A stretch of 64,000 bases of DNA from Candidatus Trichorickettsia mobilis (GTDB taxonomy: Bacteria; Pseudomonadota; Alphaproteobacteria; Rickettsiales; Rickettsiaceae), in NCBI RefSeq assembly GCF_963422225.1, contig NZ_OY728607.1, positions 1,351,001 to 1,415,000 of the forward strand, written 5' to 3'. The position numbers were made by a program, and so were the translations under genes. The notes beneath the pieces were generated by a model. That model did no database searches. It was given only the letters and a program-made list of their open reading frames with translations, and was not told where the DNA came from. Shown piece after piece: positions 1 through 64,000 of this stretch (position 1 is the first letter of the stretch; each line of letters starts with the position of its first letter).

Positions 1-18
1 GATTAATTGAAAATTTAG

Positions 19-331
19 GAGAGTGTTCGCTGAACTGTGTCAATTAAAAATAAAGCCTGTACATTGCGAGGCTTCAGCCGAAGCAATCCAGTCTTGCCAT
101 ACGAGTTTTTCTGGATTGCTTTAGGTAGAGCCCTTAGCTCAGGATACAGTGGCTATCCCGACACACAAATTCATCCCGAACTTGTTTCGGGATCTTATGA
201 AGTTCTGATGAGATCCCGAAACAAGTTCGGGATGAATTTGTGTGTTTAGGATTGAACCTTTATGTATGCGTTTGCGATACTTACTTAATGTGTCTGGGAT
301 AACGACTTGACACAGCTTATTGAACACTCTC
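19..331. repeat. MITE-like element upstream of the autotransporter gene
   Basis: The ends form an imperfect terminal inverted repeat: gagagtgttc then tgaactgtgtcaa on the left, and ttgacacag then ttgaacactctc on the right. It encloses a second repeat (about 62-122, attgcgag to gcaatccag) and a perfect palindrome (161-245). The same outer ends recur at 15923-16138 and 32491-32698, and a lone end sits at 12983-13010. No convincing gene lies inside; the short ORFs are composed of repeat sequence. It stops 36 bp before the autotransporter start, so that gene's promoter lies in or beyond the element. Confidence 0.75.
161..245. repeat. Perfect 35-bp inverted repeat
   Basis: The arms 161-195 and 211-245 are exact reverse complements around a 15-nt loop. 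Each arm itself contains a short inverted motif (cccgaac/gttcggg type). A transcript would fold into a very stable hairpin with no U-tract, so it looks like a palindromic repeat and not a terminator. Confidence 0.9.
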
Positions 332-367
332 AAACTATTAGGCCATTTAAATAACAGGAGAAATAGC

Positions 368-3300
368 ATGATTAAACAAACAAAATTTTTACAAAAATTT
401 CTGGCTACCGCCTCAGCACTAGCTGTAATAGCCGGAGGAACAAGTAGTGCATCGGGTGGTGGAAGAAACACCGGTGGTGCTCCTGTGAATCTTAGCGCTG
501 TACCTGGTATTGCACTTAATGATTGGTTGATTTTTAACGGTGGTGCTACAGTTACCGTTAATGCAGGATCACCTGCAAGAATAGCTGGGATAGATGTAGC
601 AGTTAATCCTGGTGGGAATACTGTAATAGCTAATAACATTACTATAGGTTCTATTTCAGGTGTTGCTGCCAAGGCAATGAAAGTTGATATTAATGCCGGT
701 AATACATTAACCTTGGATGGTACTGCCTTTGGTGGAATTGTAGCAAATACCTACGATAAATTAGGAGATATTTTATTTAATGGCGCTGGTTCTAAGCTAG
801 TAATTGATGCTAATGTTACTTTAAACGGTACGATGAACAGTAGAGGTGGTATAAATACGGGGCAAGGTGACATTGAAATTAATGCTGGTAAAAATGTCGT
901 GATTACTGGGGCAATTCTTCAAGCAAAAGCAATTGGCAGCTTAAAACTTGGAGCTAATGCTAAACTTAATCTACAAGCAGCTATTGCTTTAACAGATGTA
1001 CCTGGCACTGGTAGTGGAGTAGAATTAGGTAATGGTTCGGAGTTAACTGTTACTGGTGGTCGTACTATTCACGGTATACTGACTACCGAAGAAATTAATG
1101 GAACTGCTCCAGATCAGGGTACGCTTATTTTTACCGGTGGTAATTCAACACTTTCTCAAATAGCAGTTGGTAATACACACAAGATTCACGAATTCAGAAT
1201 TGCCAGTGCTCATGAGTTAGATACGGATGAATCAATTAAAGCTACACAAATCAATTTTACTGCAGATGGGTCATTAAAAGTTGATAGACTTCGTATAGAA
1301 GGTGACGTAGATAATAAGACTGCTAATGCTAATATTGGTACACTAAAGCTTAACGCTGTTGGTAGCGGAGTAACCGGAACGATAGGAGCAACTAAAGCTC
1401 TGAAAGTAGTTAGTTTTGATGCAGCAGGAGCTATGGATGTAACTGGAAACGCCAAGGCTCAAACTTTTGTAGTTAATAATGCAGCAGCTGTGGTAACAGC
1501 AGGTGGCACAATCACTGGTAACGTAGATTTTACTAAAGCTGGAGGAACATTGAATGCTGGTGGAGGATTAATTACTGGTGCGATTGATTCTACCGTTGGT
1601 GGAGCAAACGGAACCTTGAACTTTACTGTAAATGGTGGAGTAACTGGAGCAATTGGTACTACTAATCCATTACATGCAATTAATGTAAAGAATGGAATTA
1701 CTGCAACTTTATCCGCTGACGTCGTGAAAGCTACCACTATCACTATCGGTGAAGCTGGTGGAGCTGGTACCTTAGTACGTGGTGGAAACGTAGATTTTAC
1801 TCTTAATCCAGCTGGTGTTAACATAGTATTTGCTCATGCTGATTCGGTATTGAAATTACAAAGCACTGGTGGTGCTTCAAAAACTATTACTTTAAATACT
1901 ATTAACCCAGGTGCTCCTGGTAAAGGAATAGTAGAATTACACGCAAATGGTGCTGGCAGTAAGTTAGTAATTGTTGGTGGTGCAGCTGGTCAAACATTAG
2001 GCACTGGTGTTAATAAGTTAAAAGAATTGAGGATTAGCGGTACTGGTAACGACGACACTATGACCATTATTGCTGGCGGAGCTAATGCAGTTGATCTTAC
2101 TAATGTTAATGTATTAAATATCAAAAGAGGTGCAGCACTCTGGGATCAAAGCAAGAGTGCTGTTAATATTGCAGTAACCAATATTGGTGAAGCTGGTGCA
2201 GGTGGTGCCGGTGGTTTAGTTTTGGATGCTACTGAAGGTGATTTGGCTTTACTTAATGGTGGTACAGCGATTAACTTTGTCCATGCTGACTCACAGTTAG
2301 TTCTTGGTCATGATCATGTTGGAGCAGATAGAACCATTACTTTACATAATAATTTAGTTGGTGGTGGAGATAACCAAGGAATAGTGACACTTTGGTCTAA
2401 GCAGGCAGGTAAGCAGTTAATTATTGCAAAAAATGGTATAGAAACAATTGGTACTTCTAACGTCAATAGAATCCAAGAGTTAATTATTGATGGCCCTGGT
2501 AGCACTGCTATTAATCCCAAAGTTTATACTCAGAACTTAATCTTAAATGATATTGGCACAACCAATTTTATTGGCGGGGTAGATCAAGGTACTGGCGGTA
2601 ATATCGATGTAAATGAGAATGTTACCGTGCAAGGAAATATTGATGGGGTTAATACTAGCATTAATCTTACAGACAAGGTCTTAACTTATAATAAAGGTAC
2701 AGCAACCCTCACTGGTAATGTAATAGTAAATACCAATCTAAAAGTTGGTGGTGGTATTGGTCAGATCAAAGTCGATGCTACCGGTGGAGCCACGGAATTG
2801 AATTTATCACAAGCAACATCAGTTACCATTAATTTAAATGGTACTTCAGATTTAGCTGACACCGGTCAAAGCTACTCATTATTCGAAGCTACTAATGGTG
2901 GAGTAATCACTGCAGGATTTCCAGCACCAACATTAGCTAACAATGATACAAAGGCCTTAGCTTGGACATCTAGTGCTACAGCAGTATTATCAAATGCTAT
3001 AGCACCAGTGCCTGATAATAATGTCCCTATTATAGTTAATGCTAATGATGGTAATAAGTATGTACTGTGGGTAGAGGATTCTGTTACTCACAGACTTACT
3101 GTTATCAATAATTCAACAAAAGGGCTGCAGAATGATTTTGGTAAAACTAATCCAGGATTAGTAAAGGCTCTCGCTGGAGCTGACTTAACAAGTGATGCTG
3201 GAAATTTAGTAAATGATTTAGGTAAAGCTCCTGATGCGGCACTAAAAGAAAAAATAGCAGATAGTATGAGTGTAGTGGCGCCTACAGCAGGCGTGGCAGA

Positions 3301-4291
3301 AGCTGTAGCAGAAGCTACTACTGGAGCAGTACAAGCCACACAAAACGTAATCGGTAACAGAATGCATAACCTACCTGGAGCTGCTAATGCAGCAGTGAGA
3401 GTTTCTGAAGGTATGGGTGTTGCTGCTGGTGATGAATTCACTACAGAGCGTTATGGTATTTGGGGTAGTCCATTTTATAGCCAATCGACACAAAAGAAAA
3501 AAAGTAATGCTCCTGGATATAAAGGTAAGTCTGGTGGTGGTACTATTGGGTTTGATTGTTTAGCTAATGATAATTTAGCTTTGGGAATGGCATTAACGGC
3601 TATTAGTACCAAACTTGATCATAAAAATCAAAAATTAGGTGATACTACGAAAGTTGAGAGCACATTATTCTCGATATATGGAGTGCAGCAATTACCAGAA
3701 AATTGGTTTGTTCAAGGTATTGTTTCATTTGGTTCAAGTAGAGTGCGTAACTATGAAAAGCGTGTAATAAGTTCAACTTTAAGCCAAACTGCGCTTGGAA
3801 AATATAATTCGACTAACTATAGTGGAGAAATATTAGGAGGCTATAGATACGCATTAGCTGATGCAAATACTACGCTTACTCCGATGGTTGGTTTTAGATA
3901 CGCCAAATTTAATGATGGTGGCTATACTGAAACCGGTACTAGTCGTAGAAACATGACGGTCAGTAAAAAATCAATTGATAAAATTGAAGGGGTTATTGGT
4001 GCTAGAGCTTCATTCTTGGCTCAAGTAAAAGATGTACTATTAATGCCAGAAGTACATGGTTTTGTAAGCCAAGATTTTAAAGGTAAGGCAGCAAAAGTTG
4101 ATGCAAGATTAAATGGGGCATTAGCAGCAATGCCAACAAAAGTTTCTAAGCCGGAAAAAACCTTTGTCAACCTTGGCACAAGCCTAACCATAAAATATCG
4201 GATGATGGAATATGGTTTTGGTTATGATGCGCATTTAGCAAAAAAATATGTAGGACATCAAGGTTCTATAAAAATTAGGGTTAATTTCTAA
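368..4291 (+). CDS. Autotransporter outer membrane protein (rOmpA/rOmpB type, Sca family)
   Basis: Surface protein of 1307 residues, secreted by the type V route; in Rickettsia, relatives mediate adhesion and invasion. I chose the ATG at 368 because aggag (356-360) lies 7 nt upstream and the protein then opens with a signal-like stretch (MIKQTKFLQKFLATASALAV). The passenger, about residues 45-1015, is rich in Gly, Asn, Thr and Val with irregular beta-helix-like repeats such as G-G-x-I-T-G. The C-terminal barrel begins near YGIWGSPFYSQSTQ and contains GGTIGFD, GYTETGT and LLMPEVHGF, all typical of the rickettsial barrel. It ends in VNF, the terminal Phe expected for BAM insertion. The gene is flanked on both sides by repeat elements and stands alone. 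The family is clear; the exact Sca orthologue is not. Confidence 0.93.
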   Translation: MIKQTKFLQKFLATASALAVIAGGTSSASGGGRNTGGAPVNLSAVPGIALNDWLIFNGGATVTVNAGSPARIAGIDVAVNPGGNTVIANNITIGSISGVAAKAMKVDINAGNTLTLDGTAFGGIVANTYDKLGDILFNGAGSKLVIDANVTLNGTMNSRGGINTGQGDIEINAGKNVVITGAILQAKAIGSLKLGANAKLNLQAAIALTDVPGTGSGVELGNGSELTVTGGRTIHGILTTEEINGTAPDQGTLIFTGGNSTLSQIAVGNTHKIHEFRIASAHELDTDESIKATQINFTADGSLKVDRLRIEGDVDNKTANANIGTLKLNAVGSGVTGTIGATKALKVVSFDAAGAMDVTGNAKAQTFVVNNAAAVVTAGGTITGNVDFTKAGGTLNAGGGLITGAIDSTVGGANGTLNFTVNGGVTGAIGTTNPLHAINVKNGITATLSADVVKATTITIGEAGGAGTLVRGGNVDFTLNPAGVNIVFAHADSVLKLQSTGGASKTITLNTINPGAPGKGIVELHANGAGSKLVIVGGAAGQTLGTGVNKLKELRISGTGNDDTMTIIAGGANAVDLTNVNVLNIKRGAALWDQSKSAVNIAVTNIGEAGAGGAGGLVLDATEGDLALLNGGTAINFVHADSQLVLGHDHVGADRTITLHNNLVGGGDNQGIVTLWSKQAGKQLIIAKNGIETIGTSNVNRIQELIIDGPGSTAINPKVYTQNLILNDIGTTNFIGGVDQGTGGNIDVNENVTVQGNIDGVNTSINLTDKVLTYNKGTATLTGNVIVNTNLKVGGGIGQIKVDATGGATELNLSQATSVTINLNGTSDLADTGQSYSLFEATNGGVITAGFPAPTLANNDTKALAWTSSATAVLSNAIAPVPDNNVPIIVNANDGNKYVLWVEDSVTHRLTVINNSTKGLQNDFGKTNPGLVKALAGADLTSDAGNLVNDLGKAPDAALKEKIADSMSVVAPTAGVAEAVAEATTGAVQATQNVIGNRMHNLPGAANAAVRVSEGMGVAAGDEFTTERYGIWGSPFYSQSTQKKKSNAPGYKGKSGGGTIGFDCLANDNLALGMALTAISTKLDHKNQKLGDTTKVESTLFSIYGVQQLPENWFVQGIVSFGSSRVRNYEKRVISSTLSQTALGKYNSTNYSGEILGGYRYALADANTTLTPMVGFRYAKFNDGGYTETGTSRRNMTVSKKSIDKIEGVIGARASFLAQVKDVLLMPEVHGFVSQDFKGKAAKVDARLNGALAAMPTKVSKPEKTFVNLGTSLTIKYRMMEYGFGYDAHLAKKYVGHQGSIKIRVNF

Positions 4292-4292
4292 C

Positions 4293-4647
4293 TTAACGCG
4301 AGTTGCCAATTAAAGATGCAAAACGTCATTGCGAGCTTGATTATCCCCACGAATTTGAAAGTGCTGAAATGCGCTATATATCGTCTGAGCTGAGGAGTAG
4401 CCTTTAGGTTACGACGAAGCAATCCAGAAAGAGTGACACAGTAAAAGCTGTGTCACTGTTATGATTTTTTCTGGATTGCTTCGTCATGTGCTTACGCACA
4501 TTCCTCGCAATGACGGGCTTTTTGAGTGTTTTTTAGCCACTTCAAATTCGTGAGAAATATCTTGCAATGGAGCAAAGCTACCTCGCAATGACGGCTTGAA
4601 CTGGTCTCTATGGTGTTTAAAAAATATTTTAATTGGCAACTTACGTT
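4293..4647. repeat. MITE-like repeat element (gcgagttgccaatta ends)
   Basis: It fills most of the gene-free 4292-4834 stretch. The ends are ttaacgcgagttgccaatta on the left and taattggcaacttacgttaa-like on the right. Nested inside is a second inverted repeat (cattgcgag ... aagcaatccag ... ctggattgcttcgt ... cctcgcaatgacg). The same outer ends delimit a shorter copy at 37696-37820. From 4648 to 4834 I see only AT-rich sequence that could hold the promoter of the next gene. Confidence 0.75.
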
Positions 4648-4834
4648 ACATATGGTCAAATACACAAAATTCTTTAATTATATAGATACATAATAGCTAT
4701 TATCTCTCATATTTCTCAAACTTTGTAATTTCATTTTGTCTCAATCATAGTTGACGTCTACTGTGGATATAGATTTTGAAGTTTATATACTTGAGTAAGT
4801 TAGATTGTTTATTTAAATTTTTTAAAGTTCATTA

Positions 4835-6205
4835 ATGTATAGCAACTTTTCTGAAATCACTCTTATTTCATCAGTTGGATTCCGCGCTAGGCCAAGACGC
4901 AATCTGACTTATTTATCAATTTTCTTATTTCTAGCTTTAGCTGGATTTGCATCTCTATCCATTAAAAATTACATAAGTCGCACTACTTTTTTTTCTTTCA
5001 TTGAACCAGAAGAATTAGTTTATGAAGATAAAATATTAACAGAAAATGCTACCGTTACGGTAAAAAAAGGCGATACCTTAAAATCTATACTTATCAAGCA
5101 AGATCTTACATCAATAGAAATAGCGCAAATCATTAAAGCAGCCACAGCTAAGAATAATATAGCAGCTAGTTTAAAGATTGGACAAAAAATATCTTTTGAT
5201 TACACATTAAATATTATGGAGAATGATGATGATCTAACTGCAGAAACTCGTACTCTAACTAGAGTAGTAATAGCGCTTGATAAAATCAATTCTATAGAAA
5301 TAATTAGAGTAGATGATAATTTTCTAGCTAAAAACACTGCTATTCCACTCAATAAATTTGTTGCAAAATCTTCTGTGATCATTGATAGCAGTTTTATTTC
5401 TGCACTAAAAGATCTTGGCCTTGGTGCTAATAATATAATAGAATTAGTTAATGCCTATAGCTACCAGATAGATTTTCAGCGACAAATCCAACGTGGGGAC
5501 AAAATTACGGTCATTACTGAAAAATTTATGACTGAATCTGGTCAATTTTCACATCATGGCAAAGTTTTGTATGTATCTTTGAAACTAGCTGATAAAGAAT
5601 ATAATATATATCGTTATTCAGTACTAGGTGATGCTAATTATGGTTTCTTCTCTGAAGATGGTAAAAGTGTAAAAAGAAGCTTACTGAAAACACCGGTAAA
5701 TCTTGTGCGTGTTTCATCTCATTATGGTAATCGTAAACATCCTACCCTAGGCTTTACCAAACTACATAGAGGGATAGATTTTGCTGCACCAGAGGGTACG
5801 CCAATTTATGCTGCCGGTGATGGTGTTATTACAGAAATAGGTTGGAAATCTGGTTATGGTAAATTTATTCAGATTAAACATAGTTCTAATTTATCAACTG
5901 CATATGCTCATGCTAGTAATTTTGCTAAAAATCTTCGTGCTGGTAGTAAGGTTAAACAAGGGCAGGTAATAGCCTATGTTGGTCGTACAGGTAGAACTAC
6001 TGGCGCACATCTACATTATGAAGTTAAAGTCGCTGGCAAACATGTTAATCCTATGTCAATTAAGACCACCCCTGGAATTGAATTAACTGGCAAGAAATTA
6101 GTGCAATTCCAAAACTTTAAAAATAAAATTAGAGTTTTAAGTACTAAACTTGAAGCTACACCAACTATTGCAATGGATCGTGATGTTATTTTATCCTCAC
6201 GCTAA
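4835..6205 (+). CDS. M23 family murein endopeptidase (MepM-like)
   Basis: Envelope protein of 456 residues predicted to cut peptidoglycan cross-links. One membrane segment lies near residues 25-43, which would anchor it with the catalytic part in the periplasm. A LysM/OapA-like segment follows (VKKGDTLKSIL, about 76-86). The C-terminal M23 domain has both zinc motifs intact: H311-x3-D315 in HRGIDF, and H392-x-H394 in HLHYE. This distinguishes it from the second M23 protein in this window (30857-31606), whose ligands are missing. It is followed, after a 128-bp gap, by lspA on the same strand. That gap starts with a lone end (6205-6242) of the gagcctgt repeat family seen at 15887-16180. Confidence 0.92.
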   Translation: MYSNFSEITLISSVGFRARPRRNLTYLSIFLFLALAGFASLSIKNYISRTTFFSFIEPEELVYEDKILTENATVTVKKGDTLKSILIKQDLTSIEIAQIIKAATAKNNIAASLKIGQKISFDYTLNIMENDDDLTAETRTLTRVVIALDKINSIEIIRVDDNFLAKNTAIPLNKFVAKSSVIIDSSFISALKDLGLGANNIIELVNAYSYQIDFQRQIQRGDKITVITEKFMTESGQFSHHGKVLYVSLKLADKEYNIYRYSVLGDANYGFFSEDGKSVKRSLLKTPVNLVRVSSHYGNRKHPTLGFTKLHRGIDFAAPEGTPIYAAGDGVITEIGWKSGYGKFIQIKHSSNLSTAYAHASNFAKNLRAGSKVKQGQVIAYVGRTGRTTGAHLHYEVKVAGKHVNPMSIKTTPGIELTGKKLVQFQNFKNKIRVLSTKLEATPTIAMDRDVILSSR

Positions 6206-6333
6206 GAGCCTGTCTGTCTGATACGTCCATCTAAGAGAGGGTTAAAGTCTATTAAAATTTCTACACACGAACCTAACTGACCGAGACGCTATTACTCGAT
6301 CAATCCTTCACTCTTCATAGAGGTATAATTCAA

Positions 6334-6939
6334 GTGTTTCGGCGTTTATTAATGCGATTACCACCGCATATTCGTAATCATGTTTTCATTATTTATCGTG
6401 CTTTTTTAATTATCATCAAGTTAATACTGATAGATCAAGTAATAAAATGGTGGTTTATCTCATATTTAATTCAGCAACCAGCAAGATTACTAAGGGTTAC
6501 TAGTTTTTTAGATATAGTATATGTTTGGAATTATGGTATTAGTTTTGGCATATTTAAGAATTATCTTCAATATAGCAATATGGTATTCATAGTACTTAAT
6601 AGCATCATTATTTTATATCTATGCTATAGCTTGTCAAAGCTTAAGTCTGTTACAAGTTTTTGGGGATATAGCTTTATTATCGGTGGCGCTATTGGTAATA
6701 TAATTGATCGTTGCTACCGCGGAGCAGTATTTGATTTTATTTGTTTTCATTATCAAAACAATTATTGGTTTCCGGTGTTTAATCTGGCAGACAGCTTTAT
6801 TTTCATTGGAGTGATGTTAGTATTATATGATCTTTATAAAACTAAAAAAAATATTGAAGAAATAGAAAAACAAATTTATGATGACTTAGCCGCAAAAGCA
6901 GAAGCAATCCGTAAAGCTGCTGATGCTAAAATTGATTAA
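6334..6939 (+). CDS. lspA: Lipoprotein signal peptidase (signal peptidase II)
   Basis: Inner-membrane aspartyl peptidase that removes signal peptides from prolipoproteins. The protein has 201 residues, slightly longer than usual because of a charged C-terminal tail (about 170-201, KKNIEEIEKQ then Ala/Lys-rich). Catalytic aspartates are D125 in NIIDR and D153 in FNLADS, with hydrophobic segments spaced as in the family. I use the GTG at 6334, which has agaggt 9 nt upstream; an ATG at 6352 is an alternative. The next gene, a lipoprotein, overlaps or closely follows it, and its product is a plausible substrate. Confidence 0.95.
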   Translation: MFRRLLMRLPPHIRNHVFIIYRAFLIIIKLILIDQVIKWWFISYLIQQPARLLRVTSFLDIVYVWNYGISFGIFKNYLQYSNMVFIVLNSIIILYLCYSLSKLKSVTSFWGYSFIIGGAIGNIIDRCYRGAVFDFICFHYQNNYWFPVFNLADSFIFIGVMLVLYDLYKTKKNIEEIEKQIYDDLAAKAEAIRKAADAKID

Positions 6940-7015
6940 AATAAGTAAATATATGCGTATGATTTTATTAGACTTCTTTCAAAAATCATTTATGGTAGCG
7001 AAATGCAAGGAGTTC

Positions 7016-7369
7016 ATGCAACACAGATCTATAACGCACTCAATTATGTTTAAGATTCAAACAGCAGATCAAAGTAACCTATCACAACAAAAGTGGTTTT
7101 TTGAAAAAGGTCTATTACAGATTATGCTAATGCTTGCCCTACTATCATCATGCAATAAGCGGGTAAAAGAAACTATAGGGATAGTGACTCCTGGCCCTGA
7201 TGAATATCAAGTACAGCGAAGTAAAGCGATTGATGTGCCACCACATTATTACTTACAAAAACCAACTGATGCTCCAAATACAACAGATGTCAGTAAAGTA
7301 TTGGCACCAAATTCCGCAAATTTAGATGAAGCTGAACAAGCTTTATTAAATGAAGTAAATAATAAATAA
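7016..7369 (+). CDS. DUF3035 (BamF-like) small lipoprotein
   Basis: The sequence GIVTPGPDEYQVQRSKAIDVPPHYYLQKP matches in character the DUF3035 family of alphaproteobacterial lipoproteins, described in Caulobacter as BamF, a component of the outer-membrane beta-barrel assembly machine. A hydrophobic stretch ends in a lipobox (LALLSSC). The frame is open back to an ATG at 6923, inside lspA. I prefer 7016, where aaggag stands just upstream, but 7046 is also possible. Position immediately after lspA is the usual arrangement in alphaproteobacteria. The family call rests on the TPGPDE and LPP-like motifs only. Confidence 0.7.
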   Translation: MQHRSITHSIMFKIQTADQSNLSQQKWFFEKGLLQIMLMLALLSSCNKRVKETIGIVTPGPDEYQVQRSKAIDVPPHYYLQKPTDAPNTTDVSKVLAPNSANLDEAEQALLNEVNNK

Positions 7370-7394
7370 TAATAAAGTTAATATCGGTTAAGTA

Positions 7395-7631
7395 ATGACA
7401 GAAGTAATTGCTATAGAACAGTTAAAGCAATATATTAGTAAAATTGAAAAGCTGGAACACTCTAAATTAGAATTAGCTGATGATATAAAAGAAGTCTTTG
7501 CTGAAGCAAAAGCTAGTGGTTTTGATGTGAAAACTATGAAGCAAGTATTAAAATTAAAGAAGCTTGACAAGAATAAACTAGCAGAACAAGAAGCTATATT
7601 AGAACTTTATAGACAAGCTTTAGATCTATAA
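7395..7631 (+). CDS. DUF2312 (GapR-like) coiled-coil DNA-binding protein
   Basis: A 78-residue protein with the whole DUF2312 signature: an N-terminal leucine-rich coiled coil (EQLKQYISKIEKLE), then DDIKEVFAEAKASGFD, and a basic segment (MKQVLKLKKLDKNK). In Caulobacter the family member GapR binds over-twisted AT-rich DNA ahead of replication and transcription forks. The function here is inferred from that. It follows the DUF3035 gene after 25 bp and may be co-transcribed with it. Confidence 0.88.
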   Translation: MTEVIAIEQLKQYISKIEKLEHSKLELADDIKEVFAEAKASGFDVKTMKQVLKLKKLDKNKLAEQEAILELYRQALDL

Positions 7632-7762
7632 ACTTACATGCGCTATTACTACTGCCTTAAAGTGAGCGCCATTAGCGCCTTAATGCTATAACTTTACCTA
7701 CCAACTTTTGTGTTTCCTTGATCTGCATTTCTATTAATAAAACAAATTAATATCCCCTCATC

Positions 7763-8749
7763 ATGGAATTATTTACTTCTTTTACCGAAAATTTATTATC
7801 ACCTCCCATATTATTTTTTTCTCTTGGGATTATCTCAGGCCTTTTAAAATCAGATTTAGAGGTGCCAGAGCAAATTAGTCGATTTTTTGTCATGTATATA
7901 ATGATGGCAATAGGTTTTAAAGGTGGAATCGCTATTGCTGAAACAAACACTATTAATAGTACGGTTATTCTTACTATTCTTGCAGGTATGAGTGCTGGCT
8001 TTATTCAGCCATTTATTGGCTATTATATATTGAAATTAACCACCAAGTTGGATGATTTGACAGCAGCAGCTGTAGCTGCCCACTATGGCTCTATAAGTAT
8101 GATAACATTTGTAACTGCCGTAAATTTTTTAGGAATAAATTCTATTGTTTATTCAGGATATATTGTTGCTGTACTTTCTTTAATGGAAGCCCCAGCCATT
8201 GTAAGTGGTTTATTGATTGCCTATAAATCTCAACCAAAAATGACAAAAGATAACTCTCAATCGCTATTAAAGCTTATACAAGAAATAGTTACCAATGGAT
8301 CAATATTACTATTAATGGGATCCTTTTTTATAGGATGGATGTCAGGAGCTAAAAGTATGGAGAAAATGGAGGGATTTTTAGTCACTCCATTTTATGGAAT
8401 CTTAACATTTTTTTTACTAGATATGGGTTTACTAGTTTCAAGGCATTTATCTGACTTAAAAGAGTTTAATCTGAAGTTAGTTATATTTGGTATTGGCATG
8501 CCTTTAATAGGTGGAGTAATTGGTATAGCTTTAAGTGTGCTTATAAAATTGGACTTAGGCACCGGCTTTTTATTTACAGTGCTAATTTCTAGTGCATCTT
8601 ATATTGTAGTAACTGCAGCAATGCGTACTGCCTTGCCACAAGCTAAGGCAGCTATCTATGTGCCAATGTCCCTTGCAATTACCTTCCCATTTAATATCAC
8701 TATAGGAATACCAATGTATTTTGCTGTGGCTCAGAAGTTTCTAGATTAG
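7763..8749 (+). CDS. SbtA-like (DUF897) sodium-dependent permease
   Basis: A 328-residue integral membrane protein with about ten hydrophobic segments. It opens with LLSPPILFFSLGIISGLLKSDLEVPE and carries a repeated half-structure (GFKGG near residue 52, later GMPLIGGVIG), as in the sodium-dependent bicarbonate transporter SbtA family. Bicarbonate is the known substrate in cyanobacteria; the substrate in this organism cannot be read from sequence. The gene stands alone, 131 bp after the DUF2312 gene, and converges on the flagellar cluster. Confidence 0.82.
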   Translation: MELFTSFTENLLSPPILFFSLGIISGLLKSDLEVPEQISRFFVMYIMMAIGFKGGIAIAETNTINSTVILTILAGMSAGFIQPFIGYYILKLTTKLDDLTAAAVAAHYGSISMITFVTAVNFLGINSIVYSGYIVAVLSLMEAPAIVSGLLIAYKSQPKMTKDNSQSLLKLIQEIVTNGSILLLMGSFFIGWMSGAKSMEKMEGFLVTPFYGILTFFLLDMGLLVSRHLSDLKEFNLKLVIFGIGMPLIGGVIGIALSVLIKLDLGTGFLFTVLISSASYIVVTAAMRTALPQAKAAIYVPMSLAITFPFNITIGIPMYFAVAQKFLD

Positions 8750-8830
8750 AATTTTTTTAACACTTTTTAATATAGAAAAGTAGGTAACGCAGACTATTCA
8801 CTTTTTTTAATATACTGCCAAACTAGAGTT

Positions 8831-9109
8831 TTATCTTTCCTTATCGCTTACGACTACCTCTGTCAAAGTTACCCCGATTTTACTATCTACTACTACTATT
8901 TCGCCCTTGGCAACAATTTTATTATTTACATAGACATCAATTGGTTCCCCTACACCACGTTCAAGCTCTATTACAGCTCCGCGACCAAGTTTCAATATAT
9001 GACTAAGCTGCATTGTAGTTCTTCCGAGTACTACTGAAACTTGCACTGGTACATCATATAACGCTTCTAGTGTTAGTTCTTGATCGCCATTATTATTATC
9101 TTTTGTCAT
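8831..9109 (-). CDS. fliN: Flagellar motor switch protein FliN
   Basis: A 92-residue protein consisting almost entirely of one SpoA domain: YDVPVQVSVVLGRT at the start, LGRGAVIELERGVGEPIDVYVN in the middle and GEIVVVDSKIGVTLTEVV at the end. FliN forms the lower ring of the C-ring with FliG and FliM. It is the last gene of the minus-strand run fliF-fliG-fliH-fliN, starting 16 bp after the fliH stop. No fliM is visible in the window. Confidence 0.93.
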   Translation of the reverse strand: MTKDNNNGDQELTLEALYDVPVQVSVVLGRTTMQLSHILKLGRGAVIELERGVGEPIDVYVNNKIVAKGEIVVVDSKIGVTLTEVVVSDKER

Positions 9110-9125
9110 ATTTTTTCCTATGTTA

Positions 9126-9842
9126 TTATACTGTACTCTTTAGCTGAGCTAATATTTTTGTAATTTCTTCATCAAGTTGTGCTTGATTATATTCTAGGCA
9201 AGTATTAGACCATTCAACTTTGCAATCGTTGATACCCATAGTATCATCAGCAACTATTTGTATATTCTCTTTTAGTTTATCTGGTAAATTATCTAAACGC
9301 AAAACATTAGCACAATATTCCTGTCTAGTTGAGTGTATCGTTAACTTAATCTGCCCTTCCTTATAAAACTTTTTGATACTGCTTAATAGCTCTGTATGCA
9401 CTATTTGCTCAAAATTTACCGGTAAAATTACATGTAATTTTTTAGCAATCTCATTAAGAATATGAACTGATATTGTTGCTATTTGTGTATCAATACTAGC
9501 AGATGGCACAATTGTTAATAATTGCTGTTGTATAAGCTCAAGAAAATTATTATCAGTCTTTAAGTCATCAATTATGGATTCATATTGGATTTTCGCCTCT
9601 TCAAAACCTTTATTATAGCCTTCCAATTTTATTTGTTCAGTATCAATTGAAAATGTATCATGTTGCTCTTGATCTGCGAAGGAATCAATTACCCCATCCT
9701 CTGTATTGATAATAGTATGTAAATGCTGAGTAACAACGTTATTGATCAATTCTTCTTGATTAGAATCAACAGCACTATCGCTAACATTTACCACCGCAGT
9801 TTTAGGTAACTCTCGAAAAACAAATTTGCTATATTTATGCAT
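9126..9842 (-). CDS. fliH: FliH-like flagellar export regulator
   Basis: A 238-residue protein between fliG and fliN, where FliH, the regulator of the FliI export ATPase, is normally encoded. It has an acidic, glutamine-rich N-terminus. Next comes a helical region with a GYNKGFEEAKIQYES segment, resembling the FliH heptad zone. A C-terminal domain follows with regularly spaced hydrophobics (IATISVHILNEIAKKLH). Sequence divergence is high, as is usual for FliH, so position carries much of the argument. Confidence 0.75.
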   Translation of the reverse strand: MHKYSKFVFRELPKTAVVNVSDSAVDSNQEELINNVVTQHLHTIINTEDGVIDSFADQEQHDTFSIDTEQIKLEGYNKGFEEAKIQYESIIDDLKTDNNFLELIQQQLLTIVPSASIDTQIATISVHILNEIAKKLHVILPVNFEQIVHTELLSSIKKFYKEGQIKLTIHSTRQEYCANVLRLDNLPDKLKENIQIVADDTMGINDCKVEWSNTCLEYNQAQLDEEITKILAQLKSTV

Positions 9843-9849
9843 AATACTA

Positions 9850-10866
9850 CTATGTTATAAATTCATCTTTACTATCAACGACAACATCTATTTCACCATT
9901 ATTAATAAGTGCCTTTGCTATATTCACGATCTCAGTACGGGCTAAATCTACTTCTCTTACCCTGATAGGGCCAATAGCCTCTAATTCTTCTAATATGATT
10001 TTTGCTGCCCGTTGCGACATACTGGCAAATATAACCTTTTGTAAAGCTTCTCCCGCACCTTTTAACGCTATAGTTAATCTTGATTTTTCAACGTTACGTA
10101 ATAATTTTTGTATTCCTTTTGCATCAATTTTGACTAAGTCTTCAAAAGTAAACATTAAATCTTTAATACGAATGGCAGCTTCAGGCGAACTAGATTCAAG
10201 CATAGCCATATACTTACTTTCACTATTACGGTCTAAACTATTAAATATTTCGGCTATCATTTCAAAACTATCATATTCTTGCGTTTTGCCTATGCTACTA
10301 ATAAACTCAACCCGTAATATTTTTTCAACTTTTTCTAAAATCTCAGTTTTTACATTTCCAATATTTAATATTCTGGTAATAACCTCAAAAGCAAAGCTAT
10401 CAGGCAGGTGACTAAGCACTTTTGCTGCTTGTTCAGGCGCTAATTTTGACAATACTAAAGCTGCCGTTTGCGGATGTTCATTACGGAAATATAATGCTAA
10501 CATTTCTTCACTAACATTCCCCAATTTTTCCCAAGTATTTCTACCTTGTGGACCACGTATCTCATCCATTAATGATTGAACATGGTCTTTATCGAGGACT
10601 TTTTCTAACAATCTTTCTGTAGTATGTAAATTGCCTAAAAATATAGCACTCTCTGTTAAATCAGTATGCAACTGTCCCAATAATTTATCTACCACTTCTG
10701 GATTAATAGAACCTAAACGTGACATTGCATGAGATATTTCTTTAATTTCTTCTTCAGTCATTAAAGAAAATATCTTGGTAGCATTTTCTTCTGACATCGA
10801 CAAAAGTACTATCGCTACCTTTTGAGCTCCGGTTAATCTAAAAATATCTTTAGCAGCAATACTCAT
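9850..10866 (-). CDS. fliG: Flagellar motor switch protein FliG
   Basis: A 338-residue protein with standard FliG architecture. The N-terminal domain (GAQKVAIVLLSMSEENATKIF) binds FliF. The middle domain has the EHPQTAALVLSKL signature near residue 130. The C-terminal torque domain carries the ARTEIVNIAKALINNGEI segment. Its start lies 2 bp after the fliF stop and its end 7 bp before fliH, so the four genes look like one translationally coupled unit. Confidence 0.96.
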   Translation of the reverse strand: MSIAAKDIFRLTGAQKVAIVLLSMSEENATKIFSLMTEEEIKEISHAMSRLGSINPEVVDKLLGQLHTDLTESAIFLGNLHTTERLLEKVLDKDHVQSLMDEIRGPQGRNTWEKLGNVSEEMLALYFRNEHPQTAALVLSKLAPEQAAKVLSHLPDSFAFEVITRILNIGNVKTEILEKVEKILRVEFISSIGKTQEYDSFEMIAEIFNSLDRNSESKYMAMLESSSPEAAIRIKDLMFTFEDLVKIDAKGIQKLLRNVEKSRLTIALKGAGEALQKVIFASMSQRAAKIILEELEAIGPIRVREVDLARTEIVNIAKALINNGEIDVVVDSKDEFIT

Positions 10867-10868
10867 AG

Positions 10869-12515
10869 TTATTTCCCTTCATCCAACCATTTTCTTAAGA
10901 CATTCAGCATTTCTTGTGGATAAAATACCACAAGCTCATTAACACGTTGCGTATTAGCTTCAGATTTCAAGGAAGTTCGTTCACCAACCTTCCCAGGTTC
11001 ATACGCCTCACTACCACTACCTCCAGGCATACCGCCACTACCGCCACCACCATCAAAGGAAGGCATAGCCATATCTCCAGACATTCCGAGACCCGTTAGT
11101 AAATTATCATTAGCACGCTTTACTTCAAATGCTTTTAAAGTAATAGGTCTAATTACTGTTACTAAAATCAATACTACTACAACAGCAAACACTAAAGTTT
11201 GGAATAGATTAGGTAGCTCGTCTTTTAACCAATGAGATCCCTCATCTGCGTTGAATAGATTAAGATCGTTATTAAATTGCATATTAATAACTTCAATTTT
11301 ATCTTTACGTTCTGGATCAAAACCAACTGCCACCTTTACTAAATTAGTAATTTTATCAATCTCGGCATTACTTCTTGGAATATAGTCTGTTGCTTGAGTT
11401 TCAGCATTAGGTTTGTAAGTACCATCCACCAGTACTCCAATAGATAATTTAGTGACAACCCCGCTTTCACTGATTTGGTTTTTAACAGTTCTAGATATTT
11501 CATAATTGGTAGTTTGATCGCTCTTTTCGGTAGTAGCAAGATTTGGATTTTGCGCCCCCCCAGCCCCACCACCAGGTATATTATTTGCTACTGAGATATC
11601 AACATTATCTTCACCACCTACAGGAGTACTTTCTCGTTCATCCATAGTTTGCACTGAACGTACTACCGCACTATCAGGATCATATGATTCTGTATTAATA
11701 ACTGTGCGATCGAAATTCATTTCTACTGCTATCTGTGCTTTAGCTTTACCGACACCCAATGATTGTTCCAATAAATCTTCTATAACCTTTTTCAATCTAT
11801 TTTCATAGGCGACACGATATTCTTCACCACGAGCTCCAGAAAATTCTGTTTCTTCATCTTGAGCACCGAGCTTGAGAGATTTACCATAGGTATCTACAAT
11901 TGTCACATTTTTAATATCTAAACCTGGTACAGCAGTGACTATAAGGTGACTTACGGCATCTACCTCAGCTTTATTAAAGATTTTTTTGCTTTTAAAGCGA
12001 ATTATTACAGAAGCACGAGGATCTAAACGCTCTTTAGAGAAAATCTCTTTCTGAGGCAATACTAAATGCACCCTGACTTTATCCACTTGCTCGAAAGAAG
12101 AAATAGTTCTAGCAATTTCTCCCTCAAGCGCCCTAACCATCTTAACATTTTGTGAGAAATTAGTAGTACCAATACTATCTTCCTTGTCAAAAATTTCGTA
12201 ACCAACTATTGAACCTTTATTAGGTATCCCTGCTTGAGCTAAATTTACTCTAGCTTTTACTACTTGATCTCTAGGCACTTTGATAGTACGGCCATCATCT
12301 AACAGCTGATATGGTACGTTTTTACTCTCAAGCTCTTGTACAATTTTACCGCTATCTTCTGCTTCTAATTCTGAATACAGCAAAGCCATATCCTTACCAG
12401 AGATTTTTGAGATATACACTACAAATAATAAGACAAAAGTTAGTATGCCTAAGCAAATAGCCGCAAGCCGCACATGACTCATGTCTTTAAAAAATTGAAT
12501 TATAACTGGCATCAA
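10869..12515 (-). CDS. fliF: Flagellar MS-ring protein FliF
   Basis: A 548-residue inner-membrane protein that builds the MS ring under the flagellar export gate. An N-terminal membrane helix lies near residues 17-36, followed by the YscJ/FliF ring domains (YSELEAEDSGKIVQELE, then VRVHLVLPQ). A second membrane helix near residue 440 (LVFAVVVVLILVTVIRP) precedes a Gly/Ser-rich linker. The conserved C-terminal FliG-binding tail is intact (FYPQEMLNVLRKWLDEG). It heads the minus-strand flagellar run. Confidence 0.96.
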   Translation of the reverse strand: MMPVIIQFFKDMSHVRLAAICLGILTFVLLFVVYISKISGKDMALLYSELEAEDSGKIVQELESKNVPYQLLDDGRTIKVPRDQVVKARVNLAQAGIPNKGSIVGYEIFDKEDSIGTTNFSQNVKMVRALEGEIARTISSFEQVDKVRVHLVLPQKEIFSKERLDPRASVIIRFKSKKIFNKAEVDAVSHLIVTAVPGLDIKNVTIVDTYGKSLKLGAQDEETEFSGARGEEYRVAYENRLKKVIEDLLEQSLGVGKAKAQIAVEMNFDRTVINTESYDPDSAVVRSVQTMDERESTPVGGEDNVDISVANNIPGGGAGGAQNPNLATTEKSDQTTNYEISRTVKNQISESGVVTKLSIGVLVDGTYKPNAETQATDYIPRSNAEIDKITNLVKVAVGFDPERKDKIEVINMQFNNDLNLFNADEGSHWLKDELPNLFQTLVFAVVVVLILVTVIRPITLKAFEVKRANDNLLTGLGMSGDMAMPSFDGGGGSGGMPGGSGSEAYEPGKVGERTSLKSEANTQRVNELVVFYPQEMLNVLRKWLDEGK

Positions 12516-12570
12516 TAACAGCTCTCAATTCAAATTAATGTTGGATAAAAACTTACTCTAAAAAATAAAA

Positions 12571-12933
12571 CTACTTTATCCAGTAAGTTATAGGATTTGG
12601 ATGCGCTACATCCTCGATTAAATATCGCAACCCCATGGTTACTCTAAGTATTAACCATACTAAAATACATATATTTAGCACTACATGCAAAAACGAGGTA
12701 GCATTTATCGTCATCGATATTACAGTACTTACTACCCATATAGCAAATGTTCTTACTATAAATGAGTAGTGACTAATAAAAATACCATCTTTTGTGTTAT
12801 TACGATTGTAATAGGACACAATTACCCCGATTATAGGCAATAATGGTGCCACACTTCCACATAAATAAAAAACGTAGATGATGATAAGATTTTTTTTCCC
12901 TGGCTGCAAGTACTGTTTAATTTCATCATTCAT
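12571..12933 (-). CDS. Small DUF4870-like membrane protein
   Basis: A 120-residue protein with three or four hydrophobic segments, a conserved-looking HYSFIVRTFAIW stretch and the C-terminus GLRYLIEDVAHPNPITYWI, resembling small DUF4870-type membrane proteins of proteobacteria. It lies 55 bp upstream of fliF on the same strand. Co-transcription is possible, but there is no known flagellar role. Function unknown. Confidence 0.6.
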   Translation of the reverse strand: MNDEIKQYLQPGKKNLIIIYVFYLCGSVAPLLPIIGVIVSYYNRNNTKDGIFISHYSFIVRTFAIWVVSTVISMTINATSFLHVVLNICILVWLILRVTMGLRYLIEDVAHPNPITYWIK

Positions 12934-13012
12934 TTTATTTTAGCTTATATGATCTTACAACAAATATCTCATACCACGATTAATTGACACAGTTCATTGA
13001 ACACTCTCATTT

Positions 13013-13046
13013 AACTGCTTTCAAAAAACAATTTTTGAAAGCAGTT
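13013..13046. terminator. Strong hairpin, possible terminator
   Basis: A perfect 15-bp stem (aactgctttcaaaaa with its complement) around a 4-nt loop, followed on the plus strand by a short T-run. It lies downstream of acnA, with an RPE-like repeat between. Because the T-run is short it may instead be a repeat remnant; it abuts the lone MITE end at 12983-13010. Confidence 0.45.
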
Positions 13047-13052
13047 TTAGTG

Positions 13053-13183
13053 TATAGACGAAGGTCAAATTGAAGAAGTGCTAGAAGTCACAGAGTCGAG
13101 GAGCGCAAGCAGTCTTTAGTACGTGAGCACCGCAGATCTCTAGTGACGCGACGCAATTCTCAATTTTCACCTAGTATATACCA
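13053..13183 (-). repeat. Rickettsia-palindromic-element-like repeat at the 3' end of acnA
   Basis: The reverse complement (starting tggtatatactaggtgaaaa) aligns along its whole length with the copies at 20495-20625 and 31745-31875. All share gcggtgctcacgta in the middle and ttgaccttcgt near the end. This copy overlaps the last 17 bases of acnA and supplies its stop codon. Confidence 0.85.
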
Positions 13184-15827
13184 CAGTGTGCATAACACTA
13201 CCCTGCCTGATATATTCTATTTCACTATCAGTAAAAACTTGTAAAATTACTTCTATGGTATCTTGGACACCATCTTGCCTTTTAATTACACATTGTAAAC
13301 GTTGGTAAGGTTCAATGGAATCTTTTAAGCCATTAATTTCTATTTCTTCTGAACCAGTAAGCTTACAGTCTTTTCTAGTTAAACCATTGGCAAAAACTAT
13401 TGGTAACACTCCCATGCCCGCCAAATTCGATCTATGGATGCGCTCAAAACTTTCAGCAATAACTGCTTTCACCCCAAGTAAACTAGTTCCCTTAGCAGCC
13501 CAATCTCTGGAAGAGCCGGTACCATATTCTGCTCCAGCTATAACCACAAGCGGTATTGAACGTAGTTTATAATCCATAGCAGCATCATATATGCTCATCT
13601 GTTGCTGAGTTAATTGATTGATAGTCACTCCACCTTCTATTCCAGGGCACATTTCATTTTTTATACGGCCATTAGCAAAGGTTCCACGCATCATTACTTC
13701 ATGATTACCACGCCGCGCACCATAAGAATTGAAATCATTTTGCATAACGCCATGATCCATTAAATATTTTGCCGCTGGACTCGCTTTATTAATATTACCA
13801 GCTGGCGATATGTGATCAGTGGTAATTGAGTCTCCAAAGATTGCCAGTATTCTTGCAGATTTAATGTTACTAAGACTTAACGTAGCTTTTTCAATATTCT
13901 CAAAATAAGGTGGGTGATTGATGTATGTGCTATTTTTATCCCAATTATAAGTACTGCTTTTTGCTATTTTTAGACTTTGCCAATATTGATCCCCGGTAAA
14001 TACCTGACTATATTTAGCTTTAAAGATTGCTGAAGACAAAGATTGATTAATATATTCCTTAATCTCCTGCTGAGTTGGCCATAAATCTTTCAAATAAACA
14101 TCATAACCATTACGGTCTTTAGCAAGAGCCTGAGTCTGTAAATTAAGATTGATACTACCGGCTATAGCATATGCTACCACTAAAGGTGGTGATGCAAGAT
14201 AATTAGCGCGCACAGAAGCATGCACTCTACCTTCAAAATTTCTGTTACCAGATAATACTGAAGCTGCAACTAGCTGATTATTACTAATAGTATTATCTAT
14301 TTCAACAGCTAATGGGCCAGAATTACCGATACAAGTAGTACAACCATAGCCAACTAAATTAAAACCCAATTTATTTAAATATTGATCTAACCCACCAGCA
14401 GCAAGATATTCAGTAACAATTTGAGATCCTGGAGCCAGAGATGTTTTAACCCATGGTTTTGATATTAAACCTAAATTGCAGGCCTTTTTAGCTAATAATC
14501 CGGCGGCAACCATTACTGAAGGATTAGAAGTGTTAGTGCAACTGGTGATCGCTGCAATTACTACATCACCATGCCCTAAACTAAAATCTTTACCAGCCAC
14601 TTGGTATTTCTTGGTAATATCTTGATCACCTTTGGCTAAAGAAGGTAGCTCTGTTTTAAAATTACTAGTGATGTTGCTAAGGCTTACTCGATCTTGAGGA
14701 CGCTTAGGCCCAGCTAATGAGGTTTCCAGAGTAGATAAATCAAGAGCTAAAACATCAGTATATTCTGGGTCATCATTAGCATCACGCCATAATAAATTAG
14801 CTTTTGCATATTCGATTACTAGTTTAATTTGTTGAGGGTCACGTGCTGTCAAATGTAGGTACTTGATTGTTTCATTATCAATTGGAAAGAAGCCACAGGT
14901 CGCTCCGTACTCAGGTGCCATATTCGCAATCGTAACTCTATCTGCTAAACTTAAAGCATCAAGACCTGGGCCAAAGAATTCAACAAATTTGCCGACTACG
15001 CCCTTCTTTCTTAGCATTTGTGTTACTGTTAATACTAGATCAGTGGCAGTACTATTACCTCTTAATTCTCCAGTTAATTTTACTCCCACTACTTCCGGTA
15101 GAATCATTGGTAAGGCTCGGCCCAACATTGCTGCTTCAGCTTCGATACCACCTACACCCCAACCAAGAACCGACAAGCCATTAACCATCGTGGTATGGCT
15201 ATCAGTACCAACCACAGTATCAGGATAAGCTAAGGTTTCATTATTGTATTTTTGAGTCCACACTACTTGCGCTAAATATTCCAAATTAACCTGATGACAA
15301 ATACCAGTGCCCGGAGGTACCACTCTAAAATTATCAAATGTTTGTTGCCCCCATTTCAGAAATTCATAACGTTCCAAATTGCGTTGCATTTCTAGTTCGA
15401 CATTTTTCTTAAAAGCATCAGCAGATCCTGAATAATCTACTTGCACTGAGTGATCAATTACTAGATCTACCGGTATTAATGGATTAATTGTTAACGGATC
15501 TTTTTGTAGTTTCTTGACAGCGTCACGCATGGCAGCAAGATCTACTACCGCTGGAACGCCAGTAAAATCCTGCATTAATACTCTGGCTGGCATAAATGCC
15601 ACCTCTGCATCTGATTTTTTTTGTTTCAGCCATTCCCTAAACGCCAGTAATGATTGTGGGTCTTGATTAGTTCGTATTACATTTTCAAATAAAACTCGTA
15701 ATGAGTAAGGTAATTTATTAACTTCAAGACCTATGTCGCTTGCTGCTTTTTTTACGTCACACATAACATATGTGTGACCATCTATGTCTATTTTTATGGC
15801 GTATTTTGGATTATAAGGACTAGACAT
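13167..15827 (-). CDS. acnA: Aconitate hydratase A
   Basis: TCA-cycle enzyme interconverting citrate and isocitrate, 886 residues, cytoplasmic. The three [4Fe-4S] ligands are present: C430 in SCTNTSNPS, and C496 and C499 in GCTTCIGNSG. Also visible are VVGTDSHTTMVNGL, the swivel domain GDSITTDHISPAG, and GAEYGTGSSRDWAAKG. The last residues (VVYTR) come from an RPE-like repeat that starts inside the gene, so the natural C-terminus seems to have been replaced. The catalytic parts are unaffected. Confidence 0.97.
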   Translation of the reverse strand: MSSPYNPKYAIKIDIDGHTYVMCDVKKAASDIGLEVNKLPYSLRVLFENVIRTNQDPQSLLAFREWLKQKKSDAEVAFMPARVLMQDFTGVPAVVDLAAMRDAVKKLQKDPLTINPLIPVDLVIDHSVQVDYSGSADAFKKNVELEMQRNLERYEFLKWGQQTFDNFRVVPPGTGICHQVNLEYLAQVVWTQKYNNETLAYPDTVVGTDSHTTMVNGLSVLGWGVGGIEAEAAMLGRALPMILPEVVGVKLTGELRGNSTATDLVLTVTQMLRKKGVVGKFVEFFGPGLDALSLADRVTIANMAPEYGATCGFFPIDNETIKYLHLTARDPQQIKLVIEYAKANLLWRDANDDPEYTDVLALDLSTLETSLAGPKRPQDRVSLSNITSNFKTELPSLAKGDQDITKKYQVAGKDFSLGHGDVVIAAITSCTNTSNPSVMVAAGLLAKKACNLGLISKPWVKTSLAPGSQIVTEYLAAGGLDQYLNKLGFNLVGYGCTTCIGNSGPLAVEIDNTISNNQLVAASVLSGNRNFEGRVHASVRANYLASPPLVVAYAIAGSINLNLQTQALAKDRNGYDVYLKDLWPTQQEIKEYINQSLSSAIFKAKYSQVFTGDQYWQSLKIAKSSTYNWDKNSTYINHPPYFENIEKATLSLSNIKSARILAIFGDSITTDHISPAGNINKASPAAKYLMDHGVMQNDFNSYGARRGNHEVMMRGTFANGRIKNEMCPGIEGGVTINQLTQQQMSIYDAAMDYKLRSIPLVVIAGAEYGTGSSRDWAAKGTSLLGVKAVIAESFERIHRSNLAGMGVLPIVFANGLTRKDCKLTGSEEIEINGLKDSIEPYQRLQCVIKRQDGVQDTIEVILQVFTDSEIEYIRQGSVMHTVVYTR

Positions 15828-15886
15828 CAGCTTCTCCTCTGTATGTTATATGAAATATTGTATATTTATTTATTTTGCCTTATCTT

Positions 15887-16180
15887 AGAACCTGTCTTGA
15901 AAGTGCATCTAAGTCTGAAAATTGAGAGTGTTCAATGAACTTGTCAAGTTAAGGAAAAGAGACGATGTGAACCGTCTTACTTGAGCACCCACACCTTTAT
16001 TGCGAGGGAGCTTCGCTCCCGTGGCAATCCAGTTATAATTATTTTTACTGTATTGCTTCGACTTCGTCTCGCAATGACGGTTTGTGTGTGTCATCTCTTT
16101 TTCCCTACTTGACGCGTATGGTTCATTGAACACTCTCAAAAAATCCCTCTCTTAATATCTAACTTTCAAAACAGGCTCTT
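15887..16180. repeat. Nested pair of MITE-like elements
   Basis: The outer element has ends agaacctgtcttgaaagt (15887) and actttcaaaacaggctctt (to 16180). Inside it, 15923-16138 is a second element with gagagtgttcaatgaac ends, the family seen at 19-331 and 32491-32698. That in turn contains an attgcgag ... gcaatccag repeat. The 76-codon ORF on the minus strand here is only repeat sequence. The whole 15828-16233 gap between acnA and ccmA is occupied by this nest. Confidence 0.8.
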
Positions 16181-16233
16181 TAAATAAATCTTTGAAAGAA
16201 GATTTTACTAAATATAAGATTAAGATTTTATTA

Positions 16234-16884
16234 ATGTCGCATAAAATACTATCATTTTATCAGTTATCTTTTCAGGTTTTGGGGCAAGATCTTTTGAATT
16301 CTTTAAGTATATCTTTCTTCCCTTCTGCGATTGTGCATATCAAAGGCAAAAATGGTGGTGGCAAAAGCTCCTTACTTAAAATTATAGCCGGTATTCAAAA
16401 GCCAACCAATGGATTTGTTTATTTTGGTGTACCAAAGAGAGCAGAAGAGCAGAGGCTGTTATCACAAAACCATGAAAAACCATATTGTGTTTATATAGGA
16501 CACCGCCTTGGTTTAAAATCTGAATTGACAGTATTTGAGAATTTAAAATTTTGGTCTGAAATTTATAATTCTCCAGAAACATTTGAAGCTTCAATCTATT
16601 ACTTTAATTTACAGTACATATTAAGTACAAAATGCTATGAGCTTTCCAGAGGCAATCAACAGAAAGTAGCATTATCCAAACTGCTTTCATGTCAAGCCAG
16701 TTTGTGGTTGTTAGATGAGGTAGAATCAAATCTTGATCAACAAAACAAAGAATTATTACATAATTTAATCGCTTTAAAAGCTAATAACGGTGGTATTATC
16801 ATGAATGCCTCGCATGGAGAATCAATTAAAACTGCACAAATTCTTAACTTAGATGAACAATCAGCGATTGAAAATGACTCATAA
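16234..16884 (+). CDS. ccmA: Cytochrome c biogenesis heme exporter ATPase CcmA
   Basis: ATP-binding subunit of the CcmAB(CD) system that delivers heme for cytochrome c maturation. With the ATG at 16234 it has 216 residues, the normal length; the TTG at 16192 is less likely. Walker A is GKNGGGKSS (38-46), the ABC signature ELSRGNQQKV (about 136-145), and Walker B LWLLDE (157-162). The usual Pro after DE is replaced (DEVESNLD instead of DEPTxxLD). It overlaps the rimM start by 11 nt. Confidence 0.88.
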   Translation: MSHKILSFYQLSFQVLGQDLLNSLSISFFPSAIVHIKGKNGGGKSSLLKIIAGIQKPTNGFVYFGVPKRAEEQRLLSQNHEKPYCVYIGHRLGLKSELTVFENLKFWSEIYNSPETFEASIYYFNLQYILSTKCYELSRGNQQKVALSKLLSCQASLWLLDEVESNLDQQNKELLHNLIALKANNGGIIMNASHGESIKTAQILNLDEQSAIENDS

Positions 16885-17383
16885 TAAACCTCTTGCGAAA
16901 TCAATTCTAGTAGGTAAGATATCATCAGCACATGGACTCAAAGGCCATGTACTGATACAATCATTCACTGAACCAATTGCTAATATAGTTAAATTACCAT
17001 TATTGAGTGCAACCGGCATTGATCTGCACTTAAAGCTTTGTAGTATCACCACAAAACATCGATTAATTTGTAGTATTAAAGATATTGATGATCGAACTGC
17101 AGCAGAAAAACTAATTGGCCACGAGATCTTTTGTTTAAAAGACAATTTACCAGCAATCAAAGACAAAGATGAGTTTTATATTGAGTATTTAAAAGAATTA
17201 ACCGTAATCGATCAAAATTTAAAGCCGATGGGTATGGTTAAAAATTTCTTTAATTTTGGTGCCGGTGATCTAATTGAAATAGAATTTCTTGATGGTAGCA
17301 ACCAACTATTTCCTTTTATAAAAGAAATTTTTCCAGAAATTACAGATAGATATATCATGATAATTATGCCTAATTTCTCGTAA
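16874..17383 (+). CDS. rimM: Ribosome maturation factor RimM
   Basis: Factor for 30S subunit assembly; binds S19 and acts late in 16S rRNA processing. The N-terminal barrel begins ILVGKISSAHGLKGHVLIQSF and the C-terminal PRC barrel contains LVEIEF-type sequence (AGDLIEIEFLDGS, then PFIKEIFPEI). The ATG at 16874 inside the ccmA tail gives a normal N-terminus; an ATG at 16853 is in frame but adds residues not typical of the family. About 169 residues. Confidence 0.92.
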   Translation: MTHNKPLAKSILVGKISSAHGLKGHVLIQSFTEPIANIVKLPLLSATGIDLHLKLCSITTKHRLICSIKDIDDRTAAEKLIGHEIFCLKDNLPAIKDKDEFYIEYLKELTVIDQNLKPMGMVKNFFNFGAGDLIEIEFLDGSNQLFPFIKEIFPEITDRYIMIIMPNFS

Positions 17384-17423
17384 TTGTTGCTTCACAGAGC
17401 CTAAGTTTAAGCGTTGTTGTAAG

Positions 17424-17460
17424 TTAAATAGTGAACTTACTAAAAATGTTCACTATTTAA
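17424..17460. terminator. Bidirectional terminator between rimM and cspA
   Basis: A 13-bp perfect stem (ttaaatagtgaac and complement) with an 11-nt loop sits between the convergent rimM and cspA genes. T-rich sequence follows on the plus strand, with A/T-rich sequence on the other side. Confidence 0.65.
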
Positions 17461-17479
17461 TTTATTAAACACCCTCATT

Positions 17480-17692
17480 TTATGATGTTTTTAATACTTT
17501 CACATTAGCAGCAGCAGTTCTTCCTTTGTTTCTAGCTATCTCATAGCTTATTTTATCTCCTTCGCCTAAGTATCTTATACCGGCTTTATCTAGAGCCTCT
17601 GCATGAATAAATACATCACTACTACCGTCCTCCGGCGCAATAAATCCATATCCTTTGTTGGCGTCAAACCATTTTACTGTTCCTTGATACAT
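17480..17692 (-). CDS. cspA: Cold shock protein, CspA family
   Basis: A 70-residue single cold-shock domain that binds single-stranded RNA and DNA. RNP1 is KGYGFI and RNP2 is DVFIH; WFDANKG and the C-terminal NVKVLKTS are typical. It probably acts as an RNA chaperone. It converges on rimM across a hairpin. Confidence 0.94.
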   Translation of the reverse strand: MYQGTVKWFDANKGYGFIAPEDGSSDVFIHAEALDKAGIRYLGEGDKISYEIARNKGRTAAANVKVLKTS

Positions 17693-18005
17693 ACAAAATT
17701 CCTAAAATTAATAAATAAATGATTTTAAGTAGCGCTCTAACTACAGAAAAATATATGGAAATACTAAAGAAAATTAGCTAAAACAAACTGAGATGAAGAT
17801 CTGTAAAAAATAAAAGCTTAAAGTATTAAATAATATTCAATTCATAGCGGCTGTACTCTATATTGTTTTAATAGCAACCACAACGTTTTTCTTTGGGCAT
17901 TTCTGCTTATACCAAATCACTTTTTACAGATTAATTACAAAAAATTTTAGGATCAAAGTGCTCAAGTAGTTTCTACGAACCAAAAGCTTCACTTCATTTT
18001 TTATA
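17693..18005. other. Gene-free stretch upstream of cspA
   Basis: About 313 bp, AT-rich, between cspA and the DUF2608 gene, both on the minus strand. No ORF, repeat or RNA gene is recognised. It must contain the cspA promoter and leader; a structured cold-shock leader is possible but I cannot show one. Confidence 0.4.
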
Positions 18006-18857
18006 TTACTCTTTTGCAATTGAATTGGCTTCAGCTTGTTGTTGTAATAATAATTGTTCAGCCTCATCGTCTTCTAACCACTGATTATTGGCGATCAGAT
18101 TATTTTGTTGTAATTTCACTACATCGCTGTTAGGTATACCTGCGATTTCCCGTTCTGCAAGATATTGTATGGGGTAATATTCTATGTCAAATACCCTAAG
18201 AGCATATTCTGTTCGTTTGAGATCATCTATTCTTGGATCAAAAGCTACTATCTTACGTGGCATTATGTTACTAACTTTCATGAACTCAATTAAAGCGCCA
18301 TTTTTGCTGAGAGTACCGGTAAATAGTATACCTTTATAAAACAAACTATTATCTCTTTTAGAGCCTAGAGTAATTAACTCCTTACCATTAATTTTATCAG
18401 TAAAATTTACTCCAAAATACTTAAGTTCTTGATAATGCCATTCTTGTGAATCCTTAATTAACTCATGTTCCATAATCATAGTTTGATATAATCCTAATAC
18501 TAAAGCTCCAGTACTTTTTAATTTTTCTATAAAACTAGGCCATTCTGGTTCAACCAGTATAATCTGTCTGCGCTGTAGAAACGCTAATAATGTTTTGTTG
18601 AATACAGGCATATTTTTAGCCTGGACGGTAAGATCCTGGATAAAAGTTCTGTAAGGATTATTAGAGTATCGAAACATTTTTGATTTTGGGGCAACGATAG
18701 TCTTATCTATATTTATCAGTACTATAGTAGTTGAATCAATAGTATTTATTATATTCTGAGCAACATCAGAGTTTAAAGAATAGGTGGCAGGTATTGCAGC
18801 ATAAGCCGATAAGCTAGTTAAATATAGTATAAATATGCATTGTATAAAATATATCAT
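18006..18857 (-). CDS. DUF2608 family exported protein (HAD-like)
   Basis: A 283-residue protein with an N-terminal signal-like hydrophobic segment (FIQCIFILYLTSLSAYA). DUF2608 proteins are common in Rickettsiales, Legionella and other intracellular bacteria and resemble HAD hydrolases. Here the expected first HAD motif DxDxT reads NIDKT (residues about 49-53), so the nucleophile Asp is replaced by Asn and catalysis is doubtful. A later KIVAFDPRIDDL matches the fourth-motif region. It sits 16 bp downstream of the carboxypeptidase gene and is probably co-transcribed with it. Confidence 0.75.
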   Translation of the reverse strand: MIYFIQCIFILYLTSLSAYAAIPATYSLNSDVAQNIINTIDSTTIVLINIDKTIVAPKSKMFRYSNNPYRTFIQDLTVQAKNMPVFNKTLLAFLQRRQIILVEPEWPSFIEKLKSTGALVLGLYQTMIMEHELIKDSQEWHYQELKYFGVNFTDKINGKELITLGSKRDNSLFYKGILFTGTLSKNGALIEFMKVSNIMPRKIVAFDPRIDDLKRTEYALRVFDIEYYPIQYLAEREIAGIPNSDVVKLQQNNLIANNQWLEDDEAEQLLLQQQAEANSIAKE

Positions 18858-18873
18858 AGTGATTTGTTATGAC

Positions 18874-19773
18874 TTAACTTCTAACTAATTTTTTATATGA
18901 TTTTGAGTTAGAAGGAACAGTTGTTGATTTTTTATTTTTGGTCTTGATGACACCTAAATGTTGATCAAGCAATGATACCATTTGTTTATCCCTAATAGTA
19001 GCACTTTTACCACCAGTAATTACTCCAACGATAGCCTTATTATTTCTTGAAGCTGTAGTGATTAAATTAAACCCTGCTGGTCTTGTGTAACCAGTCTTTA
19101 ATCCCTCAGACCACTGGTAATTTGCAGTAACATGGTTATGCCCTGAAATAACTTGCCCACGGAAACTAAAACTTGTTTTTGAGAATAAATGATAAAATCT
19201 TGGAAAGTCTCGTTTTACAGCGATTGCTAATTTAGCCAGATCTACCGCAGTAGTTTTTTGCGCTGGATCATGCCATCCTGAAGCATTAGTAAAATTGGTA
19301 TCATGCATACCAAGCTGTTTAGCGCGTCTGTTCATCACTCGTGCAAATTTTGCTTCTGAACCAGAGATATTTTCAGCAGCGACTGATGCTGCATCATTAG
19401 CTGATTTTACTATAAGAGCCATAATCACATCACGTACTGTAATATATTCTCCTGCCTTTAAGCCAAGTTTAGAAGGCTGCATCTGTTCAGCATGTTTAGA
19501 TACGTATAATTTCTGTGTTAAGGATAGTTTACCGGACTCTATAGACTCAAATATTAAATATAAAGTCATAACCTTTGCTAGTGAAGCTGGATTAACTTTA
19601 GCTTTTGCATTTTGAGCATGCAATATTTTACCAGTCTTCATATCAACAACTAAACTGGACTTGGTAGGGTCACTAGCAGCTACTGCCTTATGTGCAAATG
19701 AATTACCGTGAATGATCAGGCCGCAGATCAGGACTAGCATAATGCAGATAGTGGATGAGGTATTTCTAGACAT
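18874..19773 (-). CDS. D-alanyl-D-alanine carboxypeptidase (PBP5/DacF type)
   Basis: Penicillin-binding protein that trims the terminal D-Ala of peptidoglycan stems. It has 299 residues with a signal peptide (about 1-28). All three active-site motifs are present: S64-x-x-K67 in SLAKVMT, S124-A-N126, and KTGYT near residue 228. It is shorter than E. coli DacA because the C-terminal beta domain and amphipathic anchor are absent; it ends in a basic tail. Together with AmpG and Slt nearby, it points to active murein turnover. Confidence 0.92.
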   Translation of the reverse strand: MSRNTSSTICIMLVLICGLIIHGNSFAHKAVAASDPTKSSLVVDMKTGKILHAQNAKAKVNPASLAKVMTLYLIFESIESGKLSLTQKLYVSKHAEQMQPSKLGLKAGEYITVRDVIMALIVKSANDAASVAAENISGSEAKFARVMNRRAKQLGMHDTNFTNASGWHDPAQKTTAVDLAKLAIAVKRDFPRFYHLFSKTSFSFRGQVISGHNHVTANYQWSEGLKTGYTRPAGFNLITTASRNNKAIVGVITGGKSATIRDKQMVSLLDQHLGVIKTKNKKSTTVPSNSKSYKKLVRS

Positions 19774-19907
19774 ATATAACCTTAAAGCGAAGAACTAATT
19801 CTAGTAAAGCAGAATATGGGGTTAAATATAAATATTTAATGAAGAGCACAAAAATTTATATAATAATTTTGACTATAAAACAACAAAATTAGATTCAGCG
19901 AAGATCT

Positions 19908-21239
19908 CTAATTATTATATTTTCTCTGTAAATACACTAATAGCAAAATAGCCGGGATTGCTAAAATAATGGTAAAAATAAAGTAATAATCCCATCCTAA
20001 TTGGCGTACCAAAGTTCCACCATAGATAGTAACGGTATTGTTAAACAAACTAGCGGCGCTACTAAATAACGCATATTGCGTAGCAGAATATTTTTTATTA
20101 CATAATATGCTCAAATAAGCCACTAAGGCGCTTGAGCCCATCCCACCAGCAAAATTTTCTATTGAAATTGCAATAAATAACGCACTAAAATCAGTTCCTT
20201 GGTGGTTTAACCACACAAAAGCTAAATGCGTGATACTTTGTACAATACCAGAAATTATCAGCCCTTTAAAATAGCCAATTTTATATATTATTAATCCACC
20301 AGCATAAGTGCCCAGGATAGTCGCGATAAACCCATATACTTTAACCGCAATAGCAATCTGCTGTTTAGAGAATCCAAGCTCTAAATAGAAAGGCATACTC
20401 ACCACACCCAACATTGCATCTCCAAGTTTAAAGAAAATTACCGCTAATAAGATAGCAATAGCGCCTTCTCTGTTTAAGAAATCCATAAATGGTCTGGTAT
20501 ACTCGGTAAAAATCAAGAATTGCGGTGTCGTCATTTGGATCTTGCGGTGCTCACGTACATAAAGTACGCTGTGCTCCTCAGCTCCATGACTTCTAGCAAT
20601 TTCTGATTTTGACCTTCGTATATCTACCCCTTCATTTGCTTCATCAACAAAAAAAATAAATGTTGTAGAGAGCACAAAAATACCAGCGATCCATAACAGT
20701 GTCTCCGGCCAGCTATTAGTAATATGAGCTAAATATAGTGCACCACCACCGGTTACTAGCAAGCCTATCCTATAGCCAAACACAGCACAAGCAGCGCCGA
20801 CACCTTGCATTTTTTGTTCCAATTTTTCGATACGAAAAGCATCGAAACTAATATCAAATGTTGCTGACAAAGTACCAAGGCAGATAGTGAGAATATATAA
20901 TAATGGCAGATCAGCATTAGGTGATAATATACTCATACTATATAATATACCTGCAATTAACATAGAACAGCAGATCATCCAACTTGCTCGTCGACCAAAT
21001 TTACTCAAAAAAGGAATGCTGCAATAATCGATTATCGGTGACCATAGCGGTTTTAAAGAATATGGTAGTCGTGCTATCGCAAAAGTAGTGATAATTTCAA
21101 GAGTCACATCTGATTCTGTAAGCCAAGTGACTATTGTAGTACCGATAATGGCTAATGGCATACCACTAATGATGCCTAGAATAAATATTTCAAATAATCG
21201 ATACTCGCTGAGTATTTTAAATAAAGTTAGATTTTTCAT
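19908..21239 (-). CDS. ampG: AmpG-family muropeptide permease with in-frame repeat insertion
   Basis: Major-facilitator protein of 443 residues importing murein degradation products. It has about twelve hydrophobic segments, AmpG-like motifs (GIISGMPLAIIGTT near the start, LPYSLKPLWSPIIDY, ISFDAFRIE) and a C-terminal IILAIPAILLLVYLQRK. Residues about 205-248 do not fit the family and come from an RPE-like repeat (20495-20625) inserted in frame. They fall in the loop between the sixth and seventh membrane segments, where an insertion should be tolerated. The reading frame is uninterrupted. Confidence 0.9.
   Translation of the reverse strand: MKNLTLFKILSEYRLFEIFILGIISGMPLAIIGTTIVTWLTESDVTLEIITTFAIARLPYSLKPLWSPIIDYCSIPFLSKFGRRASWMICCSMLIAGILYSMSILSPNADLPLLYILTICLGTLSATFDISFDAFRIEKLEQKMQGVGAACAVFGYRIGLLVTGGGALYLAHITNSWPETLLWIAGIFVLSTTFIFFVDEANEGVDIRRSKSEIARSHGAEEHSVLYVREHRKIQMTTPQFLIFTEYTRPFMDFLNREGAIAILLAVIFFKLGDAMLGVVSMPFYLELGFSKQQIAIAVKVYGFIATILGTYAGGLIIYKIGYFKGLIISGIVQSITHLAFVWLNHQGTDFSALFIAISIENFAGGMGSSALVAYLSILCNKKYSATQYALFSSAASLFNNTVTIYGGTLVRQLGWDYYFIFTIILAIPAILLLVYLQRKYNN
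20495..20625 (+). repeat. RPE-like repeat inserted in frame within ampG
   Basis: About 131 bp starting tggtatactcggtaaaaat and ending ttgaccttcgtatat, homologous throughout to 31745-31875 and, in reverse, to 13053-13183. Its length is compatible with an open frame on the minus strand and it adds about 44 residues to AmpG. This behaviour is established for Rickettsia palindromic elements. Confidence 0.88.
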
Positions 21240-21293
21240 ATTTTGATAAAATAATGATGATATTTATGCTTTGTAGACTTTACTGAATATATC

Positions 21294-22130
21294 TTAGGGC
21301 CAACGCACTTCTGGTGGCATAGACATCAATATAGCTTCGATATTACCATCAGTCATTAAACCAAATTTAGTACCACGATCGTATAGCAAGTTGAATTCAA
21401 CATAACGACCACGGCGAATCAATTGGTAATCTCTTTGTTCTTTGCTCCAAGGTAACCACATTTTATGACGCACAATCTCTGGGTATATTGTTAAAAAAGC
21501 TTTGCCAATATCAACGGTAAAAGCAAAATCATTGTTAAAATCACCGCTATTTAAATAATCATAAAATATACCACCAACACCACGTGATTCCTGACGATGT
21601 TTTAAATAAAAATATTGATCACATTCCTCTTTAAATCGTGGATAATAAGTAGAATCATGTTGATTGCAGGCAGTTTTAAGAGCATCATGAAATTTTGTGG
21701 TTTCAAACTCATCGGGGTACATTGGAGTTAAATCGCTACCACCACCAAACCATGTTTTACTAGTCTCAAGATAACGCGTATTAAAATGTACCGCTGGTAC
21801 TAAAGGAGAGCACATATGCGCTACTATGGAAATACCAGTAGCAAAAAATTGTGGTGCTTCCAAAGCTCCTGGAATATGTTGGCTTAATTCTGGTGATAAC
21901 ACTCCATGTACAGTAGAAATATTAACTCCTACTTTCTCAAAAACATTACCATGCATAATTGAGATTTCACCACCGCCACCGCCAGGTCTGTTCCACAATT
22001 TTCGCTCAAAGGTAGAAGCTACGGTATTGTGTTCTTTGCTGTATTCAAGCTCAATAGCTTCAAACGCTGCAATAATATCATTGCGTAAATTACGAAACCA
22101 CAAAGATGTAGTTGATTGATTATTGTTCAT
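21294..22130 (-). CDS. hemF: Oxygen-dependent coproporphyrinogen III oxidase
   Basis: Heme biosynthesis enzyme that oxidatively decarboxylates coproporphyrinogen III. It has 278 residues with the family landmarks RPGGGGGEISIMHGNVFEK, WFGGGSDLTPMYP, RGVGGIFYDYLN, and the C-terminal RYVEFNLLYDRGTKFGL with MSMPP. It acts in the cytoplasm as a dimer. It is separated from ampG by 54 bp on the same strand. Confidence 0.97.
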   Translation of the reverse strand: MNNNQSTTSLWFRNLRNDIIAAFEAIELEYSKEHNTVASTFERKLWNRPGGGGGEISIMHGNVFEKVGVNISTVHGVLSPELSQHIPGALEAPQFFATGISIVAHMCSPLVPAVHFNTRYLETSKTWFGGGSDLTPMYPDEFETTKFHDALKTACNQHDSTYYPRFKEECDQYFYLKHRQESRGVGGIFYDYLNSGDFNNDFAFTVDIGKAFLTIYPEIVRHKMWLPWSKEQRDYQLIRRGRYVEFNLLYDRGTKFGLMTDGNIEAILMSMPPEVRWP

Positions 22131-22147
22131 GATTTCTACTTATGTTG

Positions 22148-22276
22148 TATACTGCTCAATACCTGCGAATTGGATTCTAAAATTTCGGAAGCTCCGCTCC
22201 TCACCTCAACTAGTGATCTACGTACCAAAGCTCGCTCCTCATTTTAGAATCCAATTCGCAGGTATTGAGCAGTATA
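22148..22276. repeat. Palindromic element with perfect 36-bp arms
   Basis: Arms 22148-22183 and 22241-22276 are exact reverse complements. The 57-nt centre itself carries a weaker inverted pattern (gctccgctcctcac and gctcgctcctc). It sits just upstream of hemF, between two minus-strand genes, and encodes nothing obvious. Confidence 0.88.
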
Positions 22277-22291
22277 TATGACTTACTAACT

Positions 22292-22389
22292 CGTCATTGC
22301 GAGACCACGTTAGTGGTCGAAGCAATCCAGATAATATTTTAGGATCTTCCTGGATCGCCACACTACGCTTTGCTCCGTTCACGATGACG
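22292..22389. repeat. cattgcgag/gcaatccag-type repeat
   Basis: A short inverted repeat starting cgtcattgcgag, with aagcaatccag and cctggatcgcc in the middle and ending cacgatgacg. Related copies lie inside 4293-4647, 19-331, 15923-16138 and 32491-32698, always between genes. Confidence 0.7.
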
Positions 22390-22419
22390 TATGTGTCGTT
22401 GCTTAACATCCATTACTGA

Positions 22420-23361
22420 TTATCGAATAGAATCTATAAATTTATCGAATTCCGCTACTGTACTTATATTAATAGTGCGTAGTTTATGATTGGTTCTTTT
22501 GATCATCCCAGTTAATATTTTGCCACTTCCTATTTCAACAATTTCCTCAATCTCGGCTTGCACTAATTGATCAATTGTTTCACGCCATCTGACTCGTCCA
22601 CATATTTGGGTGATTAAATTTTGTTTTATTACCACCGGATTGCTAGTTGGAGTGGCTGCTACATTAGTAATTATCGGCACTATCGGTTTATCAACAGTTA
22701 CTTCCGACAATGCTTGTGCCATTTCTTGCGTCGCTGGTTGCATCAAATCGCAATGAAATGGGGCGCTAACTTTTAATTTTATTGCCTTGTAACCAAGATC
22801 TTTCAAGATTGCGATTACTCTCTCAACATTAGCATTATGGCCACTTATTACTATTTGCCCCAAAATATTATCATTAGCAATTTGACAAACCTCAGCTCCA
22901 GCATAATCATTAATAATTTGCTCAAGAGTGGTAATATCGATACCAATACAAGCTGCCATTGCACCTATCCCAACAGCGCAAGCACTCTGCATGGCCTCAC
23001 CACGCCGGCGCAATAATTTAGCGGTATCAATCAAGCTAATACTTTCAGCGGCACAAAGAGCGCTATACTCGCCAAGAGAATGGCCAGCAACATATTGGCA
23101 TAAACTAGCAATATTAGTGCGAGTTTGATCCTTTAGCGTATTAATTATTGCCATTGATACCGCCATCAGAGCTGGTTGAGTATTTTGAGTTAAAGTTAAT
23201 TCTTCGTCTGAACCATTAAAAATGACATTACTTAATTTGTAATTTAAGCTATCATCAATGGACTGAAAGGTAGTTCTTGCTGCTTGAAACTTATCGTAAA
23301 AATCTTTGCCCATGCCGATCACTTGAGAACCTTGACCAGGAAAAATAAATGCTCTATTCAT
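22420..23361 (-). CDS. fabD: Malonyl-CoA-acyl carrier protein transacylase
   Basis: Loads malonyl groups onto ACP for fatty acid synthesis. With the ATG at 23361 it has 313 residues starting FIFPGQGSQ, as is standard. The nucleophile is S95 in GHSLGEYS; the active-site His is in the APFHCDLM motif near residue 203, with VEIGSGKILTGM at the C-terminal end. It is divergent from slt with about 31 bp between start codons, so the promoters overlap. Confidence 0.96.
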   Translation of the reverse strand: MNRAFIFPGQGSQVIGMGKDFYDKFQAARTTFQSIDDSLNYKLSNVIFNGSDEELTLTQNTQPALMAVSMAIINTLKDQTRTNIASLCQYVAGHSLGEYSALCAAESISLIDTAKLLRRRGEAMQSACAVGIGAMAACIGIDITTLEQIINDYAGAEVCQIANDNILGQIVISGHNANVERVIAILKDLGYKAIKLKVSAPFHCDLMQPATQEMAQALSEVTVDKPIVPIITNVAATPTSNPVVIKQNLITQICGRVRWRETIDQLVQAEIEEIVEIGSGKILTGMIKRTNHKLRTINISTVAEFDKFIDSIR

Positions 23362-23392
23362 AAGCCTACAATACATAAATGCAACAGTGATT

Positions 23393-25342
23393 ATGCGATT
23401 TAAATTAGGATTGTCAATTATTTTAATAATTTTGCAATTATTAAGAACCCAAGCTTTAGCAGTTGAGAATTCTGCTATGGTTTTTGCATACCTTAATGAT
23501 GGAAAATGGTTGGATGCGGAGAAGCTTGTACGTCAAGCTGATGATCAAGCATTGCTTAAAGTGGTGTTGTCACAAAAATTCCTGGATTCGAAATATAAAG
23601 CTAACAATTTTGAGGAAGTGATAAAATTTATCAAACAAAATCCACAATGGCCACAAATTGTGAAATTAGCAGAAAGGGCAGAGAGCTATTTAAATGACGA
23701 TACTGATCAAAAAACTATAGTTGATTGGTTTGGGCATAATAAACCAAAGACTGGGAATGGCTATAAATTTTATGCTAAGGCCAGTGCAAAACTACTAAAT
23801 GATCAAGCCAAATTATTACTGATCATTAGAGATGGGTGGGTCTATGGTGATTTCACTCGCAATGAAGAGATAGAATATCTAACAAATTTTGCCAAATTTT
23901 TACGTGAAGAGGATCATGTGCGTCGAATAGACGAACAGCTGTGGCGATCTGATGTCACTGAGGCTAAAAGAATAATGTCAATGGTTAATGAAGGATACCG
24001 ACAATCATTTGCTGCACAGATAGCTCTAATCAATAACGCTCATAGTGGTGAGCAATTATTTAAAAAGATTCCAACTAAATATTATACCTCCGGTTTGTTA
24101 TACCGTTATCTGGAATCAAAGAAAAAGCAGCAAGCTGATAGTTATATTATTTCATTATTCAAGCATATCCCTGAGGATTTCCATCACAGTGTACAATGGT
24201 CTAAGCTACAACGATATTATGCTCGAGAATTTCTTGAACAGAAAGATTTTGCTAACGCTTATAAAATAGTAAAACAACATTTTGCAATTGTTGATGAGGA
24301 TATCAGAGAAACAGAGTGGTTAGCTGGCTGGATTGCACTCCGTTTCACTCATAAGCCAGAGTTAGCACTAACTCACTTTAATAAGTTTAATAAAGTAGCA
24401 AAAACTCCAATCAGTAGATCAAGAGCGACTTATTGGTTGGCAAGAACTCATGAAGCCAAGGGTGATCATGAAAAAGCAACACAGCTTTATCGGAGTTCTG
24501 CCAAATATCCATATACTTTTTATGGGCAACTAGCCGCAATTGAATTGAAAGAACATAGAATAGTGCTACCGTCTACTCCAAAAATAGAATCTCATCATCA
24601 ACATAGTATCAAGAATAATGATATTATTAGAGCTGCAAGGTTATTAATCAAATATGGTAAACCAGAATTGGCGCATATTTATGTCAAGGCTGCAGTAGCG
24701 CAAGTATCTCACCCAGCAGAAGCTTTGCTAGTAGCAGCAGATATTATCAAAGTAGATAGTAACCCTTATTATATGGTGGAATTTGCCAAGATTGCTGTGC
24801 ATAACCACATATTTATCAAGAACTATGCCTTTCCCACTCCTTATAAATTGAATAATACGCCGATAGAAGCAGCACTAAGTTATGCAATTATTCGGCAAGA
24901 ATCTGTTTTTAACCAATATGCAGTGAGTACAGCTAAGGCCATGGGGCTAATGCAACTGGTGAAAGCTACAGCTTGTCAAACAGCTAAGTCCATTGGTGTT
25001 CAATGTAATGTAGCAAAACTTACTCAAGATCCTAATTACAATATCAAGCTCGGTACGAATCATCTCAATGATTTATTGGTGCAGCATAAAGGGTCGTATA
25101 TTTTGGCGATTGCCTCTTATAACGCAGGTAGTCATCGTACTAAAAGATGGATTGACCTATTTGGCGACCCAAGAACAATGAAGAACGTTAAACAAATAGT
25201 AGATTGGCTTGAACTGATACCTTATGGTGAGACTAGAAACTATGTTCAGAGAGTGCTAGAAAATGTTCAGGTTTATCGATCAATATTAAATAAGAACAAT
25301 AAATTGCACCTAAGGCGAGATTTAGTATTGTTAGCAAAATGA
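23393..25342 (+). CDS. slt: Soluble lytic murein transglycosylase
   Basis: Periplasmic enzyme that cleaves glycan strands to 1,6-anhydro products, the substrates of AmpG. I use the ATG at 23393 (649 residues), which leads straight into a signal peptide ending near TQALA. A long helical superhelix (residues about 30-470) precedes the catalytic domain. The catalytic Glu is E503 in IIRQES; GLMQLVKAT, KLGTNHLNDLL and ASYNAG follow, as in Slt70. The 287-bp gap after it holds no recognisable gene. Confidence 0.95.
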   Translation: MRFKLGLSIILIILQLLRTQALAVENSAMVFAYLNDGKWLDAEKLVRQADDQALLKVVLSQKFLDSKYKANNFEEVIKFIKQNPQWPQIVKLAERAESYLNDDTDQKTIVDWFGHNKPKTGNGYKFYAKASAKLLNDQAKLLLIIRDGWVYGDFTRNEEIEYLTNFAKFLREEDHVRRIDEQLWRSDVTEAKRIMSMVNEGYRQSFAAQIALINNAHSGEQLFKKIPTKYYTSGLLYRYLESKKKQQADSYIISLFKHIPEDFHHSVQWSKLQRYYAREFLEQKDFANAYKIVKQHFAIVDEDIRETEWLAGWIALRFTHKPELALTHFNKFNKVAKTPISRSRATYWLARTHEAKGDHEKATQLYRSSAKYPYTFYGQLAAIELKEHRIVLPSTPKIESHHQHSIKNNDIIRAARLLIKYGKPELAHIYVKAAVAQVSHPAEALLVAADIIKVDSNPYYMVEFAKIAVHNHIFIKNYAFPTPYKLNNTPIEAALSYAIIRQESVFNQYAVSTAKAMGLMQLVKATACQTAKSIGVQCNVAKLTQDPNYNIKLGTNHLNDLLVQHKGSYILAIASYNAGSHRTKRWIDLFGDPRTMKNVKQIVDWLELIPYGETRNYVQRVLENVQVYRSILNKNNKLHLRRDLVLLAK

Positions 25343-25629
25343 GCGTGAGTGCTCTCTGTAAGTTTTTAAGTTTGAACGTTAGTATATCACATTAAAGTGT
25401 GTCATCACGAGCTGATCCAGAAATCAGCCCGAGTAAGGAGGAGGAGCGTACTTGATAAAGACTGGCTTACTTCTATTCTTAACAAAATTTATGACGATTT
25501 TTTCTAAATACCGTAAACACTCACAATTTTCTGCTTTAAAATAATTTACATTTATATTTAAATTTCATGTTGTATTAATTCATCCTCTCAATTATAACTT
25601 TAAATAGATAATCAATCTAGAGTTAAATT

Positions 25630-26258
25630 ATGAATTTTAATATAGATATAGATATAGTAATCTTTTTTGCCTTCTTAGCTGTAAACCTTATAGCAGGATT
25701 ATGGCATGGTAGAGGAGTAAAAACCATAGAAGATTACTCTCTTGGTGGTAGAAATTTTTCTACTGGCACTATTTCTGCTACCTTGACTGCAACATGGATT
25801 GGCGGTGGTTTTTTTTCTTTCTTAATTTCTAAAACTTATAGCAATGGAATTTATTCTATAATTCCAATATTGATAGATTATTCAGTAACGTTTTTTATTA
25901 TTGGCTTTTTCTTATCTGCACGAATGGGAGAGTTTTTAGGTAGTGTTTCGGTAGCAGAGGCAATGGGATCTTTATATGGCAAGACTGTCAGGGTAATAAC
26001 TGCAGTAGCCGGGATATTGGCAATTAGCGGTTTAATTGGAATACAGTTTAAAATTTCTTCATCATTATTCAGTCATTTTCTAAATATATCAACTAATTGG
26101 GCAATGTTTGCTAGTAGTATGGTGGTAGTAATATATTCGGCTTTTGGTGGCGTTAGATCAATAACCTTTACTGATATTCTGCAATTTTTTACTTTTGGCA
26201 CAGTAATTCCAATAATTGGGCTGATAATTTGGCAAGATGTTGCCAGTATGGACGATAT
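25630..26258 (+). pseudogene. Sodium:solute symporter-histidine kinase hybrid, 5' part (split by IS)
   Basis: N-terminal 209 codons of a PutP/CbrA-like sodium symporter fused to a histidine kinase. It carries SSF landmarks (EDYSLGGRNFSTGTISATLT, WIGGGFF, VAEAMGSLYGK, GGVRSITFTDILQFF) and several membrane segments. The frame stops at a TAG about 5 bp into an IS91-type element. The rest of the gene resumes at 27743. An intact paralogue lies at 52066-54846 and shows what is missing: nothing but the continuity. Confidence 0.9.
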
Positions 26259-27742
26259 TTTATAGTATAGGAATTTCAAAAATTTTACCAAAAATATTTT
26301 TTTGAAAATTTTAAAATTTTCTTTAAAAATTTGGTTGTTAAATTGTGATATTAGAAATTATTGACACTTGTATAAAAATCTTCTCTTAAAATCTATCTCA
26401 AAATAGGCCAATTTTTTAAAATTATATTAACGTGGCGTGAAGCAACGGTTCACCATATGAATATCACCGAGGCGTTCACAATAATTCATTGATCTTCACT
26501 AATAACAAGGGTGGAGATAAACCGTAATAAACCTGTCTCAGGCTCATAAATTGATTACAGTTTGGACAAGATAACGGATCTTTTTTAAAGTTTAACCAAA
26601 TCATTAATCTCCAGTTCAATGACTTGATTTTCTTAGGTATAATTTGGTTTATCGCCTTATATACAATAGGTAGTTGTATTCCTCTAGTTCTGTTAGATAA
26701 AAAGCCGTAGTACCTTATTATTCGAAAATAACGATCGGGTATGTGCATAATCAGGCTAGATATAAACTGCAGTACAGGCATTGTGACGTGATCAATCGTG
26801 TTATTGTAGTGGTCAAGAAATCTAAACGTTACTTGCAGTCCATCATATTCCTCTATTCTTGCCTCAGAAATAGGAGGTCGTTTTATATATCGCCCTAAAT
26901 AGTTTATGTTGCGTTTATGATCGTCTGATGGTTTTTGCAAATAAACATACCAACTGATTTCATATAGGCCGATCATCCAGTTGTTAAAATCGCCATCATT
27001 TTGATATTTCGACGGTAATTTCAAATTACTTGAGGCGTATTCTGAGCGAAATAACTCAAGAATTCTATGTCTCCACATTTTTTTAATAGGCTCGGCAGGG
27101 AAAAATAATTTACGCCAATTACCCTTGCTATCTATACCGCCGCAAGTAACCGATAAATGGATATGAACATTACGTTTTAAATCTCTACCGAAGGTGTGCA
27201 GGGCAGTAAATATAGCGACTACAATCTTTTTCTTTGTTGCTATTTCCTTAATAATTCCGGCGGCAACAGCAGAAATTAATCCAAACAGATTGCGATTAAG
27301 CCAAAATATTGGCCATAATGAGTCGGGCATTGTAAATGTAATGTGCTGCCAACGTGTCTTTGGTAGAACATTGGTAGCTTTACTTATCCATTGATCTGTT
27401 TGCTTCTTACCGCAACGAGAACAAAATCTACCTTTACAACTAAATACTACTGATTTACCGTGATCACATGTAGGGCAGCTATAACTCTTAAATCCTAAAT
27501 ATTTCGTTCCGCACAATATAACTTTAGTAACGTTAAAGATAATACCATACCTCAGCTCGCTATATTTTTCAGTGAAATCGACGCCAATTACCCCGATCAA
27601 GAAAAATATGTTTTATAGAGATTCCTTTACCGATTATTTCCATCTTTTACTCTGATTATTTGTAATGACTTGCATATTACCTTTGATAACAGAAGTTGGC
27701 AAGAGATGTAAAAAGCTAAGCTGCCACCGATAGGTGGCTTAT
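26259..27742. mobile_element. IS91-type insertion element
   Basis: About 1484 bp inserted within the symporter-kinase gene. The right boundary is a perfect hairpin (gccacc-gata-ggtggc, 27723-27738) followed by ttat and then CTTG in the host gene. A terminal hairpin abutting CTTG or GTTC is typical of IS91 relatives. No terminal inverted repeat and no target duplication are seen, also as expected. Joining 26258 to 27743 gives an open frame (Asp-Asp-Ile-Leu-Met-Val-Leu). The exact left boundary is ambiguous by 2 bp. Confidence 0.8.
26476..27600 (-). CDS. IS91-type Y2 transposase, N-terminus frameshifted
   Basis: Rolling-circle transposase of 374 codons. Cysteine pairs of the N-terminal zinc domain (SCPTCDHG, CKGRFCSRCG) are present, then the HUH-type pair in HIHLSVTCGG and the tyrosine region NYLGRYIKRPPISEARI. 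The ORF opens with a TTG inside the domain. Upstream, a different frame beginning with ATG at 27643 encodes a segment ending DRGNWRRF, which fits the missing N-terminus, so a single-base frameshift near 27575 separates the two. The element may no longer move by itself. Confidence 0.8.
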   Translation of the reverse strand: MIGVIGVDFTEKYSELRYGIIFNVTKVILCGTKYLGFKSYSCPTCDHGKSVVFSCKGRFCSRCGKKQTDQWISKATNVLPKTRWQHITFTMPDSLWPIFWLNRNLFGLISAVAAGIIKEIATKKKIVVAIFTALHTFGRDLKRNVHIHLSVTCGGIDSKGNWRKLFFPAEPIKKMWRHRILELFRSEYASSNLKLPSKYQNDGDFNNWMIGLYEISWYVYLQKPSDDHKRNINYLGRYIKRPPISEARIEEYDGLQVTFRFLDHYNNTIDHVTMPVLQFISSLIMHIPDRYFRIIRYYGFLSNRTRGIQLPIVYKAINQIIPKKIKSLNWRLMIWLNFKKDPLSCPNCNQFMSLRQVYYGLSPPLLLVKINELL

Positions 27743-29957
27743 CTTGATGGTGTTAGCTAAAGATAAAAACTTCCACTTTACTAATATGGAGTTTACTAAT
27801 CCACAATTTTTGGAAATGATTCAATTAAGTTTGATATTTGTGATTCCAGCACTGCATCCATCAATTTTTCAACGAATATCAATGGCTAAAAATGTTCGTC
27901 AAATAAAGAATTCTTTCGTTTTATCTTCGGTTTCTGCAATGTTGATGGTGTTAGTAACTTGTTGGGTAGGGATTTTAATGTTAGTTGTAGATCCCAGCTT
28001 AAAGCCAGAGGGTTTATGGTTCCACATCATTGATCAATATACTAGTCCTGGTATCAGAGGGTTAATTATTATTGGAGTTACAGCGATGATTATGTCCACT
28101 GCTGACTCATATATTAATTCTTCTTCTATTCTTGCTTCTCACGATATTTATGCAGTTTTCTGCCAGAAAATAACCAAAAAAACTGAATTATTGTTTTCTA
28201 AAGGAATGTCTTTTTTTATAGGTATCCTTTCTATTATATTAGCAATGACTACTACTGATATGCTAAGCCTTATGCTTTTAGCTAATAATTTTTATATACC
28301 AGTAGTAACAGTGCCGCTGTTATTCACAATTTATGGTTTTCGTAGTAGTACAAAATCTGTGTTAATGGCTATGGGAGCGGGGAGCATTACTGTTATAATA
28401 TGGCGTATATTTTTCATGGATAGTACCGGGATAGATAGTATTGTTCCTGGAACTTTAGCCAATGTATTGTTTTTATTCGGTACTCACTATTTATTGGGTC
28501 AACCTGGTGGATGGATAGGGATAAAAGATCGTAAAGTATTAGATGAATTGAAAAAGGAGCGCAAAAGAACATACTACAACATTTATTATACTATTAAAAA
28601 CTTTAGTTTTATAACATTTTGTCACAAAAATAGTCCTAAACAGGAGGCAACTTATCCTGTTTGTGGGTTATTCTACATAATCTCTACTTTTTCTTCAATG
28701 TACTCAATGTCGCACGAGTTACAGCAGCAATATGCTGAAGTGTTAGAAGTTATTTATCATTCTGTTTTATTCGTTGCAAGTTGTTTTCTGACTTATCCAA
28801 TTTGGCCGGCTACTTTTAAGCAAGAAAAATTCATATCTGTATTTTGGATACTAGGTACCTTTTACATTTTAGTTTTTAGCAGTAGCTTATTGATGATGAT
28901 TAGTAATTTTGAACAGTTACAGCTAATGATTTTTATGGTTGACCTAATCATAATAGCAACTTTGTTAAGGTGGCATATAACTTTATTTATGATTATTAGT
29001 GGGGTATGCATAAGTTTTGAGGTGTATCAGTACGTATGTGCCCATATTTGCATTGCTAACGGCAGCACAATACATCCGGAGAGCTTACAGTCTAAAGTAA
29101 TATATTTTCTGCTGTTAACTAGTAGTGTTTTATTAATTTTTCTTAAACCAAAAGAAGAAAAATATTTATTAACTGAAGAACAAAATTTACATCTTACAAA
29201 GAATGTAATGGATATCAAAAGAGAGCTGTCAAAAGTGATGGAAATAAGGAATGAGTTCTTGCGTAACCTGCAACATGAAACTGTTACTCCTATCACAGGA
29301 ATTACTAGTATGGGACAGGTTTTGCATAAAAATTATGATAAATTTAATGAGCAACAAAGACGCATGGCAGTAGCAGAAATATCTAAAAGTTCTGAAAGGT
29401 TGAATAGTCTTATTACTAACTTAGTTGATTTATCCAAATTATCTAGTATGGGATACCAGTTAAATCCAGAACAAGTTAATATTAGTAAATTGATCTATGA
29501 AAGAATAGATAAATGTAAGAAGTTATATGTGGAGTATAAAAATGAAGATTTACAAGAATTCATTACTGATATTGAAGATAATGTAAATATAAATTGTGAT
29601 CAGTACTATATAACTCAAACAATCGATAATATAATAATTAATGCAATCCAGTATTGTAAGAGTGGTAGGATTACAATTCAATTAAAAAAAATGACAGATT
29701 TGGAAATAGAATTTGCTGTCTGTGACGAAGGTATAGGTATACCTAAAGAAGAATTATATGATATTTTCGGTACTTTTGTTGTAAGTTCTAGAACCAAAAC
29801 TCCTGCTGGAGGGCGTGGTATAGGTCTTGCAGTATGTAAAAAGGTAATTGAAACTCACGGGGGTAGAATATGGGCGGAGCAAAATATTGGTGGTAAAGGA
29901 ACTACTGTTAGATTTACTTTGTCTAGTGTCTCTCTTGAAACTGGTGTGATCAAATAA
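27743..29957 (+). pseudogene. Symporter-histidine kinase hybrid, 3' part
   Basis: Remainder of the gene begun at 25630: the second half of the symporter (HPSIFQRISMAKNVRQIKNSF, SADSYINSSSILASHDIY), five further hydrophobic segments, a coiled stretch and a complete kinase core. The H-box is RNLQHETVTPI, the N-box DNIIINAIQY, and the G-boxes CDEGIGIP and GGRGIGLAVCKK. There is no receiver domain and no response regulator gene nearby. Translation could restart at ATG 27747 and give a membrane-bound kinase lacking the first five or six symporter helices, so residual function cannot be excluded. Confidence 0.85.
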
Positions 29958-30092
29958 TTGAAATTGAACGTTAATACGTTATAGTGCGGCTAGTTCGGTG
30001 GTGACAGTTAAATTTTGTTCCTTTTGCCTGCACGAGCTCTAGCTCGCTCAAGAAAGGCGGTGTGAATCTTCTTCTTCTCACACTTAATAACG

Positions 30093-30527
30093 CTAACCAA
30101 TTTGTGATACTCTGACGCTATGTCGGCCGCCTTCAAATTTTGTGCTCAGGAACTTGTCAACCATTTCTAAAGCTAATTGCTCATCGGTGATTTTAGCGCC
30201 AAGCACAAGAATATTTGCATCATTATGTGATCTTGCTCTTTCTGACATAAATAAATTAACACATAATGCTGCTCGAATACCAGAACTTCTATTGGCAGTA
30301 ATAGACATGCCAATCCCAGTACCGCAAATCAAAATACCTAAGGAAGCAGTATCTTCTAGGATGCAAGTAACAACTTTTTTTGCATATATTGGGTAATCCA
30401 CGGTATCTGTATTATCCGTACCAAGATCGTTGACTGAAATATTTTGATTAATTAAATGATGAATTATTTTATCTTTTAGTGTATATCCAGAATGATCGCT
30501 TGCAATTACAATGTTATAAAGTTTCAT
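30093..30527 (-). CDS. rpiB: Ribose-5-phosphate isomerase B
   Basis: A 144-residue enzyme interconverting ribose 5-phosphate and ribulose 5-phosphate. The catalytic Cys is C68 in [14 protein letters not shown] and the acid/base His is H101 in [12 protein letters not shown]; the N-terminal [11 protein letters not shown] is standard. It is a monocistronic minus-strand gene between the kinase remnant and the NlpD-like gene. The 135 and 329 bp flanking it show no further gene. Confidence 0.95.
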
Positions 30528-30856
30528 AATAAAAGTTTTTGATAAAAATATGGTCAGATGAATTTGTGAGGCCTATACCGAATATTGTATTGATAAACAA
30601 CGTTATCATATTTGGTTTATTGAATAGACTCATTTTTCTTTATTTAAACGCAAATAGGTATTAAGTAAACTAAAACTCTTATATATATATTCTATTCTTT
30701 AGAGATACAGGTAATTTGTTGTAAAAATTAGTTGTATAGCTGCGATACTTTCAAAAGTTGCTAGAAAAACTAGTGGTGGCAGTCATAAGCATGTGAATCT
30801 TGAAATTTGCATTATATTTATTTATAAATAAAAATAACTTAAGGATAATAGTAATT

Positions 30857-31606
30857 ATGAATAATATCTTGCTGCCATTATTTTTAATTTTCATGATTTG
30901 TGGCTGTGTTACTCAGCAGCCAGCCCCTATTGAATACAAAAATAGTAATGGTTATAATAAGGATCATCAAACTATCAATACTGGTAATTGGAGTGGTGAT
31001 CAAGACAAAACTATTGGAGCGATTAAAACTGAAGATACAGTAATAAGCCAGCCACTGCCAATAAAACAGAAAGAATATGATAAAATATCAGGTGAGTTGC
31101 ATGACCCTTATCACGATGATGAAAATATAGTTATGCCACAAAATTTGTCGAATCATAAACTTGATGAAACAGAAAAACTTGCGCAAGAACAAAAACAGGA
31201 TCTTACTAATAACGAGTCTAATGATACTGGGTATGACTATTTAAGACCTGTAAAAGGTGAAATAATTACAAAATTTGGCGAGATTACTCATGGTAAGAAA
31301 AGTAACGGTATCGATATAGCAGCTGCGCAAGGAAGCGCTATAATATCTGTGGCTGCTGGAGAAATAGTATATGCAGGGTTTGATGAGAAATTTGGTAATC
31401 TGGTGATAGTAAAATTAAATGATAATAATTTATATGTTGCATATGCCCATATGAATGATTTGATGTTTAGTAAAGGAGAGGTGGTAAAACAAGGTGATCT
31501 GATTGGTCATGTGGGTAGTACTGGTCACACTGACATGCCTAAACTCCATTTTGCAATAAGAGAAGGCAAGACGGCGGTAAATCCATTAAAATATATCCCT
31601 GAATAA
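30857..31606 (+). CDS. NlpD-like lipoprotein with degenerate M23 domain
   Basis: A 249-residue lipoprotein: lipobox ICGC with the modified Cys at residue 17, then a disordered acidic linker and a C-terminal LytM/M23 domain. The zinc ligands are lost: the first motif reads SNGIDIA (Asn instead of His) and the second KLHFAI (Lys instead of the first His). This matches amidase activators such as E. coli NlpD/EnvC, which lack activity and switch on AmiA-C. I start at the ATG at 30857, with aagga upstream, because it places the lipobox correctly; the frame is open further upstream. Confidence 0.85.
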   Translation: MNNILLPLFLIFMICGCVTQQPAPIEYKNSNGYNKDHQTINTGNWSGDQDKTIGAIKTEDTVISQPLPIKQKEYDKISGELHDPYHDDENIVMPQNLSNHKLDETEKLAQEQKQDLTNNESNDTGYDYLRPVKGEIITKFGEITHGKKSNGIDIAAAQGSAIISVAAGEIVYAGFDEKFGNLVIVKLNDNNLYVAYAHMNDLMFSKGEVVKQGDLIGHVGSTGHTDMPKLHFAIREGKTAVNPLKYIPE

Positions 31607-31710
31607 AATCACAAGCTAATGCTTGATTTTTTATTAAAATTATTCTATTATGGCTGTGTATGTTAGAATATTTATGGTTAATCAATAAAATTAATCGTTT
31701 AAAGTCAAGC

Positions 31711-31738
31711 AAAAGGTGGGGTTAGCCCACCTTTTTTG
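31711..31738 (+). terminator. Rho-independent terminator
   Basis: A GC-rich stem (aaggtggg with cccacctt) and a 5-nt loop, followed by a run of T. It lies about 105 bp after the NlpD-like gene and before an RPE-like repeat. Confidence 0.85.
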
Positions 31739-31744
31739 TTTGTG

Positions 31745-31875
31745 TGGTATACTCGGTGAAAATTGAGAATTGCGTTGTCGTTACTGAAAATCTGCGGTGC
31801 TCACGTATTAAGTATACGTTGCGCTCCTCGATTCCAGAACTCCTAGCACTTCTTCAATTTTGACCTTCGTCTACT
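31745..31875 (+). repeat. RPE-like repeat, intergenic copy
   Basis: Third copy of the roughly 131-bp element (tggtatactcggtgaaaatt ... ttgaccttcgtctac), between the terminator and rimP. With the terminator it accounts for most of the 31607-31923 gap. Confidence 0.87.
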
Positions 31876-31923
31876 CAATTCTTCACTTGGAAGTTTTTGT
31901 TTATATGTCTAAAAATTTTTTCA

Positions 31924-32409
31924 ATGATGCAAAATCTAGAACAAAAATTATTTAATATCATTGAAGGTACAATAAACCAACTTGGTTTTGAATTGGTAAA
32001 AATCACTTTGCAAAATCAGCCTAAAATGTTTGAAATTTTGATTGATAAGTATGATAATCAAAAGGTGAGTATTGGTGATTGTCGATTGGTGAGTAAAAAT
32101 ATATCCATTTTACTTGATGTCCAGGATGTCATTAAAGATAAGTATTATTTAGTGGTCTCCTCTGCTGGTATTGAAAGACCATTAATTACGTTTAAAGATT
32201 ATCATAAATTTTTAGGCTCTGAGATTAAAATGAGGCTAAAATCAATGATTAGTGGATGTAGCCATTATAAGGGCAAAATAATTAAAGCAGAAAATAATAT
32301 AGTATATTTAAAGAGTGATGATAAAGAAGTAGAAGTACCATTTGACTTAATTAAGAGTGCTAATTTAGTGCTTACCGACGATATGTTTAGGAAATTATTA
32401 AATAAGTAA
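31924..32409 (+). CDS. rimP: Ribosome maturation factor RimP
   Basis: 30S assembly factor of about 161 residues. The N-terminal domain contains GFELVKITL and the ISILLDVQDVIKDKYYLVVSSAG stretch with the family motif SSAGIERPL; the C-terminal SH3-like domain ends VPFDLIKSANLVL. The ATG at 31924 (or 31927) fits better than a TTG at 31897. It begins the rimP-nusA-infB-rbfA series, the usual bacterial order, here loosened by repeat elements between the genes. Confidence 0.93.
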   Translation: MMQNLEQKLFNIIEGTINQLGFELVKITLQNQPKMFEILIDKYDNQKVSIGDCRLVSKNISILLDVQDVIKDKYYLVVSSAGIERPLITFKDYHKFLGSEIKMRLKSMISGCSHYKGKIIKAENNIVYLKSDDKEVEVPFDLIKSANLVLTDDMFRKLLNK

Positions 32410-32420
32410 AGTGTTTTGTC

Positions 32421-32479
32421 AGACCTTTTTGATAACTTTAGCATTTGTTCCACAGGTAGCGAGTTTGTGAGAGAGGTCT
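32421..32479. repeat. Short IS5-end-derived repeat
   Basis: Ends agacctttttgataac and gtttgtgagagaggtct are inverted repeats resembling the termini of the 906-bp IS5-type element (gacctctttcgaaact). It encodes no transposase, so it is probably a MITE or remnant. Confidence 0.5.
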
Positions 32480-32490
32480 AGTGAATTACT

Positions 32491-32698
32491 GAGAGTGCTC
32501 GCGGAAACCTACGCGTCAAGTTAAGGAAAAAGAGACGATATAACTCGTCATTGCGAGCCGAAGGCGAAGCAATCCAGAAAGTGAAACAACTATTTAACTG
32601 GATTGCCACAACCACTATCGTGGTCTCGCAATGACCAATGACGGCTCGTGTCGTCTCTTTTTCCTTAACTTGACGCGTAGGTTTCCGCGAACACTCTC
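32491..32698. repeat. MITE-like element before nusA
   Basis: About 208 bp with long inverted ends (gagagtgctcgcggaaacct and complement, then caagttaaggaaaaagagac). It encloses a cattgcgag ... gcaatccag repeat. Same family as 15923-16138. With the preceding repeat it fills the rimP-nusA gap. Confidence 0.85.
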
Positions 32699-32769
32699 TA
32701 AATACTCGATAATTTGCAGATTTAACCGAGTATTATATACTTAGGTTGTTATTTAGAGGATTAAGGTAT

Positions 32770-34266
32770 ATGATTAATGTTGGTAACGTAAACGTAGAAA
32801 TTTTACAAATAGTAGAAGCAGTCTCGCGAGAAAAAGGTATTTCCAAAGACCATTTAATTACAGCGATGGAACAAGCAGTGCAAGTTGCTGGTCGTAGAAA
32901 GTATGGTAATGAACATAATATACGAGCAGAAATTAGTAGAAAGAATGGTGAAATTAAATTGTTTAGAGTGTTAGAGGTAGTGGAATTACCTGAGAATTAT
33001 TTTACGCAAATTTCATTAGCAGATGCGTGTGAACAAAAACCAGATGCCAAGTTAGGTGATGAAATTTATGAAAGTTTACCACCTATTGATTTAGGTAGAG
33101 TAGCAGCGCAAACAGCTAAGCAAGTTATTATTCAACGTGTTAATGAAGCAGAACGAGAAAAGCAATATCAGGATTTTAAAGATAGAAAAGGTGAGGTTTT
33201 AAATGGGACAGTTAAGAGAATAGAGTTTGGTAATATTATAGTTGATCTTGGTGGTCGAGCTGAGGCAATTATCAAAAAAGATCAATTAATTAAAACCGAA
33301 AATCTTAAAGTTAATGATCGAATTAAAGCGTATGTACAAGATGTTAAATTTGAGCCAAAAGGACCGCAAATTTTTCTTTCTAGAGTAGATGATAACATGT
33401 TAGCCAGATTATTTGAGCTAGAGGTGCCTGAAATTTATGATGGCGTCATTGAAATTAAGAATATTGCGCGTGATCCTGGCTCAAAAGCAAAAATTGCCGT
33501 CTTTGCTGCGGATTCTAGTGTAGATCCTATTGGTTCTTGCGTTGGTATACGTGGTGGTAGGGTAAGAGCAATTACCAATGAATTAGGTGGGGAAAAGATA
33601 GACATAATACTTTGGAGTAAAAATATTGCTCAATTTGTTATGAATGCTATGGCTCCTGTAGAAATTTCAAAAATTGTTATTGACGAAGATCGTGGTCGAG
33701 TCGAAATTGTGGTGCCAACCGAGCAGTTAAGTGTAGCCATTGGCAGACGAGGACAAAATGTACGTCTAGCGTCCAGGCTTACAGGGTGGCATATTGATGT
33801 AATGACTGAGGAACAAGAGTCAAAACGTCGTACTGATGAATTTAATTCAACTACAGAATTATATATGGCAGCTCTGGATGTTGAAGAAGTGATAGCTCAA
33901 CTTTTATCGGTTGAAGGTTTTGTTAGTATTGAACAAATAGCGTCTGCAGATATTAATGATTTAACTGCTATTGATGGGTTTGAAGAAGAATTGGCCTCTG
34001 AACTTAAAAAGCGTGCAGCAGATTATATTGATACAAAAAACAATGAAATCATTAATAAATTAGAACAGCTAGGAGTTGTACAAGAATTAATAGATATGTT
34101 GGCTCTCTCTCCAGAACACATATTAACACTTGCTGAGTATGGTATCAAAACTATTGAAGATTTAGCTGAAATGACAGTAGATGAATTTAAAGCACTAGTA
34201 CCAAATACAAATTTATCGCATCAAGATATTGGAGTGTTAATTAAGGCTGCTAGAGAACAAAGCTAA
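32770..34266 (+). CDS. nusA: Transcription termination/antitermination factor NusA
   Basis: RNA polymerase-binding elongation factor of 498 residues from the ATG at 32770 (gagga 9 nt upstream). In order: an N-terminal RNAP-binding domain, an S1 domain (NGTVKRIEFGNIIVDLGGRA), two KH domains (SCVGIRGGRVRAITNELGG; VAIGRRGQNVRLASRLTGW), and two C-terminal helix-hairpin-helix acidic repeats (IDGFEEELASELKKRA and a second). Length and order are normal. Confidence 0.97.
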   Translation: MINVGNVNVEILQIVEAVSREKGISKDHLITAMEQAVQVAGRRKYGNEHNIRAEISRKNGEIKLFRVLEVVELPENYFTQISLADACEQKPDAKLGDEIYESLPPIDLGRVAAQTAKQVIIQRVNEAEREKQYQDFKDRKGEVLNGTVKRIEFGNIIVDLGGRAEAIIKKDQLIKTENLKVNDRIKAYVQDVKFEPKGPQIFLSRVDDNMLARLFELEVPEIYDGVIEIKNIARDPGSKAKIAVFAADSSVDPIGSCVGIRGGRVRAITNELGGEKIDIILWSKNIAQFVMNAMAPVEISKIVIDEDRGRVEIVVPTEQLSVAIGRRGQNVRLASRLTGWHIDVMTEEQESKRRTDEFNSTTELYMAALDVEEVIAQLLSVEGFVSIEQIASADINDLTAIDGFEEELASELKKRAADYIDTKNNEIINKLEQLGVVQELIDMLALSPEHILTLAEYGIKTIEDLAEMTVDEFKALVPNTNLSHQDIGVLIKAAREQS

Positions 34267-34270
34267 AGAA

Positions 34271-34416
34271 TAGACCTCTGTTACAAACTCTATTTCTGCG
34301 GATGATTTGAACTTTGATCCGGTACTCGAATCCAAAATAAACCTTAAAGTACGCTACGGGTCGAGGTTCCATATCCCATCAAATCCTTTCTCATGCTTTA
34401 GTTTGTGAGAGGTCTA
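34271..34416. repeat. MITE with IS5-like ends between nusA and infB
   Basis: About 142 bp between gacctctgttacaaac and gtttgtgagaggtc, flanked by TA on both sides, as is the 906-bp IS5-type element at 58736. The interior has no coding capacity. It has separated nusA from infB, normally adjacent. Confidence 0.7.
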
Positions 34417-34479
34417 TTATAATAGGCGACAGTTATTTGAATGCTGCTCCTAGACCAATATTATAGGTATTAAAGATTT

Positions 34480-36927
34480 ATGACTGACATTCAAGATAAT
34501 AAACCAAAGAAACTAACGCTTGATAGAACTAAATTATCATTTGGCAAATCTATTGATCATGCAAATGTTAAGCGTAGTGTAATTGGCTCTAAGTCGAATA
34601 CAATTGTAGAAGTTAAAAAAAGTAAAGTTATTGGAAATGCAACAAATTCGTCCATTACTACAACAGATTCTGATCATGAAGAATTTAATAAGCGTTTAAG
34701 TTTATTAAAAAGGGCTGCGGATGATAAGGTAAAAGATTCGGAATCTAAAATTAGTACTTTGAGTAAGCTTGTTGCAATGAATCAACTTAAAGCTGAACAA
34801 GTAATAACTAATGAACAGTCAGATAGTGCATCAAAGCAGTCAGTAATTGCCACTCCAATAGGTGCTGAAGATGGTGGTGATAAAAACCTTCAAATAATAG
34901 CAGCTGAGCGTAGTGGTGTGATAGGACGGCCTAACGAGGCATTTGAAGAAGAAAATAGCGCTAAAAAGAAGCTTGGTGATGCTAAAGCAGTGCCTCAAAA
35001 AGCTAAGGTTGAAGAACCAAAGAAACTAAAAAAATCTGATATCCTTCATATGCTTGAAGGTGGGGAGGGAGCAGGAGCAGATAAGGGGCGCAGTCTAGCT
35101 TCAATTCGTCGAGCAAAAGAAAAAGCAAAGCGTAAGCAGGAATTACTGCAAAAACACGACAAAATTTATAGAGAAGTAATTATTCCTGAGGTGATTACTG
35201 TAGGTGAGTTAGCCGGACGTATGGCAGAACGTGTTGCCGATGTAATTCGTGAACTGATGAAACTCGGTGTCATAGCCACTGCGCTGCAGTCAATTGATGC
35301 AGATACTGCAGAATTGATTGTTACAGCTTTTGGTCACAGCGCAAAAAGAGTACAGGAATCTGATGTTGAAAATATCTTAATTCAAGAGATAGATACCTCT
35401 GAGAATCTTCAACCAAGAGCGCCAATAGTTACAGTCATGGGTCATGTTGATCATGGCAAAACCTCATTATTAGATGCATTAAAATCAACCGATATTGTAA
35501 GTTATGAGGCTGGGGGTATTACTCAGCATATAGGAGCTTATCGGGTTACTTTAGCTAATGGTAAAGCTATTACTTTTATTGATACTCCAGGCCATGAGGC
35601 TTTTACCGAAATGAGAATCAGAGGCGCTCAAGTAACTGATATAGTAATTCTGGTAGTTGCTGCTGATGATGGTATTAAAGCTCAGACTATTGAAGCGATC
35701 AATCATGCTAAGGCTGCTGGTGTTCCAATAGTTGTAGCAATTAATAAGATTGATAAGCCAGATATTAATCTGGATAGAGTAAAAAATGAGTTATTAATGC
35801 ATGAACTAGTAGCTGAAGATCTTGGTGGAGATACTATGATCATCCCAGTATCAGCTCTTAAAAAAATCAACCTCGACAAATTAGAAGAAGCGGTGTTGTT
35901 GCTAGCTGAGATGCAGGATCTTAAAGCAAATCCAACAGCGCCGGCTTCTGGTATAGTCATTGAATCAAGAATAGATAAAGGCAAAGGCGTAATTGCGACA
36001 ATATTAATCCAGCGTGGAACACTCAAAAATGGCGATTTGATGGTGGCTGGTGGTACTTATGGTAGAATAAAGCGTATTAATAATGATAAAGGCATTGATA
36101 TACTTAGCGCTGGCCCTACTGAGCCGGTAGAAATTTATGGATTGAATGAAGCGCCACGTGCTGGAGACCGGTTCGATGTGATTTTGAATGAAAAACATGC
36201 TCGTGATATTACCGAGTATCGTATGCGTCTGATAAAGGAGAAGAAGGTAGCAGTTACGAAGGGCAGTAGCCTGGAAGATTTATTTATGAAAGCTTCTGGT
36301 ACTGGAGGTATCAAGGAATTAGCGATAATAATAAAGGGGGACGTGCAAGGGTCAGTTGAAGCTATTGCTACTAGCTTATTAAAATTACCTAATGATGAGG
36401 TGCGTGTAAAAATTCTACATCAGGCTGTTGGCGGCATCACGGAATCGGATGTAACCTTGGCTAGAGCTTCAAATGCAATAATTTTAGGGTTTAATGTCAG
36501 GTCTAATGCTAATGCAGCGAGCATGGCAGAAAAAGATAAAGCGGATATACGTTATTATTCTATTATCTATAACTTAATTGATGACATGAAAGCAATAATG
36601 AATGGTATGTTATCGCCAATTATGCGTGAACAATTTATAGGTTCAGTGGTAATCAGACAAATATTTAATATTACTAAAATTGGTAAGGTGGCTGGTAGTT
36701 ATGTTACCAAGGGGATGATTAAAAGAGGCGCTGGTGTACGATTGCTACGTGATGATATTGTTATACATGAAGGTAAACTCAAAACGCTTAAACGTTTTAA
36801 AGACGATGTCAAAGAAGTTAAGGAAGGTTTCGAGTGTGGTATCGCATTCGAGAATTATGATGATATAAAAGTTACTGACACTGTGGAAGTGTTTGAAGTT
36901 ATTGAAGAGAAGAAACAATTATTTTAG
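34480..36927 (+). CDS. infB: Translation initiation factor IF-2
   Basis: An 815-residue GTPase that positions fMet-tRNA on the 30S subunit. A charged N-terminal region of about 240 residues is followed by the IF2 N domain ([20 protein letters not shown]). The G domain follows: G1 GHVDHGKTS (about 320-328), G3 DTPGHEAF and G4 NKID. C-terminal barrels carry the [15 protein letters not shown] segment. It is followed after 125 bp by rbfA. Confidence 0.98.
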
Positions 36928-37052
36928 TCAAACATACTTGTTAATTGACGCTGGTTGGAATTGTCCTGCTTTATTACTAGATAATGGAATTTCAGCTCAG
37001 ACGTGCAAAATTCGTGAACTTCCGTTAATCTTTTAATAATTTGGAGTCATAC

Positions 37053-37406
37053 ATGGATAAAGCAGAATCATTTAGACAACAAAGAGTTGCAAACCTAATT
37101 AATACAGCGATAATCGAGTGTTTGGAGCGTGGTAAAAAGCTGGATATCAGATTAATAGATTCTCCTCTAACTATTACTAAAGTAGTAGTTACTGGCGATC
37201 TTAAGCTTGCAAAATGTTATTTTATGCCATTTAATACCAAACTTAGTGAAGTCGAACTTTTAGAGGCATTAAATAATTCTAAATATGCAATTAGAGATTT
37301 TGTAACTCATAAAATAGACCTTAAATATTCTCCAGATATTCGGTTTTTTTATGACCATGGTTTTGATAATGAACGTATAGTGAATCAGTTATTAGATAAG
37401 TTATAG
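37053..37406 (+). CDS. rbfA: Ribosome-binding factor A
   Basis: A 117-residue KH-fold protein for cold-sensitive 30S maturation. [20 protein letters not shown] at the N-terminus and [11 protein letters not shown] then [19 protein letters not shown] are characteristic. The ATG at 37053 is preceded by ggag at 6 nt; a TTG at 37041 is in frame but unnecessary. Confidence 0.94.
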
Positions 37407-37695
37407 AATATTAAGTAGTAAAAGAAATAACACAAAATTCTTGTGCCTCAGCTAGGAGGCTTGCCCTGATTCTGTCTCACAGTAAGACCAGCAAAATTTA
37501 ATGTCTCCAACTTAAGTGTGAAGCTATACAAGAAGGTTATAAAATTAAAGTTTATAATTATATGTGAAATATTTAGACCTCTCTCATAAATTTAGCAATA
37601 AGAGTGATAGATTTGAAGAAGACACGGAACATTCACCAGAGCAGTGCGTTTTTAGTTTGTTTCAGATTCGAATACCAAATTTGTGTTCAAATAAT

Positions 37696-37820
37696 CAACG
37701 CGAGTTGCCAATTAAAATTGCCAGAAACTCCCGTTTCCACATCGCTGCGCTCCCTCACAATGACGGCTAGAACTGACCTCTGTAGTGTTTAATAAAATTT
37801 TAATTGGTAACTCGCGTTAA
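37696..37820. repeat. MITE-like element (gcgagttgccaatta ends), short copy
   Basis: A 125-bp copy of the element at 4293-4647, with well-conserved inverted ends (aacgcgagttgccaattaaa). It lies in the 37407-37852 gap after rbfA. The rest of that gap holds a lone IS5-like end (agacctctctcataaat near 37570) and no believable gene; the short ORFs there run through repeat sequence. Confidence 0.8.
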
Positions 37821-37852
37821 TCAGCAAGAATGTAGAATTTTGAAATAGATCA

Positions 37853-38251
37853 CTATACTTCGTAATGCTCAGTATCAATAGGATTATGCCCTAAGACTGC
37901 GCATTGTTGATTATACTCAGCTACGACATTACAATTTGCCAGATGATAACTCGTTCCAGGTTCCATTGCCTTAGGCTCATAAACCGTAGGCTCACAAATT
38001 TCGAACATTACAAGTAAACTTTGCACATTTTGCGTATTAAGATCTATTATACCTGGTACTAAAGTGTTATTTTTTTTAATTAATCTAATTTCTTTAAATT
38101 CTTCTAGCGGAATACTATTACCTACTTTCAACAATATATGTTGATGAGTCTCCTCTTCTAGTGCGTTGTTTCTTTGTAGCAAGCAAATCAGATGCTTGCT
38201 ACTTTCTTCCGTTATGTCTAATTCTGAATATTGTTTGATCAGTTGTTTCAT
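37853..38251 (-). CDS. Hypothetical protein
   Basis: A 132-residue soluble, acidic protein. I do not recognise the family. A good ribosome site (aagga) precedes the ATG. The N-terminal half looks helical (QYSELDITEESSKHLICLLQRNN); the C-terminal half holds three Cys and several His residues (LANCNVVAEYNQQCAVLGHN). It is the last chromosomal gene before the tRNA-Asp island. Confidence 0.55.
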   Translation of the reverse strand: MKQLIKQYSELDITEESSKHLICLLQRNNALEEETHQHILLKVGNSIPLEEFKEIRLIKKNNTLVPGIIDLNTQNVQSLLVMFEICEPTVYEPKAMEPGTSYHLANCNVVAEYNQQCAVLGHNPIDTEHYEV

Positions 38252-38570
38252 AAGAATCCTTTTTTAAACTAAATAATTAGTATGTAAAATTTAAACATTA
38301 GCATTATTAATTATATTAATTATTTCTGTCAAGGACTTTAATTATGTGGCAATGCTACGGACATTTTAGCAACTAGTTACATATTATGAATTGCAATCAG
38401 TGGCTGACATATCTAAGTAAATCACTTTAAGTTTGCTAAGAGGTCTATAGAGCTACTGAGCTACAGAACGAACATGTAAGATCTACAAAATTTGATACTT
38501 AAGACCCGAGTAAATAGATGTTATATAACCACTTGAAAAGCTAAGACAATAATTTAGGTGGGATGTGACG
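38252..38570. other. Gene-free chromosomal stretch left of the island
   Basis: About 319 AT-rich bp between the hypothetical gene's start and the left attachment repeat. It should contain that gene's promoter. Near 38430 there is a lone IS5-type end (agaggtctata). Nothing else is recognised. Confidence 0.4.
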
Positions 38571-38619
38571 TGGCGGGAGTGACGGGACTCGAACCCGCGA
38601 CCTTCTGCGTGACAGGCAG
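38571..38619 (-). repeat. attL: 49-bp fragment of tRNA-Asp
   Basis: Identical over 49 bp to 62225-62273, the 3' portion of the intact tRNA-Asp gene, from the anticodon arm through the encoded CCA. The 5' part of the tRNA is missing here. This is the signature of integration by a tyrosine recombinase into a tRNA 3' end. The integrase gene begins 147 bp away. Confidence 0.95.
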
Positions 38620-38732
38620 GTGGTTTAATATGTATTTATTTATACCGAGTTATATAATCATTGACAGCTACTGTCTTCTGAGGTGTTAGTAAGTTTACTT
38701 ACTTTGATAAATTTATACCAAATTACACCTCC

Positions 38733-38754
38733 AAAGTATACCTATAGTATACCC
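38733..38754 (+). promoter_or_regulatory. Paired gtatacc motif near attL
   Basis: aaagtatacctatagtatac followed by cc, 12 bp upstream of the integrase start. A near-identical sequence (aaagtataccctaagtatac) lies at 62158-62180, 45 bp from the right att repeat. Presence at both ends suggests integrase or excisionase arm-type binding sites, or an operator for int. Inference only. Confidence 0.5.
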
Positions 38755-38765
38755 GAAATAAAAAT

Positions 38766-39920
38766 ATGAAAGATCATCACATTAATTTTACCAAGAAAGC
38801 AATAGAAGATATTGAACTCCCAGCTAGCGGTAAACGGAATTACTTTTATGACACTAAGATTAAAGGTTTAGAATTAGTAGTAACAGACAAAGGGAATAAA
38901 TCGTTTAAGGTTTATAAAAAATTTGATGGCAAACCGATAAGAATAAATATTGGGGTATTTCCTAATTTGTCAGTAGAACAAGCTAGACGTGCTGCGCAAT
39001 TAATACTTGCTGATTTAGCTCAAGGTAAAAATCCTAACGACCAAAAATCTCAATCTCAAGACGAATTGACTTTGGGTAAAATGTTTAAGATTTTCATGGA
39101 ACGTTACAGCAAGCCTAATAAAAAGACATGGAAAGCTGATGAGCAAGACATACCGCGATTTTTAGGACATTTATTTGATCGTAAGCTTTCTGCTATTAAC
39201 AAACAAGAGATACAGTTGCTACATGAACAAATAAAATTAAATAACGGATTGGTGCAAGCTAATCGCCTACTATCTCGTTTTTTAGCTCTATATAATAAAG
39301 CAATTGAGTGGGGATATACTACTATTAACCCAGGATTAAGTATTAAGAAATTTAAAGAGAGATCACGAGAAAGATTTCTGCATCCCGATAAGCTTCCTCG
39401 GTTTTTATCAGCGCTGGAAGAAGAAGAGAATGAAACAATTAAAGATTATATTTATATTTCATTACTGACTGGTGCTAGAAAATCGAATGTACTCAGTATG
39501 CAATGGGCTGATGTTAATATGCAGCGCAAAGAATGGGTAATCCCTATTACAAAGAATGGAGATCAACAACAAGTACACCTTGTTGACAAAGCAATCGAAA
39601 TACTGGGTAAGAGAGCTAGCAAATATGGCGCAAATAAATTTGTATTTGAAGGCACGGGGAGTACAGGCCATTTAATAGAACCTAAGAAGGGGTGGAAAAG
39701 AGTTTTAAAACGTGCGGGCATAGAAAATTTATGCATACATGATTTACGACGTACTTTAGGCAGTTACCAAGCAGCTCTGGGAGCTAATAGCTACATTATA
39801 GGGAAAAGCTTAGGACACAAGAGTCAGGCAGCAACAGCCATATACGCTCGACTAAGTTTAGATCCAGTAAAAAAAAGCGTAGAGAAAGCTACTCAAGCAA
39901 TACTGAAATATGCAAAATGA
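38766..39920 (+). CDS. int: Tyrosine-type site-specific integrase (P4-like)
   Basis: A 384-residue recombinase of the DUF4102/P4 type. An N-terminal arm-binding domain (residues about 10-95, KGLELVVTDKGNKSFKVYKK) is followed by a core-binding domain and the catalytic domain. All catalytic residues are in place: R238 (GARKSN), K263, H325-x-x-R328 (HDLRR), H351 (LGHKSQ) and Y360. It is the first gene of the island and reads inward from attL, as is usual for tRNA-integrated elements. Confidence 0.96.
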   Translation: MKDHHINFTKKAIEDIELPASGKRNYFYDTKIKGLELVVTDKGNKSFKVYKKFDGKPIRINIGVFPNLSVEQARRAAQLILADLAQGKNPNDQKSQSQDELTLGKMFKIFMERYSKPNKKTWKADEQDIPRFLGHLFDRKLSAINKQEIQLLHEQIKLNNGLVQANRLLSRFLALYNKAIEWGYTTINPGLSIKKFKERSRERFLHPDKLPRFLSALEEEENETIKDYIYISLLTGARKSNVLSMQWADVNMQRKEWVIPITKNGDQQQVHLVDKAIEILGKRASKYGANKFVFEGTGSTGHLIEPKKGWKRVLKRAGIENLCIHDLRRTLGSYQAALGANSYIIGKSLGHKSQAATAIYARLSLDPVKKSVEKATQAILKYAK

Positions 39921-39960
39921 ATTTTAAATTAAGTTTATAGTTCTAGTATTATCATTTTTC

Positions 39961-40076
39961 GGTGTAAGAGGTGTAAGTAGTGTAAGAGAATCGCTGTAGC
40001 CTTTATTATTCAAGGGATACAGAGGATTATGATTTATTACACCATCGTTTTTTAATGGTGTAATAGGTGTAATAAG
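39961..40076. repeat. 9-bp direct repeats (ggtgtaaga type) after int
   Basis: At 39961-39987 three tandem 9-mers read ggtgtaaga, ggtgtaagt, agtgtaaga. At 40057-40074 two more read ggtgtaata, ggtgtaata. The latter overlaps an inverted repeat (attacaccat, 40036-40045, with atggtgtaat, 40055-40064). The position between int and the toxin-antitoxin genes suggests a binding array for a regulatory or replication protein. Confidence 0.6.
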
Positions 40077-40147
40077 ATAAAAATAATTTGTAAAGACATT
40101 AGCTATACAGTATTATTTAATCAACAGTGATACATTGAGGTAAAACT

Positions 40148-40411
40148 ATGAAAAATACAGCACTCAATATTAGAACCAGTGAAGAAAAGAAAAGGCTAAT
40201 AAGTAAAGCGGCGAATATGATTGGTAGTAATTTATCTAATTTTCTGATCCAGTCTGCTACTAAAGAAGCATATAGGATTTTAAATGAGCAAAATAATATC
40301 ATGTTAGATGATGAGCAATGGGAGGCTTTTTGTAACCAGCTAGACCAAAAACCTAAATTCAAGCCAGCTCTACATGATTTACTAACAAAGCCCAGCGTTT
40401 TTAATGATTGA
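40148..40411 (+). CDS. DUF1778 (RHH) antitoxin
   Basis: An 87-residue TacA-like antitoxin: an N-terminal ribbon-helix-helix (LNIRTSEEKKRLISKAANM, then NLSNFLIQSATKEA) for DNA binding and autoregulation, and a C-terminal tail (LDDEQWEAFCNQLDQKPKFKP) that wraps the toxin. It overlaps the toxin gene by 8 nt. The hairpin and 9-bp repeats upstream may include its operator. Confidence 0.92.
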   Translation: MKNTALNIRTSEEKKRLISKAANMIGSNLSNFLIQSATKEAYRILNEQNNIMLDDEQWEAFCNQLDQKPKFKPALHDLLTKPSVFND

Positions 40412-40925
40412 CCTAAAAAGCCCTGCATTATTAGATAAATTGCATATACGCCAACAATTTGATTGTGGGGAAGAAGCGTTAAATACTTTTTTAAAAGAAT
40501 ACGCTCTACAAAATAGTGAAAATAATGCTTCAAGAACATATGTATGTGCTACGAAGAATGACAATACTGTTGCCAGTTATTATACATTAACTTATGGAGC
40601 AATTAGCAATCAAGAGGCTACTGAAAAAGTAAAGAAAAACATGCCACGTTATCCTATACCGGTAATGATACTGGCAAGACTCGGAGTAGATGAAAAATAT
40701 CAAAAACTTGGTTTAGGCAAAGAAATGCTTAAAGATGCATTCTTAAGAACATTACAAGCTTCAGAAATTGCTGGACTAAAAGCTATTATAGCCCATGCCA
40801 AAAATCTTAATGCTATAAGCTTTTATAAGAAATACGGCTTTGAGCAATCTAAGTTTGATAAGAAACATCTAATGCTTACTATCCAAGATATATTCTGTTC
40901 TTTAGATGTACAAAATAAACTCTAG
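40404..40925 (+). CDS. GNAT-family toxin (TacT-like acetyltransferase)
   Basis: A 173-residue GCN5-type acetyltransferase. Relatives acetylate the amino acid on charged tRNA and halt translation. The family motifs are present: FDCGEEALNTFLKEYA, RTYVCA, VASYYTLTYGAI, the acetyl-CoA loop ARLGVDEKYQKLGLG, and the C-terminal AHAKNLNAISFYKKYGF. It pairs with the overlapping DUF1778 gene as an addiction module that would stabilise the island. Confidence 0.92.
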   Translation: MIDLKSPALLDKLHIRQQFDCGEEALNTFLKEYALQNSENNASRTYVCATKNDNTVASYYTLTYGAISNQEATEKVKKNMPRYPIPVMILARLGVDEKYQKLGLGKEMLKDAFLRTLQASEIAGLKAIIAHAKNLNAISFYKKYGFEQSKFDKKHLMLTIQDIFCSLDVQNKL

Positions 40926-41021
40926 ATGATTCACTTAAAGTAATAACATAATGAAGAATCCTAATCATATAAAACTTTTAAAATACATTTTTAACAAAGC
41001 ATGCCCCAAAACTCTTAGTAA

Positions 41022-42154
41022 TACCGATTGCAATAATTAACACGGTGTATTTATCCAGTCTCTATACATAATTGATTTTACTAAATCTACATTCTGAGCA
41101 AGTTGATTCCAAGCGTAACAAGCCATAGTGACAATATCTTCATATGCACCGTAACATTGGTTAGACAAGAAATGATTTTTGATCCACTCCCAAACTTGTT
41201 CCATTGCATTAAGTTCTGGTGCATAAGGCGGAAGCGGTATCAAAGTGATATTGCTTGGAACAGTTAGTTTTTTGGCTGTGTGCCAACCTGCATTATCCAT
41301 TAGTAAAGCTATATGTCGGTTGCTTTGAGTAGTGAGAGAAAGGTCTTCTAAGAATTTATTCATTGCCCGTGTGTTGGCATATGGTAAAATTAATGCAAAA
41401 GATTCTCCCGTATCATGGCAAGCAGCTCCGTAAATGTATGTTGAAATGAATTGCTGTTGCCGAACTTTACGGGGTCTAGTGCCGCGTTTAGCCCATATAC
41501 GAGTTAAGCTACCTTGTTGCCCAACTCGAGTTTCATCCTGAGACCATATATCAACGTTACATCTATCGATATTTTTTGGTAATAATTCTGTTAACATGTC
41601 TGGGAAGTTTTTTTATATGTATTTTGAGTCTCTTGATTTGACTTTGGATGCATTGAACGAGAAGTAATCCAGCTAAAACCAAGGCGATGCATAGTATTGT
41701 AGACTGTTTTTAAAGCGCATTTAGCGCCATATTCCTCAAGCAACATGTTATGTAGCTCCTTTGCGGTTATATACCCGCCAGTTTCACTTTCACTGAGCAT
41801 ATTGATTTTATCAAAAAGAGCAGATTCTTGTAGAGTGTTAATCTTCCTAGGAGCGCCGCTTCTTTGTGATTCAAATAAACCTTCAAAACCATGATTTCTA
41901 AATCTTCTGAGCCATGATTGCACGGTTTTCCAGTGCAACTTCACTATTGCAGATATGGCTTTAAAAGATTTGCCTAATTGAAGGTGATACATCGCCAATA
42001 AACGTATGCGATTCCGACCATGCGGCTCATGTTTCATCATTTTTATAAAATCATGATCATGAAAACCTAGCGGCAATATTAACTTAGCTATTTGAGTACC
42101 TTTTATCCGTTAAAAATCCATTTTAGGCCACCGCGTTAATTATTGCAATTGGTA
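41022..42154 (-). mobile_element. IS630-type element, 1133 bp (copy 1)
   Basis: Inverted ends start taccgattgcaataattaac and taccaattgcaataattaac. The flanks are TAA (41019-41021) and TAA (42155-42157). The copy at 57369-58501 has the same length and encodes identical proteins, so both are recent. Only the 3-bp duplication, and not the usual TA, restores both host frames. Confidence 0.9.
41037..42076 (-). CDS. IS630-type transposase, two overlapping ORFs (copy 1)
   Basis: ORF A (41591-42076) is the helix-turn-helix half (SFKAISAIVKLHWKTVQSWLRRF). ORF B (41037-41597) is the DDE half: DIWSQDETRVG, LLMDNAGWH and LPPYAPELNAMEQVWEW supply D, D and E. They overlap by 7 nt in different frames at an A7 run on the coding strand. 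A shift of -1 there gives a continuous protein of about 340 residues. The identical second copy argues that this arrangement is functional, through frameshifting or transcript slippage. Confidence 0.88.
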
Positions 42155-43326
42155 TAAGTACTTTAATCAAAAAAACTGTTTAAATGATATTGATTTTGAA
42201 CTTTTACACAAACAAAACAAGAAGGATGTTTATTATCAAGAACTTGTAGAAGCTTTTGAAAATTTAGAAGAAGTGCAAAAATGTCAAATTTTAGATGATT
42301 TTCAGAAAGTACGTTTTTTTATAACTAGTAATAACGATAGTTTTGCGTATTTACTGCGGTTTGTACAAGATATCTCAAATCTTATTCCAGATTCTTTAAA
42401 TTACCTTTCTTCCGATTGCGATAAAGCCCTTTTTACTCTCACAAATTATTCTCAAGATTTTTATAATTGTTATCAATTGCGATCATTAGAAGAAGCTAGC
42501 ACAAGATATTGGCTAGCTCGTAAAGACTATTTCAATGACTCTTTTCTTGTGGATAAAGATAATTTAACTAAGTCTTTTGAACAACTCAAGCTAGAAGTTC
42601 AAAAAATCTTTATCAAAGAGTTTCGTGGTACTCAATGCCAAGGGAGTAAGTTTGAATTTGATAATAAAATATATTTTCAGTTTCATTTACAAGACTATTT
42701 TCAGTTTATTCAGACTTTTAATGGGGAATATATAGAAGAAAAAAATATACATCCAGTCTTTGAGATAAGCATTGTAATTGACCAAAAAATGAAAGTTGTA
42801 AATATTTACGCTGATTCAAAAGATAAAAGACAAGAGCTGCATAAACTTACCGCTTCAATAGTTTTTGCTCAAAGTGACATAGACCTTTATTGCAAAGATG
42901 CGGATTTATTTGATCCACATCTTGTCTTAAATATATTGAGAACTGATAAAAAATTTACTGCTTCTATCCCTAGTGAGTCATTTGTTTGAGATATTTATAT
43001 TAATAAATTAACATTAATTAATACTTTAGAATATTACAGTGAAATTACTCTTGATACCAGGCAAACAAAAGGAAAGAAACAATTTACCGATAATCAAGAT
43101 ATGATTTACCAATTGCTAATAAATCAAAAGGATTTTCAAAATCCTATAAAATATCAAGTAAAGTTTATACAGTTTATTGCTATAGTAAACGATCCCTCAT
43201 TATCTAAGTCTTTGATAAAAAAGTTCACTATCAATAACAAAGGGCTTATAAATCTTGGCTATGAAGAAATTGACGAACAGATTAAAAGCTGTCTAAGTTT
43301 ATCTGGTATTATAAAAACAAATCAAG

Positions 43327-44181
43327 ATGAACTTGCAGCCTAAGTTTAGAAAATTTTTACAAATCTTATTTTTAAGACTTGAGCATTGTTCTTCAAATAC
43401 TGATACGATGCTGACTCCGCAAGAAACTCGCTTAGTATCCACAGAGCAATTAAATTCTTTAATTGATACTGGTTTAATCAAAAAAAACCATGATCCAAAA
43501 ACTGCTTGGTGTAATCATTGTGACTGTGTTTGCGATGTAACTACTAAAGATTTAAAAAATTTTTTAATATGCTTTGAATGCTCTAATTTTGAAGTAGTAA
43601 ATGATATAAATTCTCTTCAGTACTCTACAAGCCTCTCTAAATTAGCAAAGTTTTTACAAAATACTCTTGAGTCGCAGAATGATATTGAAATCATTGATGA
43701 TAACAGACTATTTTATCTAGGCTATAAAGAAAAATCACGATATTATTTTTTCTATGGAATTCAGCAATCCGACTCCCAAGAAATGCTAAACAAAGTATCT
43801 GGGTCTCAGCACACTTTCATTCTAACTCTTAAAAATAATTATAGTTTAAAAATTCCGCACACTCTCTCAGTTTACAATGTTATAGATATTCTTTATTTGC
43901 AAAACAATAAATTTTCTTTAGCTTTACCTATAACTATTTATAAAAACTCAATTTCTTCAGTAGGAGGAAATGCAAAAAGTAGAAAATATGATAATGCTCG
44001 TAATTTTATAATAACCGAATACAACAAATTATTAATGATTGAAGATAGCAAAAAGTTAACTAAACAAAAACTGTATACCAAAATTGCCAATATGCTACGC
44101 AAAAAACCTAATCTTATTCAAGGACTTAAGGACGAAAATTTAGAGGATTATATTAGAAAAACAATAACAAACAAAAAATAA
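43327..44181 (+). CDS. Hypothetical protein with Cys cluster
   Basis: A 284-residue protein that I do not recognise. A Cys-rich segment (WCNHCDCVCD, residues about 61-70, then FLICFEC about 80-86) looks like a zinc-binding knuckle. The C-terminal third is basic and helical (TKQKLYTKIANMLRKKPN). It overlaps the preceding broken gene by 17 nt, so the two probably worked together. It may be an island-specific regulatory or replication protein; no evidence decides. Confidence 0.55.
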   Translation: MNLQPKFRKFLQILFLRLEHCSSNTDTMLTPQETRLVSTEQLNSLIDTGLIKKNHDPKTAWCNHCDCVCDVTTKDLKNFLICFECSNFEVVNDINSLQYSTSLSKLAKFLQNTLESQNDIEIIDDNRLFYLGYKEKSRYYFFYGIQQSDSQEMLNKVSGSQHTFILTLKNNYSLKIPHTLSVYNVIDILYLQNNKFSLALPITIYKNSISSVGGNAKSRKYDNARNFIITEYNKLLMIEDSKKLTKQKLYTKIANMLRKKPNLIQGLKDENLEDYIRKTITNKK

Positions 44182-44332
44182 ATCTTAGCTCAAAGCCTTT
44201 ATTCCTCAGTCTTCCAAGGCATATATTTTTGGCTCTTGCTAGCACTTGCCAATGGTTCTGCTGGCACATATCTATATTCATCTATTTTTTCTCAATATAA
44301 CTAGCAGCACATTTATTAATATTGAGGAGAAT

Positions 44333-44542
44333 ATGCAAACAAAAATCAATTCTTATTCAAATACACAACTACTTAACCGAAAAGAGGCTGCTGAATTTCT
44401 TGGGGTAAAAGAATCTACTCTAGCACATTGGAAATGCACTGGTCGCTACAATCTAGCATCAGTTAAGATAGGAAGGCTTGTAAAATATAGAGTTACTGAC
44501 TTAGAAAAATTCGTTGAGAAAGGAGTTAGTAGCCATGAATAA
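44333..44542 (+). CDS. Excisionase-like helix-turn-helix protein
   Basis: A 69-residue MerR/AlpA-type DNA-binding protein: LNRKEAAEFLGVKESTLAHWKCTGR, then VKIGRLVKYRVTDLEKFVEKG. It starts at the ATG at 44333, with gaggag immediately upstream; the frame's earlier start at 44246 has no support. Such proteins act as excisionase or as activators of int in tRNA islands. The end overlaps the primase start by 8 nt, so the two are coupled. Confidence 0.85.
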   Translation: MQTKINSYSNTQLLNRKEAAEFLGVKESTLAHWKCTGRYNLASVKIGRLVKYRVTDLEKFVEKGVSSHE

Positions 44543-45423
44543 TAATATTTTCACTGAAGCCAAGAGCAGCATTTGCACAGAGTCAACCATAATGACCCTT
44601 TTACCAAAAGGTAAGCGAGAAGGCAGACATTGGCTAGCCTTGAATCCAATCCGCAATGACAATAATTTAGGCTCGTTTAAAGTTAATCTTACTACAGGAC
44701 AATTTTATGATTTTGTAACAGGTGATAAAGGAAGTGATATTATATCGCTATATGCTTATCTTAAGGGCTGTTCACAGTATCAAGCAGCTTATGAATTATT
44801 AGGAAAAAGTATAAATTTAAAAATCGATAATTTGAGCCACATCCCACCTAAAGCACCTAAATCACCTAAAGTTAATGTAGAAGAATATATTAAGAAGATT
44901 TGGTCTGAAACTTGGAGTAGCAGATGCTCTTTAGTTGAAAAATACTTGAAAACTCGAGGTGTAGAAATTGACAGTATACTGCCGTCAATTCGATATCACG
45001 GCAACTTATACCATAGTTCATTAAAAAAATGTTTTCCTGCTATGGTAGCGGCAATAACTAGATATGGAAGCGATAAAATCATGGGTCTTCATCGCACTTA
45101 CCTAAAAGGTGACGGTACTGATAAAGCAGATATATATCCTAATAAAATGATGCTAGGACAAATGAAAGGCGGTGCAGTAATGCTTGCATCTGCTGATTAT
45201 AAATTAGTAATTACTGAGGGAATAGAAACCGCTTTAAGCGTATATGTGGCAACAGGATTTGCTACATGGGCTAGTTTATCCGCATCAGGAATGATAAATA
45301 TACAAGTGCCGCCTGTAGATATTACTCGAAAAATTATTATTGCAGCAGATGCCGATGCAGCTGGAATTGAATCGGCAAACAAACTTGCAATTAGACTTTT
45401 GGATGAAGGTTATAAAGTTAGTA
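44535..45423 (+). pseudogene. Toprim-domain primase, N-terminal part (cut by IS and inversion)
   Basis: Phage/island-type DNA primase. The N-terminal half has LNPIRNDNNLGSFKVNLTTGQFYDF and GDKGSDIISLYAYLKG; the toprim domain carries LVITEGIETALSV (catalytic Glu) and IIIAADADAAG (Asp-x-Asp). An ATG at 44535 with aaaggag 9 nt upstream is the start. After 296 codons the frame enters the 903-bp IS and stops at 45440. The true C-terminus (IAMPSQDTDFNDLLKEVQ) is found on the other strand at 59644-59701. Only the last 18 codons are lost, so the product might still fold. Confidence 0.88.
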
Positions 45424-46326
45424 TAGCTAAACCTCTATAAAACGGTTATAATCAAAGGGTATAATTAAAATAATTGTTATGACATATTCGATAGATTTTA
45501 GAAAGAAAGTACTGGCTATCAAAGAAAAAGAGAAGATGAGTTTTGAATCAATATCAAAACGTTTTGGAGTAGGAAAAAACACGGTATTTGTATGGACTAA
45601 AAAAATATCTCCTCTAAAGAATAGGAATAGAGCTTCGAAAAAAATACCGATTGATAAATTGAGAGAAGACGTGGTGCAATATAGTGACGCGTATCAATAT
45701 GAAAGAGCTGAGCGGTTAGGAGTGAGTAAATCTGGAATACAAAAAGCATTAAAGAAGTTGAACATTACGTATAAAAAAAGCTTTAAAACATCCGAAGGCA
45801 AAAGAAGAAGAGAGGTTAGAATTTCAGAATAAGATAAAAAAGTACGAGGCAGAGGAAAAAGTTATTGTCTTTACCGATGAGAGCGGGTTTGTCCATAGCG
45901 CGCCTAGAACTCACGGATATTCGGCAAAAGGCAAGAGGTGTTATGGTGTTCATGATTGGCATCCGTCAAAAAGAACTAATGTTATAGGGGCATTAGTAGG
46001 TAAATCGCTGCTAACCGTGTCAATTTTTGACGGCAATGTTAATACAGTTATTTTTAACAGCTGGGTAGAACAAGATTTAATACCGAAATTACCTAATAAT
46101 TCCGTGGTTGTGACAGACAATGCAAGTTTCCATAAAAGTCCGTATTTAAAAACTATGATAGAAAAAGCTGGTCATATATTGGAGTACTTACCGCCTTATT
46201 CTCCTGATTTGAATCCTATTGAACCAAAATGGGCTCAAGCTAAATCTAGAAGAAGGAAATATCGCTGTGACGTAGACACTCTGTTTGAAAAGTACATGTT
46301 ATAACCGTTTTATAGGGGTTTAGCTA
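45424..46326 (+). mobile_element. IS630-type element, 903 bp (copy 1)
   Basis: 27-bp inverted ends with one mismatch (tagctaaacctctataaaac and tagctaaacccctataaaac). The same length and apparently the same sequence recur at 59702-60604, in the same orientation. The left flank is primase and the right flank is hsdR, so the element no longer sits in a single target. See the inversion finding. Confidence 0.92.
45479..46304 (+). CDS. IS630-type transposase, frameshifted (copy 1)
   Basis: ORF 1 (45479-45832) is the helix-turn-helix half (SFESISKRFGVGKNTVFVWTKK). The second part, ending 46304, is the DDE half (VIVFTDESGF, VVVTDNASFHK, LPPYSPDLNPIEPKWAQAK). The frames meet at an A7 run near 45773-45779: a +1 shift, or an A6 transcript, gives the expected LKHPKAKEEERLEFQNK. 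The second half is open well before the ATG at 46017. The same organisation in both copies suggests slippage and not decay. Confidence 0.87.
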
Positions 46327-48606
46327 TATAGCCACGTTGGTGATTTCCGTCCTTATCCCAGCCGTTGTAATAGTCACTATAAGACTTTAAGAGGACGATA
46401 CCACTGGCTTCCTTGTTACCAAAAATTGAAAGCGCATCGTTGGTGGCCTGTTCCAAATCGCGAAAGCAGACGATGTTACCGAATGTTTTGACAGAGTTCA
46501 GGATTCGGTTGGTACGCGAGAATGCCTGCAAAAGTCCGTGATGTCGTAAATTATTGTCTACCCATAGAGTATTAAGGGTCGTAGCATCAAATCCCGTCAG
46601 AAACATGTTTACAACAATCAGCAGATCGACTTGGCGGTTCTTTACCCGCTGTGATAAGTCTTTGTAGTAATTTTCGAACTTGTCAGAGCTTGTATCGTAG
46701 CTGGTTCCGAAATCCTTATTATAGTCTGAGATCGCCTGATCCAGAAAATCACGGGAAGATTTATCCAACCCGCTGGTGTCAAAATCCTCATCAGGCAGGA
46801 TACCGTCATCACCTTCAGCTTCATTTGCACCGAAGCTATAGATAATTGCAATTTTTAATTCCGATTTACTTGATTTAAACTCTGCGTAGTATTTTTTTGC
46901 AACCTCAATAGAGCTAACGGCAAAGATAGAATTGAATCCGTAGAGGCGTTTACCTTTCAGCGTGTAACGCTCGTTTCTCTTTGTCTTCTGGTCGAAGTGT
47001 TCAAGGATATAATCAGTGACCTGCGTAATACGCTTATGCGAGTTAGCAGCAGCTTCAATATCTATGGCGTGGACTTTCTTATCCTTGACATCACTCTTCA
47101 TCTTCAGGGTGTTGATATAATCAATCCTGAATGGTAGAACGTTTTCATCGTTGATTGCATCCACAATCGTGTAGGCGTGGAGTTTTTGTCCGAAAGCCTG
47201 CTGCGTTGTTTTAAGGTGAGGATTGCCACCAGAAGAAGAATTCGCTGCAAAGATAGGTGTACCTGTGAACCCAAAGATATGATAATTATTAAATGCTTTG
47301 GTGATTTTCGTATGCATCTCACCAAACTGAGAGCGGTGGCATTCATCGAAAATCAATACGATATGACCATCAAAGACACTATGCCTATTGTTGCCAGCAA
47401 TAAACTTAGCCAGCTTCTGAATGGTCGTGATGATTATTTTAGCGTGTCTATCACTAAGCTGTCTTGCCAAAATCGCCGTGCTTGTATTGGAATTGGCTGA
47501 TCCTTTCTCAAACTTGTCGTATTCCTTCATCGTTTGATAGTCGAGGTCTTTGCGATCCACGACGAAGATCACCTTGGTAATGAAGTCAAGGCGACTCGCA
47601 AGCTGCGCGGTTTTAAAGCTGGTCAACGTTTTACCGCTGCCCGTCGTATGCCAAATATATCCGCCCGCATCAATCGTTCCAAGTTGCCTATGGTTTGTTG
47701 CCATAGCGATTTTGTTCAGTATGCGCTCTGCTGCCGCAATTTGATAAGGGCGCATCACTAAAAGCAATTTATCGGTGGTGAAAACACAATAACGGGTCAA
47801 AACCGAGAGCAAGGAATGCTTTGAGAAGAAGGTTTTGGCAAAATCCACAAGATCGGAAATGCGCTTGTTTGTGGCATCCGTCCACCAGCTGGTGAATTCA
47901 AAGCTGTTGCTGGTTTTTTTACCTGAAGTTTTTCCTGCCCGTTCTTTCAAGTGTGCGTTGCGGGTTGTGTTTGAATAGTATTTTGTGTGCGTCCCGTTGG
48001 AGATAACAAACAATTGCACATACTCAAAAAGCCCACTTTCAGCCCAGAAACTATCACGCTGATAACGGTTGATCTGGTTGAAAGCTTCGCGGATGGCAGC
48101 GCCACGCCGTTTGAGTTCAACATGAATTAGCGGCAGTCCATTAACGAGGACGGTTACGTCATAACGATTTTTGCGTGCACCCTCGGTCTCGAACTGATTG
48201 ATAACCTGCAATGAATTGTTGTGGATGTTATCCTTATCGAAAATGCGGATATTTTTGGTCGCACCATCATCGCGCTTGAGGCTATAAATGTAATCCTCAT
48301 GCACCTTGGTAGTTTTCTCTTCAATGGTATCATTCTTGTTGGCAAGATAGTTGTTAAGGATTTGACTCCATTCAGAATCAGTAAACACTACATTATTCAG
48401 GTGTGAAATATGATTGCGTAGATTCACCACCAGATCGTTGTTGTTCCGAATGGTCAGATATTCATAACCATTCGTCTGTAAAATGCGGATGAATTCGACC
48501 TCAAGCTCGTTTTCCGACTGATACTTAGGATCGCCGTGGTCAATCGGAACATATTCTGCAACCACCGTGCTGTTGGATTTTCGGCAATGGTATTATAACT
48601 GGTCAT
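46327..48606 (-). pseudogene. hsdR: Type I restriction enzyme R subunit, frameshifted and truncated
   Basis: ATP-dependent translocase/nuclease subunit. Visible motifs: nuclease RYDVTVLVNGLPLIHVELKR, Walker A TGSGKT (about residue 307 of the long frame), DECHRSQFG, FGFTGTPIF and LLQAFSRTNRI. The natural start is the ATG at 48606, overlapping the hsdS stop (ATGA), and encodes MTSYNTIAEN. That frame then ends, and the rest is read from a GTG at 48565 in another frame, so one base is missing near 48575. The 3' end is cut by the IS after NHQRGY, leaving about 750 of the usual 1000 or so residues. Probably inactive for restriction. Confidence 0.85.
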
Positions 48607-49802
48607 CGAGCAGCCTCCTGGAATGTCAGCAGCCTGTTTCGATAATGCTCGTATTGTTTATGGCGAGCCGAAATCTCGGCTGGTAATCCTACTGATATGT
48701 CACTCACCAACGTATCGAACTTATCAAGGATGGATACAATACGCTCTTGCTCCTCCATCGGTGGAACAGGGATTAAAAATTTTTTCATGCTATCCCCACT
48801 GACCCGTTTTACCTTTGTGCCAGAAATATGACGTTTTTTCTGTTTCTGGAACTGCTCTGTTTGAAAGAAATATGCAGCGTATTTAGGATGAAGAGAATGC
48901 CGATAGATATAGGCATCGCCACTGATGGCAATTTCGTCCTTGCCCAGCCATGCTAATGCTTTGCAGACATCTTCATCATTTTCACTTGTCGTTGCAATGA
49001 TAAGGTCTCCTGTATGCGCTTTACGCATTTTTTTGGCCAAAGATTCTGACACAAAAGATTTGGTCTTATCCGCAAAAGTTCCGTAGTAGGTATAGATTTG
49101 CCCATAGTGAATGCAGCCAACACCAATGTCGGTAAAATCTTTCTTCTGTAATCCATTTCCGCGCACGAATGTTCCTATTTCACTCATCGTCTTCCAGCTT
49201 GCCACCTCCGTATCATCGTTAAAGCTCAATAGCTTATTACGATAATAGCTATATTGCTTGCGACGGGCTTCCAGCTCTGTGAAAACATCTAGCACTTTCA
49301 CAATCTCTTGCTGGATAGAAAGTGGGGGGATGGGGATTTTGATTTCTTTCAATACAGACCAATGTCTATTATATCCACGACTAGAAATCTTAAGGTTGGA
49401 TATAGAGTAGTAAAGATATTTTGGTAACAATTCTTTAACGGCACAAAGAATTTTTATTCCATCAGCACCTTGTGCGAATGAGAAATTAATAAATTTAGTT
49501 ATGCAGGTGTGTTCGCCAAATACTACATACTCTCCATCAGGAACTAATAGAACATCATCATTAGTATATCCTGCAATAAATTCCTGTGATTGGTCGATAA
49601 TTGCATACAATCCATTCTGTGTATAATCCTCACGCTTAATTTTCTTTGGCGCATTTATAACGTTTGTTATTTCATATACTTTCTTAAACTCAACCCCTTC
49701 TGGACACAACTTTGCAATCATGTCATCAATTCTACTCATGCATGCATGCCTCCCTTTTTCATGGTCGCTTTCATTGCGTTGCTGAGTGGGGTGGTTATTC
49801 AT
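48603..49802 (-). CDS. hsdS: Type I restriction specificity subunit S
   Basis: A 399-residue (or 378 from the internal start) DNA-recognition subunit with two target recognition domains, each followed by a conserved helix: IPPLSIQQEIVKVLDVFTEL near the middle and VPPMEEQERIVSILDKFDTL near the end. The ATG at 49802 overlaps the fic stop (TAATG). A second ATG at 49739 with a strong gggagg begins MSRIDDMIAKLCPEGVEF, a typical HsdS N-terminus. The frame is intact, so specificity and methylation may persist although hsdR is broken. Confidence 0.92.
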   Translation of the reverse strand: MNNHPTQQRNESDHEKGRHACMSRIDDMIAKLCPEGVEFKKVYEITNVINAPKKIKREDYTQNGLYAIIDQSQEFIAGYTNDDVLLVPDGEYVVFGEHTCITKFINFSFAQGADGIKILCAVKELLPKYLYYSISNLKISSRGYNRHWSVLKEIKIPIPPLSIQQEIVKVLDVFTELEARRKQYSYYRNKLLSFNDDTEVASWKTMSEIGTFVRGNGLQKKDFTDIGVGCIHYGQIYTYYGTFADKTKSFVSESLAKKMRKAHTGDLIIATTSENDEDVCKALAWLGKDEIAISGDAYIYRHSLHPKYAAYFFQTEQFQKQKKRHISGTKVKRVSGDSMKKFLIPVPPMEEQERIVSILDKFDTLVSDISVGLPAEISARHKQYEHYRNRLLTFQEAAR

Positions 49803-50407
49803 TACAAATCCTCGGTATTAAATTCGCTATAACCCTCATAATAATAGCTAACATCAATGCCCTTCATGAAGGTTTTGCGGTCATGTATCTTATCGGTTAG
49901 GGCACCCCCCAGAAGTTGCTTGATTTCGATGTCCTTCACCACGCTGCGTTCCATGGCGGATAGGTACGCTTCCTTATCCACCAGATTCCAATCAATCACT
50001 TTTTGGATATTCGCTTTCAGTATGACATCGAGCCAGATGCGTGTTGCACGTCCGTTGCCTTCCCTGAAGGGGTGAGCGATGTTCATCTCAACATATTTTT
50101 CAATAATCTCATCAAAGTTGCCTTGCGCCATTACGTCGATATATTCCAATGATTGCTTCAAATACATCAGCGGCACAAAACGGAAATTGCCCTTAGCTAT
50201 ATTCACCTCACGGATTTTACCCGCAAAATCATAAATATCTTCAAACAAAATTCTATGAATATGTGCCAAACCTGCAAATGTTCCAACCTCAATTTTGTTG
50301 ATTTCCTCCGTATCAAAAAGCTGCTTGGCTTTTTGCTTGCTGATTTTTTCCTCGGATCGAGAAAGCTCAATCTGGTTTGTTATGTTTAATTTATTTTCTA
50401 ATACCAT
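49802..50407 (-). CDS. Fic-domain protein (putative AMP transferase)
   Basis: A 201-residue Fic/DOC protein with the active-site motif HPFREGNGR (H112 to R120) and the upstream IYDFAGKIREVNI segment. Fic enzymes usually transfer AMP to target proteins and can act as toxins. It is wedged between hsdM and hsdS with nearly no spacing (1 bp and an overlap), an arrangement found in many type I systems; its role there is not settled. No separate antitoxin gene is seen, and I do not clearly find an inhibitory helix. Confidence 0.93.
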   Translation of the reverse strand: MVLENKLNITNQIELSRSEEKISKQKAKQLFDTEEINKIEVGTFAGLAHIHRILFEDIYDFAGKIREVNIAKGNFRFVPLMYLKQSLEYIDVMAQGNFDEIIEKYVEMNIAHPFREGNGRATRIWLDVILKANIQKVIDWNLVDKEAYLSAMERSVVKDIEIKQLLGGALTDKIHDRKTFMKGIDVSYYYEGYSEFNTEDL

Positions 50408-50408
50408 G

Positions 50409-51977
50409 TTATAACCCCTCTAAATCTGCTACAATCGCATCAATCTGCTTGCGTAATTCGGCTTGGTGTTTGACAATCTGTGCGATGTGGGCATTCAGCT
50501 CCGTTATATCCACAATCTCGCGCGTGTCCTTTAGCACCACATATGTGCCGGTACTGATATTGTAGTCGTTCTTTGCAACCTCGGCATGATCTACAAGGCG
50601 CGAGAAATATTCTTGGGTTTCCCTACCCACGTAGCAGTCCAGAATTCTTTTTGCATTTGCACTCGTCAGCTTGTTTTTGGCTGATCCACGCACAAATTCA
50701 GCACTTGCATCAACAAACAACGTCTTGTTATCAGTCTTATTCTTCTTCTTCAACACCAGAATGCAGGTGGCGATTGTCGTTCCAAAAAATAGGTCAGGTG
50801 GTAGCTGGATAACTGCATCAACGAAGTTGTTATCGATTAGATATTGCCTAATTTTTTGTTCCGCTCCGCCGCGATACATCACACCAGGGAAACAAACAAT
50901 GGCTGCCGTGCCATTTGTGGCAAGCCATGAAAGTGCGTGCATGACAAAAGCCAAATCCGCCTTGGACTTTGGGGCAAGTATGCCAGCAGGTGTAAAACGC
51001 TCGTCATTAATCAGAATCGGATTTGCATCGCCATCCCATTTGATGGAATAAGGTGGATTGGAAACGATGGCTTCAAATGGCTCATCGTCCCAATGCTTGG
51101 CTTCAGTCAGTGTGTTACCATGCGCAATATCAAACTGCTCATAGTTGATATCGTGCAGGAACATATTAATGCGGCAAAGGTTATAAGTCGTGATGTTGAT
51201 TTCTTGCCCGTAAAAACCGTTGCGAACATTTTCTTTGCCCAGAACCTTGGCAAATTTGAGAAGGAGTGAACCAGAGCCACATGCGGGATCATAGACCTTG
51301 TTGACTTCTGTTTTTCCTACGACCGTGATTCGTGCAAGCAACTCGGAAACCTCTTGGGGTGTAAAGAATTCACCGCCTGATTTACCTGCATTGGCGGCAT
51401 ACATGGTCATGAGGTATTCATAGGCATCCCCGAAGAGATCAATAGAGTTATCGCCATAGTTGCCGAGGTTCAAATTGCCGATGGCATTTATCAATTTGAC
51501 CAGTATCTCATTACGTTTGCTAACCGTTGAACCTAGTTTATTGCTGTTAACATCGATGTCATCAAACAGCCCGCGCATATCGTTCTCACTGTCCGTACCT
51601 TTGGCCGATGCCTCAATGTTCTTAAAGACCTTTTCAAGCGTTTCGTTCAGGTTGGTGTCAAAGGCAGCTTGCTTGCGGATGTTATCAAACAACTCGCTTG
51701 GATGAATAAAGAAGCCCTTTTCTTCAAGAATGAGCTCACGGCCATGCTCGGCTTCGTCATCTTTAAGTTTGGCATAGCTGAAATTTTTTTCTCCAGCTTC
51801 GAGCTGCTTTTCATTAATATAGGAGGTAAGATTTTCGGAGATAAAGCGATAGAACAGCATTCCAAGAACATACTGCTTGAAGTCCCAACCATCCACACTA
51901 CCACGCAAATCGTTTGCAATTCTCCAAATTGTAGAATGTAGTGCTGCACGTTCCTGTTCTTTCTTTATATCAGTCAT
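50409..51977 (-). CDS. hsdM: Type I modification methyltransferase subunit M
   Basis: A 522-residue N6-adenine methyltransferase. The N-terminal HsdM domain contains WDFKQYVLGMLFYRFISE. The SAM-binding motif is DPACGSGSLLLKF (about residue 228) and the catalytic motif NPPYSIKW (about residue 305). It is full length and uninterrupted. The hsdM-fic-hsdS-hsdR block is visibly richer in G and C than its surroundings. Before the inversion it was on the plus strand. Confidence 0.96.
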   Translation of the reverse strand: MTDIKKEQERAALHSTIWRIANDLRGSVDGWDFKQYVLGMLFYRFISENLTSYINEKQLEAGEKNFSYAKLKDDEAEHGRELILEEKGFFIHPSELFDNIRKQAAFDTNLNETLEKVFKNIEASAKGTDSENDMRGLFDDIDVNSNKLGSTVSKRNEILVKLINAIGNLNLGNYGDNSIDLFGDAYEYLMTMYAANAGKSGGEFFTPQEVSELLARITVVGKTEVNKVYDPACGSGSLLLKFAKVLGKENVRNGFYGQEINITTYNLCRINMFLHDINYEQFDIAHGNTLTEAKHWDDEPFEAIVSNPPYSIKWDGDANPILINDERFTPAGILAPKSKADLAFVMHALSWLATNGTAAIVCFPGVMYRGGAEQKIRQYLIDNNFVDAVIQLPPDLFFGTTIATCILVLKKKNKTDNKTLFVDASAEFVRGSAKNKLTSANAKRILDCYVGRETQEYFSRLVDHAEVAKNDYNISTGTYVVLKDTREIVDITELNAHIAQIVKHQAELRKQIDAIVADLEGL

Positions 51978-52065
51978 TTTCTTCTTAAGATGATAAATTA
52001 TCTATTGAATTACTATAATACTTTGTTTAACCTAAAGTAGAATAATATAAATAAACATAAGTAAA

Positions 52066-54846
52066 ATGTTATACAACATAGATATAATAATTATCGTATC
52101 TTTTTTAGCAATTAATTTATTAGTCGGTTTATATTCAGGTAAAAGTATCAAGACAATAAAGCAATATGCTGTAGGTAATAGAAATTTTAGTACGGCAACT
52201 ATTGCTGCAACTATTATTGCTACATGGATTGGTGGCGGTTTTTTCTACAGCGCAATATCAGAGACCTATAAAGAAGGATTATGGCATCTAATAGCACGAT
52301 TTGGTGATGTACTAACCTTATTAATAGTTGGTTATGTCATAGCTCCTAGAGTAAGTGGATTCTTGGGTAAAATTTCTGTTGCAGAAATTATGGGAGACTT
52401 GTACGGCAAGAATATTAGGTTTATCACAGCCGTTGCTTCAATTTTATTATCAATAGGCTATGTTGCCGTACAAATTAAAGTTTTGGTAGATTTATTTTAT
52501 CATTTTTTTGGCTTTTCCAGTATTTACGCAGTACTAGCTGCAAGTATAGTAATTACTACTTACTCTACAGTAGGAGGGATTAGAGCTATTACCTTTACCG
52601 ATGTAATTCAATTTTTAACTTTTGGTGTATTTGTCCCACTCTTTGCCATATTTGTTTGGAGCTTATTTGATAATCCACCAGGGACAATCATGAACGCTAC
52701 TAAAAGTAATCCTTTATTTTGTGCAACTACAGTATTCAATTTTTATAACCCAAAACTCTATTCTTTTTTTATCTTATTCCTATACTACACTATACCTGGT
52801 TTAGATCCAGCTACTGTCCAAAGAATCTTGATGGCAAAGAACATTGCTCAGGTTCGTAAATCTTTTTCATTAGCAGCATTATTTTGTCTATTTATCGGAG
52901 CAACAGGGTGCTTTATCGGTATAACCATACTTGCGCATAATCCAAATCTAAATTCCGATACTCTGGTAACATATGTGATAGATAACTATTCTTATCCAGG
53001 GTTAAAGGGGCTAACTTTAATTGGCATTATGGCAATGATCATGTCCAGTGCTGATTCTTACATCAATTCAGCAGCAGTGATCTTTGCTCATGATTTAATA
53101 AAACCATCAAAAAACACTCTACACTTATCTCGTATTTTCTCAATATTTGTTGGAATATCGGCAACTATTTTAGCATTATCTGCAAATAACCTATATGACT
53201 TATTGTTGCTGGCTGGAAATTTTTATACCCCTGTAATTACTATGCCATTGTTATTAGCTATCTTTGGCTTTCGTAGTACTCCAAAAGTAGCTTTAACTGC
53301 TATTATTGTAGGAATTTCAACAGTAATAATCTGGAGGATATTCATCCAACAAACAACAGGAATTGATAGTATTATTCCGGGAACTATTGCTAATTTAGCT
53401 ACTATGTTGTTGATGCATTATTTATTAAATGAATCTGGTGGATGGGTAAATGCTAAAGATAATGATAATTTAAAAGAAATTGCACCAAAACGTCAGCAAG
53501 GAATTAAATATTTTTTTACTAATTTACCTACAAAAATTACTAATTTCAGTTTGATAAAATATAGTAAATTAAATCCTCTAAAAATAGAGATGGTTTATGT
53601 TTATGCTGTTTTTAGCGTAATCTCAGCAACAATAATTACTCTCTCCATTGATAGAACAGTATATTATCACTATTTCCGCTTAATCAATATTTTGTTAGGT
53701 GCTGTATTATTTATAGCTACTAGTCTTATTTGCTTAAAATTATGGTCAAGTAATTTTAAAAGAAAATATTTAGGAATTATATGGTTAATATCTATATTTA
53801 TTGTTTCGTCATTTATAAGTAGTTTTCTAGTTTTAATAAGTAACTTTAATCATATATCATTGGTTGTTCTAATTTTGAACTTAACTATTATTGGTATGTT
53901 ACTTAGATGGCAATCTACATTAATAATCATCGCTTCAGGCATAATTTTATCTATTATTCTTTACCAACAATATATAGGAATACTGCATCTTTCTACAGAA
54001 CTAGAGGACTTAAGATTAAAGATGGTCTATATACTATTTATGATTAGCAGTATATTAATTGCTTTCTTTAAACCTAAACAAGCGCAACAAGAACTTACAG
54101 AAGAAAAAGTAGAGCATTTAGGTATTCATATACACGACAGAGAAAAAGAGCTGGAGAAATCACAGGGGCTAAAATATGAATTTCTCCGTAACTTAGAACA
54201 TGAAGCACGTACACCTATTGTTGGTATTACAAGTATGGGGCAAGTTTTGTGGGATAATTATGATAAATTTACTGAAGAGCAAAGACGTGAAGCTACTCAT
54301 GAAATAGCAAAAAGTTCTCAGAGGTTAGAAACTCTTATTAACAATATGATTGACGTATCTAAACTTTCGAGTCTCAACTATGTATTAAATAAAAAGCAGG
54401 TGGATTTAAGTGATTTAATATATAAACGCCTAGATTATTGCAAAAAACTATATTTGGAAGATAAGGACTTAGAATTTTTCTGTGATATAGAAGATGATGT
54501 ATTGGTAAGTTGTGATGAACATTACATTACTTCAACTCTAGACAATTTAATTGTTAATGCGATTTCTTATAGTAAAAATGGTAGAATCACAATCAAATTT
54601 AATAAGAATAATGATTTTGTTACTTTTAAAATTACCGATGAAGGAATAGCTATACCGCAAAAAGAACTATATTCTATTTTCGAAGCTTTTAAAGTTAGTT
54701 CTAGGACTAAAACACCCGCTGGGGGTAGGGGCATAGGTCTCGCTCTTTGCAAGGGGGCTGTAGAGGCTCATAAAGGGCAAATATGGTGTAAAAGCAATGG
54801 TAAGAAAGGATCTACCTTTGCTTTTACTCTGCCGATAAACAGCTAA
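52066..54846 (+). CDS. Sodium:solute symporter fused to sensor histidine kinase (intact)
   Basis: A 926-residue CbrA-like hybrid. Residues about 1-450 are an SSF transporter (QYAVGNRNFSTATIAATIIA, WIGGGFFYSA, GGIRAITFTDVIQF, RILMAKNIAQVRKSFS). Further membrane segments and a coil follow. The kinase core has its phospho-acceptor H712 in RNLEHEARTPI, the N-box DNLIVNAISY, and the G-boxes TDEGIAIP and GGRGIGLALCKG. There is no receiver domain and no response regulator next to it. It is the paralogue of the IS-split gene at 25630-29957 and could have replaced it. It lies inside the inverted segment. Confidence 0.93.
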   Translation: MLYNIDIIIIVSFLAINLLVGLYSGKSIKTIKQYAVGNRNFSTATIAATIIATWIGGGFFYSAISETYKEGLWHLIARFGDVLTLLIVGYVIAPRVSGFLGKISVAEIMGDLYGKNIRFITAVASILLSIGYVAVQIKVLVDLFYHFFGFSSIYAVLAASIVITTYSTVGGIRAITFTDVIQFLTFGVFVPLFAIFVWSLFDNPPGTIMNATKSNPLFCATTVFNFYNPKLYSFFILFLYYTIPGLDPATVQRILMAKNIAQVRKSFSLAALFCLFIGATGCFIGITILAHNPNLNSDTLVTYVIDNYSYPGLKGLTLIGIMAMIMSSADSYINSAAVIFAHDLIKPSKNTLHLSRIFSIFVGISATILALSANNLYDLLLLAGNFYTPVITMPLLLAIFGFRSTPKVALTAIIVGISTVIIWRIFIQQTTGIDSIIPGTIANLATMLLMHYLLNESGGWVNAKDNDNLKEIAPKRQQGIKYFFTNLPTKITNFSLIKYSKLNPLKIEMVYVYAVFSVISATIITLSIDRTVYYHYFRLINILLGAVLFIATSLICLKLWSSNFKRKYLGIIWLISIFIVSSFISSFLVLISNFNHISLVVLILNLTIIGMLLRWQSTLIIIASGIILSIILYQQYIGILHLSTELEDLRLKMVYILFMISSILIAFFKPKQAQQELTEEKVEHLGIHIHDREKELEKSQGLKYEFLRNLEHEARTPIVGITSMGQVLWDNYDKFTEEQRREATHEIAKSSQRLETLINNMIDVSKLSSLNYVLNKKQVDLSDLIYKRLDYCKKLYLEDKDLEFFCDIEDDVLVSCDEHYITSTLDNLIVNAISYSKNGRITIKFNKNNDFVTFKITDEGIAIPQKELYSIFEAFKVSSRTKTPAGGRGIGLALCKGAVEAHKGQIWCKSNGKKGSTFAFTLPINS

Positions 54847-54848
54847 TT

Positions 54849-55679
54849 TTACAAAACGGATTTTTCAAGATTTTTTACCTCTCTTACTTCTTGTAACTTA
54901 ATAAGCATAGCAAGAGTCTTTTCAAATTTTCTGTCTAAATGACTCTCGTATCTAGAGTATTTATCAAGTTCTTTATCTGTTAAAAAAGACTTGCCTAAAA
55001 TTTGCTGTTTAATTTTAGATCTATTTTCAAGCTCATAGATACGTTTTTCATAATACTTTTTAGCGTCTTTTGTCCAAGATAATAATCCTTCTGCCGTAGA
55101 TGAAGAAATATCGTTCTCCTCATCATTAAGCCAATCATTTTTCCAGTTGGTCTGATCTTCTTCGTGTAGAGCGGATAATCCATTTTCATAAGAGTTTGTT
55201 TCTTTTAAAATCCGTATTGCTACTAGGCAATGTTCAAAACATTCCTTAGCTATTCTTAATTCATCTTCAGTTTCATTTTCACTAGATAATATCGCTTCTT
55301 TTATATTAAAGTTTTCTATTTCATACGATCTTGCCAGCAAAGCATCTTTTGCAGAATCATTACTACCAAAACTATCTCTTCCTACATTTCTACTTAACGA
55401 TGATTGTAAACTACTCATCTCAGCATACTTAAGACGCATTTTACGCCATATAATTCCTGCCAATTCTTCAACTAAATGCTCTTCAGTTGTACTATTAGGA
55501 TTATATTCTCTAACCAAAGAACTAAGAAGAGAATCATAATCCTCTCTATTTTCCCAGTGCATTACAGTGTATTTTGAAAGTATACCGTGTTTTAAGGCAT
55601 TGTATTTTGAAGCATCATAACCAAACACTGTTAACACAGCATTGTTGTCTTCAACAAAATTTATATTTTTTGCTAACAT
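54849..55679 (-). CDS. Hypothetical island protein
   Basis: A 276-residue charged, mostly helical protein, not confidently recognised. The N-terminal SKYNALKHGILSKYTVMHW and the following YDSLLSSLVREYNPNSTTEEHLVEELAGIIWRK resemble small proteins found beside primase/DUF3987 genes in alphaproteobacterial islands. It is convergent with the symporter-kinase, only 2 bp apart. In the original orientation it followed DUF3987 on the same strand. Confidence 0.55.
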   Translation of the reverse strand: MLAKNINFVEDNNAVLTVFGYDASKYNALKHGILSKYTVMHWENREDYDSLLSSLVREYNPNSTTEEHLVEELAGIIWRKMRLKYAEMSSLQSSLSRNVGRDSFGSNDSAKDALLARSYEIENFNIKEAILSSENETEDELRIAKECFEHCLVAIRILKETNSYENGLSALHEEDQTNWKNDWLNDEENDISSSTAEGLLSWTKDAKKYYEKRIYELENRSKIKQQILGKSFLTDKELDKYSRYESHLDRKFEKTLAMLIKLQEVREVKNLEKSVL

Positions 55680-55814
55680 ATAACTAATTATTATTTTTTT
55701 AATTTAGCTAGGATTTTACAATAAAAGCCTTTAATTCGTCTATCCTTATTTGTTTATTACAAAATAATTTCAGTATTTCTTTTGAATACTTATTCTACCT
55801 TTAACCAATCAATC

Positions 55815-56078
55815 TTAGGTGCTTTTTGTTAATTCATTCTTTTTTAATAGGATATCTCGTAAAGTTAAAAATTCAGCTTCATTACGAGATAACTTCCCTT
55901 CAAATTCTATGATAGCAGCACGCTCTTCTACTAGAATTTTATCATCATAATTTAACTCATCGCAATATTTTTCAAAATTTAGCACTTCTCCACCTAAAGT
56001 GTCTAAAGTACCTAAAGTTTGTAATATCAAATATTTATTTTCAAATTGCTTAAAGTTAAATTTAGGAAATATATTCAT
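55815..56078 (-). CDS. Small hypothetical protein after DUF3987
   Basis: An 87-residue acidic protein immediately downstream of the DUF3987 gene (7 bp), therefore probably in its operon. A 9-bp direct repeat in the DNA (55991-56017) encodes its LGTLDTLGG stretch. No family recognised. Confidence 0.5.
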   Translation of the reverse strand: MNIFPKFNFKQFENKYLILQTLGTLDTLGGEVLNFEKYCDELNYDDKILVEERAAIIEFEGKLSRNEAEFLTLRDILLKKNELTKST

Positions 56079-57368
56079 AAAATTATTAATTCTTTATGAT
56101 TTTAAACGCATTTTTTCTCATTTTTCCCTTTATTAATGTTGGTTCGTCTTGCTTTTTAAGCCAGCCATGATCTATTAATATAGTAACAATTTTTGATGCC
56201 GTTGCTTTTGTAGAAATTGCATTTAAGCCTCTTTGATATATATCCGGTAGCGATATATAATCCTCATCCCATTTATTATGCAGCCAATCAAGAAGCTTTT
56301 CAGCAAGTATTATATCTGGATCAATTACCCCATTGTTAAATAACCTTAGTGCTTCTTCTCCGTAGTATGACGCAATTTCAATTCCCATTTTTATGTATTG
56401 ATAATCTAATTGTTTAACCTCTATATTGTCTATTGCAGCAAATGTAGCAGCTATTCTATACGCATGCTCTGGTAGCTTATTTGCAAAACCTTTAATAGAC
56501 TCAAGAGACTTACTGGGAGCAAGCTCTTTTTCTATATGATCGGAAAACTCATTATAGGCATTTAATGCCTGACCTTCCATATTGATTATTCTTGGATTTA
56601 ATTCGTTAGTACAACCATCTTTAATTGGCAAAGGTAATCTAAATATTTTATCAATTATTTGATTAAATGTAGTTAAGGCTTCAACGCTCTCAGATTTTAC
56701 CTCGTGTTGAAATCTAGTACCTATTGTGGTTAGTGGATAACTAATTAGTAGCCTAGAACACAAACCTTGGTCTTTTAATGCTATATCGGATAAAAAATTT
56801 GTACCGATATTTGGTTGCACCATTAAGTGCATACTTAATCTTTTACCTGCTAATATAATAGTGCCGTCACCGCCTCTTACTCTTTTTATCGGTTCACCAT
56901 CCCACATCTCGGATAACGCAGCGGCGGTACGAATTTTATTATCCGCACTCATACCGTAACCACCAACAAACTGTCCGCCTTCCGAGGAAAAAATACCGAG
57001 ACTCGGTCTGCTTGTTATCATTAATTTACATAACCCTTCAAACGTAGGATCAGGACATACAATTAATGGAACAAGCGGTGATACTGGTTTTGCTCCAAGT
57101 GCATCTAATTTGCTTTTTATTATATCTCTAGAACCGTTTGTACTTTTTTGCTCCCTAAGAATTAGCTCATATTCTCTTTTCCATGTCGTACAATCGTTTT
57201 CCCAGGCTTGTAGATCTACGCTGTTTTCTTTCCTAAGTTCCTCTTCATAATCTCTAACTGTCTTCAACATGACATTATCGCAACTAGTTTTTCTTTCGCC
57301 GCTTTCCGCAATAGTTAGAAAAAAGCATGAAATAGGCTTTATCTCTCCAAAAGGCATCATTATATTCA

Positions 57369-58501
57369 TACCGATTGCAATAATTAACACGGTGTATTTA
57401 TCCAGTCTCTATACATAATTGATTTTACTAAATCTACATTCTGAGCAAGTTGATTCCAAGCGTAACAAGCCATAGTGACAATATCTTCATATGCACCGTA
57501 ACATTGGTTAGACAAGAAATGATTTTTGATCCACTCCCAAACTTGTTCCATTGCATTAAGTTCTGGTGCATAAGGCGGAAGCGGTATCAAAGTGATATTG
57601 CTTGGAACAGTTAGTTTTTTGGCTGTGTGCCAACCTGCATTATCCATTAGTAAAGCTATATGTCGGTTGCTTTGAGTAGTGAGAGAAAGGTCTTCTAAGA
57701 ATTTATTCATTGCCCGTGTGTTGGCATATGGTAAAATTAATGCAAAAGATTCTCCCGTATCATGGCAAGCAGCTCCGTAAATGTATGTTGAAATGAATTG
57801 CTGTTGCCGAACTTTACGGGGTCTAGTGCCGCGTTTAGCCCATATACGAGTTAAGCTACCTTGTTGCCCAACTCGAGTTTCATCCTGAGACCATATATCA
57901 ACGTTACATCTATCGATATTTTTTGGTAATAATTCTGTTAACATGTCTGGGAAGTTTTTTTATATGTATTTTGAGTCTCTTGATTTGACTTTGGATGCAT
58001 TGAACGAGAAGTAATCCAGCTAAAACCAAGGCGATGCATAGTATTGTAGACTGTTTTTAAAGCGCATTTAGCGCCATATTCCTCAAGCAACATGTTATGT
58101 AGCTCCTTTGCGGTTATATACCCGCCAGTTTCACTTTCACTGAGCATATTGATTTTATCAAAAAGAGCAGATTCTTGTAGAGTGTTAATCTTCCTAGGAG
58201 CGCCGCTTCTTTGTGATTCAAATAAACCTTCAAAACCATGATTTCTAAATCTTCTGAGCCATGATTGCACGGTTTTCCAGTGCAACTTCACTATTGCAGA
58301 TATGGCTTTAAAAGATTTGCCTAATTGAAGGTGATACATCGCCAATAAACGTATGCGATTCCGACCATGCGGCTCATGTTTCATCATTTTTATAAAATCA
58401 TGATCATGAAAACCTAGCGGCAATATTAACTTAGCTATTTGAGTACCTTTTATCCGTTAAAAATCCATTTTAGGCCACCGCGTTAATTATTGCAATTGGT
58501 A
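57369..58501 (-). mobile_element. IS630-type element, 1133 bp (copy 2)
   Basis: Same ends, length and transposase proteins as 41022-42154. Flanks are TCA at 57366-57368 and TCA at 58502-58504, a 3-bp duplication. The two transposase ORFs lie at 57938-58423 and 57384-57944 and meet at the same A7 run. Confidence 0.92.
57384..58423 (-). CDS. IS630-type transposase, two overlapping ORFs (copy 2)
   Basis: Identical at protein level to copy 1 in both halves: 161 codons of helix-turn-helix region (57938-58423) and 186 codons of DDE region (57384-57944). Full conservation of the split frame in two copies indicates that the A7 shift is part of normal expression. Confidence 0.88.
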
Positions 58502-58735
58502 TCACATGACCTTGCACGCTAAGATTTACTACAGCAAGAACCGATTGCGCACATAGTGCAATAGGCGCTTGTATTTTGTCATGTAGAGCAAGGACAGTGT
58601 TTTTTAACATCGGAGGCAATGAATCTATAGGAAATTCAGTCGGCGGCTGCAACGGTTTTCTAAGAGGTTCTGGTAATTCCTTGTCAATTACAGTTGCATT
58701 TGCTATACTGTCTTTTACCTGTTGTACAGTCATTA

Positions 58736-59641
58736 GACCTCTTTCGAAACTGGACTAAATATGCTATAAAGTCGAATTTACTTAATTTAGAACTATATGA
58801 GATATAAAAATTTAAGCATTTTATCGGAAGAGCATTTTAGAAGATTAACTGGGGTAAGAAATAGTACATTCGAAAAGATGGTAGGGATTTTAAAGACAGA
58901 GAAACAAATAAATAGGAGGTACCAAGGTGGCAGAAGAGCTAGTCTTAGTATGGAAGACAGCCTATTAATGACACTTGAATATTTAAGGGAATACCGTACC
59001 TATTTTCATATAGCTAAGAATTATGGGGTTAGCGAAAGCAGTGCATTTAAAACAATTCGTTTTGTTGAAGACACTCTAATAAAACATCCGGATTTTGCTC
59101 TTCCAGGTAAGAAGGCTCTAGTTAAAAGCGGTATGGAGTATGAATTAGTTTTAATAGATGCTACAGAAAGCCCTATAGAGCGACCCCAAAAAAACAGAAA
59201 TACTATTACTCAGGTAAAAAGAAAAGACATACGTTAAAGACTCAAATAGTAGTAGATAAGAAAAGCAAACGAGTCATATGCACTTCTTTTTCCAATGGTA
59301 AGCGTCATGATTTTAAATTATTTAAAGAATCAAGAACCCATATACTGCCTGAGGTTAAAGTGATTACTGATACTGGTTATCAAGGCTTACAGAAGATTCA
59401 TACAAATTCTGAGCTACCAAAGAAAAAGAGTAAAAAGAATGCTTTAACCAAAGAAGATAAGAAAAATAATAGAAGTTTAGCAAGTGACAGAGTATTAAAT
59501 GAAAATGTTATAGGTATGTTAAAGCGTTTTAAAATAATTGCTGATAAATATCGAAATAGACGCAAAAGATTTGGTCTTAGGTTCAATTTAATTGCTGGTT
59601 TATATAATTGGGATCTTGGTAAATGAGTTTCGAAAGAGGTC
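58736..59641 (+). mobile_element. IS5-type element (IS1031-like), 906 bp
   Basis: Perfect 16-bp inverted ends (gacctctttcgaaact) flanked by TA at 58734-58735 and 59642-59643. It landed in the 2-bp spacer between the primase stop (TAA) and the DUF3987 start (ATG), so it broke no frame but separated two coupled genes. Its ends resemble those of short repeats at 32421, 34271 and 37570. Confidence 0.9.
58797..59626 (+). CDS. IS5-type transposase, frameshifted
   Basis: The first ORF (58797-59237) holds the N-terminal region (LTGVRNSTFEKMVGIL) and the first catalytic Asp (LVLIDATESPIERPQ). The second (ending 59626) holds ITDTGYQGL and the C-terminal NENVIGMLKRFKIIADKYRNRR. At the junction (about 59187) the coding strand reads c-cca-aaa-aaa-c, containing A-AAA-AAC in the zero frame, a classic -1 slippery site. 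Slipping gives the family-typical KYYYSGKKKRHTLK. Only one copy is in the window. Confidence 0.85.
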
Positions 59642-59643
59642 TA

Positions 59644-59701
59644 TTATTGCACCTCCTTCAATAAGTCGTTAAAATCAGTGTCTTGAGAAGGCATTGCAAT
59701 A
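59644..59701 (-). pseudogene. C-terminal tail of the toprim primase, displaced by inversion
   Basis: Read on the minus strand this encodes IAMPSQDTDFNDLLKEVQ and TAA. The motif A-M-P-x-x-x-T-D-F-N-D-L-L is the usual end of toprim island primases. Joined to 45423 through the shared TA it continues the primase exactly in frame (Lys-Val-Ser-Ile-Ala-Met-Pro). The DUF3987 ATG would have followed the stop after 2 bp. Confidence 0.9.
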
Positions 59702-60604
59702 TAGCTAAACCTCTATAAAACGGTTATAATCAAAGGGTATAATTAAAATAATTGTTATGACATATTCGATAGATTTTAGAAAGAAAGTACTGGCTATCAA
59801 AGAAAAAGAGAAGATGAGTTTTGAATCAATATCAAAACGTTTTGGAGTAGGAAAAAACACGGTATTTGTATGGACTAAAAAAATATCTCCTCTAAAGAAT
59901 AGGAATAGAGCTTCGAAAAAAATACCGATTGATAAATTGAGAGAAGACGTGGTGCAATATAGTGACGCGTATCAATATGAAAGAGCTGAGCGGTTAGGAG
60001 TGAGTAAATCTGGAATACAAAAAGCATTAAAGAAGTTGAACATTACGTATAAAAAAAGCTTTAAAACATCCGAAGGCAAAAGAAGAAGAGAGGTTAGAAT
60101 TTCAGAATAAGATAAAAAAGTACGAGGCAGAGGAAAAAGTTATTGTCTTTACCGATGAGAGCGGGTTTGTCCATAGCGCGCCTAGAACTCACGGATATTC
60201 GGCAAAAGGCAAGAGGTGTTATGGTGTTCATGATTGGCATCCGTCAAAAAGAACTAATGTTATAGGGGCATTAGTAGGTAAATCGCTGCTAACCGTGTCA
60301 ATTTTTGACGGCAATGTTAATACAGTTATTTTTAACAGCTGGGTAGAACAAGATTTAATACCGAAATTACCTAATAATTCCGTGGTTGTGACAGACAATG
60401 CAAGTTTCCATAAAAGTCCGTATTTAAAAACTATGATAGAAAAAGCTGGTCATATATTGGAGTACTTACCGCCTTATTCTCCTGATTTGAATCCTATTGA
60501 ACCAAAATGGGCTCAAGCTAAATCTAGAAGAAGGAAATATCGCTGTGACGTAGACACTCTGTTTGAAAAGTACATGTTATAACCGTTTTATAGGGGTTTA
60601 GCTA
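59702..60604 (+). mobile_element. IS630-type element, 903 bp (copy 2)
   Basis: Identical in length and in encoded proteins to 45424-46326. TA flanks at 59700-59701 and 60605-60606. Transposase frames are at 59757-60110 and about 60111-60582. It marks the right end of the inverted segment. Confidence 0.92.
59757..60582 (+). CDS. IS630-type transposase, frameshifted (copy 2)
   Basis: Same two-part transposase as at 45479-46304, with identical translations of both ORFs, including the A7 run where the frames meet. The DDE half contains VFTDESG, TDNASFH and PPYSPDLNPIE. Confidence 0.87.
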
Positions 60605-60657
60605 TAGCCAAAACACTTCAAGATTTATAGCTGAATCATAGGCAAGTAGGATTAAAT

Positions 60658-61605
60658 ATGTCACTTAACTTAGTAAAAATTGTAGCAGATTATCTACAGG
60701 CGAATCCTGAACAAAAATTTACTTCCCGTGAAATTGCTGAATGGGTATTTACAACATATCCTGACAAATGTCGTGACAAAAAAGAGCGCAGCACATCAAT
60801 AACTAGTGATGTAGAACTTGTGCACCAGCTAGTAAGAGAAATGAGCTCTATGCGTTATTTCTTTGTTCGTCTCAAAAAAAAGAACTCCAATATTAAGATA
60901 GTAGAGGGAAGACCGCGTAGGTACTACTATACTAGCAAAACAGATATTAATGAGGTTTTTCAAACAGAGAATATCGATTCAGTTATTGTAAGACCATCGA
61001 TTACGAACGCATTCATCTCTGAACATGATTTGTATTCAAAATTATTTAAGTACTTATCATCAGAGTTTGGGCTTTACAGTAAACGTATAGATGAAAGACG
61101 TTCGTCAAATATGCGCGGTTTTAGAGGCAATCATTGGCTTTATCCTGACATTGTAGCGATGGAAGATTTGTCCTCTGAGTGGAATCTAGAAGTTAAAAAC
61201 TGCGTACAGCATTATTCTGATAAATGGACACGCTTATGGTCTTTTGAAGTTAAATTGTTGATAAATCGCTCAAATGTTCGGGAATGCTTTTTCCAAACGG
61301 TATCGAATTCTTCATGGGCGAATTTTGGTTATTTGGTAGCATCTCAAATCGAAGGAAGCGATACTCTGAAAGAACTGAGAATTTTAAATGCCTTGCATGG
61401 TATTGGATTTATCAGCCTAGATTCAGATAACCCTCCAGAAAGTCAACTGCTTATACCAGCCAGAGAAAGAACAGAAGTTGATTGGGATACCATTAATAGA
61501 CTCACAGAAGAAAGTAAGGATTTTATCGTTTTTATTAAATCTATCAGGCAGTTTTATCAAACTGGTGAAGTGAAATCAGTAGATTGGGATACGCCGAATG
61601 ATTAA
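60658..61605 (+). CDS. COG2958/HrgA-like protein of restriction-modification loci
   Basis: A 315-residue protein. The N-terminal 70 residues look like a winged-helix HARE-type domain (VADYLQANPEQKFTSREIAEWV). The C-terminal part carries WLYPDIVAME ... LWSFEVKLLI, which fits a PD-(D/E)xK nuclease core (Asp, then Glu-x-Lys). The family is found next to type I and II restriction systems, as in Helicobacter hrgA. Before the inversion it stood directly behind hsdR. The frame is intact with gtagga near the start. Confidence 0.75.
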   Translation: MSLNLVKIVADYLQANPEQKFTSREIAEWVFTTYPDKCRDKKERSTSITSDVELVHQLVREMSSMRYFFVRLKKKNSNIKIVEGRPRRYYYTSKTDINEVFQTENIDSVIVRPSITNAFISEHDLYSKLFKYLSSEFGLYSKRIDERRSSNMRGFRGNHWLYPDIVAMEDLSSEWNLEVKNCVQHYSDKWTRLWSFEVKLLINRSNVRECFFQTVSNSSWANFGYLVASQIEGSDTLKELRILNALHGIGFISLDSDNPPESQLLIPARERTEVDWDTINRLTEESKDFIVFIKSIRQFYQTGEVKSVDWDTPND

Positions 61606-61849
61606 TATAGAGATTTCTATGTCAATTAACACGGTGCTTTATTTTGCTAAGGATAACAATATAAATTGTATTGTTATAAAAGAAAATCCAAGCAGAGTAA
61701 TGTTTGAAGGTGAAGAGTCTTCTTTAAGCGCTGCTGCCTTAAAGGCTCTTAAAAAGATAGGTTACAATTGGAGTTCTGCTAGAGGTGGCGATTTCTGGAA
61801 ATATGAAGATGAGACTATAACATCTAGACGCCTTCGTATGGAAGTATAA
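61598..61849 (+). CDS. Small hypothetical protein overlapping hrgA-like gene
   Basis: An 83-residue protein overlapping the previous gene by 8 nt (ATG at 61598; an ATG at 61619 is possible). No family recognised. ALKALKKIGYNWSSARGGDFWKYEDE suggests a small mixed alpha/beta fold. The overlap suggests translational coupling with the HrgA-like gene. Confidence 0.5.
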   Translation: MINIEISMSINTVLYFAKDNNINCIVIKENPSRVMFEGEESSLSAAALKALKKIGYNWSSARGGDFWKYEDETITSRRLRMEV

Positions 61850-61910
61850 CAAAAATTTCATTTACTTTTGCATAACTCACAATACTACAATAACTAAAAG
61901 AGATAAGAAG

Positions 61911-62038
61911 AACTTTAGGTAACTTTAGCCGACTTTAGGTAAGATAAATATGGACTTCTATAATCTCATAACTTCTTTAATTCAAAGGACTTTCAGATAG
62001 TAAAATGCAAAACTTTAGGTGGTTTAGGTACTTTAGGT
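61911..62038. repeat. Iteron-like ctttaggt repeats near the right end of the island
   Basis: The 61850-62224 gap has no gene but two clusters of short direct repeats. At 61911-61940 there are three tandem 10-mers (aactttaggt, aactttagcc, gactttaggt). At 62011-62038 there are three copies of tttaggt at 9-10 bp spacing. The same unit, reversed as cacctaaag, recurs at 44845-44871 and 55991-56017 inside genes. These could be iterons or arm sites. Confidence 0.7.
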
Positions 62039-62157
62039 GGAGAGCTTTCAAAAATCAAAAATTCATAACAGTGATTCTTATTTAAGAATTTAAAAATAGT
62101 CAAATAAGCTTGATATCTAATACAATATTTTAATTTTATATCTAAAACTTTGTTCTA

Positions 62158-62180
62158 AAGTATACCCTAAGTATACCCCA
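62158..62180 (+). promoter_or_regulatory. Paired gtatacc motif near attR
   Basis: aaagtataccctaagtatac followed by ccc, matching 38733-38754 at the other end of the island in the same orientation. Likely arm-type sites for Int/Xis, by inference from their position at both ends. Confidence 0.5.
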
Positions 62181-62224
62181 CCAAAATTCCTTAATTAAAA
62201 AAACTATGGAGCTTTAGTAGGTAT

Positions 62225-62301
62225 TGGCGGGAGTGACGGGACTCGAACCCGCGACCTTCTGCGTGACAGGCAGACGCTCTAACCAACTGAGCTACACCCC
62301 C
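62225..62301 (-). tRNA. tRNA-Asp (GTC anticodon), island attR
   Basis: 77 nt on the minus strand including an encoded CCA. The acceptor stem is GGGGGTG with CACTCCC, the D arm begins GCTCAGTTGG, and the anticodon loop reads CTGTCAC (GTC, Asp). The T arm is GCGGG-TTCGAGT-CCCGT. The 3' 49 nt are the right copy of the island's direct repeat, so the element restores a complete tRNA after integrating. Confidence 0.97.
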
Positions 62302-62429
62302 CGACTAAATCGTATGGCAGGTAATATATACTGCTAACGACATTACTGCAAGATATTTATTACCAAGCCTAGATGTTTGTCTGAGAAATAGTAACAACAA
62401 ACTCCAGCGCTTGGTATATTAACGAGCAT

Positions 62430-63392
<963 letters not shown>

Positions 63393-63518
63393 TCAAAATT
63401 AACTTAATTAATATTTAAGATAATTATTATAATGCCATAAAAGCAATAATTAACTTAAAATACCTGATGAATTTAATTATATTTAGCTTCAAGTGGTAGT
63501 TTTGTTGCACTTGGATTA

Positions 63519-64000
63519 TCACAATTTTTGTAATTGCTTAGGTTCCTCTTCCATTTCCGAATCCAATAATTCTGATTTTGTAGATACTAAATGATAACGT
63601 TCTAATAATAATGGTATGGTTTTATTGCCAGTATCTACCCCTAATTTCTGTAGTTGTTTAGCTCTAGATAATAAATGCCTGTTAAAAGACCCAGCGAATT
63701 TATCATAATTATTTACTACTCCCTGAATATTAGTACCCAACTTTTGTGAGTGTTCAGCAATTGAAACAATAGATAATAACAATTTTCTAACCTCATCAAG
63801 AATAAGTTGATGATTTTCAGCCCGCATTTGATCAGTGATTTGAAATTTTGCAAAAGACAGCATATTCATCAGTCCTGTTGGGCCTACCGGAAAAATATTG
63901 GCAGCCCAAGCTTTATCCATAAAATTCTGATCAGCATTAATAATTTTTTCAACAGAATGTTCTGTCGCTAAGAACATTAAAGTAATAATATTATTAAATT
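63519..64000 (-). CDS. rmuC: DNA recombination protein RmuC, C-terminal part (runs off the window)
   Basis: The frame is open to the window edge, so the 5' end is missing; an internal ATG at 63977 is not the true start. The visible 160 residues match the RmuC domain end: MFLATEHSVEKIINADQNFMDKA, then NIFPVGPTGLMNMLSFAKF (where the family has VSPTTL), and the helical tail LGTNIQGVVNNYDKFAGSFNRHLL. RmuC proteins are thought to be nucleases limiting inversions at short inverted repeats, which is notable in a genome so rich in them. Confidence 0.85.
   Translation of the reverse strand, partial: FNNIITLMFLATEHSVEKIINADQNFMDKAWAANIFPVGPTGLMNMLSFAKFQITDQMRAENHQLILDEVRKLLLSIVSIAEHSQKLGTNIQGVVNNYDKFAGSFNRHLLSRAKQLQKLGVDTGNKTIPLLLERYHLVSTKSELLDSEMEEEPKQLQKL

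Follow-up and report, generated by a model that had tools for sequence, protein, structure and literature searches.

An RPE-5-type palindromic element in frame within ampG of Candidatus Trichorickettsia mobilis

The gene for the muropeptide transporter AmpG in Candidatus Trichorickettsia mobilis contains a palindromic repeat and remains open from end to end, which raises the questions of what kind of element this is, how the gene came to hold it and in what frame it is read. The locus was studied in a window of 64,000 nucleotides, the whole stretch of DNA analyzed here (positions 1351001-1415000 of a single-contig genome of 1,678,977 bases; coordinates without a prefix are those of the window). 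Palindromic elements of this general type (RPEs) are described, in excerpts of a paper on R. japonica, as known from all sequenced Rickettsia and Wolbachia, with RPE-1, -2, and -3 frequent in ORFs and RPE-4, -6, and -7 treated in genes (PMC3767692). Extracts of a review present RPEs as MITE-like and report a guanylate kinase with an RPE insert that is translated and active, its substrate affinity being changed (PMC2229807). It has been stated that each RPE encodes a conserved peptide (excerpt of PMC10969869), and one in-frame RPE was noted in a Torix-group genome (excerpt of PMC5656822); further background is given in extracts of PMC2635572 and PMC1950309. Among the papers listed by literature searches, none is about RPEs in a flagellated genus of the Rickettsiaceae, judged by title and abstract opening.

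The ampG gene (19908..21239, minus strand) encodes 443 amino acids in an intact frame, within a stop-free stretch of 451 codons counted stop to stop. Its product scores 413.5 bits against TIGR00901, the AmpG family model (cut-off 350), so the initial view that the repeat leaves the gene unbroken appears to hold. The full-length element (20498..20622, minus strand) lies in sense orientation and is read in frame +1; it matches positions 1-125 of R1, a covariance model built from the copies of this genome, with 127.5 bits. Matches to AmpG were found in 66 other genomes of the family, 29 of which were aligned and 37 left out. Both this alignment and solved AmpG chains place the insert in the loop joining membrane segments 6 and 7, where it had been put at first sight; in the solved chains the site falls in the linker joining the two transporter halves. 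The insert is absent from all 29 aligned proteins, including that of a sister species of the same genus (G084), and the inserted residues, whose presence in unrelated AmpG proteins had been named as the point that would count against an inserted repeat, were thus not found elsewhere among the aligned Rickettsiaceae.

Comparison with the sister species shows that the element did not simply lengthen the protein. The sister AmpG has no element and carries 19 residues between DEA and T(K/R)PF, vs 46 in the window protein (N202-Y247, codons 202-247; 20499..20636, minus strand), a segment that takes in about 13 bp to the left of the R1 core with no alignment to the sister sequence. Because 46 residues replaced 19 native ones, the net gain is 27 residues (81 bp) and not the 44 or so of the sequence-only reading, which had not seen the replacement. 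A weak G/A tail is common to the copies to the left of the R1 core (0.4-0.8 bits of information at positions -3 to -1), and because of this tail, and because the RPE5 model discussed below reaches 12 nt further left, the element probably starts to the left of the R1 boundary. Outside the loop, ampG and its sister orthologue are conserved (dS 0.291, dN 0.035, dN/dS 0.12 over 393 codons), the ratio spanning the time both before and after the insertion. With an open frame here and an empty site in the sister, this appears to be an in-frame insertion into a conserved gene.

The inserted peptide is mostly hydrophilic and the loop is charged, and AmpG seems to carry the translated element as an additional loop that does it no harm. 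In the solved structure 9j9z, whose name describes a fusion of AmpG with cytochrome b562, the matched halves are about 99 residues further apart than the unfused 8zgz would put them, and from the residue numbering a whole domain would sit in the same linker; in 8zbb, also an AmpG fusion, the shift is about 92, the placement of the first half not being displayed.

The element is one of many. A BLAST search of the genome against itself returned 40 copies at E<=1e-9, that in ampG included, and the other 39 share 72-83% identity with it (a 41st match, a 28-bp piece of one of the 40, was left out). The 40 copies are 118-130 bp long with 29 consensus pairs, and R1, which was built from them, yields at least 95 matches genome-wide with E<=1e-3 when 150 of 579 candidates are scored; the window holds three of the matches. 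The region of the ampG element folds far better than its shuffles (z -5.1; 0 of 200 as good). The element thus has the general traits of RPEs: a length of 100-150 bp, a palindrome and many interspersed copies. The two additional window copies noticed in the sequence-only reading were both recovered, and all three are elements of about 125 bp. The second (13055-13178, plus strand) lies downstream of acnA (13167-15827, minus strand), and because the acnA frame ends within it, with 12 bases that include the stop codon (13167-13178), this copy supplies the end of the AcnA protein. The third (31748-31873, minus strand) is situated between an NlpD/DipM-like ORF (30800-31606) and a RimP-like ORF (31897-32409). 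Elsewhere in the genome, elements at five loci (L017, L025, L029, L030, and L031) share 62-116 bp with long frames of one strand or the other, to which they may contribute tails or stop codons.

Repeats of other kinds were also noticed in the window. Interspersed families with inverted copies (ACTTGACGCGTA...GAACACTCTC and GTCATTGCGAG...) occur at 16098-16148, 32480-32702, and 22293-22334, and one is apparently nested within the other near locus L006. Two pairs of 300-bp direct repeats, 99-100% identical (41016-41315 / 57363-57662 and 45422-45721 / 59700-59999), both flank the type I restriction genes hsdM and hsdR.

The sequence-only reading had taken the repeat for an RPE-like element, inserted in frame in a flagellum-encoding relative of Rickettsia, and had added that it perhaps represents a separate family. 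The former description stands, and FliG is indeed encoded in the window; the latter suggestion does not. Full-length copies are found by R1 in Rickettsia-type genomes (best 7e-24) and in Torix-group genomes (best 1e-26). All ten loci fetched with TIGR03776, the NCBI model of the RPE5 domain, match R1 over positions 1-125 with 31 to 135 bits, the weakest of them (L105) coming from the window genome. At six Rickettsia-type loci (L101-L104, L109, and L110), position 1 of the TIGR03776 profile lies 12 nt before R1 position 1, so that the register is common to them. A consensus of the Rickettsia-type genus g21, built from 16 copies at 14 loci and translated in frame 0 with X at stops, scores 32.1 bits against TIGR03776 (cut-off 29.45), and its other five frames give no match to that model. 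Because the loci of the RPE5 model match R1 from end to end in a shared register, the ampG element is, on the evidence of these models, RPE-5 and not a new family. The proposal that the genus has a separate RPE family of its own can draw on the variants peculiar to it, which within the genome share the identities to the ampG copy given above, on the lack of any NCBIfam RPE match in the AmpG peptide and on the 15 RPE5-model matches of the window genome, one of which is above the cut-off among the matches listed; it is largely refuted by the end-to-end matches in the ten RPE5 loci and by the full-length copies in the other two groups, and we hold it to be improbable.

In eight genomes searched with TIGR03776, matches at E<=0.01 were obtained in all eight and above the cut-off in six, and none were obtained in 14 control genomes. 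RPE-1 (TIGR01045) is likewise a coding palindromic repeat of Rickettsia and is present in the window genome too (27 matches at E<=0.01 and 21 in the sister, 9 and 8 of them above the cut-off, the model also giving below-cut-off signal in 1 of 14 control genomes); it differs in being another sequence family, to which the ampG insert gives no match. RPE-2 has matches in four of six genomes searched and none in the window genome (G000) or its sister. We take g21 to be Rickettsia from its RPE-2 and RPE-5 content, and g24 is presumably the Torix group. Within the Rickettsiaceae, 56 of 85 genomes, belonging to 12 of 24 genera, contain the element according to R1, in a search whose stricter filters lost weak matches. 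A search across the Rickettsiales gave matches in 68 of 261 genomes, 31 of them outside the Rickettsiaceae (best 1.5e-13, up to 11 per genome); these outside matches may be distantly related to the element or may be palindromes that match by chance.

A peculiarity of the ampG copy is its reading frame, which escaped the first inspection. AmpG reads the element in frame +1, in which R1 position 2 opens a codon, and the RPE5 domain corresponds to frame 0. This difference of frame explains why the AmpG peptide does not match the RPE5 domain; it matches no other NCBIfam RPE model either, and does not join the family at the peptide level: as far as the models can tell, the DNA within ampG is RPE-5, yet AmpG is no RPE5-domain protein by TIGR03776. 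Ten matches among those listed from Rickettsia-type genomes (G047, G052, and G065) are stop-free in frame 0 within frames of 281 to 709 aa. A probe of frame +1 in 13 genomes gave 452 matches, and none of the roughly 150 listed is stop-free in a frame longer than 108 aa; the ampG match itself lies outside those listed.

In the window genome, 11 of the 95 matches fall without a stop in frames of 225 aa or more, and only two of these exceed 100 bits, ampG in frame +1 and ligA (120.4 bits) in frame +2; they keep 27 and 28 of the 29 palindrome pairs, respectively. The remaining nine (34-74 bits) fall in an RluB-type pseudouridine synthase (antisense, N-terminal), a thiolase (N-terminal), Era, an isoleucyl-tRNA-synthetase-like part, a PuuD-type hydrolase, LpxB, GAPDH, RlpA (N-terminal; RPE5 at 20.2 bits, below the cut-off), and an unknown protein (RPE1 at 19.9 bits, below the cut-off). 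There is no clear sign that coding copies lose the palindrome, because the three of these nine that were scored keep 25-27 of 29 pairs in an alignment fitted to the structure. An RPE5 domain above the cut-off (35.3 bits) begins a 5-formyltetrahydrofolate cyclo-ligase. Part of what is counted as N-terminal may lie before the start codon and go untranslated, and chance matches or other repeat families may be among the lowest-scoring cases. Altogether, about a dozen genes of this genome, ampG among them, are candidates for such insertions, the others having gone unseen in the sequence-only reading.

The closest counterpart is ligA. The LigA of the window genome has an insertion of 40 residues absent from the 11 other LigA proteins aligned, and the ligA of the sister has 6 bp between the two matched pieces, a few native codons having been replaced here as well. 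It appears to be a parallel case to the ampG insertion, found in the window genome only among those aligned. Since the ampG copy is read in +1 and the LigA copy in +2, it seems to be the frame of the host gene that sets how the element is read, with selection keeping open insertions in tolerant loops. In a genome of g24 (G083; L190:733-2988), LigA has a different insertion of 42 residues about 30 residues upstream of the window-genome site, with no NCBIfam match.

Four of the genes named above hold a second coding repeat, whose peptide (SKLA..VLEAYGA..SVHKVREDSSLGATTQLSTGVEFQ.RS) is in frame in Era, the PuuD-type hydrolase, GAPDH (N-terminus), and LpxB (C-terminus); the copies lie at G000:C1:516563-516700, 944227-944361, 1222444-1222575, and 1015938-1016075 (L161, L145, L182, and L180). 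It is weakly RPE1-like (12-15 bits vs a cut-off of 30) and has seven matches in the window genome, four in the sister and weak ones in three of six other genomes. It may be an undescribed RPE family.

Could the insert have given AmpG a new function under selection, such as a regulatory or binding loop? The charged loop of 46 residues and the purifying selection on the gene would suit this idea, but the insert is known from a single genome, of the 40 copies found by BLAST 39 are not wholly within a long stop-free frame, and the LigA copy, being in another frame, gives a different peptide. We therefore rate a selected function lower still than a separate family. An assembly or sequencing artefact is the least credible reading of all, given a single-contig genome, a frame kept through 443 codons and the independent case of like kind in LigA.

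The palindrome itself has been well kept. Over the 40 copies, standard pairs make up 94.4% of cells, vs 86.2% in shuffled and 34-43% in slid controls, changes on both sides are seen at 20 of 29 pairs vs 8.6 in shuffles, and none of 500 shuffles attains any of five pairing measures; the structure came from the tested alignment, which favors it over the slid controls, and related copies can beat shuffles without structure. If the palindrome worked as RNA in the ampG message, for example as an attenuator, terminator or processing signal, then such covariation and the strong fold would be expected, and the two apical pairs, which are mostly G-U, would fit as well. Selection on one RNA strand should favor G-U over A-C, however, and over the other 27 pairs G-U is barely ahead. 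The ratio of G-U to A-C cells is 26:25 in the 40 BLAST-found copies (32 other mismatches), 34:31 in 53 own-genome copies (31 others; these two sets overlap) and 25:18 in 47 copies from other genomes including the sister (49 others), the two pairs of each set in which G-U is the commonest type, duplicate rows and lower-scoring rows having been left out (rows taken: 48 of 61, 47 of them distinct, in A4, and 53 of 70 in A5). In addition, Rfam at gathering score finds tRNA alone in the window and no family at the element. We consider an RNA role in ampG about as improbable as a separate family. The near equality of G-U and A-C points to maintenance at the level of DNA, for example by copying from arm to arm, which in our judgment fits better than an RNA function. 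The parity could also stem from RNA transcribed off either strand, and the mostly G-U apical pairs speak against DNA-level maintenance.

For 11 of the 40 copies found by BLAST, both flanking sequences are present in the 400 kb of the sister genome that were compared. Six of these sites are filled in both species, four hold a fragment or remnant in the sister, and one, ampG, is empty. Judged by eye, three of four filled sites compared hold a different variant in each species, and two of the four remnant sites consist of joined ends only. At two loci that are full in the window genome (L024 and L039), the sister keeps joined ends of about 22 and 12 bp by eye (G084:C1:711720-711808 and 768741-768625). 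The joined ends in the sister look as if the hairpin had been deleted, and elements there seem to have been lost by internal deletion and altered in place. The ampG copy, with its empty sister site, seems to have been gained after the species split. Neither inspection by eye nor the alignments showed a target-site duplication at ampG or LigA.

Taken together, a copy of RPE-5 very probably entered the ampG linker after the species split, replaced the native loop, and is read in the host frame and tolerated. RPE-5 would be a non-autonomous, MITE-like repeat of the Rickettsiaceae. After the split from the sister species, a copy would have entered, in a presumed single event, the stretch of ampG encoding the linker that joins the two six-helix halves of the MFS transporter, and either the insertion event or a later deletion would have removed about 57 bp of native loop sequence. 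The ribosome would read through the element in the ampG frame, this copy being by chance without a stop in it. Because the inserted peptide would be tolerated, purifying selection on AmpG could have retained this rare in-frame case. As for movement, we can only conjecture that the element spreads via a single-stranded or cruciform DNA hairpin and that arm-to-arm copying keeps its palindrome.

The element is thus of a known kind, in a new host genus and a new gene. It shares with RPE-5 as modelled (TIGR03776) the DNA element from end to end, the length, the palindrome, the many copies and their presence, in some cases, in frame in genes; it differs in that the ampG copy is read in +1 and not in frame 0, in its host genus and in the replacement of 19 native residues. 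Repeats of the MITE type (ERIC and Correia/NEMIS, as described in extracts of PMC2229807) are similar in having about 100-200 bp, inverted repeats, TA-like ends, and occasional gene fusions, a likeness drawn from description; unlike them, the element shows no target-site duplication at ampG and LigA. What is new is the freedom of frame, the exchange of native codons for the element and the signature of maintenance as DNA. A broader reading would join these, with RPE-5 as coding DNA free of frame, its palindrome renewed by arm copying and its spread due to a hairpin or template switch and not to a cut-and-paste transposase. It would cover ampG in +1, ligA in +2, and N-terminal insertions, perhaps older, in frame 0, each insertion losing a few to about 20 native codons with no target-site duplication; we offer it tentatively, as possible and on balance doubtful.

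For the family, the finding extends in-frame RPE insertion to a genus of the Rickettsiaceae beyond Rickettsia and the Torix group, the element being present in half of the genera searched. The species pair offers filled and empty sites for the same genes, so that two old questions become testable, namely whether RPEs have a peptide of their own and how they move. On the first, ampG and ligA speak against a conserved peptide proper to RPE-5; on the second, a classical transposase is made less likely by the loss of target sequence with no visible duplication and by the upkeep of the palindrome at the DNA level. If RPE-5 is indeed free of frame, RPE peptides would be by-products of the host frame and not conserved selfish peptides.
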